In this document: in pieces, positions 1 through 64,000 of the stretch | Layout: each line of letters opens with the position of its first letter | Position numbering within the stretch: position 1 is the first letter of the stretch | Assembly (NCBI RefSeq): GCF_052324685.1 | Contig: NC_135212.1 | Span: forward strand, 18,626,548-18,690,547 | Reading direction: 5' to 3' | DNA from: Brachyhypopomus gauderio | Taxonomy: Eukaryota; Chordata; Actinopteri; Gymnotiformes; Hypopomidae | DNA length: 64,000 nt | The notes under the pieces: model-generated | What the model was told of the DNA's origin: nothing | Seen by the model: the letters and a program-made list of their open reading frames with translations, nothing else | Databases searched by the model: none | Program-made: the position numbers and the translations under genes

Positions 1-835
1 TGTTACCAAAATTCTTGAGCTTCATTTTGCGAGCTGTCAGGGCTGGCTCGGATGCAGTTCCCCCAGCCGTCGCTAGGGGCACCAGAGTCAGTCCCAGACT
101 AAACCGGCGTAACCGTACGTTCTCAGCCAGTCTCTGCTTTCTCTGTGATTGCTTATCGTTTAATGGTGTCTCGCCACCTCTCTCTGTTATGCTTTCTCTT
201 TACTTATTCAAGTATCTCATGCGTCGCTTCCTGACCCATCTCAAGTTTTCCCAATCCTGTATGTCTTCCTATCCGTTTTGCCTTTATTTTTGGGAAGGGT
301 TTTATTTTGCTGCAGCGTTTTTTGCCAGTTACTTCTGCTTGTGTCCTTGGTTTCGTTTTCGCGTTGCATTTATCCACGCTGTTTTTTAGTTACTGTTGTT
401 GTTTTGTTTCTTCCTCCCGTCTCACTACGGTTGAGTGTTATTTTTCACGCGTTGTATTTTCTGCATTGGTTTTTTGTTTCTATTTACTCCGTGCCCTCAC
501 GGTTTTGCTTTCTATTCACTTGCGCGTTGAGTCTTCCGTGTTGTTTTGTTTGTTCGTTCTGGGTCGCTGTGCGCGTTTCCCTCTCGCTAATACATTTGAC
601 GAGTGTTAAACGTCTTGATCTTGCGAGCCGGCACTTGGGTCCACCCTTCTCTATATTAACGCTCCCGTGCTCACCGCGTTACACAAGCCTTGCAAACGAG
701 CTACATTGTGTTCAGTTCGGTCTTCCACGGCATTCGGTAAAAACCAAAATGAACCCATATTTTTGCCTTAAATGAAGACCGGACAGGTTGAATATCTCTT
801 TCCTCCATGTGTATTGAACCTTTTCCGCGCATGAG
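1..835. other. No recognisable gene; T-rich sequence
   Basis: I recognise no coding exon, RNA gene or named repeat here. The plus strand is strongly T/C-rich, which by itself produces open frames of 100-165 codons at 15-775 with hydrophobic, Phe/Leu/Cys-rich translations. They overlap in different frames, lack any domain and look like composition artefacts. The sequence may be part of a retroelement, but no LTR or pol motif is visible. Confidence 0.5.
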
Positions 836-839
836 TGTG

Positions 840-1000
840 TCCCAGAACATGCTGCGTAAAGTCTCGCGTAATTTTGTAATTACGTAACGCGAGACTTAGA
901 ATCGATTTTGGGACATTTAAAATCGATTCTGAATTGTAGTAAATGAGAATCGATTTTTGATATATGAATCGATTTTTTGGCACACCTCTAATTTCTAGGT
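840..1000. repeat. Palindrome and AATCGATT-rich transposon end
   Basis: A near-perfect inverted repeat lies at about 862-899: arms built on agtctcgcgt and acgcgagact flank a short AT centre. It is followed by four repeats of the motif aatcgattt up to 980 and then ggcacacctcta. Repeated aatcgatttt motifs next to a cacacc(c/t)cta end are typical of subterminal regions of fish hAT-type elements. The opposite end was not found, so this is probably one end of a decayed copy. Confidence 0.4.
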
Positions 1001-1322
1001 ACATTCCATGTTTTATAGGTAACTTTGCTCCAGCTAATTTAGACTATCACAGGTGGTTTTAAATCAAGCTTGTTTACTTTAATTCAGGACTCCATAGTCC
1101 AGATGTTAGTAATCAGTAGTTAATCTGTGTTTCAGAAAGCCCTTTTTAAAGACATGATTAACTACTCCAGATTAAGGCCTGGTCCTGGCTTAAGTTAAAC
1201 CCTGTCTGGGAAACCGCCCCTTAATGTTCCACTTTGCTACACTAAGTTATTAAACCTTAGTAACATTTGTATGTTCATACATGCTTTTTGCACTTGTACT
1301 GATATAAAATGGATTAGAATAA

Positions 1323-2275
1323 ATCAAAATCAAATCAAATATATTTGTATAGCGCCTTTCACAACACATGTTGTCACAAAGCGCTTTACAGGATTTACAA
1401 GGTTAACAATACTATGGTTCCAAATCCCTAATGAGCAAGCCAAAGGCGACAGTGGCAAGGAATAACTCCCTAGATGGTGGGGAATAGGAAGAAACCTTGG
1501 GAGGACCAAGACTCAAAAGGGAACTGTTGGGAATTTTCTTCTTTGGACCCAGACGGGCCCCAACACCGCCCCGATGAACCGACTGGTTTTTGACTGAGTG
1601 GTCCAAGCAAAGTCTTGACAACAAAAGTTCTTTTTAAAATGATTTATATAGAATATAATTGAATGCAATATAATAGAAGTATACGTGGTACAAACTCTTC
1701 AGTGCACTGGTGCTAGTTGCCTAGAAATCTACCTAACCTAAGTGGATCTCAGCAGTGTCCAAGCGAAAAGCCTCTCGTCTTGGGCGATGTCCTTTCTTTC
1801 ATACTCTCTGTCCATAAGTTTCGATTTGTTAAGTTTTGATAACTCCCCAATCCTGGCTGCTCTCCATGGAAATTCACCTGCTCCTCTTCTCCCAGCCTGC
1901 GTGCCTGGTTATCTAAAAACTGCTTGCTACACATCATGCACTGAATAGGCCCCTTCTGTTCTCCTCAAGGCCACTGAGGCCTCCTTACTCCTGCTTTCCC
2001 ACAGTCTCCCTGAAAAACACTAAATTGACACATCAAGTTATTAGCCTTTAATTTTCTTTTTTCTTACAGAACCCATCCTCCATTGGGCGGCCCGTTAACA
2101 CACAAATTACACAAAAACAAATTATACAGACGAATACACAAGTCACAAACAAATCACACAATCAGGCTAAGTATAAGGTAACTAGAATGAAATTTCTGGG
2201 TGTTGATATTGTCAATGTAAATGTCTTGTGATGAACGCCAGGTTTTCATTCCGTGTCGGAGTGATGATAATAAGT
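1323..2275 (-). mobile_element. L2-like LINE 3' end, split by a solo LTR
   Basis: On the minus strand this matches the last roughly 400 bp of the L2-like LINE at 23950-24357: the same 3' UTR, the same aaagcgctttgtgacaac stretch and the same (gattt)n tail, here at 1323-1350. The copy is 5'-truncated and contains no coding sequence. It is interrupted at 1524/2069 by a solo LTR. Deleting the LTR and one copy of its 4-bp duplication restores continuous LINE sequence, which proves the order of insertion. Confidence 0.8.
1525..2068. mobile_element. Solo LTR (family A, copy 1)
   Basis: The 544-bp unit starts TGTTGGGA and ends TTACA. It is flanked by the 4-bp target duplication gaac at 1521-1524 and 2069-2072. 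A second copy with its own duplication lies at 8557-9075. Both share the central block around gtgcactggtgctagttgcc. No internal retroelement sequence is attached, so this is the product of LTR-LTR recombination. The 4-bp duplication fits an ERV or Gypsy element; the family is not identified. Confidence 0.85.
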
Positions 2276-2632
2276 GTTCAACAAATAAATGCATTATTGT
2301 ACTTTTATCATGAAGGCAGTAATATTTCATAAACTACGCAGATTGAGATCTTTATGTGAAACAGTCCAGGACTGCTTAGTGCTTACTGCCCCATCTGGCT
2401 TCACAGCTTCATTTTGTAGCCTCATACACATAGGGAAAGGAAGAGCTTGACAATCAAGGTTTGTCATTGTCCTGTCATTCTTTATTATGAGAAAAATGCA
2501 ATGTTTACAAGAGTATGTGATTGTATTGTATAGGGGTGTATTCAACTAAGGATTTTCATAGTCGAATCTGATTTAACACTAGAAGTCCCAGAGAAGGGTA
2601 TTTACATATTTACAATAGGCTGCAGTGCAGGG

Positions 2633-2633
<1 letters not shown>

Positions 2634-2665
<32 letters not shown>
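2634..2665. repeat. (GT)n microsatellite
   Basis: An uninterrupted GT dinucleotide run of about 15 units lies just inside the left end of the piggyBac-like element. Confidence 0.95.
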
Positions 2666-2667
<2 letters not shown>

Positions 2668-2816
2668 TGGCATGTCCTTCTTGTGTGACTAGCACTTCAG
2701 CAGTCACTCAGCAGTCTGTCAGAACATGCCTGGCACTGCCAGGGTATCTCCCTGGTACATTTGCCACACGTGTATCTGTAGCAGTCGACACATCTCACAT
2801 TTGCACAATTGTTCAT

Positions 2817-3122
2817 GAGTGTTCTCATCAGAGCATTCACATACAACTATCTACCCAGTCTGCCAGTCCCTCATTTGGGGAGAAAGCTACAGTACTGTGG
2901 CTATTCCCACTTTAGTGACCCCATTTTGTTTCTCTTTCACTCAGACAATAAAATATTCCAATACAGTGAGGACATGCACCTAAGACGAAAATTTCAGACC
3001 CCTCCATGATTAAAAATTGTCTAAATTGTCTAAAGTGGGGAATAGCCACAATAGTGTAGCTTTCTCCCCAAATGAGGGAGTGGCAGACTGAGTGGATAAT
3101 TGTATGTGAGTGCTCTGTTGAG
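2817..3122. repeat. Internal inverted repeat, arms about 100 bp
   Basis: The segment 2817-2921 reappears in reverse complement at 3022-3122. The shared core, ccctcatttggggagaaagc, is identical, with a few mismatches elsewhere. The arms are separated by about 100 bp. They could form a large hairpin within the piggyBac-like element. Confidence 0.8.
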
Positions 3123-5767
3123 AACATTTCAACTTCATTGTATATATTTCTAAACTTACATCATGTCCTCTGTAGCTTCTGCTCTCAGCCAGGCCCTCTG
3201 ACTGCCTCTCTCACCTTATGCATATCCCCTGCACAACAATGCAGCTGGGGGATGGGCAGACACACTCAGGACCAGCTTACACACTTTTGCATGACCTTTT
3301 TTGAGGTGGATCAACACAATTAATTGGGTAATTTTTTTCAAAAATTGTTATTTTGAACCCACTTATCTTTTTTAGAAGAAAAACATTACTAACATTACTA
3401 CATTTCTACCTGAGCCTGCCAAAAGCCAGTGCTGAGGTATTTTGGATCATGAGGCCATCCTTTGTCATGCAGCCACTTCTAGGTAGACGGGGGGATGGGT
3501 GATAGTGTGAGCTATGTTGATCCATTGATTCAGACGGAGAAGAAAAGACCCTTTCAGAGAAATCTGAACTTTAGCTATTTTGACCAATAATCATGTCACC
3601 TTTTGCAGTGAGAAAAAAATCCAAAATTAGTACAAAGGAGGCAGACTTGAGATGTTTTGGAATTATAGTTCAAATAATGTCTGTCAGTTTTATAATAAAG
3701 AGAAAGATGACTGTAGCCACCTACATGTGGATGAAAATTCATGTCACCACACATTTCACTTACTCTGTTGACTGAGAAGCAAGGATAGCAAAGGTTTCCA
3801 GTACACAGCAGGCTTTGGACATGATCCTGGAGGGGCCGTGGGCGGGTGGGGTTCCCTGGTCTTTCTCTGCCTGCCTCTGGCCTCTGGGGCCTTGCTAATA
3901 AGTACATTCTGTACATTTATCCTATGTTGCACTTACATAAACACACTCACACACACATACATCAGTCATTTGTGCTGTATGTCTTACTTTCTGCTCTTCA
4001 TTTAGTAGCAGCAGTTGGTGAATCATTTGAGCTGTTTTTTCTGCTCTTCTGTCTTTTCCCTTTTTACTTTCTCTCCCCCTCTTTTCTCTCCTGTCCTGTA
4101 TGGTTAACCTAACCCCAATTGTTTTTATCACTATTGTACTGTATTATACAGAATTGTTTTCTTTTGATCCTTACATGAAAACAAAGTTGTCCTCCAAAGG
4201 TGAAAGGGTGGAGGTGGGCCAAAAAAAAAAAGTTTGAAAAGCCCATATGAAGCAATTTTCAAACCTAGGGTCACAAACGTCACACACAACACATTGTTAG
4301 TTTTCAGAGAGTAGTGAAAATCTGTAGTAGTGATATCTCTTTTGGTAAGATTTCCTAAATTTCCTATTTTTGTTTGCTGGTTATGGCTGCATTTGGAAGA
4401 GACACACTGCAAAATCTTGATCTTGATAAGTTAAAATTGCTTTTAACTTATCAAGTTTGTCTGTTTTTCAAAAGACAAAACTACTTAAAATAAGGTTAAA
4501 AATATCAGAGCCATTTTGACTAATCAATATGCCACCTATATGCCATTATAATTCAAATATTATGTTTGTGTCAATTTCACATTATTTCAACCTTTCACAA
4601 ATCAAATCTCAAACATATGGTTCTGTAGATGAGGAGACTTCTTGCAAGAGATCTTGCACAGTCTCATATGGCAGCCAAGGAGGTGCAAGCTTTCAGCAGC
4701 AACCACCCATACCTGACACACGCCTCATTTACATAACACTGGAGGCAAGTTCAGCTCTTCTCCCCCCTGCTGATTCCTCAGGCAATGGGCACTTTTGCAA
4801 ATGAATGGATGTTAATTGGAGCCACCAGAGGTGTCAGTTTGGACTAAGGTTCTTTGGACCCTCTTTAGGGACTTCAGGGGGGTGGTTGAAATTTCAGGGA
4901 CTTCTAGTGTTAAAAAAAATTTATTTAGAGCACCTTAAACGGGATCCCGTTCTCATTCAGGACTTTTTTCCTCTTCAAAGTAAAAACCTAAAACACTCAG
5001 ATAAATGAATAAACATGGTAGGTTGGCTTTATTCAGCTTTTATTTATTTACTTATTTATTTTTCAATGAAATGTTAGACAACATTAACCGTCAGAGCGCA
5101 TTGCGCATATCGAACTGTCAAATAAAATATGCCTGCCTGAAAATATTTTTAAAAATGCCACACAACAGCAAAAAAATATAAGGAAAGGTTCAAGTAACGT
5201 GGTTTAAAAAGCAAACAACAAAAAATGATTATAGGCCTACTAGCCGAGACGCACCGTGACGACAAACGGCTGAACTGTTTTTTTCGCCTTACGCGTTTTA
5301 AATGGTATGCCATGTTGGTTGTTGTCGTGTGAAATGAAAGACGTTGATGACATAACTTGCACTTTACTTTGTTTGATTCATCTTTATCTTTTTCAAAATA
5401 CTTTAAGTTTTTTAGTAGCCGTTATAATCTCGGCAGATGCTGCGCGTATTCTGTAGCGTGTTCAGCTTCGCTCATTTGGATTGTGCAACTGCAGGGTGTG
5501 ATTTATTAATGTGTAGTAAGGAAGATGCCTATTGTTAATGCGCACACCATTTAAAAATATTTATTAACAGAAATTAGGATGATTTTATTTGACTAAAGGC
5601 TATATATAATGAAAACAAAGACATTTCATGTAACAACTAATGCTTAGCATCATCCTTGGGCACACCCATGCAGTTAGAATGGTACATTCGACTATTTATA
5701 GTCGACTAGGGGGTATAGTCGACTATAGTCGAATCAGCGACTATTGCAGGTCACCCCTAGTATTGTA

Positions 5768-6417
5768 TGTGTGTATATTACATTATCAGTGTGGTGGAAG
5801 CCTTTTTTTAATGCAGGGCTATGCAACATTTGAGCGTTTCTGAGTAGACATCAAAAATTATTATCAAACATGCAAAAGCGACAACTACAGCTGAACATAG
5901 TAATCTAATAAAATTTGTCCGCAGCTGTGGATCTGAAAAAAAGGAATACAGTTTGGCTTTTAGTAACAGCAGTTCATGATGTCTCCAATCAGTAAATGCA
6001 AAATGTGAAATTAGGACAATAACTACTTAATGGGTGCGAGGCAAAGCAAGACGCTTGTTAGCATGAGAGGACACATAATGGGAAATTAGGTAGGTAAAAA
6101 CAATGAAAGGCAGGAATGACAAAACATGATATTAGCGGAGATAAAAAAAATGACCTAGCTAACTGACTTGGCTAAATTACCTAACTAAAATACCAAGCTA
6201 ACTTACCTAGCTAAATTACATAGCTAACTGACCTAGCGAAATGGCCTATTTATCTGACGTTGCTAATGTTTGGTTCTTTCATACTGTCAAAATTTGTTAT
6301 GATTAAGGCAGAGCTCACATTTTCCACATTCTCTCCCCCAGGGTCCTGAGTGTGCCCCTGAAATGAAAGTTCCCATTCCCACTGGCTAATTACAAAGTCT
6401 CCTGAGCATTTCTCAAG
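5768..6417. other. No gene seen
   Basis: AT-rich sequence with repeated cta(g/a)cta-type motifs (6150-6240, many tagctaa/cctagc words). No exon, RNA gene or delimited transposon was recognised. Confidence 0.5.
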
Positions 6418-7958
6418 AGGGTTTTCCATCCACCGAGTTTTTGCGCATTTTGAAAATGCGCATGAAAAAAACTGGATGGAAAAAGACCAAAATTCGAAAA
6501 AAGCCCCAAATATCGCAAAAAGATTTTTACGCTAGGAGGAGGTGGAAAAGTTAGACTATCGCATCGCCAAAATTCGGAAAAACTGGATGGAAAAGGGTTT
6601 TTCGCATAAACGATGACGTATCATGCCTCAAGTCATGTGGTTCTGTACACGATCGCGAAGTAAAAATGGCAAATGCATACAAAAACAGTTCTGGAGAGAG
6701 CAAAAATTGAATTTAACTTCTCCATGTATAGAAAAGAAAAAGAAAAAAATGTTTCAAAACCTCAACGTGCAAAAATGCGTAACTGCCAGATGGACGTAAA
6801 ACCACTATTGTTTGGCGTCCTCTCACGTGATCTAAACGTGAGAGGTGGTATGTAATACAGGGGCCCCACAAGGAACTGTCTTAGCACCGTTCCTTTTCAC
6901 CCTGTACACTGCAGACTTTAGGTATAGCACACAGAACTGTCACCTCCAAAAGTTCTCAGACGACTCAGCTGTTATCGGTCTCATCAGTAATGAGGACGAT
7001 CGAGAATACAGACTGGTTATTCAGAACTTTGTGGATTGGTGCCAAGCTAACCGCCTCCAGATAAATCCTGGGAAAACTAAGGAGCTGGTGGTGGACTTCC
7101 GAAAGCGCAGTCACCCTCACCCAACACCGGTGAACATCCAGGGAACGGACATCGACATGGTGAACTCGTACAAGTACCTGGGTGTTCACCTAAACACAAA
7201 ACTGGACTGGTCGGACAACACTGCTGCACTTTACAAAAAGGTTCAAAGCAGACTCTATTTATTAAGAAAACTAAGGTCATTTGGAGTGCGGGGGCCACTC
7301 CTCAAGACCTTTTTTGACACTGTGGTGGCATCAGCCCTTTTTTATGGAGTAGTGTGCTGGGGCAGCAGCATCACTAATGCAGACAGGAACAGACTGGACA
7401 AACTGATTAGAAAGGCCAGTTCTGTTCTGGGAGAACCCTTGGACACGGTACAGGTGGTGGGAGAAAGGAGAATGCTAAAAAAACTGGCAACTCTTATAGT
7501 CAATGAATCCCACCCCATGTTTGAGACTTTATCAGCTCTGGGCAGCACCTTCTGTGACCGACTGCGTCACCCAAGGTGTGTTACAGAGCGTTACCGGAGA
7601 TCCTTCACCCCTGCTGCAGTTAGACTGTACAATCAGCACTGCTCTCGTTAGCAATACACTTTTTGCCTATAGTTCTTTTCGCTTATATTCTATGTATATA
7701 TGTATCAATGTAAGTTTGGAGTCTTGTCCTCTGTACTACTGTCACTTTGTCACTTTGTACCACTGTCACTTTGCTGCTGGGAATTGTGAATTTCCCCATT
7801 GCGGGACTAATAAAGGCTTATCTTATCTTATCTTATCTTATCTTAAAGTTTATTCGCATAACTGTAATGAATGGAAACAAGGCTTAATTCGCATTTTTTT
7901 CTGCCGAAACTTGGAAATTGCGCATTATTTTTTCGAAAGGTTTGGATGGAAACCCGGC
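6418..7958. mobile_element. MITE-like element with TIRs, split by a LINE
   Basis: The left end reads agggttttccatccaccg and the right end is the complement of gccgggtttccatccaaac. Both ends also carry repeated tgcgcatttt and aactggatggaaa motifs. This gccgggtttccatcca-type terminus is common in fish MITEs. The middle is occupied by a 5'-truncated LINE (6850-7850). No transposase is present. A clear target duplication was not established. Confidence 0.6.
6850..7850 (+). mobile_element. 5'-truncated Rex1/CR1-like LINE with reverse transcriptase C-terminus
   Basis: The open frame at 6845-7651 (268 codons) begins at the reverse transcriptase motif GAPQGTVLAPFLFTLYTADF. It continues through FSDDSA, which corresponds to the catalytic F/Y-x-DD motif, then QINPGKTKE, SYKYLGVHL and the C-terminal thumb region, to a natural stop. 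The 3' UTR ends in a (TTATC)n tail at 7830-7848, a hallmark of Rex1/Babar-type fish retroposons. Everything upstream of the GAPQG motif is missing, as is usual for LINE 5' truncation. It is not a functional element. Assignment to Rex1 rather than another CR1-group clade is inferred from the tail and motif style. Confidence 0.75.
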
Positions 7959-8279
7959 TTCAGTCTGAACACTTTGTGTTAATTCTCTTGTCAGTGTTCT
8001 GATTTTCACGTTTAGACCCACCCTACCTTTCAAGGGTGGCTTTGCTTATTTTACCATGTGCTTGCTGTCATTCCTTGTCCTCTTTGTGATTTGTAACCCC
8101 GCCTCTCGTTATTAGTCACAGGTGTTCCTTGTTTGTTATAGTATATTATTCCGTGTTAATGAATGCTTTTTGCAATCATGTTGCTTGTCTGTCTTACAGC
8201 CCTGGTTTTCATGTCTGTGGGTGTGAATCTGTGTTCAAATATTTCTCACCTACAGGGTTGGTAGCAGGTGTAACTGAAG

Positions 8280-8430
8280 TTGAAGTATCTGTCAACACAG
8301 GAACATAGATCAGTTTTCAAATCAGATAAATAGATAATTTTGATTTATAAAAATCTTGGAATTTAAATTGCATTAAAGTATACATTCATTAATTCATTTT
8401 ATTCATCATTATCATCACACTCTCTGCCTC
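8280..8430. repeat. Copy of the flank downstream of Ig receptor A
   Basis: The segment starting ctgtcaacacagga and running through aaattg(c/t)attaaagt to attcatcat(t/c)atcatc is repeated at 10757-10905, directly 3' of the Ig exon at 11069. It is probably the remnant of another tandem copy of the Ig-exon duplication unit whose exon has been lost, with intervening transposon insertions. Confidence 0.6.
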
Positions 8431-8556
8431 GACACCTTCCACACTCCCTCACCAAGTTTCCCTGATCCTGATGACCAGTCATGCCCCTGCTACATGTTTC
8501 GATTCCCCTTTGCCAATTGTGTAGTTATGAGTCTGAGCATTTCTCCTTGTGTACGT

Positions 8557-9075
8557 TGTTGGGATATTTTTTTCTTGACCCAGATAGGCCCCAACACTGC
8601 CCCGATGAACCGATTGGTTTTGACTGAATTACCCAAGCAAAGTCTTAACACCAAAAGTTCTTTTAGATTAATTTATATGGAATATAATTGAATACAATAT
8701 AGTCAAAGTATACGTGGTATAAACTCTCCAGTGCACTGGTGCTAGTTGCCTAGAACTCTACCTAACCCAAGTGGATCTCAGCAGCGTCCAAGCAAAAAGT
8801 CCTCGTGCTGGGCGATGTCCTCCCTTTCATACCTCATCTCTAAGTTTCGATATCTGCCCCCACCTTTGCTACTCTTCCTTAGAGCCCCCCCTGCTCTTCA
8901 CTAGCCGTCCATCTCCTTATCTCAAACTGCTTGTTTTGCAGCTTACACTGAATAGGCCCATTCTATTCTCCTCAAGGCCATTGAGGCCTTCTCACATCTG
9001 CTCTTCCACAGTCTTTCAGGAAAACATTAAGTTTAAACATTAAGTTATTCACCTTTAAATTTCTTTTTTCCAACA
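8557..9075. mobile_element. Solo LTR (family A, copy 2)
   Basis: The 519-bp unit starts TGTTGGGA and ends CCAACA. The exact 4-bp target duplication acgt lies at 8553-8556 and 9076-9079. It is about 85-90% alike by eye to the copy at 1525-2068. No internal region is attached. Confidence 0.85.
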
Positions 9076-9103
9076 ACGTTTCTCTTGTCAGTGTTCTGGG
9101 GTG

Positions 9104-10340
9104 TGTTTCCCAAAACATTCGTAACTCTAAGCACTTCGTTACCTCGTACTTAGAGTATTCTTAAATGTATTCTTCATAACTTATGTCGTACTTAGTCTTT
9201 TGTAACTTTAAAATATTCAAACACTGTACTTCTTAACTCGAAGCTCACGTGCAGTTCTACCTCAAAAAGGACAGAGATCACTAATTTTACTCGCACGGTT
9301 TTTAGCATGGCATTACAACATTTGCGTTTATGTGTATAATTAGCCTAGTATTTTCTTTTGAAGTAATTACATCACATATACAACATTAAATGTTAACAAA
9401 AATCAAACTACTTTGAATTATTTAGCATTAGCTGATGTTCCCAATATTTAATTAAATCTCTCCATTCATCATCGTGCATTTAATAGCGTTTCAGACTTTC
9501 ACAATTTATGTATTCTTTGCAAAGAAATGGATACAAGATGGCCTATTAAGCTTGTTTTAACTTAACCAATCAAATTGATTGATTAATCAGTAGCACATAT
9601 AAGTAACTTGATTAAGGTTAGCAATTGTGCTTGTGTGATGAACATGGCAGCTCTTCAAAGAGTATTGGCTTTGAATAGAAAACATAATTTAAGAAGACGA
9701 CGTAATCCATGAAGCCATGTAGTTCGCCTGAATACAGAACAGCGTTTAAATAAAAAAAACCCTAGATTGAACATGTGTAGGAGGTGCTGACTAGAGGAAC
9801 GAGGAGAAATTTTGCTCTTAGCCCCACGATGCAGTTACTGCCAGCCCTGCAATTTTATGCCACAGGTGGGTTTCTGCAGACTGTTGGTGATGCCCACGGA
9901 CTAAGCAAAGCTGCCATATCTAAATGTGTGCATGCTGTTACTAAAGCATTTATTCGCCATGCAGAAACATATATAGAATTTCCAAGGACTAAGGATGCAT
10001 TACATGAAACCAAAATTGGTTTTCATGCAATTGTAAACATTCCTGGAGTTGTCGGTGCAGTGGACACCCCTCTGGTCCTGATCCTGGACATTAATCCCAG
10101 TAATATGCAACCAGCAAGGCCTCTTTACAGACACTGTGGCCAACTGGCCTGGGAGTACTCATGACTCCTTCATCTGGGCCAATTCTGGAGTGTGTCAGAT
10201 GGCTTGGAACGGTTCATTTGATGGTGGACATGCAATAGCTGGTGGTGGGTATCCACTCCGAAGCTATCAAACAGGTATTTTGTGGTGTAAGTGTTTCAGG
10301 TGAAGCTCTCTCTCTCTCTGGCCTGAGCACAAGGAGGCCC
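9104..10340 (+). mobile_element. Partial PIF/Harbinger transposon
   Basis: The left end reads gggtgtgtttcccaaaacat, followed by repeated taactctaag/cgtacttagag words, as in fish Harbinger elements. It leads into a broken HARBI1-like transposase (9784-10250). A minus-strand open frame at 10214-10513 may belong to the accessory DNA-binding protein that such elements encode in the opposite direction, but I cannot confirm it. The matching right terminus was not found. Confidence 0.6.
9784..10250 (+). pseudogene. HARBI1-like transposase fragment
   Basis: The 126-codon frame reads RNFALSPTMQLLPALQFYAT, then LSKAAISKCVHAVTKAF, FPRTKDALHETKIGFHAIVN and IPGVVGAVDTP. This matches the order in Harbinger nucleases: an N-terminal helix-turn-helix-like region, then the first catalytic aspartate in the GVVGAVD motif. 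After the frame stops, another frame still reads THDSFIWANSG, corresponding to the conserved S-x-H-D region, so the gene is broken by an internal deletion and frameshift. Later catalytic residues are missing, so it is non-functional. Confidence 0.7.
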
Positions 10341-10756
10341 TGGTGATGCCTTAGGTCTGCTGCTATGTGAAGGTTGTCCTGGGTAGGTTCAGGCGTAGTA
10401 GATGGAAACTCACCCAGAGACAGATTTATACCCCCTGGTATCCCTTCATTAGCTGTGGGGCCCAGTATCCCCAGTGCCTTCTCCTCCTCAACAGTAAGGG
10501 CACTTGTGGACATTTGACATTAACCCTAACCTCTACCAGTCTTAGCCCTCTCCTTTATGAGTACTGCCCCCTTATTTTTGGCTTGACTAGAGAAGTCAAT
10601 TCCACTACACTGTAAACCCCAATGTTATCTTTACTAAAACAATTCAGTAATCATTAGTAATCTTTACTTAAAATCTTACATTATATTACCAGTACTTGGA
10701 AAGTACTTGCTTTCACTTTCTTATCCGTAAATGTTCAAATTGTGTTTTTGAGCTAA
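10341..10756. other. No gene seen
   Basis: Spacer between the Harbinger remnant and the Ig-receptor repeat unit. No transmembrane or cytoplasmic exon for the upstream Ig gene was found here. Confidence 0.5.
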
Positions 10757-10905
10757 GTTCTGTCAACACAGGAATAAACATGGATCAGTTTTCAAATTAG
10801 TTAGATAAATAGATAAACAAATAATTATAAACAATCTTATACTTTAAATTGTATTAAAGTTGACATGCATGAATGTTTTATTCATCATCATCATCGCACT
10901 CCATG
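10757..10905. repeat. Second copy of the 8280-8430 repeat
   Basis: It matches 8280-8430 (ctgtcaacacagga, gatcagttttcaaat, tattcatcatcatc) and lies immediately 3' of the last Ig exon of receptor A. Both probably derive from the unit that was duplicated together with the Ig exon. Confidence 0.65.
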
Positions 10906-11068
10906 ACTTTACTGTTTGAGCTTCGACTGTCTGCCTGTTCCTGACTCTGGGTTTGCTTCACTCTTTTGTTTGATTAAAGACTGCAGCTGTGGTACTGAGA
11001 TTCTTTGGGAAATTAATAAAACTTCCTGCTGTTGTACATTAAAATGAGGGAAGATTCAAATCTCTTAC

Positions 11069-12971
11069 CATAGACCTGGATGTAGATTGCTGAATTTCCT
11101 GATGCCATCACTTCATTTAGACGACGTTTGTAAAGTGAGTACACACAACTGTAATTACCAGAGTCCAGTGATGAAATGTTTCTCAAAATGAAAGTATGTT
11201 CATCTTTTTTTCCAAGTTGTTCTGTTTTCAGCCCAACACCATTTTTGCACAAGTACATGTAAATCTGGTCACTTGATTCCCTTTTGTTAAAGATGCTACA
11301 CCTGAACATTAAATCTTCCCCAGCTTTCACAGTGGAGTTTCCATATATTTCTGCAGGCCAGTAATCATCTATTGACAAGAAATATAGCATTACGTTATTA
11401 ACTGAGATTCGTAAATTAAATCAGAATAGTTACGACAAAAACATTATTATAGTATAATAATAACAATTGTAAGTCCCATTCACTGCACCAAATACACAAA
11501 AAATACAATATTATAAAAAATACAAAATAAAGTTCCACGGGAAAAACCATATTAATGTGGCTTCAGCAGCTTATTTACAGAAAATGGTCATTGATTATGT
11601 CAGAGAAAAAACTGGAAGATAACTGGAGCAATAGAATTTATGAATATTGGACTGAGTATATAACACTTCTCTAGTATGCATATGAAAAAATGCTTAAATT
11701 TGAAACTTCTATTCAATGATTGCACACCTGTTTAGCATAAACCATGTGCATTACCTTTTGAGATATATTTTTGATGTCAGTGTTTTGATGTTGATGACGG
11801 TGTTTTTAGTTTGAATTTAGTTTGCTGTAGTACATTTTGGAAGAATCTTTTGAAATCTTTTGAAAACTCATTGAACTGCATGTTGAAGGATGCATGCATG
11901 ATTTTCTTATCACATAGACTTGGATTGTTTTATGTCATGTTTCCATTACATTCAGTTGCTTGATTAAACTTATTATAAAATTTTAGTATATGATGAATTG
12001 AAAAAGTGTGTGTGTTTCTGTGTCCTGTCTCTGTGTATCACTCCACTGATCGTTTCTTTCCTAATTCCTCGACTGCCTGCCTGTTCCTGACTGAGTTTGC
12101 TTCACCTTATTTTTTTGATAAAAGGTTGTTTGTAACTGTAGTGTCGAGACTCTTCAAAAAAATTCACTGAATTTCATGCTGTTGTACATTAAAATGAGGG
12201 GAAATTCAAATATCTTACCATTGACCTGGACGTAGATTGCTGTATGTCCTGATGCCATCACTTCATTTGGAGGACATTTGTGAAGTGAGTACACACAACT
12301 GTAATTTCCAGAGTCCAGGGATGAAATATTTCTCAAAATGAAAGTATGATTGACTTTTTTTCCAAGTAGTTCCATTTTCATCCCAATACCATTTTTGCAC
12401 AAATACATGTGAATCTGGTCACTTGATTCCCTTTTGTTAAAGATGCTACACTTCAGCTCTAAATCTTCCCCAGCTTTCACAGTGGAGTTTCCATATATTT
12501 CTGCTGGCTGGAAATCATCTATTGAAAAAACAATATTAACACATTAGCAAGCACTTTTTTAGAATAAAGCTTTTAATAAAGGGTTAAAAAACAGCTTTAA
12601 AAGTGATATAGTATAATGAGATTACAAACTTATTTTTATCATTATTGTTAGCTAAATTAGCATGATATAAATTAAAAAATGATATAATTAGTATGTGAAA
12701 AAATACCTTTTGATTGAGATACTGATATGGCCGTCATTAATAACATATCTTTCAAAAAAGACAAAAGAAAAAAAAACATGCACTATATTTTAATAGAAAA
12801 TGCAAAATATGTTTTTTGCAAGCTAAGACAATAAATGATATAAATATCGTTCTACTTAATTTCATAGTCATTTAGAAAGTGAGTACTTTCAAATTCTAAG
12901 AAAACATTTAAAGATTTAAAATGTTAATATGACAGAAGTTACTTACATACTGTGATGCACCACATGGCCAT
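11069..12971 (-). CDS. Ig-superfamily receptor A: signal peptide plus two Ig domains, partial
   Basis: Four minus-strand exons with GT-AG borders and consistent phase are visible: 12947-12971 (ATG start, MAMWCITV), 12707-12748 (completes the hydrophobic leader), 12219-12518 (Ig domain 1, 300 nt) and 11069-11368 (Ig domain 2, 300 nt). Each Ig exon begins DD(F/Y)xPAEIYGN and carries a first Cys in (K/R)CSIFNK, an extra Cys in MYLCKNG and the closing Cys in DSGNYSCVYS. The two Ig exons and their flanks are recent tandem duplicates. No transmembrane or cytoplasmic exon follows before transposon sequence takes over, so the gene is probably truncated or makes a secreted product. The domain type matches receptor B at 40985-45403. 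The specific family is unknown; immune-type surface receptors of fish are the likely group (inference). Confidence 0.7.
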
Positions 12972-13359
12972 CGCCGCACACCGTTACTTCAACTTGTCTT
13001 AATCTTCAACCGCACTGTAACCAGTCTGATTATTGTTCTACTGGAGACTAGAACAACAGAACATCTTTCAGCAGCCCACTCTGGAAATTCAGCCCTTCAA
13101 TCTATTATTGTTGAACTAACCACGCTAACCACACTGAAAACCTGTGTTGGCCTTTCTGTGTTAGCTGAGGCTCTATTTTAATCTGCCATACTCAGATGAA
13201 ACAGAAACAGCTTATGCTTTTCATTTGCACTTTGAAAATGGTCATAATCTAAACTAAACAAGCTGGTTTTTATTTCCTGCTGAAAGACTAATGACAAAAC
13301 CAGTACATGCCCATCCTCCCAGAGATGATTAGTTTTATGAAGATCATGCTACTTCTAAT
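12972..13359. other. 5' flank of Ig receptor A
   Basis: AT-rich sequence upstream of the start codon; the promoter would lie here. No further exon or repeat was recognised, and no TATA box is convincing. Confidence 0.4.
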
Positions 13360-13364
13360 GTATT

Positions 13365-13843
13365 TGTAACGTGGCTTGCGCCACGGAGCGAGGAGACGGA
13401 CACAATCGCTGAGATGAGCGAGATTTATTAAAGGGAATACCAAAATCAGAGTTAAACGGACAGGCGTGGGTCAAATCGGGAGGGCAGCCAGAACAGGTAA
13501 GGTACACGGGCATAATGGGACAGGGAACTTAAACACGACGGGAGACACGGAGCAGGCAGAACAAACACGGAAAACAGAAACACAGCGTAAACTCACGAAT
13601 GCACGTACCGACGGGATGAACAAACCAACTGATAGACAAAATCACGGATGACACGACTGGGGAATGACGGGACTTATATACATAGAACCAAACTAGGGAC
13701 AGGTGATGACAATGACACAGGGGCGTGGTAACAGATGAGGAATCATCAAAATAAACGAGCAGGGCGGGACAAACAGGCAGGGAACACAGACATGAGGGAA
13801 CCCAGAGTGACAGCTACGAGAGGGGGCGTTGCCCTACGTGACA
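13365..13843 (-). mobile_element. Solo LTR (family B)
   Basis: On the minus strand this 479-bp unit starts TGTCACG and ends CGTTACA. It is flanked by the exact 5-bp target duplication gtatt (13360-13364 and 13844-13848). A TATA-like tatataagt lies near 13672-13680 and an AATAAA signal near 13425-13430, both in minus orientation, giving U3-R-U5 order. A 5-bp duplication fits a Gypsy or BEL-type element. No internal sequence is attached. Confidence 0.85.
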
Positions 13844-14092
13844 GTATTCAGCAGACTTCAGCATGCTTAATCCAACCTAGCCCTAGATATTGGAATATAA
13901 GCACTGCTGCTGTTGAAAAAAGTGATGTTAAATAATTATTAGATAGTATGGCAAATCTTGTTACATTAATATGTTAATAGTACACAATATTGGTTATTAT
14001 TTATTTCTAAAATTCATCACATGTTCTCCAACAGCATTAACATTTATTACACCTATGTGGGATAATCCTGCATTTATATTTGGTAGTGTCAC

Positions 14093-14190
14093 GTAGGGCT
14101 ACGCCCCCTCTCCTAGCTGTCACTCCGGGTTCCCTCGTGTCTGTGTTCCTTGCCCGTTGATCCCGCCCTGCTCGTCTGTCTTTATGGTTT
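14093..14190 (+). mobile_element. 5' fragment of a family-B LTR
   Basis: It starts tgtcacgtagggc and matches the first roughly 100 bp of the LTR at 13365-13843, in the opposite orientation. It is cut off where the next transposon begins at 14194. Confidence 0.75.
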
Positions 14191-14667
14191 TCCCAGAGCC
14201 ATATAGAGAGTCGCGTCAACTCCATTCACTCCAATGGACCAGTTTTTTTTACAGCAATGGCGGATCGTGGAGCCTGTCAATAGATCCCGGAAGTTAGCAG
14301 CAAATACGAGCAGCGCAGTCAAACTGGAGCAGTGGGCCATCTGTGATACACTTTTACAGGTTAGTACGCTTAAAAAATCTGATTGACGTCAGAATCAAAT
14401 TAACATGTGCATTAAAATGTGAATTAATGCATTTTAGTGAATTATACACCTCTTAATACGCAGATTTAGGGAACTAAATCTATGCTAAGACGACGTGAAT
14501 ACGGTTAGCGAGATTTCACATTAACGACCGACAGCCTATTAATAGTAAATTCCACTCTTAATGCCATTTCAACCTAAAACTATGTTTTTGCGGGGTAGCT
14601 AAGTATTGGTTAAATATAACATTTGAGTGTGATTGTAGAGTGTGTTGGGTCGAGGAGGTAAAAAGAG

Positions 14668-15807
14668 CAGGGGTGGAAAGTAACTAATTACATTTACTCA
14701 AATTACTGTAATTGAGTACTTTTTATGAGTAATTTGTAATTTTCTGAGTAGTTTTTGAAATATGTAATTTTTACTTTTACTTGAGTACATTTTGACCCAA
14801 GTAGTTTTACTTCACTACATTTGAACGGCCTCAAATTACTGAGTAAAAAAATATTGATGGTGAAAAATTTTATGCGGGCAGAAATTTAAACTTCGAGTCC
14901 CAGAACTGAAGGCCAATTGCATGGCCTTGCCTTGCGCGCACCCTTTCCATTGTCTCATAATCAGGTCGTAATCTGGTGCACTTTTTTTCCAAAAGGATGA
15001 CATGATGTTCTATCTTTAAATCTTCTATCTATCAGGTTCTGTGGGATCCTGTGGACATTTTATTGTGAAAAGTGGAATCCTGTGGTCACTGTATTTTGAA
15101 TAGTTGGATCCTGTGCGCATTTTGTTTTATTTTGAGATGTGGGATCCTGTGGTCATTTTATATTTTATTTGGAGTTGTGGCAACCTGTGGGCATTTTATT
15201 GTGAATAGTGGGATCCGGTGTGCACTGTATTTTGAATAGTTGGATCCTGTGAGCACTTACTTTTAAATTGTGGGATCCTATGAGCATTTTTTTATTTTTG
15301 ATGTGGGATCCTGTGGGCATTTTATTGTGAGTAGTGGAAATCTGTTGCATTTTAATTTGATTTGTGGCATCTTGTGGGCACTTCATTTTGTGTGCATTTT
15401 GTTTTTTGAATAATTTGTAATTTAAATTTCTTTATTCTTATCATAGTGTTGTCCATTGGACAATAGGACTGAAAATTGTTTGCACTTTATGGTACAGGTT
15501 GTGACTGTCCTTGTGCTGTGAGGAAGTATGTTCCTGAGCCCAGCTGACCTTTTTGCAAGCGTGGATGTGCACTTAAATACACTTTGAAATCAATTAAAAC
15601 AACTTGTGTTGAATTTGGTTCATGATTCATCCATGCATTAAATAACTGAAAGTAACTAAGTAACTTTTACTCAGATTACATTTTAAATGAAGTAATTTTG
15701 TACTTTTACTCGAGTAAATTTTGAGATGGGTAATTTTACTTTTACTCTGAGTAGATTTTAGGCAAAGCAATGATACTTTTACTCAATTACAATTTTTTCC
15801 ACCTCTG
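14668..15807. mobile_element. MITE (hAT-type) with CAGGGGTGGAAAG ends
   Basis: The left end caggggtggaaagtaactaa is mirrored by the right end tccacctctg, with repeated taattttact/gagtac motifs at both borders. This is a very common vertebrate MITE terminus. The flanking 8-mers aaaaagag (14660-14667) and gaaatgag (15808-15815) agree at 6 of 8 positions, consistent with an old hAT target duplication. The centre is filled by a tandem repeat and has no coding capacity. Confidence 0.6.
15035..15405. repeat. Tandem repeat, about 10 degenerate 30-40 bp units
   Basis: Units share the core tgggatcctgtggtcatttt with variable spacers (ttattgtgaatag, ttatttgag and similar). About ten copies are present with considerable divergence. 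They lie wholly inside the MITE, a hybrid of transposon and satellite. Confidence 0.75.
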
Positions 15808-17408
15808 GAAATGAGGATATCCATTTTGGAGTACCAGCTAACATTTTATTTCATTTTATTTATTTATCCTTTTATTTATTTTATTTTCCTTTTTATTTCG
15901 TTTTATTTATTTTTATTTTATTTTATTAACGTATTCCCTCAGTTTTTGAAACTGCTGGATATAGAGATGTATACTATTTAGTGTGATTAAGTTTTAAATA
16001 TTCTATCACTTAAAGAAATAATATAATTATTAGGAGTTCATACCTATTATACCTGTGTCAACCCTATAGCTGTGATCAGCAGCTATGGGCCCTGTCTTTA
16101 CAGGTCCAGTGGTGCATCGTAGTGCAGGGGGCTTCCTCTTTCTGAGTGCGGGGCGATGCACAAAAATGGTGGGAACAGCATCTGCTCTCAGCCTAGTCTT
16201 GCCCTGTTTGGTTCTGATGAACTGGTCTGCCTCAAAATGTGCCTGCAGATTGATGTGAGTTTACTCCTCACACATGACAACTCAGTTTTGTCTACCCATA
16301 TACATATCCCATAGTGGGTGAATACACAGTATTAGAGAACACTTACTGGATACGTATACACTAAAACAACCAAGGATGTGCAACAAGTTCAAATTCATAT
16401 CACATCAATACTCATAATAATCATTTTCTCCTGTCTTTTTCTCCTCTCTCTCTTTAAGCCAAAGAACCATAGGGGATTCAATGGAGCCTGCAACTAGATA
16501 GCACCCTCACCCTGCACCCGAGTCTGTCTGGAGTCTTTGATTTTTTTTGTTCACTATTCTGTATTTTAATAAATGATGCATTAAGCTTTCCAATAGTGTG
16601 TTTATTGTGAAAAGTGCAAATGCAGTGTTTGATGATTACCTCACATATATATTTGCTGTTGTAATCTGTAGTGAGGGTAAGATTGCTACTGCTTAGTTGA
16701 GAAAACCATTTTTCTTCTCTCCTCTCCTTTTGCTCTATTGGAGCATCCCCATGCAACACAGCAAACCATGGTGCACACTACACAAACAACACGGAGGAAA
16801 AGACACAGAAAAACTGCTTGACATGATATTCATATTTGAGATGATTAGAGATTTATTTAATGAATTAATTGCTGTAAATAAGTGTGTATTAAAAAGACAA
16901 GATATATATATAATTTATCAATGTATTTTAATATGTCATATACTGTCTGGATGTAAATGTAATGTGTTTAAATGTACCCTTTTAAAGCATATTTCTGCAC
17001 AATGAAGTCAAAGAAAAATTTCCTTCTGTCAGAAAATGTACATTAGTCATTTAGATTACTTAGGTCCCCAATACCATGGGATTACAGAAATCACCATGAT
17101 TTAAAGATATGTTAATGTTAGAAAATTAATCTAATCTGAATTTCTAACCCCTTCCTGTCCCTCTAAATATATAAATGAACGTAATATATAACAATTATAA
17201 AACAATTAAAGCATTAAACAGCAATGTGCTCTAAAATTAGCCTAAAGTTGGTCGCTATATGTTCACAATAATTCTCAAATCGCAGTTCTGTCTGTGTGTT
17301 TATGCGCTCAAATTGATCTTCCTGGAACTATCTGAAGCCTCCGTGAATCACGTGACCATCAAGCGTTTTAAACTTCCGTTGTCGCGACTCTCTCTCTATA
17401 CGGCTCTG

Positions 17409-18840
17409 TGCCTGTACTCAGTCCATGTCCCCATTTGCACATGCTATCTTGGTCTTAATGGTCTGGTTGGCTCTTTCTACCAACCCCTGCGACTGGGGGT
17501 GGTAAACAGTGCCAAACTTGTGGGTTAAACCCAGTCTTTGTTCTGTCGTGCTCTTGATAAGGAAAAGGTTTGTGAATTTATGAACGCCATTACTCCGTGG
17601 TTGGTGCTGATTACTAGGGGATGACACATTACTAAGTGTGCGGTTTTTTCTATTGCCGCGGTGAGCATACCTGTCAAGTTTTGTATTAAAAAATACAGGA
17701 TATTTCCCGTATATGACGTCATCGCCTAATTTGCATAATCAGTTATTTGCGTAGCTGCAATCGAGGCTGTAGGAGAAACGAAAACATCTTTGGAGTGTTA
17801 AAAAGTGAAGAAAAAACACCCCAAATATGTTTTGAACTACAAATAAAAAAATTAATTTTCTAGTGGTATTTCTAGCTACAAATGGGGACATCTCTTGGGC
17901 ATATTTCTGTGCCTTTAGCCCGCGTTTGTGCTTGGCAGATTGTTCGTGCTGACGGACATCGTTCCTTCCCCCATGAGAGGCACTAAAATCACAGCTGCAT
18001 ATCTTACAGAATGAGTAGCTATGCCCCTTCATGCTCCACTTTAGGAAAATAAATTCCCTGTCCCATTCGTCAAGGTACTCACACGCACGCTTAGCTTTTT
18101 TGGCAGGACTGCCTTCTCTCGTCAAATCCATCTCTGATTTGTTGTTCCAGGTTTGCTCCCACTGTCGACACTAAACCCGCGGGTTTAATTTTTTTTTTTT
18201 TAAAGCATTCATGTGTCGCTCCAAACAGAATTCTGTCACTAGCCTCACGAGAACTGTCATCTGCAGTAGTCTGGGTGGCAGTTCTCGCGAGGCTAGTGAC
18301 GGCACTAGCGGCACATGAACACTTAAAAAAAATAAAAATTGAAAACTGAAAATACGGGACAAATACGGAAAAATAAAAATACGGGACAACGCCGGGACAG
18401 AGCGGTAAAATACGGGACCGTCCCGGCCAAAACGGAACACTTGACAGGTATGGCGGTGAGTCCTGCCATGTACGTTGTGCGTGGTCCTGTTCCTATCGCT
18501 GGTTGATCCTGGTTTGAACTATGAAAAAATATAATTTTCCTGCTTCCTTCCCAGCCCCTACCCAGCCCCCCCCCCCCCCCCCCTCCCTCCCCTTTTCTGG
18601 AAGAGACAATCATGAACAAAATTGTCTCTTAAAGAAACATTAAGGTGAATTGTTTTAGTGTAATCTGGTGCAGCTAATTCAGTGGCGCTAGCAAGTGCTT
18701 GTTTCAAAGTTATGAAATCCCGCTCTGCCTCAACCGTCCAGTCCAGTGCCACTTTCCTGTTGTTCTGGTTGTACATAGTGTTTGAAGAACCTTTCGTTAT
18801 CACCGCGCTGCACCCCAAATGTATGAGTTTTGAAATCAGT
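17409..18840 (-). mobile_element. Degraded endogenous retrovirus pol fragment
   Basis: Minus-strand pieces in several frames resemble retroviral pol. The segment around 18590-18818 looks like the reverse transcriptase connection region (contains LDWTVEAERDFITLKQAL). The segment 18453-18520 continues it and resumes after a nested hAT at 17560-17657. The segment 17418-17530 matches the integrase core around [17 protein letters not shown]. Frameshifts, deletions and the hAT insertion have destroyed it. No LTRs, gag or env were identified nearby. Pol style suggests an epsilon- or gamma-like retrovirus, with low certainty. Confidence 0.65.
17666..18452 (-). mobile_element. Short hAT element with a BED zinc-finger exon, inside the retrovirus
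   Basis: The terminal inverted repeats are catacctgtcaagt and its complement. A perfect 8-bp target duplication, gcggtgag, lies at 17658-17665 and 18453-18460. The minus-strand frame at 17739-18131 encodes the N-terminus of a hAT transposase. It has a basic KKAKR stretch followed by a BED-type zinc finger (FCKICSCDF then RQHEQSAKHKR). The frame then runs into non-coding sequence, and the catalytic RNase H-like domain is absent. It is a deletion derivative that needs a helper to move. Confidence 0.8.
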
Positions 18841-19924
18841 GTTTCTTCAAATTAGTATTTACAACGTTGTCAGCTTTCAGTGCATGTTTAGTTAACACTA
18901 ATATATTCTTATCGGTTCATATAAGAACATGTGTCTGACATTCCTGTCCGATCATAGTTTAACTATAACCGTAGCGTTGAAATATGTGTTCTGGCGGTTC
19001 AGAGTTTATGGTTAAAAATATAATTTTAACTATTAATGTTATGTATTTATAGTGCTTGAAAAGCACTATATTGTTATTCCTTGTACTTCTTATTATTATT
19101 CTTCTTCTCCACATTTCTGCAATTAATTCAGCCCGGACTGCTTAACGTACACTTCGTTTGAACTGCGTTTCGAAGGTCTCGGCTTTCACAGGTGTGCAAT
19201 CTGTTTTTGGAGTCGATTATAGTTGAAGATTTTAATAAAATTGAGTTAAAAAATTTTTTAAAGCTCCATTAAAATGAAAGGTGGAATGTTCAGAATTTCA
19301 AATTTTAACTGCCAATTAGAGTGTGCTGGCATGAAAAATGATCAAAACTCTCCTGGATAAACTGCTGTAAAATCCTTACACCTTTACCTAGAAGCCCCAT
19401 CCAAATTTTAAATGGGAGAGAAACTTGTCCCTTCTGGCACGCCAAGATATCTAATCATTTGATCAATTCGTTTTAGAGTTATGAGCATTTGTGTGGCACT
19501 AGACACAGAAAACTGCCCCATTAGCTCCCATGTTAATTTCTCAGAATCAGAATAGGATTTTTCACAATTTGCCTCTGTGTTTAACTTGTCATAAATCAGA
19601 CACTATTGGGTCGAACCACACAAAAATACATCAGAATCATCAGCAAGGGGTCCTCTCTCACACAAGCTCTTCGGTTAAGCGATAAGTTAAATGGGTCCCG
19701 AATTACGACCGTTTGTTTGGATGGTCCAAATCACACTTAAACAAGGATTCTCCACTCAGAGAGGCAGTGAGAGTGTCAGTTATTTTTGAATGTTATTTTT
19801 GTATGCGCACATGCATACATCTCTCTCATACCTACTCCACACAGACACACACATACATACTGTACATCTCTCTCCCATACTCACTCACACCGACACAGAC
19901 ACAAACACACATACATCTTTCTCA
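18841..19924. repeat. Unclassified dispersed-repeat-like sequence
   Basis: It includes the perfect short palindrome tagtgcttgaaaagcacta at 19051-19069, followed by a TTATT-rich stretch and a CA-rich region (19830-19930). The tgcttgaaaagca motif is familiar from fish interspersed repeats, but I cannot delimit the element. No gene was seen. Confidence 0.4.
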
Positions 19925-20583
19925 CACACACGTCTTTAGACTCAGTAGGTATAGCCCAAAATGTGACAGGACTTACTCACCGCTGTAAACACACCTTAGA
20001 CTTAATATTTACTTATGGGTTAAACATAGAACATTTGGCAATTATCCCCCAAAATGACGCCATTTCAGATCATTCCCTACTAATATATGAAATAGCTTTA
20101 TATGATGTACATCAGATGCGCCATACAAAAACCACACACACTATCACATCCGACACCGCAGCAACATTTATTAACATACTACCAGAGCTACCGAGCACTA
20201 TGCCACTGCAGCCCAATGAATTAGAACAGGCAACACAACAGTTTTATTCCACACTCAGCAATACCTTAGACAGTGTAGCTCCAGTTAAAACAAAATTAAT
20301 TAGGGAGAAAAAGCTTTCTCCATGGTATGACGACCACACTTGTCTTCTAAAACAGGCAGCTCGAGCAGCGGAGCGCAAATGGAGATCCACCTCACTAGAA
20401 GTGTTTAGAATTACATGGAAAGACGCCGTAGTCAAATATAAACATGCCCTAACAAAAGCTAGAGCCTCATATTATTCGACACTAATAGAAAACAACAAAA
20501 ATAACCCTAGATTTCTCTTTGCGACTAACAAGTATCAAAACTAACAAGAAATATCAATGACACTAGTTCTAATATGGCACTTA

Positions 20584-22200
20584 CAGTTGTGATCAAATTT
20601 ATTCAACCCCCACTGAAATAAAGTGTTTTGGCCAGTTTGACATTGATTTTGATCATTTCAGTCATCTTATTTACAATTATATCAAAGAGGCACTTATAAA
20701 TTAGACAAACATAACATAATATTTATGATGGAATAACCACAAATGTCTTTACTGTGCTCACATCATTATCAGTTTTATTCAACCCCCTAGTGACATTATT
20801 TTTTAGTACTTAGTACAACATCCTTTTCCAGTCATGACAGCTTTCAAGCGTGAAGCATCGCTTGACACAAGTGTCTTGCAGCGACCTATGGGTATCTTAG
20901 CCCATTCTTCATGGGCAAAAGCCTCCAGTTCAGTCACATTCTTAGGCTTGCGCACTGCAACTGCCTTCTTTAGGTCCCACCAGAGGTTCTCAATTGGATT
21001 TAAGTCTGGTGATTGCGATGGCCACTCTAGAATGTTCCAGCCTTTCATGTTCAACCATGCTCTAGTGGATTTGGATGTGTGCTTCGGATCATTGTCCTGT
21101 TGGAAGGTCCAACGTCTCCCAAGCCGCAGGTTTGTGACTGACTCCATCACATTTTCCTCCAAGATCTCCTGGTACTGAAGGGAATTCATGGTACCCTGCA
21201 CACGTTGAAGCTTTCCTGTACCATTAGAAGCAAAACAGCCCCAAAGCATAATTGACCCCCGCCATGCTTCACAGTAGGCAAGGTGTTCTTTTGTTCATAA
21301 GCCTGGTTCTTCCTTCTCCAAACATAGCGCTGGTCCATTGTCCCAAACAGTTCTAATTTAGTTTCATCTGACCACAGTACACTGTCCCAAAACCTTTGTG
21401 GCTTGTCCACATGACTTTTGGCATACTGCAGTCGACTTTTCTTGTTCTTTGGAGTCAGCAAGGGGGTGCGTCTGGGCGTTCTGGCATGGAGGTCTTCGTT
21501 ATGCAGTGCGCGCCTTATTGTCTGAGCTGAAACTTCAGTGCCCACATCTGACAGGTCTTTTTTCAGTTCCTTAGCAGTCACGCGGGGATTTTTCTCCACA
21601 TTACGCTTCAGGTAGCGCACAGCAGTCGCGGTCAGGATCTTCTTTCTGCCACGACCAGGTAACGTTTCCACTGTGCCCTTTAACTTGAACTTGCGAATGA
21701 TACTTCCGATAGTGTCTCTTGGAATATTTAACAACTTCGCAATCTTTTTATATCCATTGCCATTCTTGTGAAGAGCAATAACCTCTTCTCTTGTCTTCTG
21801 GGACCATTCTCTTGCCTTCACCATGCTTGGAAACACACCAGTAGATGTCTAGAAGGAGCTGAGTATCACAGTCCTTTTAAATCTGCCTAATTGGTGCTTA
21901 TCATGCTTGATTGCTGCTCGTTGACATCCACAGATGTTTTCAATACCTGATGGAAAACACTGGAATGAACCTCTGTTCTTAGGAGTGGTAGTCATAAAGG
22001 GGTTGAATAATTGTGTCAATGAAGAAATCACAAAAAGGCCATTTAATACTTTATGACAAAAAAAATTGATGCTATCTTAGTTGCATTTAGTTCTTTAACA
22101 AGTCCTTGTAAGATTTCATTATGAACACAATTACAAATGTGCACTGAATTCCATAAAACCCTTCGCAGCATTGGGGGTTGAATAAATTTGATCACAACTC
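20584..22200 (-). mobile_element. Tc1-like transposon, nearly intact, inside the L2 LINE
   Basis: The 1,617-bp element has terminal inverted repeats beginning cagttgtgatcaaatttatt (left) and gagttgtgatcaaatttatt (right, complement). It is flanked by the TA target at 20582-20583 and 22201-22202. The transposase lies on the minus strand in two overlapping frames. The LINE reads on across the junction once the element and one TA are removed. Confidence 0.92.
20803..21836 (-). pseudogene. Tc1/mariner transposase with a single frameshift
   Basis: This enzyme would cut and paste its own element at TA sites. The first frame (21836 down to 21186) holds the paired-type helix-turn-helix region (TREEVIALHKNGNGYKKIAK), the GRGRKK linker and the first catalytic aspartate in LWSDETKLELFG. 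The second frame (21249 down to 20803) starts MLWGCFASNGTG and holds the second aspartate in QQDNDPKHTS and the glutamate in DLNPIENLWWDLK, i.e. a DD34E-type triad. The two frames are separated only by a one-base loss in a G run at about 21256, within the conserved KHGGG-x-x-MLWGC stretch. Apart from that the gene looks complete (about 340 codons), implying a fairly young insertion. Confidence 0.9.
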
Positions 22201-22787
22201 TACACACACTAGTGATGAATTTTTAAACTTTTTTAGTAATAAAATAGATATTATCCGACTACAGAGTCATAATACATCACAGCCTAACCTCCTATCCAAC
22301 CCCAGTAGTATAGGTATTAGTAACTACGCATCCGAAAATATTACTGAGCTAAATGGCTTCGATCCTATATTGCAAAAAGAGCTCACAACACTAATTCATT
22401 CATCTAAGCCTACATCATGTATATTCGACCCAGTTCCAACCCGTCTATTCAAAGACCTACTCCCAACTATTACAGGGCCCTTACTTAATATGATTAACAG
22501 TTCCCTTAACCTAGGATATGTGCCCAAACAATTAAAATGCGCCGTAATTAGACCCTTCATTAAAAAACAGAATCTAGATCCGCAGATTCTAGCCAACTAT
22601 ACACCAATTTCTAATCTCCCATTTATCTCTAAAATTCTAGAAAAAGAAGTTTACAATCAGTTAAACCATTATCTCCAATCAAATAGTATCCATGAAAAGT
22701 TCCAATCAGGATTTAGACCGAACCACAGCACTGAAATAGCTTTACTCAGGGTAGTGAATGATTTACTGATATCGTCAGATAATGGAG

Positions 22788-22935
22788 AGAGTGTCTATAT
22801 GTCTGAGGGGTGTGTACCTGTCTTGTTTATTATTTTTATTTTCTTACTTTATCTTGTTTTGTTTTGTTTTCTTTCTTGATATGGACCATGTACCTTGTGT
22901 CTGAGGTAAATAAAGAATGGAATTGAATTGAATGG
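22788..22935 (+). mobile_element. Short LINE 3' tail inserted in the L2 reverse transcriptase
   Basis: A 145-bp non-coding segment ending aataaagaatgg(aattg)n interrupts the reverse transcriptase between LLISSDNG and DLSAAFDTV. The (aattg)n end and AATAAA are typical of a severely 5'-truncated LINE. A short candidate duplication (aatgg) flanks it. Confidence 0.55.
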
Positions 22936-24362
22936 GCTCATCTCGTTCCTTATCTTATCTTAGATCTTAGCGCAGCTTTTGATACTGTAGACCACAACAT
23001 TTTGCTGGATCGACTAGAAAACATGGTAGGTATTAAAGGAGTTGCACTCTCCTGGTTTAGATCATATCTGACCAACCATGTAAGTGTTAATAATAAAACA
23101 TCTAAATCTGTTCAGGTTAAATATGGTGTCCCACAAGGGACAGTCCTAGGACCACTTCTATTTACACTTTACATGTTACCTTTAGGCGAGATTATACATA
23201 AGCACGACATCGGTTTCCACTCCTACGCAGACGACACCCAACTATATTTATCGGCTAAACCCGATGATTTAGGTGTAAACAGTAAAATCGAGAAGTGTGT
23301 AGAAGAGATAAAACATTCGATGGCGTGTAACTTTCTAGCACTAAATCCAGATAAAACAGAGCTAATAGTTGGGTCTAGGGCAGCGAGAGACAAGATACGT
23401 AATGTAGCATTGAATCTACATTCCTTTACTATAACCCCCAGCGCAGAGGTAAAGAACTTAGGTGTCACTATAGACCCAGATCTCTCGTTCGATTCACACA
23501 TTAATAATATAACTAGGGTAGCTTTCACTTACGCAACATTGCTAAAATTAGAAATATATTAAATACTAGTGATGCGGAAAAGCTAATCCATGCATTCATA
23601 TCCTCTCGCCTAGATTATTGCAATAGTCTTCTAGCTGGATGTTCTGGTAAATCGATAAACAAACTCCAGCTTGTTCAGAATGCAGCAGCGCGAGTTTTAA
23701 CGAAAACTAAAAAATTTGATCACATTAGTCCCGTGAAGATCACAGCAGGTGGAAGAGCCTTTTCTTTTAAAGCTCCACAACTGTGGAATAATCTTCCTGC
23801 CTTTATTCGGGACTCAGACACAGTCTCAATGTTTAAAACTCAACTAAAGACTTATCTGTTTAGTTTGGCCTTTGAATAATCTGTTACATATTTACCACAT
23901 CACATATCTTTCTTCTCCGAGGTTCACTTGGGGAGTAACACTGTAGTTGGAGCCTACAATTCCAGTATCATCGCTCTGACACGGAATGAAAACCTGGCGT
24001 TCATCATAAGACATTTACATTGACAATATCAACACCCAGAACTTTCATTCTAGTTACCTTATACTTAGCCTGATTGTGTGATTTATTTGTAACTTGTGTA
24101 TTAGTCTGTATAATTTGTTTTTGTGTTATTTGTGTGTTAACGGGCCGCCCAATGGAGGATGGGTTCCCTCTTGAGTCTTGGTCCTCCCAAGGTTTCTTCC
24201 TATTCCCCACCATCTAGGGAGTTTTTCCTTGCCACTGTCGCCTTTGGCTTGCTCTTTAGGGTTTTGGACCCATAGTATTGTTAACCTTGTAAATCCTGTA
24301 AAGCGCTTTGTGACAACTTGTGTTGTGAAAAGCGCTATACAAATATATTTGATTTGATTTGG

Positions 24363-24441
24363 TTTGGTCTTTCCTACATATCCCACCAGGAAAAATAGAA
24401 CCATTGACCTCTTGTATGCAAACATCAGGGATGCTTACAGG
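24363..24441 (+). mobile_element. Rex1-like LINE endonuclease fragment, part 1
   Basis: It translates as PTRKNRTIDLLYANIRDAYR, part of the apurinic endonuclease domain of Rex1/CR1-type LINEs. The reading continues at 28750 after removal of the 4.3 kb hAT element. Confidence 0.7.
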
Positions 24442-24786
24442 CATTGGCGTAGGAACCGGGGGGATGGGGGAACGTGTCCCACCCAATATCCTAAACGGGT
24501 AGATTTGTCCCACCCAAAAATTTAACCAAAGAAAAAGCGGAAACTGTTTAAAAACTTTTATTGTAAAAGCACGGTTTGGCAGTGTTCGCAATTCACGCGC
24601 TGTGTTTGTTGTTAGTGTAGCAGAGGAAAAAAGCTCTGTTTATAAATTCTGAAATTTTTATTTTTTGAATTCGCCAAAATAAGTTTGAAAAGAAAATACA
24701 GCTACATGTTTGTGGGCGTACAACACCATCTACTGGTCAGCGACAGTATAATTCTGCTAGAAAACAGCTAGCCTCCATTTTCCAGT

Positions 24787-25221
24787 TCAGTCTAGTTTCG
24801 GGAGCTGAAGAGAATGGTAGGTTCAGTATTACTCTCCAGGATGTTTAAGTGTTCTGAGGTACTTTTGAGTAATAACCCTGCACTGAAGTGACACTGTATG
24901 TACTTTTACTTCATAAATAAGCACAGGTTTGGGTTTTCCATAAAAACGTCAAGTACTGTGAGCTGTTTAATTTCGAGGTTCAACTAGTTTAGCACTCAAC
25001 CATGCGGTCACAAGGTATTCGCCTTCTAGCTACAGCTAGCTAATTTGGCATTCTTTTACCCTGTGGATTGAATACATTCTTAGCTACAGTAAACTAAAAT
25101 AGCACAGCTTTTCATGTGGGTTTAATGTAGAAGCTAATTTTATTCATTCGTGCTTTATAGCTGTTAGGAGCGGAGAAACATACTGATAAGCTGCTGTTTT
25201 CTGTCCGTTTTATGAAACCAG
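24787..25221 (+). other. Two leader exons separated by a GT-AG intron
   Basis: Exon 1 ends agagaatg at 24816 before donor gtaggt. Exon 2 runs 25161-25221 between acceptor tttatag and donor gtacgc. They are defined as exons because a downstream copy (25377-25467) carries them precisely fused. Non-coding by appearance; probably the 5' untranslated leader of the hAT transposase mRNA. Confidence 0.65.
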
Positions 25222-25376
25222 GTACGCCTATTGTATTTCCTTATTTTCGTTTAATATTTTTAATTGTTGTAAACCTTTATTTGTTAATGCTTTGCTGAAA
25301 AATCCTGAGCTATTTTTGCACTGAGAATACTGAGTCTATAATCCGAACGAATTATGTTGTATTTGTATTGTGGAAG

Positions 25377-25467
25377 TCAGTCTAGTTTCGGGAGCTGAAG
25401 AGAATGCTGTTAGGAGCGGAGAAGCATACTGATAAGCTGCTGTTTTCTGTCCGTTTTATGAAACCAG
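25377..25467 (+). repeat. Spliced (processed) copy of the two leader exons
   Basis: 25377-25406 equals 24787-24816, and 25407-25467 equals 25161-25221 with one mismatch. The junction falls exactly at the splice sites, and the 344-bp intron is missing. The copy continues with tgactccagtaaaaaagctc, presumably the next exon. See findings. Confidence 0.75.
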
Positions 25468-25951
25468 TGACTCCAGTAAAAAAGCTCAGAACCAACCCTG
25501 TGGTGCAGTCACTTTATTGAGGGACCAAGACGGAGGGGTTACATTAGCAACTTGTCAGGTGGTCTCTGGGTCTTTCATTTTCTTAAGGCTTGTGTTGAGA
25601 TGCCTGTTCAGAAATATCCCGCACTCATAGCTTCACTGACCTGAGCTCTCGCCTCGCTCGTCCACCATATATATGACAATAAAACAGCTTTATTGTAATG
25701 TGCTGTTATGGTAACAGACTAGGAGGGTTTGGGTTAGCTAACGTTTATATTAATGCTTGTCAGAAAGCTCTCTGAAATGTAAAGTTACATTACTCTCGGG
25801 CCACGTCCCAAACTGCAGACACTGAATGTCTAAAAAATAAAATATAACAAATAAACAAACAAATAAATAAAAGGACACCGTCATTTGAAGTGCTTTCAGT
25901 AGTGCAGTATGTAATGTTCCAGAGTGTGCTGTTTGGGACACAGCCTTACGT

Positions 25952-27856
25952 TGTGTGTCGTTTGTGAGCGTGTTCGTAGTCGCACTTGTGCCTTGTCTCG
26001 AGATCACGAGGGTATGTGTTAATCACCTATATAATGTGCGTTCGCGCAATGTCTTGTGCTCGTCTTTGTCTTAAGTTCCGTGCCAGTGTGAGTGTGTGTG
26101 TTGTGCTCACTCTACGCTCGGAGCTTACACATCTGTTACGTCCAATAAACGTTTTATGTTGCACCTTGCTATGCTCGTCGTGCCTCCTTCCTACAAGCGT
26201 CACAGAAAGATGAGCCTACAAGATGCCGGGATATGCTTCTCGGGCAAAGAAGGGAAAGAAGAAAAGCAAGCGTCGCCATTCATCTCACCCTGCACATGCC
26301 CGAGAGGAGTAGATGGTAGGAGGAGGAGACTGTGCCGTTTTTTGTGAGCACAGCTGCGTGGGCATTCGCCCCCCCGAGGTCGAGTTTGGGAGCGGGGAGT
26401 CCGAGGAGGAGGAGAGTCCTCTACCTTCCGAAGACTACGAGGAGGAGACGGAGAGAGGTGCCAGCTCTGCTCCGTTCAAGCACTCCGCTCCCCTCGTGAC
26501 CGAGGAGGCCAGCCCTCTTCCCTCTGTAAGCGCCGAATCAGGCACGCACTATGGAGAGGGCGAGGGTGAAGATGTCAGTCCCCCTCCCTCCGTTTACTCG
26601 GTGCCCACCGTGTATTACGGAGGAGATGACCCTCGGAGTCCACCAGAGATGACAGCGAGGGAGAACCAGACGCCAGCCTTCCGCCGTCCGTGTGTGCGCC
26701 AAAAGGTGGCTAGCTCTTCCCCCTCTGTGTGGTCAGAAATGACCGTGCGTACAGAGAAGGGGGAGAGACCGGAGGGCGAGGTGCGTTCGGGCTCTGAGGC
26801 GAGCCGGGTGGACTACTCGCCTTACGTCTCCATGGAAGAGGCGATGTCGCGGAGCCCAGGAGCCTCGGAGGAGGAAGAAGAGGGGATGGAAACGTCAGGG
26901 GGCGAGGAGGTGCTACCCCGGCGAGCGCAAGAGACCCGAGGCCGAGGGTGTGTTTCGGATTGCCCCCAGAGGAACCTCGTACCCCGGCCAGTGAACGGCG
27001 TCAGGCAAAACCCCCGCCAGCACCCAGGAAGAAGCCTGAAGCACCCAAAGCAAAGCCAGCGGGCGCGCGGTTGCCTGGAGCGCCAAGCAGCGCTGCGCGC
27101 GCACGGGAGGACCGGTCCCGCAGAACGGAGGGATCCCGCCTCTGGTTCCGCTTGCAGCCCTGGGAGGATTTGCGCCGCTGGCCGCGCTCTTGCAAACAGG
27201 GAGCGCGATCTCCTGGTTGCCCGTGCCTGTGTGTTTGTCAGTCCCGTTGTTTATCCCTAATTTCCTTTTCCCTCTTGTGCCCCTTGTGTTTCATGTTCCT
27301 GTATGTATGTTCGTCCACGTGCCCATGTTTAATGTATTTTCCCGTCTTCCCAGGGAGGGTGTTCTAGAGCTGTTTGCGGCGGTTCCCACCATCGGGGGAG
27401 ACGGCTCTCGGAGGCTCGTGAACCCGGCGGCTCCGGACCTGCCCGTTGGTGTTGGTTCGGGGCTTTCCAGCTGCGTGGGACGCTCCGAGAGTAGCGAGCC
27501 CCTGGTGGAGGGTTCTGTCACGGTCACAGCTCCGGACCCTTCCCTGTGGGCGTGCCGCTACGTTGTCTGCGTGTCGTTATGTCCATATTTGTAGTTCCGT
27601 GGGTGTGGGTCGTTTGTGAGCGTGTTCGTAGTCGCACCTGTGCCTTGTCTCGAGATCACGAGGGTATGTGTTAATCACCTATATAATGTGCGTTCGCGCA
27701 ATGTCTTGTGCTCGTCTTTGTCTAAAGTTCCGTGCCAGTGTGAGTGTGTGTGTTGTGCTCGCTCTACGCTCAGAGCTTACACGTCTGTTACGTCCAATAA
27801 ACGTTCTATGTTGCACCTTGCGACGCTCGTCGTGCCTCCTTCCTACGAGCGTCACA
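25952..27856 (+). mobile_element. LTR-type retroelement lacking pol, inside the hAT
   Basis: Direct repeats of 253 bp at 25952-26204 and 27604-27856 are about 96% identical. Each starts TGTG, ends TCACA, and carries a TATA-like tatataatg and an AATAAA signal in plus orientation, so they behave as LTRs. The 1.4 kb interior is far more GC-rich than its surroundings. It holds one long reading frame (26223-27260) but no protease, reverse transcriptase or integrase. I see no convincing primer binding site, polypurine tract or target duplication. It would be a non-autonomous (TRIM/LARD-like) element needing an outside reverse transcriptase. Confidence 0.6.
26223..27260 (+). CDS. Unknown retroelement protein, basic N-terminus, acidic Ser/Pro-rich body
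   Basis: I do not recognise this protein. The frame starts MPGYASRAKKGKKKSKRRHS, a strongly basic (nuclear-targeting-like) stretch. It meets one in-frame TAG at 26310, then runs open for 315 codons. The body is rich in Glu, Ser and Pro with repeated PLPS/PPPS motifs (SPLPSEDYEEE, SPLPSVSAES, SPPPSVYSVP). Near 26945 the codon periodicity seems to switch to another frame, giving a Pro/Lys-rich tail (QAKPPPAPRKKPEAPKAKPA, 27003-27062), which suggests a frameshift. It lies between two LTR-like repeats and would be a gag-like or accessory product (inference). Confidence 0.5.
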
Positions 27857-27923
27857 CTAACATTAATGTTAGTCTTGTCTAGTCAGGAAACCTTAACATA
27901 CATTTTTTGTAATTTCATTTCAG

Positions 27924-27997
27924 CATGCCACCAAAGGAAAAAAATTAAACCACAGGACACAACGCTCCTGAGTTTTTTAAAAAAGAGTGGAGATAGT
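27924..27997 (+). pseudogene. First coding exon of a hAT-type transposase
   Basis: The exon lies between acceptor atttcag and donor gtaagt. It opens with a catgccaccaaagg start context and, in the best frame, reads IKPQDTTLLSFLKKSGDS. The (T/L)LSFFKK-type N-terminus is common to many vertebrate hAT transposases. The downstream zinc-finger and catalytic exons are absent, so the element is dead or a deletion derivative. Confidence 0.5.
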
Positions 27998-28749
27998 GTA
28001 AGTATACAACAGAGTTTAGACATAATAATAATAATAATACTCAAACCTGTTATATTATTTTTAATATTATGCATCACCCTATTAGGAGAGTACTGGTACA
28101 AAGAGTGTACAGTATCAGTGCAGAAGCTGCAGATATCATTCATGCTTTGCCTTCAGAGGTACATGGATTATTTGGTGGCTCCACTCTACAATGACTCAAA
28201 ACAGACATAACCATGTCACTATCTGTCATGTCCATCAGAATAAGCTTGATTTGTTGGATAAAAAGACAATCTGCAAGGAATTTGTAGCTGTGAATGATAA
28301 GAAAAAAAAATATTTTGGTTCTCTATCATAGACCATGGGTCTAAATGCTTAAAGCTCAGCTCCTACAGAAAGGATACAAACTTTTTTTTGGCTATATGTG
28401 AATATAATCCATATATTGCATGCATAATTTATTTAAAGTTTGTGGACAACAGTATCATGTATTATTGAGTATATTGTTTAGTTTATAAAGTGTCCTTTAA
28501 TTTGGATTTATCTAAAAAATAAACATAAGTACAGAAAATGTTGCATTTTGTTTATTTATTTGCAATTTACCGTAATTCCACAAATGTTCTACGTCACCAT
28601 ACATACAGTGATTAACTACCTTACCTACAGTGGAATCAGTTTATAGTAATATTTTAGAGGATAGGGTGGGCTTTAATTTCATAGCAAACGCCCCCCCCCC
28701 CCCCCCCCCCCCCCAATGTCAAACCCGCTCCTACGTTCTTGCTTACAGG

Positions 28750-28990
28750 GGAATCTCACAACCTGCAGTGGGGAAATCAGACCATAATCTGGTTCTCCTA
28801 CAGCGCCAGTACAAACCACTAGTACTGAGGCAACCTCCCACAACACACTCATTCAGAGTGTGGTCTACTGGGGCAGAAGAAGCTTTCAAGGACTGCTTTG
28901 AGACAACGGACTGGAGTGTGTTGCTGGAGTCAAAAGGGGAGAACATTTAGGGCAGACAAACTGTGTAACAGACTACTTAAACTTCTTTGT
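28750..28990 (+). mobile_element. Rex1-like LINE endonuclease fragment, part 2
   Basis: It continues part 1 (24363-24441): GISQPAVGKSDHNLVLLQRQ, then YKPLVLRQPPTTHSFRVWS and the linker AEEAFKDCFETTDWSVL. It is the same family as, or close to, the LINE at 6850-7850. Confidence 0.75.
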
Positions 28991-29955
28991 GGAGGCTACT
29001 TTTCCCACAAAAAATTGTATATTGCTTTTTCGAACAACAAGCCATAGATTACTAGCAATGTCAAGAACCTATACTCAACCAAAATAAGCCTCATAAAAAG
29101 ACTCACAAGTCTTGGTTTTCATTTATATGTTTCATGCATGTTTTTTATGGTTTTCAGTTGCATGTGAAAACAAGTAAAAAAATCTTAAACTGCATATACA
29201 ATACTGTATGAAAATAATGTTTAAACCTGTGCAATGCCAGGACCCACCAGTGATTCCAGACTCTCGTTCCCAGTTACTGAGCCCAGTTCTGGTGAAGCTG
29301 GGTCCCCACTCAGCCACTTCTATACCTGTCCCACCTGTCCTGATGATGCTTCAGAGTGTCTGATGTCACGTGATGAAATATGCAAGTCTAAAGCTTGTAA
29401 GGAGAGACTTACTATTGTTGTCTCACAAGATGTCAGAAACTGCTTGGAAACCACAAAATAATGCTTGCTACTTCATTATATTAATGATTATTTGCCTTTG
29501 CCAGTTTTGAATTGGTGATTAGTTATATGTATATTTATGACGATATACAGTTTTAACATGCAAATAAACACTAACCCTTTCATCCTTTCAGACCGTTTTA
29601 CACCTTTCTGGACAACTGGACAATTAATTTCACATAAGCATGTTTTGTACTGCTCTCTGTTGGCTGTATTTCTATTTCAGTCAGTCAGCTCAGAAACTGA
29701 CAGAGCATACATTTCTCTTCATGTGTATTTTGGTCACAACCCCAGATGAGAATGATGCATTCATTGCACTAACAGTTTAAATTTGCTTTTGTGTCATGAC
29801 ATTTTTACAAGTTAATGGTATTTATCACATTGCAGATATCCTGATCCATGTCCAACTGGAATCTCATGAACACCCTCAGCTAAAATCACTAAATATTATT
29901 GATTATATTTCATATATAACTTCAGTCAGTATCAGCAAACTGGTGTAATGTTCTA
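28991..29955. other. No gene seen
   Basis: AT-rich sequence without recognised exon, RNA gene or delimited repeat. Confidence 0.5.
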
Positions 29956-29959
29956 CAAC

Positions 29960-30214
29960 TGTAACGACTGGTTTTTGAGAATGCCAAAATTGAGGCATTG
30001 CTTTTTTGTGCAAACACAAGACAACAAGGATTGACTCAAACAAAGACGAGCAACAAGCACAACCAACTGCAAACTTTAATGAGACTAATGACAGAGACGG
30101 ATAAACATATGCACATAGAACAATGTCCAAAGGAAATACATATATGGACATAAACGGGTGCAGATTAAACATACATATGCCCGAAGGGAGGGGTTTGGCA
30201 ATTGGCTATGTCAC
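29960..30214 (-). mobile_element. Possible solo LTR
   Basis: The minus-strand unit would start TGACATAGCC and end GTTACA, with an ATTAAA-type signal near 30075. No target duplication was found, so the borders are tentative. Confidence 0.3.
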
Positions 30215-30543
30215 CTGCTCCAACTGAACATTGTAGTCTAGAGAAATGTATATGCCATTGTTGGAAAGCCAGTTGCATTAGTCACTTAATATAATGAAAA
30301 TTATGGTAAAACTGCTATGTGTGCATTTGTAGCCGTAGGAATATTTTTGAGTATCTGAATGTCTATTTTTTTTATGAACTTCACCAAGCTTTGTTTTACA
30401 ATCTCAATGTTAAGTTAAAACTTTAAAAGAAAAAAAGGTTTTTGTATATGGTTCCTTTTGGGGGTTCCCCCCTTGTTTGTTTTATGTGGGGCGGCAATTA
30501 GTGCGACACACGTCTGAACTATCCGGTGCTTTCGCGGCAAAAT

Positions 30544-31224
30544 CGCCAGTAGCATTGTGAATGCTGAACTGGTAAGCAGGTGTTTTGCGCTCTCCCGTAA
30601 ATTTCAAAATTTAAAGGTGTAGAAACGTATCTTTTGAGTAAGTTTAAGAGATAAACTACGCTGTGAGAAGTTATATCGCTAGTTGCCTCTCTTTCTAAAC
30701 TCTTAAGTTAAACCGAGTTAGACGATGCTTTTAACATTGGAGTCGAGTCATCCATTGTTTTATGCCTCGTGCAGGCGGGAGAGAGAGCGAGGGAGAAGCA
30801 GAGCCTGTGTGTGTGTGTGCGCGCGCGTGCTGATTCTGCCCCATGTCTCACTCAGGTATGTTTTCCTGTTGAGAAAAATTGAAAAATTTGGAACTTTTTA
30901 CAATATGTTTGTATTGTGACTGTGTATTAGCACTGCTGGTTTATATTAGTAAGTTATATATTTGGCCTTTTCTCCTTTCGGCTGTATATGTATTAAAAAA
31001 GAAAAACGCCAGTAGCATTGTGAATGCTGAACTGGCGGGAAAGAGAGTGAGGGAGAAGCAGAGCCTGTGTGTGCGCGTGCGCGTGCTGATTCTGCCCCAT
31101 GTCTCACTCAGAGAGAAGCATCGTGGACACTGAATCGAATAAACAATGCAGAGTACCGTATCCCAGTGTGTTGTGTGACTTCTTCGCCTGCCCGGAGCCC
31201 ATCGTCCGGTTAATGTCTGCTACA
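30544..31224 (+). repeat. Two exons plus their spliced copy, ending in a polyadenylation region
   Basis: Exon a (30544-30571) is followed by donor gtaagc. Exon b (30775-30855) lies between acceptor cgtgcag and donor gtatgt. At 31007-31034 and 31035-31111 both are repeated fused, without the 203-bp intron. The copy runs on through an AATAAA at about 31139 to tctgctaca at 31224. No protein is evident; it is likely a transposon leader. See findings. Confidence 0.7.
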
Positions 31225-31369
31225 CATTTACCATACATTTCTGTCATTAACCTCATATCATCATCAGTTGTGTACACACATGTGTACACAGGTCTACCTG
31301 AGAATACCTGAGTCTACAAACCTCACTTTTTTACTAGAAAAATGTGAATGGATTTGACCATGTACATTG

Positions 31370-31530
31370 ATATCGGTCAATAAACCTCTGATCAAGAAAC
31401 CAAATCTTGATTCAATTGTACTATCTAATTATAGACCCATTTCGAACATATAATTTATATCCAAGATCATAGAAAAAGCTTCAATCTGGATTTAGGCCCC
31501 ACCACAGTACTGAAACAGCCCTATAGACCA
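31370..31530 (+). mobile_element. L2 LINE reverse transcriptase remnant
   Basis: Broken frames read KPLIKKPNLDSIVLSNYRPI and LQSGFRPHHSTETAL, the same L2 segment as 22540-22745. It is short, frameshifted and internally deleted. Confidence 0.65.
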
Positions 31531-32500
31531 TAAGGTGAACATCGAAAAGTCCTTCAGAAAAGAAATTCCGCTCCGCGCTCTCCGTACCAAACACGCTTCA
31601 GCTCATAAAAAGAATGAGTTATGTTGAGGTTTAAAAAAAAGTTTCGCAGCTCAAAATACTGTACTTTTTTGTTCGCAGCGTTTAATGGAAGGACTAGTGC
31701 CTGGCAAGGTGTATGTACATATTCGGCAGGCGTAATAACACTTTGCAGGCTTCCCACGGGTCCTTGAAATCCTTTAAAGTTTGTGAATTTGAAAAAATAA
31801 GTTCAAGGCCCTGGAAAGTTTTTGAAAACAGGCATAAAAGACAGCCGTCCTTGAAGGTCCTTGAATATTTTGAGGGGTTTGAAATTTCATATGGATGAAG
31901 ACCGCACTCAAGGAATAATAGGGCAAAGTTGGTAGGAAGTCAATATTTACAAAAGATTGCTATGAAAAAGATTGTCATAATGTTTTAAATTTCTCATCCT
32001 TTGTTGAAAAATATGATCTGATATGATAGTTATTATAAAGATTTTAAGAAAGTCTGCAAAGTGATTCCTTTAGCATTAATTCAATTAATCAAAAATGTAA
32101 TTTTATATTCAGAGTTGAATGAATGAGATTCTTTAAAGAAACATCCTAATACAAATTATAAAACCACAATGGCTTGTCAAATGGCCCATATCTTCTAAAG
32201 TAAAAGAGACTCATTTCAAAATAATAAATAAGATATATCCTGTAGCCATGTTTCTTGAAAGAAGATTTAAACTTGATGTGGATTCATGTGCCTTTTGTAA
32301 GTCAGATGAATTCCAGGAGCATTAGTTTTTTCATGTCAATATTCACAAAGTTTTTGCATGGACACTAGAAACTCAATTAATCTCAAACTTAACATTCTTT
32401 CTTTTGATACTATTTTACTTTATGCGGAAAACTTAAGTTCGGATTTCTCTGATGCCATAAATGTAGTCGTACTTTTAGCAAAATATCACATTCACTACAG

Positions 32501-33207
32501 CAGTGGTTCCCAAAGTGGGGGGCGCGCCCCCTAGGTGGGGCGCGGAGCTATTGCAGGGGGGGCGCGGAGCTTGAAAGTAAAACGTGCACATGTGTCAATA
32601 TTAGGGATGCACCGATTCCGATATTAATATCTGAAAAAATTCTAGATCGGGTATCGGGGACAATGTGACCGATCCATAAAAACAGATCTATTCACTCTAA
32701 TTATATGCTTGTATTGCTTGCTTTTCGGAGTTAGTTCAACCCTAATACTCGCGCTGGTGGTATTCCACTTAGTCCGTTTATTTGCTGGTTGACCAAAATA
32801 AACCTGGGCTCCAGCAATACTTCACTGTTCATACATGAACTGGTGAGTTGTCCAAAGCTCATTTAATGCGTTACTTACAGAAATAAATTAAAGAGCAGTG
32901 GTCTGACTCGGTCTACGGCGGAAAGCTAAAAAAACAATATTCCATACGCACGCTCAACTCGCTCCCTTAAAGAGACAGTACACATATTTCTGGCCGTTAC
33001 ATGCTTTGTGCTCTGCGTGATGTCTGCGCTTGCAAACTAGCCGCATATGTATTGCTGTTTCTCTTATTTCATCTCCTTATTTATTTTAAATTACATTTAG
33101 AATTCTTGAACCATTTAAAATGTTTCTTGCAGTTAATTTTTTTCATGTTTGACCAAAGTTGTGAACCTATTGTTTTTGTAAGTTTTCAACACATCCCTAG
33201 TCAATAT

Positions 33208-33249
<42 letters not shown>

Positions 33250-33318
33250 GTAGGGGGGGCGCAAAAATATTCTCATCTACTAAAGGGGGGCACGGCAGAA
33301 AAAGTTTGGGAACCACTG
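32501..33318. mobile_element. Non-autonomous hAT element
   Basis: Ends CAGTGGTTCCCAAAGTGGGG and TTTGGGAACCACTG form the inverted repeats. The perfect 8-bp duplication cactacag lies at 32493-32500 and 33319-33326. The 818-bp body has no transposase. Near the right end lies a run of 41 G (33208-33248). Confidence 0.9.
33208..33248. repeat. Poly-G run of 41 bases
   Basis: An uninterrupted G homopolymer inside the hAT element. Its true length may be uncertain because such runs assemble badly. Confidence 0.9.
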
Positions 33319-33794
33319 CACTACAGTAAGTGGAATGGTTAAAAGCCTTCTTTTCTCTTTATGATCGAATTAATTAAGAATCATTAAGTAGATTAAAAAA
33401 CTTGGAAAATGCAAGAATCATCTCACACCAAATTTCTCTAATCTAATCTCATATGGCTTTGCTCCTCTGTTTTATGTATGTACTGTATGTGTATATGCAT
33501 ATGTGTATTATTGTTATTATTATTTGTCTACTGTCAACGTGTCAGCACAAGTTCATTTAAAATGATATTGATTCTACAGGGCCTATGCTGACTTACTTTG
33601 CAAAAGTTTGGTCATTCTCCTGTAGAGAAATTTGTTTGTTTTTTCAGCACCGAAAGCTAGTGTTTCCTGTATGTAGTTAACGTATGTGTAGCCGCTTTAC
33701 GTGAATGTCACCTTCTCACAGGTACACTGCTTAATTGCCAGACATGTTGTGTGTGAATTAAGTTTTCGTTTAATCAGTGCTTAACGTCATGCAC

Positions 33795-33930
33795 AGACAG
33801 TGATGTCAGTAACGCGTTACTTAGTAATGTAAGTAACTAATCTGACCACTTTTTTCGGTAACGAGTAATATAACGCGCTACTTTTTCCAGTGCAGTAATC
33901 AGATTAAAGTTACTTATCCACCTAACTGTG
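33795..33930. repeat. Transposon-end-like repeat rich in taacgcgttac
   Basis: Motifs gtaacgcgttactta, gtaacgagtaatataacgcg and agtaatcagattaaagttac are typical of the border of a widespread fish hAT/MITE family. The opposite border was not found. Confidence 0.5.
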
Positions 33931-34809
33931 TTACTGTTTTTATTTTCCCTAGTAAAAATATATATATTTGCTTTCTTCTTGGCTCAGTTCTACTTTTGCG
34001 TCTGACCTGCACCCTGTGAGAGCGCGAGCACGTTTTACTAGTCATTTTTTGCAGTGTCCTCCCGTAACGATATGTGGTAGTGTAAAGAAACACCCCTCAA
34101 AAACAGGGGAAGGAACATTTACCTGACGAATTTTAATGTTGCACTGTGTTCCACGTTTGAAAAGTGCTGGAATTTTGACTAATGTAGCCTACTTTAAATT
34201 GCTTGAAATTGTAATGGTATTTCGTTTCACAAGTAGCTGTCTGACTGAACAGTTCACTTGTATTACGTTTACAAATAAATGTACAAATAATACTGCGCAG
34301 CTACACAAACGTAATGTCAGGAGATACTGTAGCGACTACTACTGCTCACGGTGAATTCACTAACGGACACTTGGCCACTCAAGGAGTCTGGCCCCTTAAG
34401 TGACACTGGGGGGGTGGGGCCTGCGCGCACCAGGGTTGCGTTATCAATAAAGCCATCACTGTGCACAGAACATTTCAGGATGCATGGCTTGAAATGGCAT
34501 TCCGTCTTTTGAATTTGCATTGAATTAACATTGTTTTTTGACAACATATTCAGGGGTAACAGTAGGTAAATGGTGCCAGGTGCAGTCCTTGAATTTGAGG
34601 AAGTTGGTCCTGGAAAGTCATTGAAAGGTCCTTGAATTTGATGTTAACCGAGGTGTGGGAACCCTGACTTTGGCTCGCGAGAGGTGCCACAGTTGACATG
34701 TCATCAGAATGGATGAATCGGATAGCTGGTATGTCAGCTGAGCTAGTAAACAGAAGCAGCCATCGTAGTAGCAGCGCATTCGTCCAGCAGTACCGAAGAA
34801 GAGGAAATC

Positions 34810-35217
34810 TTGTCCGAAAGTGTAAAAAAAAAAAAGAAATCTTCGAAACTTAAGGTTTGTTACATGCATATATCGTCTGTTAAGCATGAGGAAATACAGA
34901 ATTTCACCAGCACAAGGTGGAATACTTATCGAAATAGTCTTTGGCAGTGGCTAGAGTTGAGGGGCGAGTGCAGAGACGTAGCAGAAAGTTTCAAACACTG
35001 TCTTGAATTGGATTTTGTAGAAATTCCCGATGATGCGGCTTTTCATCCCACATGCTACCGGAGGTTTATTGACAAGCGAGAGATTGAAAGAACTAAATGG
35101 CATCTCGTGCGAGAAACAGAGAGGGGAGATGACCAACAGTACCCCCAAACTAGCCAGGCTATCCCTGTTTCAACTATTGATATTATATCGCGATCGATTC
35201 TTAGTATTGACTTGTGA
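34810..35217 (+). CDS. Unknown transposon-type protein fragment
   Basis: The 135-codon frame starts MSESVKKKKKSSKLKVCYMH. It continues EIQNFTSTRWNTYRNSLWQW, DVAESFKHCLELDF and DDAAFHPTCYRRFIDKREI. The pattern Cys-x(n)-FTSTRW-x(n)-FH-x-x-CYRRF resembles the N-terminus of repeated proteins predicted in many fish genomes and associated with mobile elements. It includes Cys/His residues that could bind zinc. I cannot name the superfamily. The frame ends close to a hAT-like end at 35221-35346. A real host gene is unlikely. Confidence 0.4.
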   Translation: MSESVKKKKKSSKLKVCYMHISSVKHEEIQNFTSTRWNTYRNSLWQWLELRGECRDVAESFKHCLELDFVEIPDDAAFHPTCYRRFIDKREIERTKWHLVRETERGDDQQYPQTSQAIPVSTIDIISRSILSIDL

Positions 35218-35220
35218 CTC

Positions 35221-35346
35221 CCGCGGTAGACCAACTCAAAATTAGCCCAAAAAAACCGCACCCCGCAAACCCAGAATTTTTACCCACGGCTGGATTTTCA
35301 AACAAGCCCAATTTGGCGTGAAAACCACGAACCTGGCAACTCTGAT
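35221..35346 (-). mobile_element. One end of a hAT-like element
   Basis: The complement reads cagagttgccaggttcgtgg, followed by ttttcacgcc and tgggcttgtttg, a common terminus of fish hAT elements. The partner end was not identified. Confidence 0.45.
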
Positions 35347-35522
35347 TGGGACTACTCCGACCTGGAAACTTCGGTCCAGATCAAGCCTGTCCATCTCAAG
35401 CTCTGGCCCCGTTCTTCCTGCCATCTGCATAATTTGCAAGAAAGGCTGCAAATTTGTCATCAGATGCCAAAAAGAAGCTTTGACAAAAACACAGACTTTA
35501 ACTGCAGGTAAGACTGGGTATC

Positions 35523-36471
35523 CAGTCCCACCAGGATTGCGCGGGCCTTTTTTGTGATTGTTGCGGGCTAAAATGTTTGATGTTGCGGGTGTTTTTCAAA
35601 AAAATTACGATGGAATTTGCGGTGTGTTTTTGCTTTTTTGTGAGTACATTACAATAGGGAGTAAATGTTGTATGGTTTCCTCTATTTAGTAGTCCATTTT
35701 AATGATCTATTTACCTATTTATTCAGGGTTGCCAACTTTTCAAGATCGCTTGAAGTGAGATTTGAACCTGGAGGGGGTGGCGAACATTAATTGTTGAGGG
35801 GGGGGGGGGGGGGGGGTAGCGAACGTAAGTTGTTACCGGGCGGCCTGTAAAATGGACACAAATTAAGTATTATATCGAGATCGATCGCCAGTGGTTGGCG
35901 CCAGAGAGAACTAGTAACTCGTAGATATGGATCAGAGATAAATAAACTTTATCTCTGACTTTAAACTTTATCTCAGTTTAAAGTTTAAACTTATAAACTT
36001 TATCTCAGACCCTCGCCGCTTGCGTGAGCTGCAGTGACTTCGCGGGCTACCGTTGCATTGTGGAGAATGTAGTGTTTGTGCGTGCAAAACACCATTGGGC
36101 GGCTGTGGCCTGCGGGCCGGTTCTAATAGTAATTAAATATCATCCAGCGGGCCATATATAATCAATTCGCGGGTCGGATCTGGACAGTTTATCCCCGCTT
36201 TCATGTAGTGTACCGGGATACTGCTTTTCCCGATCTTTTTGCCGTTATTTTCGTCGCTCATGCTGCTTTCAGTCTGCTCCTCTTGAACGTATATACGGAA
36301 GTAAGGCGGGAGTTTGTCGACGTCACATCAAGACGACATCAGTGATTGGTCAAATTTGCGGGAAAGTTGCGGTGATTGGCTGAAGTTGCAACACCGCCCT
36401 GAATTCGCGGGGTTTGCTTGAAGTTGCGTTGCAGTTGCAAATCGCAACATCGCGACTTTCTGGAGGGTCTG
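35523..36471. mobile_element. Non-autonomous DNA transposon with CAGwCCCwCCAG ends
   Basis: The left end is cagtcccaccaggattgcg and the complement of the right end is cagaccctccagaaagtcg. The 6-mer ggtatc flanks both sides (35517-35522 and 36472-36477). The borders carry many ttgcgggt/gttgcaac words. No coding capacity. Confidence 0.6.
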
Positions 36472-36477
36472 GGTATC

Positions 36478-37480
36478 ACCCTCACCCCCCACCACACAGT
36501 AGGTAGTGTATGCAAATGCATCCCATCCCCCAACACACATACACACACACAGATGTTGGGAAAAGTTGAATGACTATGTAGCCTACACTGCTACACAATC
36601 CTTGTATTTGTCTAATTCTAATATCAGTGTATGTCTGAATTGCCATAATGTGTTGTGCATGTGTGTGAAATTACTTTCCAATACATAACTATGCCTATAA
36701 TACCCCCCACCCCCCCCAGTGTTTTAGATCTTTCATATAGAATGAAGCATACTTTGACTTTAATGGGGTACTGGGTATGTTTGTATAAATGTCATAGCAT
36801 GCCTGATGTTAATATGCCACTGAATACCTGTTTAGAATTGTGGCTCCTCAGCCTGATGCCCTGTCTGGTCAACACACTGCTTTACAGCATCAAGCCCATC
36901 CCCCGGTCCATTCCCCCACCCCCCACTGTCCTGGCTGTGCTGTACATCTGTGTGCACAAGAAATCCTTTTTTTGGGTGCAGCACCTAGCACAATTTTTAC
37001 AACACCACACCACCAGGAAAAAGCCTGCAGGTATTAACCTAGTGTAACACTTGTGACCTCTCCTTACATTTCAGCAGTAGCAGGAAACTCCTTCAGTTGT
37101 TTTTTTCATCTTGACTGGAGTCCATATGTGGAAAATCCAGTGGATTGGACTTAATTTAGAAAGGCGCACACCTGTCTATAAGACCCCATACTGTCACAGT
37201 ACAAGCTCTTCCCAGCACCCTTGGTCATGCCAATGACCCCGGTGTGATTCCTCCCTCTACAGTAGGCAACAAGGAAGGAGGGAGGTCAGAGGGGTTTCTA
37301 TGGGGACACCAGCCCCAGTTCTGGTCTTGGTGGAGTTTAACATCGGGAGATGTCAACTGAGCACTCCAGGACGTCTCCGGCCCTCGTTATGGGGGGGTTC
37401 AGTGCTCTGGGATCAGGGAGACTCCAGATGCACTGTATATATATATATATCATAACATGTTTCATCACACTGTTACCAAC
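36478..37480. other. No gene recognised; short CA and AT runs
   Basis: It includes a CA-rich stretch (about 36533-36552) and an AT microsatellite (37436-37451). An open frame at 36655-37047 has no recognisable domain. Confidence 0.4.
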
Positions 37481-37713
37481 TGTCACGGTGTCTTGGTCCA
37501 GCCACTAAGGGACACTCCCACTGCCACACACACACACACACACACACAGACACACACACTTCTCTTAGTTAACCCCTAGCACCTGTTATTCACTGATTTC
37601 CCCTCTCATACCTCACCATTTAAGACCTGCTGGTCCTGCAGATGCCTGTCCTGCAGTGATGTTTGAGAAGCTCTTTCTGCTGTTCTTACTGCTGTTCTGC
37701 TCAGGTCGTGACA
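37481..37713. mobile_element. Possible short solo LTR
   Basis: A 233-bp unit starting TGTCACGGTG and ending CGTGACA, with a CA microsatellite at 37525-37560. The TGTCACG...CGTGACA ends resemble fish LTRs, but no target duplication was found. Confidence 0.4.
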
Positions 37714-37790
37714 GTGTTTGTGTTTTACATTTTGCATGGAGAAAAAATACTTCATAACAAACACCACCCCTCTCGCTCCCTCATCAGTTA

Positions 37791-38194
37791 TGTAACGAAT
37801 TGATCAGACGGAGAGGCATCCAACTGTGGAGGTATATCGCTTTTATTCAAACAAATCACATGCACAAAATACGACCGATAGACAACTAATATCAAGGTCT
37901 GTATCAATAGTGTCTTCTTGGGGTAGTTGGGTCGGTCCAGGGTCATAACAGAAAAGCATAGTCCAGAAGGTACAGAAGGGCTAGGCAGGAGACGAGGTCT
38001 GGGGAGCAAGCTAGGGTCAGAACACGGGAGATCAAACAGGCAATAGAAACGCTCAGTATGCGACATGTGTTGGCAATACTTCGCGACTAGGAAGTGGTAG
38101 GAGGGTGTATAAGTATGACTGAGAGGGAGCGTGGTGATGAGTGACAGGTGAGGCTGGTTAAGGGAAGATCAGGTGTTATTCCTAACACCTTACA
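37791..38194 (-). mobile_element. Probable solo LTR
   Basis: On the minus strand it starts TGTAAGGTGTTAGG and ends TTCGTTACA (404 bp). An AATAAA signal lies at 37851-37856 (minus) and a TATA-like motif near 38106, giving plausible U3-R-U5 order. No target duplication was found. Confidence 0.5.
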
Positions 38195-40320
38195 ACCTGA
38201 TTATTTAAAAGAAAAAAATGTATTTGAAAAAATGTCATATATACTGTATATTAGGCCATATGAATTCCTGGCAATGGTTATCTCAGAGCTGTATTTTACA
38301 TTTAATGATGTTATTGTATCATTTTCACTTTATGAAACATGTACTTCCTTTATTAGTGTCATATCTTGTATAATTTTTTTAACTGTATGTGATATTGCTA
38401 TTTTTATTATTACAGCGAGTCCCCGCTTAACGATGGGGTTAGAGACTGAAAAGACCACCAAGTTTTCGTCGTTAAGCGTGACCCTAGATTTAGATACACT
38501 TTGATCATAAATACAGTATATAAAAAAAACTAACAATGCTCTTGTGCACGCATACAGCGTGAGAAAGAGCGATTGCCGAGATAGCTGCGGTGGAGGCTGC
38601 GCTGCCTCAGCTTATTGTACACAATACTCCACAACATTCCACTGTGCTGCCACTGCTCCTCTGCGCACCGCGCGAAAAAATTTAAAGTCGGTCATAACTT
38701 TGTGCCTGGTGCACTGTGACACTCATAAAGAACTGCTAGCAGAAATAAGACTGTTATGGTTTTCAAACATTATTGGTCTAGTAATTTTCACAATGTCATA
38801 TTTTAAAGTTCATTGCAGCAATGTAAAATGATATACCGATTCTCTTATTGCGAGTTTACGAAAAAAAAAAATTTCCAAAATCTTGAACAAAATTATGTTA
38901 TACCTTTTTATTTTTTGTCTTGGATAAAAGTGTATGCCAAATGAATACATATAAATGTAAATATTAAATGACAATAGACACTGAAACACAAATCAGCAGA
39001 AAAAACAACAAAATTCCAAAATAAATGGTCAGTCAATGAATGCAAATTTTTTTTTTACCCAGTTATCAGAATTAATTGTAATCTAATTTTGTCATGTAAA
39101 CTGTGCAAAATGGAATCTACATAGACTAGTACACAAAAAATAGGTCAAATATTTACTTTGGTTTTTGAAGATAATAAACATTCAGTCCCGGGAGGAAGGT
39201 GCCCTCGGATTGGACATCACAGATGACATCATCATCTTGTTTGTGCTTTAAAAGCTGTGTGAATTGTGTTACTTGCCATGACTTTACTGCCCTGTTGAAG
39301 GTGAATTGGTCACCGAAACCGGTAGGCATTGATACGGCAGGTCCATTTTTCAATAAAGGACCTTTTACTCTACCTTTTCACTCTGGGTGTGTTGCCTGTT
39401 ACCACTGTTTTCATTGCTGACTCTTTTGTCCACGGAGCACCACCCACACATCATTGATGAACACTCTTAGCACCTGAGCACCTGTCCTACTGCTTTGCTG
39501 AATAAACATTCAATGCTGATAAGGTATAAGTTGTCCAGTGTGAGCATCCAGTCAATTTGCTACAATGCAGAATTCAGGGTATGGAGTGTGTCTTGTTGAC
39601 AATTCTATCAAAATAATACACAAGGTGATATAGTAGCTGTAAATCAAGTAAACAATTGATGATCAATTCTAAAGTAATTTGAACATTCCTTCTATATTTT
39701 CCAAACTAGTAGCATCACCTCTAAATGAGTTGCCCTGTTTCACACTTAGATACTAGGATTTCAATGGCAGCATAATTGCAGAGGAATAAATACCGTGTTG
39801 TGTTTTAGTTACTTTGTGCCATCACCCAGACAAAAAGTCTTTTGTTTCCTGAACTGGCTGAATGGTATGTCTTATTTTTGACACAGCTATATTTAAGAAC
39901 TGCATTGCATTTGTTATATAACAGTGGTCATGATGTCTATTTGAAGACTTTGCTACCGTGTGTGTGTGTGTTTATGTATAATGTTTATATTTATTATACA
40001 TGCTATTATAAATGCATGCTATTTAAGTCTTCTTTTTTTGTTGGTATAATTACCCATTGCTGTAATATTTAAAAAGTATTGGGCTTTTTTGGCATGAAAT
40101 ATGACAACATAAATATGTCTCATGATTTGAGGTTCTTATGAACCGTTGCATATACCGGTATATCTATTGTAGTAGACATTTTTATGGATCTTCGCATACC
40201 TGTGAAGGAAGGGTACATTGTTAAAACAAGCAAATTTACTTAAATATATAAGCAATATTTTAAAAATTAAGGTACGGTGCACTTAAATATTAACACGGTT
40301 TTACTATTTTTGTATATCAT
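38195..40320. other. No gene seen; repeat fragments
   Basis: A transposon-border-like cagcgagtccccgcttaac lies at about 38414. A SINE-like tail (ttggataaaagtgtatgcca, then atgtaaat repeats) lies at about 38921-38965. Otherwise AT-rich sequence with no exon I can support. Confidence 0.45.
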
Positions 40321-40323
40321 AAT

Positions 40324-40651
40324 TGTGACGTGGGAGGCGGCAGACGGACGAGACACAGATCCGCTGGTTTACACACGGTCACTTCTTTTATTTAGTACAC
40401 AGATATTGTGCAATAGCGCACGAGTAACATTTAACGGACACGGCAACGTGTAGACTCAGACAACGACGAGCACAGGACACTGCGCGAACGACAAACCACA
40501 TAAGCCCCACATGATTACGAGACGAGCCACAGGTGAGACAGATTATCGCAAGACATAACAGCACCCACGGAGATCCACAGACGCAGACTAGAGGACGTAG
40601 ACGATGTAGACACACGCCCAAAAGGGAGGGGCCGGGGTCCTCAACGTGACA
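40324..40651 (-). mobile_element. Probable solo LTR
   Basis: On the minus strand it starts TGTCACGTTGAGG and ends CCACGTCACA (328 bp), GC-rich against an AT-rich background. An AATAAA-type signal lies at about 40387-40392. No flanking target duplication was found, so old or rearranged. Confidence 0.5.
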
Positions 40652-40984
40652 GACGCAGATTATCACTCTGTCTCCTGTGAAACTACAAGTCCTTTTTGAA
40701 AGGGATTGAGATTTGTACTTCAGTAAGATTTGATTCTGAATAAGTGCAGTATTGTAACATTAAAGAGTCTGGAGCAAAGGTACCAGGAGTTGGGGGTTTT
40801 GTGGAATCCTCAACGTCCTTCATTTGAACGTGTGCAGTTTGCTATCTTATTGTTGAAATTTTGGTTCCTTTTCTTTTCTCAAAAATTTAGATCTTACTTA
40901 AAAAGCTACAATTTTATTCTCAAAATATTATGATTTTTATCTCATATAATTTCTGACCTGATGTATAAAATGATAATTTCTTAC

Positions 40985-43900
40985 CTGATAAACAACATCT
41001 TGTAAGTTACAAGCTGTGAGAAAAAAATCAATAAAATATCATGTGTAAAGCCACTGGGAGTTGTAGCTCTGCACATGAGTTCAAGGCAAAATTCAATGCC
41101 ACATATTTTGTGAGAAAAGCCTTTTAAATTGAAAGTTATTCTGAAAAAAGTGCAGACTTACTTTCGTCATAACTGTCAGAGGAATCTTCCCACTCTAAGC
41201 AACTGTTCAGACTTCAGATAATAATTTGGATTAAATAAGAATGTAACATTGTAATTTGACAATTGTATTTTTTACAATTTAATTAACTTTGGAAAGCTGG
41301 TTAACTGTGTCAAGGGGATTCACTACAATATAGCTTACCTTGGCACATTTTGCACTTCATCTGTAGGGGAAAGTTCTTCTAAAAAGATCATTAGAAAAAA
41401 AGATTGAAGTCATTACTCAAGTCTATTAGAGTAACACAGTTGCACTTTAAAAAAAAGATTTTTATTAGTGGTGTCAATTCCAGGTTCCGCGATTAAGTCA
41501 TCACCAGGATTTTGCTCAAGCTTGCTAGATTTCCTAATTAGCAATCCAGGTAAAATTAGTGGAATCAACACAATCCAGGAAGCCTGAGCCAAATCCTGGT
41601 GAGGACTTTTAATCGCGGAACCTGGAATTGACACCTCTAATTTTTATTCATTTCAAGGTGCAATATATCGAAACATAAGTAACTACAAAGATAAGCAATC
41701 ATCACCTTCATGCTGAATATCAAATCCTCTTGATTCACTCCCAGGTTGCAATGATCTGGTTTAGAGAAACAAGTCAGCACCATTTAAAACACAAAAATAA
41801 AAAAGGGTTATCACAAACCACACAAAAACAAACAAAATCTAACCTTTCAATTGTGCATCTGTAGCAGACTGTTGAAGAAAAACAATAAAATAAAATGAAA
41901 CAAACATTTTAATAATTGTTAAAGATGTAAAATGTATGACCAACACCCAAAGCTACTATTAAAAACTATACTAGCACTACATCATGTGTGTGTGTGTGTC
42001 TACGTTTACTTACCTTGACCTTTAATCACGGCCCAAATTCCCAGAAACAAAATGAGACACGGCAGCAAAGCAGAGGTCACCAACACAATTCTTATTGTGT
42101 CACTTGAGCCTTCTGTCAATTGAAGCAGTGATACCCTTAATACCTCATGCAACACCACACTACTGTTAAACTATAAGAAGTAACATCTTAGCTTTTACTT
42201 TGTTGATAGCTATTATCTAACAGTCAGTTTGATTAAAGTATTTCGGTTTGATTCTCATGATACACTCTCACGAAAATCAGAAAGCCCACATTTCTGTGTA
42301 CCGTACTCTGTGCATTTTTGTGTTGACCCAGCTCTTACCAATAACATGGAGGTGAGCTTCATTATTCCCCTGCATCATGTCAGGAATAGGCCATATATCA
42401 GATGACAGGAAACAGATATATGTTCCAGCATCATGCATCTTGACTTTTTTTAGGGTAAAAATGGCCTCCTTCTTCTCTGTATCCCAAATGTTCACCTGAA
42501 TAACAGTTCCATTCTTGCATAGATAGGCATAAATATTCCTCATGTCCTGCCAGCTGTCCAGGACAAGTGAAGATGTACACCTGAGTTCAACATCACCTCC
42601 CTCCATCATGCTCGCCTTAGGCCAGGATATGTTTGCAGGAACGGAAGAATCTGTGCATGTGTGAAAACATTCATGCAACACTTTTAATGTCTCCTTAAGC
42701 ACTTATAATACATTTAATAACATTTTATCATACTCAAACAATTTTGCACGATTATAGACAATACCAATACTTATGTTTATAGCAAATGTCTATAGATTTG
42801 CTGTATGGTTCCTTACCACCTGCTGTCAGCTCCTTGCTATGTTGTGTTTTATTTTCACTGGGTGGAAATATCCTATAACAGTGCTGCAAGCTCATTTTAT
42901 ATATATATATATATTAGTGGTGGGACTTTAACGCGTTAATTTCGATTAATTAATTACAGGAAAATTAACGCACTAAAAATATTAACGCATTTTAACGCAT
43001 GAGACACTTTTGCACCGTGGAATGTTTCCCCGTGCACGAGTTCCAGACATACAGAGTATATGGACGCACAATAAGATGAGCATGATGCAGATGACTGAAG
43101 AGGCTACGCTGGTGGATGGGAAATTTAAATTTTATGTAGGAAGGAGTTCGCTTATCACGGGAGCACTTCCACCCTTCGTTACCACACCAACGCAAAACAT
43201 GTTGGGGCTAACGCGCAGGTCAGTAATGATCACTTAGCCACTTAGCTGCTAATTGTATTCCTAGTACGATATGGTGAACAAACGTCCGTATTTTCCGGGA
43301 CATGTCCGTATTTCACATCCTGTCCCGGGCGTCGCGGGTTTTTTTTAAGTGAGGAAATGTCCTGGGGTGAGTTTATAACTTTTGTTTCTTTAGGAAATTT
43401 GGAGGAAATCTGAATAATACACACCATCTGAAAGACTGTGGGTTGCACTGGAGTCTTCTTAAGAAAGGACATGGACTTCTGAGCATGTAGCATTCTCCTT
43501 TTGCTGCCTTAAAATTTGTGCAGACATTGTGTGTCTGGCTGTTCAAAGTGGGTGGAGCAGTCACAGTATCTGCGTGTGTGTGAGCGTCACATGTCCTCCC
43601 CCAGAAGGAGGGGCTGCAGGAAGAGCCCAGCTGTACCCAGGATGCACACCAGAATAAAAACCCACAGAAAGATTCTGTCGATCACCATTTGCTTTGAGCA
43701 TGCAGAAGACCACTTATAGGCACTATGGAGATCCCTGTGGCAGAGGCCTGGAAAATTAAAGAAAAATATACCATCTAAAATGGTATTAAAAAACATCTTC
43801 TGATTAACTTCAATTCTTCCAATATCCTGAGCAAAACTTCCAAAATTAAACAACATTTTTGGTCAGAATTTCCAGTGTTCTGAACTGTTTTTTGCACTCA

Positions 43901-44105
43901 TCTATTGGTCTATGTAGTAGACTGGTGGAAAAATAAACAAGATGTTGAAGTTTATGATTATGTTCATTGATTCATTCATCATTCAAACTTAAATTAATAT
44001 TTCTCATGTTAAATACTGAAATGCGATTAAAATGCGATTAATTTCGATTAATTAATTACAAAGCTTCCGATTAATTCGATTAATTTTTTTGATCGCGTCC
44101 CACCC

Positions 44106-44194
<89 letters not shown>

Positions 44195-45403
44195 GTCATT
44201 ACAGACCTTGTGAAGTGATCAGCTGTACACCAAAGTCTGTATATATGTCCTATATACTTTTCAACAACAAAACATTTAAATGGATTCTAATAAAATAATG
44301 CCAATATATTGATTAATCAGAATATGTTTTAACATTAATAGTACGATGATCGCAGAATATTACTAGCAAATAAAGGCCTGCGAGATGTTTTTGTCACAAA
44401 GTATACTACTATAATGGTGGTGACAGCAAAAAGCTTCAAACAGTAGTTACAAATATATTAGGTATTCAGCATTCAGACATATTCAGCATTCAGACTGCCC
44501 AAAGAAATTTACAAATGGACTTTGGAGAAACACTTGAAACAGTGGATAAGTCATTCATAATGTTCTGAACATGTGAAATATAGCATAGATGATAAACATC
44601 TTATGAATCAATATTATTGCACTTCTAATGCATTGTGGATACTGTATAATATAATCACCATGCTATAAAGAACGGTACCTGAATGTCATTAAAACACTTT
44701 CCCAAATATCTTTGGTAGAGTATAATCCGCCATCTTATATTGCATTTTAGAATGCTCGCTTAGCCTAATTTATGTGATCTGGTAAAGCGAATTAAAAACA
44801 AATAAATGAGCAATTAGTTTAAAGAAGTGCTACACTGCTTACCGTCCACAGTAATAAGAACATTAGCAGAATGACCCTTCACGTCTTTGGCATTGTACTT
44901 CTGTTCTGAGTAGACACAACTGTAATGGCCTGAGTAATTCTTTGTGATGCTGTCGATATGAAACATAACGTCTAGACAGGTTGACTCTTGGATGAGCATG
45001 ACTTGGCCGTCCTTGCACAGGTAGAAATATGCTTTTCCTGATTGTTCCTTTAAACCAAAAAGGCTACATTTGATTGTCAGCCTGCCTCCTTCTTTGAAGT
45101 TGTTATTAGCATAAATCTTTGCTGGATGCATGTTTTCACCTGTGATGGGAAACATAATAATGCCACAGTGACTCCAGACAGGTAATGTGATTTCTTACTT
45201 TTATTGTAATACAAATGCACCTTAATACCCCATTCATTCATCCCTACCTTGACCCTGAGTTATCCAGACCCAAATTGCTGTTAAATGAAACCAGACATCA
45301 TACAATCACTCTGAATTCCTAATCAAGCTCAATCATTCATGTATTTTTACGTCATGTAGACATGTAAGTGTCACTTACATAAGATAAGCATGAAGCAAAG
45401 CAT
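40985..45403 (-). CDS. Ig-superfamily receptor B: two Ig domains, membrane segment, multi-exon tail
   Basis: Ten minus-strand exons with GT-AG borders keep one reading frame: 45379-45403 ([11 protein letters not shown]), 45248-45277 (end of leader), 44843-45139 (Ig1), 42339-42650 (Ig2), 42014-42112 (membrane span [20 protein letters not shown], then WAVIKG), and small cytoplasmic exons 41844-41868, 41706-41755, 41339-41378, 41162-41211 ([15 protein letters not shown]) and 40985-41013 (NLQDVVYQ). The last exon is uncertain. Ig1 has Cys in IKCSLFG, an extra Cys in YFYLCKDG and closing Cys in GHYSCVYS. Ig2 has [15 protein letters not shown] and GTYICFLS. It is a type I surface protein, probably a leukocyte receptor (inference). 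The tail has tyrosines but no clean ITIM. Intron 3 carries the hAT element at 42915-44108. Confidence 0.75.
42915..44108. mobile_element. hAT-like element carrying a captured CHRNA3 exon
   Basis: The left end TAGTGGTGGGAC is mirrored by GTCCCACCCCTA at the right. Both borders carry cgattaattaattac and acgcgttaa/aatgcgatta motifs. It sits inside an AT microsatellite, with flanking 8-mers atatatat on both sides (42907-42914 and 44109-44116). No transposase was recognised. The interior holds the CHRNA3-derived block 43375-43688 and a stretch with ttttccgggacatgtccg motifs near 43290 that resembles the border of another hAT family. Confidence 0.75.
43375..43688 (-). pseudogene. Captured copy of the CHRNA3 last exon and 3' flank
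   Basis: These 314 bp match 46624-46937 with no mismatch or gap that I can find. They cover 212 bp of 3' flank plus the exon from [10 protein letters not shown] (fourth membrane segment) through the final LLLGEDM and stop. The copy breaks inside the codon series YVAM/VIDR, where unrelated element sequence begins. It cannot make a receptor but could be transcribed in the sense direction of both CHRNA3 and receptor B. Confidence 0.9.
44109..44191. repeat. (AT)n microsatellite
   Basis: About 40 AT units. A shorter run at 42897-42914 is the other half of the same array, split by the hAT insertion. Confidence 0.95.
44192..44842. other. Intron of Ig receptor B, no other feature
   Basis: AT-rich intronic sequence with no repeat or exon recognised. 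Confidence 0.5.
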
Positions 45404-46560
45404 CTTCGAGGTTGAACTAAAGACGTCTGCTGTCTTCGTCTTTGTCCTGAAGTCTGAAAGAACTCACAAGGCTGTTAGCACAAAGCTAACTCGTCATCCC
45501 GTTACCATCCGCAGGCATGCAGTGTAAAAATGTCACATTATGAGTGACAATTTTACATGTTTAGAATCTTCCTAAATGTGTATATTTTTCCAACTGTCCC
45601 TTTAAAAACATTTTATAATTTTATTGTATATTACCACATTTACATACCATCAAATTCATCATAACAGTAGTTGTATTTTATTTGTTCATTTTTACATTTA
45701 CTGAGTTGTATATACACATAGGCCTACTTCATACCTCTGTTATTTTCTTATTGTGTTAGTTTGCTTGTTTGGAACTACACAGTGCATCAAACACTCTTTC
45801 AGGAGTGACCTAATTTGTCTAATGGATTGGTGTTGTATGCTTATTAAATTTGTAAGTACAAGATTTGCTTGTCCTCTGGTAATCACTCAGTTGCCATTCA
45901 AGTGATAAAATGAAATGATCTAAACAATTATTTTACCTCATAAACGGTTCAATACTCAAATATAATTTCTCAGTCTTAGGTCTGAAACCAAAAGGTAAGA
46001 CTTTTTTATGCTCTGCTAATTATTCAACTAGTAAAAGCGAGCACTTGAGTTTATTCTGATCCAGCATGGTGTACCACAAGACAGGCTAATGCTGTTCTTC
46101 TTGTCCGTGGTTACTTTTACAACAAGGTGCGCATCAAACCATGCACATGGGAACATGCGTTTAAATGCTAGACGACCGTTTTACTGTTAGATCTGTAACC
46201 GACGATCAAAAACCACGTCCTGTAAGTGCCATGTCATTTTCACGGCACACAACTAATAATAGCACAGTACATTATGAAACTGTGAAAAGAATAAATGGAT
46301 GGTACTTGCTTACTCTATCCACTGGAGGGCATTGTCCTCAAAGTTCCGGCAAAAATATATATATAAATTATATATTATATTTAGTGAAACAATTATATAA
46401 TATTTAATGTAGGGTCGCATAAACCTTTGTTGTGACAAAAGTTGATTGACTGGTAAACTTGAAGCTGTTTTTATTTGTTTTAAAAAATGGTCACCCATAC
46501 ATTGCATTTAATAACAGATCTTCAGGAACTACATCAAAATTCTATAAAACGCTATGACAT
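45404..46560. other. Spacer between Ig receptor B and CHRNA3
   Basis: It contains the promoter side of receptor B and the 3' side of CHRNA3. No exon of CHRNA5 or another gene was found. Confidence 0.5.
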
Positions 46561-46835
46561 TTCAGTAGTGATGAGTCACTTTATAGCTATTCTTAAAGAA
46601 CTTTATAAGCATGACACATTTAAATAACTTTTGTTTCTTTAGGAAATTTGGAGGAAATCTGAATAATACACACCATCTGAAAGACTGTGGGTTGCACTGG
46701 AGTCTTCTTAAGAAAGGACATGGACTTCTGAGCATGTAGCATTCTCCTTTTGCTGCCTTAAAATTTGTGCAGACATTGTGTGTCTGGCTGTTCAAAGTGG
46801 GTGGAGCAGTCACAGTATCTGCGTGTGTGTGAGCG

Positions 46836-54473
<7,638 letters not shown>

Positions 54474-54613
54474 TGTTAAGTCTGAAGAATTCTCGAGATA
54501 TTAATCCATAAATCGTGTTTCGAAGACGAAGATAACTACAGCGCACGGAAAGTAAGCACTCCTGTGGGATGTTGAACGCGAAAGACGAGTAGCACACCGA
54601 GAACGACAAGAGT

Positions 54614-54617
<4 letters not shown>

Positions 54618-54682
<65 letters not shown>
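54618..54682. repeat. (GA)n microsatellite just upstream of the CHRNA3 start
   Basis: About 32 GA units, beginning about 145 bp upstream of the CHRNA3 start codon (minus sense), so within or next to the promoter or 5' UTR. Such a purine tract could influence promoter structure. Confidence 0.9.
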
Positions 54683-54685
<3 letters not shown>

Positions 54686-56150
54686 AAGGGGTGGAGGGGT
54701 GGGATAGCGCTTTTGGCAGTCGTTTAGGGGAACCGAAATTAATACTTTTCCCTAAAGATATGACAAACATTGATTTATAAGACTAACAAATGGTACTGGT
54801 GTTGATCAAGTAGGCTACATATTAATGTATGTTAGGAAAGCGCCTGACTAATACATAGGCTACATATATGATATCCGATCATTTAAGCTTCCAATAATCA
54901 ATGAGAATTTTCACTCCTGAAGATGAACGGATGAGGGGTGGTCAATCGATATAACCACTTTTAATATATTTATTTATTGGACTTACTTACAAGACAATAA
55001 CAATACAATACAGTAACGATAACAACAACTGCCATCGGATGTCCAGCTATCGTATTGTTGTTCATTGAGCCTTTCCTGTAAGTTATATGTATTTCATTTC
55101 TTGGTCATAGAAAATCCGTTACAAAATTACTTTCCTGAACATCGGGCTGTTTCAGATGCGAAAATGCAGATTCCACACGAGCTGTGACGCATAAATCCAT
55201 GATTCATGAGACATATGAATGGTTTCAATTTCTGTTGTGTTAGATTCAGAAGCCTAAAAAGTAATGTAATCGGTGTAGTTGGTGGGATGTGATCGTAACA
55301 AGATTGATTTTTGTCAAATGATGTTGTCATGCAGGCTGTTCATGGATAAAAATGGACATCGTAACTAACGGCTACAACCCTCGGAATATCACTATCAGCT
55401 CTGTTTGGGCATTTAGGGGGCTTTTTAAAGCGTCATAGGAAAGATGACATAGAAGATAAACTTAATGTACTCTCTCTGGCCGTACGTTTCAGTGAAGCAG
55501 TTATACACACCCTCAGAAACAGTCCGACCAATGGTTGCGTGTAACACGCGTACATGAGTTTTGTGCAATTCAGAACCAAGGACAGGGTATGCAACAGGAG
55601 CAGTGACGAGAAAGACGCGCTTTCTTGATGTCTCTCCTGAACACACTTTCAAATAGTTTGATGTCACATTTGTTACCTCTTTGGGAGTGTGAAATTTGCA
55701 ACAGTTCAAATATTTGAAACCGAAGGTGAAGGTGACCTAAGACTTTCATGCAACTGACATAAATTTCTTGCAGCTGGGCTTTGTGGACTCTTGCTTCATG
55801 CTATGGTAATGGAAACGTTCTGATCTCCTGTGGAGTGGTGCCCAGGGTGTGTCCATGGGGCTGGCGGTGGCCTAGATGTCAGACCTGCAGACTGGAGTGT
55901 CGCATGTTAAGCTTGTATGCATGTGAGAATATCAAGATTCTTGTGTTAAAAGCCACATGTTTGTTGGTGGCTATCCATGGTCCTGAATACAAAGTGGGAA
56001 TTTTCAGGGAAGTGATGCCTTAACAAACACACACCTACTGTAAATAGATTTATATGCAACCTTTCATGTACTCAACTTAACTTTACAATTTCCAGGGAAA
56101 AAAAAGCAAAACAAGAAGTAGTTAAGAGGGTGGAGGTTGCAGCACTAAAG
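54683..56150. other. Upstream region of CHRNA3, no gene seen
   Basis: Unique-looking sequence between the CHRNA3 promoter and the minisatellite. No exon recognised; cis-regulatory elements would be expected here but none can be named from sequence alone. Confidence 0.45.
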
Positions 56151-56159
56151 TCCCTACAA

Positions 56160-56640
56160 CCCATAGTGGAACTAGGGTCAGCTACCAGAACAGAACCTCG
56201 GGTCAGCTACCAGAACAGAACCTCAGGTCAGCTAACAGAACAGAACCTAGGGTCAGCTACCAGAACAGAACCTAGGGTCAACTAACAGAACAGAACCTCA
56301 GGTCAGCTAACAGAACAGAACCTAGGGTCAGCTACCAGAACAGAACCTCGGGTCAGCTACCAGAACAGAACCTCAGCTCAGCTAACAGAACAGAACCTAG
56401 GGTCAGCTACCAGAACAAAACCTAGGGTCATTTAGCAGAACAGAACCTCAGGTCAGCTACCAGAACAGAACCTCAGGTCAACTACCAGAACAGAACCTAG
56501 GGTCATTTAGCAGAACAAAACCTAGGGTCATTTAGCAGAACAGAACCTCAGGTCAGCTACCAGAACAGAACCTCAGGTCAACTACCAGAACAGAACCTAG
56601 GGTCATTTAGCAGAACAGAACCTTGTGACCACTAGCAGAA
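56160..56640. repeat. 25-bp minisatellite, about 19 units
   Basis: Tandem units of agggtcagctaccagaacag plus aacct, with variants ctcggg, ctcagg, catttag and aactaac. Variant units recur in blocks, for example agggtcatttagcagaac, showing higher-order duplication. Confidence 0.95.
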
Positions 56641-57915
56641 CAGAGATGGAGGAGCTTAGTATGTGAAATGGGACATAAAGAAGTAGATAAGTGGGTAAAA
56701 ACCATCCTTTGAAGACCAACAGCAAGATTGTTTCTATTTAATGTTTAAAAAAATATTTGTTCAAAGCTGTCAGCACTGTTCAACCTTTGGTTGCATATTG
56801 TGAAATAACACCAATAGTGCTTACAGTACGCTAAATGATGGATGTAACTGCAGCGTCATTGAAGGAACACTGTAAATGTGGATAAACCTACAATCGAAAT
56901 CTAACAGCTCTGGAGTTAGGTGAGTGTGCACGTATATCACAGTTTAAATTAGATGCTTGACAAAGAAGCATTGAAAGTGTATGTGTCTTTTAAGCCAGCT
57001 AAGCACTCTGTGACAGAAGGGCTTGGGTGTGCATCCATATTTTATATTTTATATGGCCTGCAGGGGGCATGATGTGTGAGAGTATCCTTTAGAGTCGCTT
57101 TTAATCTCTTTGATACACAGGAAGAGCTGTCCCAAATATTGATCTATGACTAGTTTTGATTATGTGGGCATTATGGTAAAGGGTAGAATGATTGGAAAGC
57201 AAGCGTCCTCCTGGTCAGTATTGGACTGATCAATAGTTCCTTGCTGTGGTTCAATTTTTTTCTGACACAAATGACAGGAGTCTCTTTGTAAAATCAAACC
57301 CATGAAGTGATTAGTAAATAACAGAATTATACAAGCAACTTGCAGTGATTAGTAAATAACAGAATTATACAAGCAACTTGCACAACATTTTAAAAGGCCA
57401 CACCTGGCAAATTAAACTGGCATGTAAAACCAAAGTTAATCACAACAACAAGGAAAAAACTCTTTGAGTCATTGGAACTATCTTACCTTTATTAGATTAT
57501 TTGTAGATAATAATTGTTACCACATGAGAATTGGATTTTATCAGGATGAAATACTGTATAGATGGTGGAAGAACTTAGCACCCCGTGACAAAAACCGCCA
57601 AACATTTAAGACCAAGAATGTGACTCAGCCAAACTAATTCACTGGTTTGTATGACTGAAATAAAATTTCAGAGGAACAGATGCTTTGTTTCCGCATGAAT
57701 TGTCCTGACAAAATTCTACAATGCTAAAGCAACCCATTGGTTGACATTATTTGAGCGGTTGATACAAAGTCTGTAACACTCCGAATACAAAGTCTGTATT
57801 CAAAACCCAAGTATCCAAAATGGTTGACATGTATTCTCCTCACAGTTGCTTGGAAAGTCAGAGCTGGTGTTGCACTTTAGCCTTTGGGCTTGCGGTGTCC
57901 TCGCCACAGCGGTCC
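56641..57915. other. Spacer and 3' flank of CHRNB4
   Basis: No gene. A 42-bp direct duplication occurs at about 57305-57383, where the motif gattagtaaataacagaatt appears twice. Confidence 0.5.
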
Positions 57916-60900
57916 TCACATCCCATTCCGCCGGGACGACTCGGCGCCGCCCTGCTGGACTGACCCGGTTTGACTCTGGAAGAGGGGCTGCAGGAAGAGC
58001 CCTAACGTCCCCACCACACACACAATAACAAAGATCCACAGAAACATCCGGTCCACAACCATGGCGACGTACTTCCAGTCCTCAATGACCTTGGAAAAAA
58101 AAACATGGGGGGGTGGTAGTTAAAACCATGGATTATGTTGGAAAACCAGAGCAGAGAAGAATATGAATACAAACACAGCGCAAGATAAAAAACTGCAGTG
58201 TAAAAATAAGTCCAAGTAAGCGGGTTTCGGTTTGGTGAGTGCTGAACTGTAAGCCAGAATGGTATTGACCCCATAACCCTGATCCCTGGCAACTGTCTTC
58301 TGCACTTTCCGAAGGCCACTATTAGTTATCGGTGGATGCACTCCCCCTCCTTTATTGATTTATTCATGAAAACAATCAATGGCCTGACGAAGCGGTTTGG
58401 CTTTAATGTACTTCCTAGCACCTCTCACTCTCACCTCCATCTTTGAACTGTATCCCTAATGGCCTAACGCAGTGGGGCTGTCAGTCAAGGTGTTCATAAT
58501 ACCCAGTACATGTTCCTGAGGCTTAAGATAACAGCTATCTGAGGAAATTAGACAAACAGTCTAAGAAACAAATATGGTGTTCAGAAGGTCTTCTAGGAAC
58601 ATGCATATTTTTGGTCTAGTGCTTCTAGAGTCTCTTCAAGAATTTATGAAACCACTGTGTGAATATATACCCAGTACAAGCAAACTTTTATTTGACTATA
58701 TACTGTATACAGTACAACAGAGATATATGATGAACAGTACAGGACAGAATGGAAGCTTTAAAGCACCACTTACACTCTGATCATCATCATTTCCCATCAT
58801 GTGGTCAGCAACGTAGCGAACCCCATCCACCGCCTCCTGAACGTCAGCGCCCCAATCCAGACCTGCCCTGCTTCCTCTCAGATCCTGGGCGGAGGTGTGA
58901 CCATTAGACTGGAGCTCGGCGGGCCTCGTGTTCCCTCTCCTGGGGGCGGGCACGGAAACGCGCGGCCCCACCTTGCCGTAAAGGTGTCCCGGGGAACAGA
59001 GGGCGGGGGCGGAGGATGCAGCAAGCAGGGCGGAGGCTGAGGAGGACACGGCCGAGTTGCGGGGAGCCCCGTAGCCGAGGTCCGGCGGGTCCCTGTGGTC
59101 GGGGAGGTGGCACTGCTGCCGAAGCCGTTGCCGGGCTGAGTGGCCCTGGGGCCTCCGCATGAAGAGCATGGTGGGCAGCTTCTCCAAGAAGACCAGCTTG
59201 ACCCAGGACGGCATCGTGTGCGTGCTCGGAGAGCGGTGGTGCACATTGAGCACACACACGCTCGTAATGATGGAGAAGGTCACCAGAACCATGGTGAACA
59301 TCAGGTACTTCCCGATTAAAGGTACGTCCAGGGAGGTGGGCGGCACGATCTTGGAGATGAGCAGGAGGAAGACAGTGAGCGCCAGGAGGACGGAGATGCA
59401 CAGGGTCATCTTCTCGCCGCAGTCGGACGGCAGGTAGAAGACCAGGATGGCCAGCGAGGTGATGAGCACGCATGGGATGATGAGGTTGATGGTGTAGAAG
59501 AGCGGCTTTCGCTTGATGATGAAGTCATAGGTCAGGTCCACGTAGGTGGGATCCTGAGCGTTAACCGTCCTTCTCCCCGGCAGCGCCAGTATGTCCCACT
59601 CGCCGCTGGGAGTGAAGTCGTCCATGCTGGCTGCCTCAGACTTCAGGACGAGATCGATCTCCGTGTGGTCGTACGTCCAGGAACGAAACTTCAGCGTGCA
59701 GTTCTGCTGGTCGAAGGGAAAGTGCTTGACCTCGATCTTGCAGGCGCTCTTGTAGATTGCAGGAGGGAGCCATGCAATGGTGCCGTTAAACAGCACGATG
59801 GCGTTGGTGAAGACTGTCACCTCATAGGTCCCATCAGCACTGAAAGCAGGTGAGGTAATGACATCTCTATAATTGCTGCTATAAAACCCGATACCTTATC
59901 ACAGCCCTTAATACCCAGTTACGTTTTGCTAATTGACTGCAGACACAGTCGAATTAATAATTTAATAATATATCAGTAATCCTTATTTAATTTTTTATGC
60001 ATAATTACTCCCATTATACTATTCTGTAGACTAAAATGATAGCAAGAATTCTTAAAATTAATAGTATGTGTATTATACATGAGCCTCTACATTACTAATT
60101 AACAGAGCGCAAAATGATTTTCGAATGCTTTAATGCGTTTTGGTGTGCATTTAACTTACTTATTGTATAAAACGATGTCAGGTAGCCAGATGTGTGTGGA
60201 GGGAATCCGGAGCTTATCAATACCCTCATACTCAGACGGGTCCCATGACAGTCGGTAATCATTCCAGTTCTAAGCAAAGAAAATGACAATTGCTGTGGTT
60301 GAGCTGAGATTATTTAGAAATAAGGCCACCAAGCAACCGCATGCTTCTCAATTACACACTCCGTTATCATTTTAATGTGCGGTAGTGAGAGGGAGTGATC
60401 GCCACTCTTCCAGTGAACAGGCATGTCGGTGTGCAAATCCAAGGACAAGGATAATGAAGCCCTTTGTTATAACCGCTGTATTGTGAGCGTGTGGCGAGCT
60501 GCTCGATCGTACCTGCGTGAGCCACACGTTTGTCGTCATGATTTGTTCTCTCTCGTTCTGAGTGGATCAAAGAAGTGCACAGAGAAGTGTGTTCACATTT
60601 TTACACAAATACTCACAGCAAACCATAACAAGACAAATTCAGACAAATTCAAAACTACCACATGTGGAAAACAGTTATGAAAAAGCTTCGCAGTTCTGGC
60701 GCATAGATACAAGGCTGTTTCCACGATGAACTCACACCGGTCCTCTCATACAGACCAATTTTATGTGACAGTGATTTCAATTACAAGATGGGAAAAGGAC
60801 AATAACGGACCATAAAACAGGATATATGTGGACTGCTATGTTTTCCCTTGTTATGACCCTGTAAATCACGGTGTGGGTTCTGAACAGTATCTCAACACTA

Positions 60901-61524
60901 CAGCTTCCTTTGACACAAAGTGCAGATATTACAAATAGAAGCCTTACCCACAGGCGGATTCCTATACTAACAGTCCAGAACACTTTCGTGTCCCATATAA
61001 TATTTTAAAATGAAACATAATACCAAACAACCAACTATAGACTTATAGAGAGGCTTTTTGCTATGTGTGCAAGCCCCAAATAACATGAATTCTGAATTTA
61101 CCACATATAAAATGTGCTATTATTTACAATTTTCAGCCTATTTACAATGATCTAGTAAAGCCTACAACATTTTGTCTTGCAAATATTTTATATTTCACTT
61201 GTTTGTGTTGAAATTTCTTAAGACTGGTCTTAGTCTTAAATGCTAGTGGTGATTCACAGTTGAATATATAATACGAATTGGGTCTCCTAAGTTTTCATTC
61301 CAGTCTGGCTTTGGGTGTTAGGGTTAGGTTTCAACTCTTGGCTTCCTGTCTTCATCTTGGCCTGGTGTTTCTTCTCACCACGCTGATGAGCTGCGCCAGG
61401 GACACCTGGAGCTTCACCGTCACTCGCTCCGTCCTGTTCAGGGCCGGCCGGATCAACTTGTTGTAGCGTTCTTTCTGAAGGAGCCAGTTCATCAGCTTCT
61501 CCTCCGAGTCCGCACCACCGCCAC
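57916..61524 (-). CDS. CHRNB4: Neuronal nicotinic acetylcholine receptor beta subunit (beta-4 type), first exon missing
   Basis: Structural partner of alpha-3 in acetylcholine-gated cation channels. Five minus-strand exons with GT-AG borders: 61379-61524 ([29 protein letters not shown]), 60513-60557 ([15 protein letters not shown]), 60160-60269 ([26 protein letters not shown]), 58774-59839 and 57916-58089 ([20 protein letters not shown], final membrane span, stop). About 513 residues are covered. The Cys loop is [15 protein letters not shown]. The vicinal Cys pair is absent, as in beta subunits. M1-M3 include [20 protein letters not shown] and [20 protein letters not shown]. The 61379-61524 exon needs a signal-peptide exon further up; none was found before 64000. 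Extracellular residues ([20 protein letters not shown]) favour beta-4; the loop start [14 protein letters not shown] is more beta-2-like. Confidence 0.85.
58090..58773. other. CHRNB4 last intron
   Basis: Intronic sequence between the large and terminal exons. No other feature. Confidence 0.5.
60558..61378. other. CHRNB4 intron
   Basis: Intronic sequence between the exons at 60513-60557 and 61379-61524. No other feature. Confidence 0.5.
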
Positions 61525-62034
61525 CTGCACAGGGACACACGCCCACCGCCGCGGCATGAAAGTGCCATTTGTGGTTTTATTGGATGCTTTGGTTGGTTTT
61601 TTGCTTCTTTTTCTCGTTGTGTTTTTGTGTATTTGAAATTGGGGGTGAAAAGATGTATGTTGTGCATGAAGGGCACTCTCTTTTGTTTCACCACAAGCAG
61701 TGCCCCCCCCCTCTGCAACCACCCCCATTAGTTTTTGGTGGTGTTTAATCTCTTCTCTCACTTGTCTGCCTGTCCACATTACAGCAGTATGGATCCTCTT
61801 TTATTACTGTGCTGTGAAACTTGATGCTGACTTCGCTGCCTTTGTACCTTACAGCAAGGCCTGTTCCTGAATCCACAATGAGCCAGACAGCTTTAGCATG
61901 CATGGGAGACGATGGAAGAGCTAACAAGACTGCAGGAGGAACTAGCCTAACTTTTATCTGTTGGAGTCAAGCAATTCAGGGTTTAGTCTTATTTAGCACA
62001 AAGGAACCTTATATTTAAATTTCAGGCTGACATA

Positions 62035-63155
62035 TACATAGTGTATATGGCAAAAGTATGTGAACACCACTCCTAATGAATACGTCAGCCACATCTAACA
62101 GGTGTATAAAATCAAGCACTTAACCATGTAATCTCCACAGATAAATATTGGTGGTAGAGTGGGCAGGTCACAGAGCTCAGCGACTTTAACGGTGGCACAA
62201 TCATATGATGCCACCTTTGCCACAGGTCAGTTTATGACCTTTCTGCCCTAATATATCTGTCCAGGTTAATTAGGTTATTACGTGGTGCAATAATTGTGAA
62301 ATGGAAGCGTCTAAGAACAATCATTCAGCCACAAAGCAGTGGACCATGCAAATTCACAGAATGGGTCAGCAGTGCTGAAGCCCATAGCATAAAAAGACCC
62401 TACCAAAGTACCCTGCCCTCCAAACTGCCCCTGAAGGCAACGAGAACTGTGGAGCATCAGGAGCATTGTGAAATAGGTTTCCACTGCTGAGCAGCTGCCC
62501 AAGATCACCATGCGCAATGGCAGGTGGAGTGGTGTACAGCACTGGACTCTGGAGCAGCAGAAATTAGGTTATCTGCAGCGATGAGTCACACTTCACTATC
62601 TGGTGTATCTACGTTTGGTGAGTGCCTGGGGAACATGACCTTCCAGAATGCATAGTGGCAACGGTTTGTGAGAGGAGATAATGGTCTGAGACTATAGTTC
62701 AGGGATTAAGCCCTTTTTTTCCAGTGAAGGATAATGTTAATGCTATAGCACAAAAATAAAACATAGACAATTATATGCTTCCAACTTTATAGCAGCAGTT
62801 TGGTGGAAAGTTCATTCCTGTTCCAGCAGGACTGTACCTCTGGGTCCATATAAACGTGGTTTGAAGAGTTTCGTGTGGAGGAACTCCAGCAGTGTACACA
62901 GAGCCACACTGAACACCTTTGTGATGAACTGGGATGTTAAATGTAAGCGAGGCCTTTTCATCCAATATCAGCATCTGACCACAAGGTTTCACATCTGAAA
63001 CCTTCCAAGAAGAGGTTGTTATAGATGCTCAAATGAAAATGGGACAAAGGTCATGTTGATGCTTATGGTCTTTAGAATGGGAGGACCAACAAGCTAATGT
63101 AGGTGTGATGATTGAGTTCCACATATTTTTGGCCAAATAGCATATATACAGTGTT
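62035..63155 (+). mobile_element. Old, degraded Tc1-like transposon
   Basis: The left end gtgtatatggcaaaagtatg followed by tgaacac is mirrored by the right end, whose complement reads cactgtatatatgctatttg and then gccaaaaatatgtgg. The body keeps the layout of a Tc1 transposase gene (for example agctcagcgactttaacg, atgccacctttgccacagg, aagatcaccatgcgcaatg and catttgtgatga-like words) but is full of stops and indels. It lies upstream of the known CHRNB4 exons, probably in its first intron. It is unrelated in age to the Tc1 at 20584-22200. Confidence 0.75.
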
Positions 63156-64000
63156 TTCCTTATAATTTCTTCTTTCAGCACGACAGGTGGGTGGTTGTTC
63201 AAATGCGACACTTCCTACTCTGCTGTCCCACTGGAGGTGAGCTGGGGTTCGAGCCCATCCTCTGCTGAGGCTCAGCGTACACGTGGAACATGCAGATGCA
63301 TCATTCAGGCTTTGGTGCTCTAATTGTGAATAATTGATTCAGATGAGCAGCAGCGCTGTTTAATTAACACCGCGTTAATTAGCGCCTCCCGGGGCTGAGC
63401 TGGGAGCTTTGGCTTTGCGCTGCTGACAAGAGAAAATGCCGAATGAAGATGAATGAACTACAATAAAGCCACTAACAAACAAGCCGGTGGAAAAGCTTGG
63501 ATTCAAAAGGATGATGATCTCATCTTGCCAGCACGAGGCGAGTCTCACGCTCCCCGTTTGGTCGTAAGTCCTCAGTTCCCGAATGATCTGGCGTTGGGTC
63601 CACGTGTGCGCTGGCAGGTGTGCCTGCTCCTGCAGAAGCAGCCAAGGTAGAGAACCAGCTGTCTCCGTCTAGCTTTTCACTGTCCAGTGCCATGTTGAGC
63701 CAAGACTCTAAGCTGATGGGAGACCCTTTAATCAGTTGCTTGGCTGGGCTCTCTCATAACTCAGAGGGCTTTGATCAGTTCACTACAGCAGATGGCCTAC
63801 TGTCAAAGCAGCGGGACATGCCTGTCAAAACAGAACTTTCTTGTCCAAGTGTACCACACAGTACAATGTAAAACAAGGCCTGCATTAATGAACTTGCTGT
63901 TCCTTTAGCAGCTCTTTATCTGTTCATTTGGGTCGCCCAGTTTATGTGTACTAGGTTCACAGTGTAAGAACTGTGACTATTGAGCTGATTGATTGCCAGC
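63156..64000. other. No gene confirmed
   Basis: No signal-peptide exon for CHRNB4 was recognised. A stop-free minus-strand stretch near 63530-63650 (containing TWTQRQIIRELRTYDQ) is noted but has no recognised family and no convincing splice sites. Confidence 0.4.

What the first reader, a model, noticed from the sequence alone, without database searches (positions are those of the whole stretch)
42915..44108. hAT-like element has captured the last exon of the neighbouring CHRNA3 gene
Positions 43375-43688 repeat 46624-46937 over 314 bp with no difference that I can see (constant offset 3249, so no gaps). The block spans 3' flank and most of the CHRNA3 terminal exon (fourth membrane segment to stop) and lies inside an element with TAG(T/G)GGTGGGAC inverted ends and atatatat on both sides. 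Gene-fragment capture (Pack-type transduplication) is well known in plant MULEs; a vertebrate hAT example with an identical donor 2.5 kb away would be unusual. Identity implies a very recent event, or gene conversion with the donor. Transcripts could interfere with CHRNA3 by shared sequence.
Basis: partly seen in the sequence, partly recalled or inferred. Interest (0 to 1): 0.9.

Follow-up and report, generated by a model that had tools for sequence, protein, structure and literature searches.

The report
Jumping gene that copied CHRNA3's tail
In a fish genome, one very young copy of a common jumping gene has had part of its middle replaced by a perfect copy of the end of the nicotinic receptor gene next door, most likely through a slip during DNA repair; events of this kind are known in animals, but here the copy, its source and unaltered sister elements can all be read side by side.

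Summary
Window 43375-43688 equals 46624-46937 at 314 of 314 bases: 33 of the 42 codons of the CHRNA3 M4 exon, the stop and 212 bp beyond, inside a 1194-bp hAT element (42915-44108). In the 796.5-Mb genome the block has exactly two perfect copies. The carrier belongs to a large young family: its right part drew 1352 candidates, of which 40 were scored. In the 8 closest sister copies, 6 match all 880 bp of the carrier's flanks exactly, yet hold 462-469 bp of hAT interior where the carrier holds CHRNA3. So about 469 bp were replaced by 314 bp. The left breakpoint cuts a 114-bp palindrome that 39 of 39 other copies examined keep; the right junction shares 3 bp (CAT). Best reading: break repair with a template switch to the neighbouring exon. 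This is a Pack-TIR, a known animal class in which hAT carriers and nearby donors are common (Tan et al. 2021), so it is not unusual in kind. A speculative extra: the copy lies in sense in an Ig-gene intron, behind a strong in-phase splice acceptor. Expression could not be tested.

The parts
42915..44108 (+). Carrier: non-autonomous hAT element, 1194 bp, ends TAGTGGTGGGAC / TAGGGGTGGGAC; transposase remnant reads on the + strand
   Evidence: family copies
42915..43374 (+). Left part of the element (460 bp), identical to 7 of the 8 closest sister copies and one base different from the eighth
43129..43224 (+). Remnant of a BED zinc finger ([22 protein letters not shown]), followed by a donor-like GTCAGT
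   Evidence: Pfam zf-BED 20.9 bits, cut-off 20.6; translation
43284..43352 (+). Stretch resembling the 5' end of a second hAT type found at 18452-17666; already present in the sister copies, so older than the capture
   Evidence: local score 38 against a maximum of 26 in 500 shuffles; sisters
43361..43374 (+). Outer 14 nt of the left arm of the 114-bp palindrome; the rest of the palindrome is missing from the carrier
43375..43688 (-). Captured block: copy of CHRNA3 3' flank, stop codon and 33 codons of the M4 exon, in the same orientation as CHRNA3
43686..43688 (.). CAT shared by donor and parental element at the right junction (3-bp microhomology)
   Evidence: carrier right part aligns from sister position 927, i.e. 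423 bp
43689..44108 (+). Right part of the element (420 bp); repeat-family sequence throughout
   Evidence: 40 scored copies match over positions 1-420; 8 of them at full score, the carrier included
43747..43749 (-). Acceptor-like site (TTTTCCAG, first exon base 43747) on the host-gene strand, in frame with the copied M4
   Evidence: rank 10 of 3974 AGs on that strand of the window by a recalled position table; null
46624..46937 (-). Donor of the block
46836..46964 (-). Coding part of the last CHRNA3 exon (M4 to stop)
44843..45139 (-). First Ig-type exon of the host gene; its donor GTAAGC begins at 44842, after the first base of a codon
   Evidence: Pfam Ig_2 27.3 bits, cut-off 27
42280..42650 (-). 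Second Ig-type exon of the host gene (acceptor at 42650; low end as in the ORF tested)
   Evidence: (best Pfam match Ig_2 23.4 bits, below its cut-off of 27)

Best explanation
A very young, internally deleted hAT element sits in a TA microsatellite in an intron of the Ig-type gene just downstream of CHRNA3. This copy was broken, or a replication fork stalled in it. Repair synthesis ran through the left part of the element into a long hairpin-forming palindrome, left its template there, copied 314 bp of the CHRNA3 last exon about 3 kb away in the same orientation, and was joined back to the right part of the element over 3 bp (CAT). About 469 bp of hAT interior, with nearly the whole palindrome, were thereby replaced by a gene fragment. 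SHOWN: the copy, the donor, sister copies with the original interior, both breakpoints, the microhomology, single-copy status and the absence of differences. INFERRED: the break, the palindrome as cause, the direction of synthesis and the order of events. Within this reading I give about 60% to a break in place at the palindrome and about 35% to an excision gap.
For: Two perfect copies of the block in the genome, carrier and CHRNA3. 6 of 8 closest sisters are identical to the carrier over all 880 bp of flank, the other two differ at one base each, and all 8 hold 462-469 bp of interior instead of the block. The left breakpoint lies in a palindrome that folds as DNA at -59.8 kcal/mol, z -15.7, kept in 39 of 39 other copies examined. 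The left-edge motif followed by a base other than C occurs once in the genome, in the carrier. CAT is shared at the right junction. Cis donor under 5 kb, small insert, one copy and microhomology are the features on which Tan et al. base gap filling (PMC8277862).
Against: The palindrome may be coincidental: the chance that at least one of two uniform breakpoints falls in it is 16%, and 3 bp or more of microhomology has a chance of about 5%. The left junction has no microhomology. The lost interior is 35% of the sister element, against a median of 4.6% in Tan et al.. No raw reads, no relatives and no allele without the capture could be examined. The 40 copies examined are the best-scoring ones, not a random sample of the family.
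Confidence: 0.86

Rival explanations
1. Excision-coupled abortive gap repair: transposase cut the element out, the gap was refilled from the sister chromatid from both ends, synthesis aborted and took filler from CHRNA3, as proposed for filler-bearing Ds elements of maize. (A variant of the best explanation that differs in the origin of the break.)
For: The family is young, with several identical copies, so transposase was probably active recently. The lost interior is large (35%). Maize Ds2 elements carry filler between hAT ends, and a repair origin after excision has been suggested (PMC3260210, abstract and passages).
Against: Both breakpoints are far inside the element (460 and 420 bp from its ends); Tan et al. 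expect breakpoints near the ends and larger gaps for excision. Single copy, cis.
Confidence: 0.35
2. Assembly artefact: the 314-bp block was duplicated into the element by a misassembly.
For: Perfect identity over 314 bp within 3.3 kb; long TA repeat beside the element. No reads were available.
Against: The contig is 49.9 Mb long. The block does not just interrupt the element: 469 bp of it are missing and the junctions are clean with 3-bp microhomology, which a simple assembly join would not produce.
Confidence: 0.03
3. The capture happened elsewhere and the finished Pack element then transposed here.
For: The family has been active recently.
Against: No other perfect or near-perfect copy of the block exists in this assembly, and the element lies beside its donor.
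Confidence: 0.03
4. The block lies between independent insertions rather than inside one element.
For: The left part contains a stretch like the 5' end of a second hAT type.
Against: That stretch is in the sister copies too, and there the same left and right parts are joined by hAT interior.
Confidence: 0.01

Closest known systems
Animal Pack-TIRs, hAT type (Tan et al. 2021, PMC8277862)
   Same: Host sequence copied between the ends of a TIR element; hAT carrier; single copy; donor under 5 kb; insert of a few hundred bp; microhomology at one breakpoint; exonic source
   Different: The lost interior is large (35% of the element; their median is 4.6%); the carrier is young and its unaltered sister copies are identical; the left breakpoint is inside a long palindrome (I saw no palindrome mentioned in the sections read)
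Filler-bearing Ds2 and Ds-l4 elements of maize (PMC3260210, abstract and passages seen)
   Same: hAT ends with part of the interior replaced by filler, in some cases gene fragments (2 Ds2 and 9 Ds-l4 reported)
   Different: Plant; the two gene captures illustrated come from other chromosomes; here the donor is the neighbouring gene
Pack-MULEs of plants (as described in PMC8277862)
   Same: Gene fragment between terminal inverted repeats
   Different: Other superfamily; often from other chromosomes and a third of them multicopy

Membership tests
hAT superfamily | 8-bp target site duplication | tested here: met
   6 of 6 sister copies outside TA repeats, among the 18 copies whose flanks were printed, have a perfect 8-bp duplication; the other 12 have a TA repeat on the left, and one of these (L025) shows no matching right flank. 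At the carrier itself it cannot be told
hAT superfamily | Short terminal inverted repeats | tested here: met
   TAGTGGTGGGAC / TAGGGGTGGGAC, 11 of 12 identical
hAT superfamily | hAT-type transposase (BED finger, hAT catalytic and dimerisation regions) | tested here: inconclusive
   BED finger just above its Pfam cut-off; peptides from the sister interior and right part gave no Pfam match, their hAT look is recalled; the autonomous partner was not sought
Pack-TIR | Host sequence flanked on both sides by one TIR element, with an identifiable parental copy | tested here: met
Pack-TIR | Parental copy without TIR element in its flanking 100 bp, and not a spliced retrocopy | tested here: inconclusive
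   No copy of the carrier's parts lies near the donor, but other repeat families beside the donor were not masked; the block lies within a single exon plus 3' sequence, so splicing cannot be read from it
Pack-TIR by gap filling in place | Uncaptured element at the same site in relatives | not testable with these tools
   No relatives are held for this genome
Pack-TIR by gap filling | Cis donor and microhomology at a breakpoint | tested here: met
   Donor 3.2 kb away start to start; CAT at the right, none at the left

The most novel reading that the evidence does not exclude
The capture has made a ready-to-use exon. On the host gene's strand the hAT right part offers a strong acceptor at 43747 in the phase of the Ig1 donor at 44842, and the frame runs through 19 hAT-derived residues straight into the copied nicotinic M4 helix and its stop. 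Splicing there would give an Ig-type receptor truncated after its first domain and anchored by a receptor-channel membrane helix: a fusion isoform caught at its birth.
Probability: 0.1. Interest if true: 0.75.

Novelty: new member of a known kind. Interest (0 to 1): 0.42.

Why it matters
Gene-fragment capture by cut-and-paste elements is often inferred from diverged copies. Here the donor, the product and several identical pre-capture sister elements sit in one genome with no difference in the shared sequence, so the breakpoints can be read to the base. They suggest a nested palindrome as the place where repair synthesis jumped, which makes the fragile-site version of the gap-filling model testable. 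The event also puts a membrane-helix exon, in sense and in phase, into an intron of an Ig-type gene.

Tried and rejected
Independent insertions: rejected, because sister copies show the two flanks as one element. A second captured piece in the right part (43689-43990), which I suspected from its exon-like look: rejected, because all 420 bp are repeat-family sequence. A carrier made a mosaic of two hAT types at this locus: the second-type stretch is real but shared with sister copies, so it is older. Recurrent capture at the same break: the left-edge motif followed by a base other than C occurs only in the carrier (exact matches only); breaks elsewhere in the palindrome were not searched. An existing protein joining Ig1, the hAT linker and M4: 21 hits of 25 candidates, none listing an Ig domain; 7 of the 21 were read, among them the three with the widest coverage, and all 7 end in a nicotinic M4. 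The database may lack this species. Element motifs in viral and prokaryote collections: 0 matches, as expected for a fish element. Rfam over 42000-48000: 0 at gathering scores. Interior peptides in Pfam: 0. Literature: one search named CHRNA3 together with four other terms and found 0 papers; the other eight were about gene capture and repair; 'Pack-TIR' is in one held paper only. Only open-licence papers are searched, so absence from print is not shown.

Full report
WHAT IS THERE. It is real: 43375-43688 = 46624-46937, 314 of 314 identical, with the next base different on both sides (the repeat finder reports 300 of these). The donor exon reads [46 protein letters not shown]; among solved structures it matches an alpha-3 subunit best (6pv7, E 4.2e-19). 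The large upstream exon matches annotated fish CHRNA3 proteins, best Electrophorus electricus at 88% over 92% of the query, so the window is from a teleost, perhaps near the knifefishes (inference). The block begins at the ATG of MVIDRIF and holds 33 of 42 codons, the stop and 212 bp beyond.

COPY NUMBER. The window's own genome (796.5 Mb, 840 contigs) gave 3 matches to the block: two perfect copies, and a 75% match over 81 bp in the last exon of a beta-type nicotinic gene (57982-58062; gene type). The contig is 49.9 Mb long.

CARRIER AND SISTERS. The 420 bp right of the block drew 1352 first-look candidates; the tool scored 40, matching over positions 1-420 at 98-100%, 8 of them at full score, the carrier included. 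Thirty came with that call; 14 more stretches were fetched, of which 10 are the remaining rows and 4 give more flank for copies already held. Eight copies (L005-L010, L012, L013) have the same 460-bp left and 420-bp right parts as the carrier; 6 of the 8 show no difference over 880 bp, L006 and L013 one each. Between the parts they hold 462-469 bp where the carrier has the CHRNA3 block. The capture therefore replaced about 469 bp by 314 bp. Most other copies have a left part about 49 bp longer; some are older, longer forms.

IS IT A hAT? The ends are 12-bp inverted repeats with one mismatch. Of 18 copies whose flanks were printed, 6 lie outside TA repeats and 6 of 6 have perfect 8-bp target duplications; 12 have a TA repeat on the left, one of which (L025) has no matching right flank. 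So the atatatat at the carrier fits the family's habit but proves no duplication. A BED-finger remnant scores 20.9 bits against a cut-off of 20.6. Peptides from the interior that look hAT-like to me from memory gave no Pfam match.

BREAKPOINTS. In the sisters the left part runs into a 114-bp palindrome (positions 447-560 of the 1349-bp L005 element). Folded as DNA, 130 nt around it reach -59.8 kcal/mol, z -15.7 against 200 shuffles. The carrier keeps its outer 14 nt and then switches to CHRNA3. All 39 other copies examined keep the palindrome, with shortened arms in L012 and L039; these are the other 39 of the 40 best-scoring copies, not a random sample. The left-edge motif followed by a base other than C occurs once in the genome, in the carrier. 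The left junction has no microhomology. At the right the sister reads ...CCAGTCAT|TTGC and the donor ...GATCACCAT|GGC: CAT is shared. The chance figures are modest: 16% for at least one of two uniform breakpoints in the palindrome, about 5% for 3 bp or more of microhomology. The palindrome is a plausible stall point, not a proven cause. It occurs a second time, elsewhere in the element, in copy L042, so it is probably a small mobile element of its own.

AGE. Assuming neutral rates of 3e-9 to 1e-8 per site per year (recalled), the 95% upper bounds are 0.48-1.59 My for the block if donor and copy both evolve freely, 0.34-1.14 My for the insertion, and 0.96-3.18 My for the block if only the copy does. 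Gene conversion with the donor would make the block look younger; the clean flanks give no sign of it but do not exclude it.

HOW IT WORKS. Break repair by copying a nearby template accounts for the cis donor, same orientation, replaced interior, short microhomology and single copy. Tan et al. 2021 (PMC8277862; abstract, sections 7, 8, 10, 12 and passages) report 370 Pack-TIRs in 55 of 100 animal genomes, 208 in hAT elements, 8 in zebrafish; 160 of 281 unique cases within 15 kb of the donor, the majority of these within 5 kb; median insert 224 bp; microhomology in 190 of 281. They favour breaks in place for single-copy cases. Against a full match, their median gap is 4.6% of the element; here it is 35%. 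The maize Ac/Ds survey (PMC3260210; abstract and passages) describes hAT elements with filler and notes the suggestion of repair after excision. I give about 60% to a break in place and 35% to an excision gap.

SETTING AND A BOLD READING. The carrier lies between two Ig-type exons of a minus-strand gene; the first passes its Pfam cut-off by 0.3 bits, the second stays below, but a homologue with Ig domains exists in Prochilodus magdalenae (57% over 78%), with the locus number next to that of CHRNA3 and a contig of the same length (335,234). So host gene and neighbourhood are real and older than the element. The captured exon is in sense with the host gene. On that strand the right part of the hAT has an acceptor-like site at 43747 that ranks 10 of 3974 AGs in the window by a simple position table (values recalled), above the Ig2 acceptor (score -1.63) and the CHRNA3 M4 acceptor (2.27). 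From it the frame is open, in the phase of the Ig1 donor, through 19 residues into M4 and its stop. At 0.5% of sampled window positions is there an equally strong in-frame, in-phase acceptor. Against this: it was noticed after the fact; the site is in the family sequence; the nearest AATAAA on that strand downstream lies outside the element at 42853; M4 normally crosses the membrane the other way round (recalled); no protein with this join was found; no transcripts were available. I give it 10%.

VERDICT. The event is a new, unusually clean member of a known class, not a new kind of system.

Noticed in passing
17666-18452 (- strand): A second hAT-type element, 787 bp, with 13-bp perfect inverted ends CATACCTGTCAAG and a perfect 8-bp duplication CTCACCGC; its 5' end resembles 43284-43352.
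   Followed up: partly
L005 1018-1131 and L042 about 2392-2504: The 114-bp palindrome nested in the hAT also occurs a second time in copy L042, at another place in the element, so it is probably a mobile MITE of its own.
   Followed up: partly
L025, interior: Copy L025 carries about 320 bp of foreign sequence between two TTATAGAT repeats, beginning CAGGGGTAATCAA: it looks like a further element nested in the hAT, not a gene capture (read by eye).
   Followed up: no
42915-44108 and sister loci: The family often sits in TA microsatellites: 12 of the 18 copies whose flanks were printed have one on the left.
   Followed up: partly
42030-45460 (- strand) and ORFs at 11013-12480 (- strand): Ig-type genes lie downstream of CHRNA3; the one hosting the carrier has a homologue next to CHRNA3 in Prochilodus.
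   Followed up: partly
20803-21836 (- strand), 6845-7651 and 19786-23562 (+ strand): Tc1-like transposase frames lie between pieces that look like a LINE-type reverse transcriptase, and another such piece lies at 6.8-7.7 kb (ORFs; names recalled, not tested).
   Followed up: no
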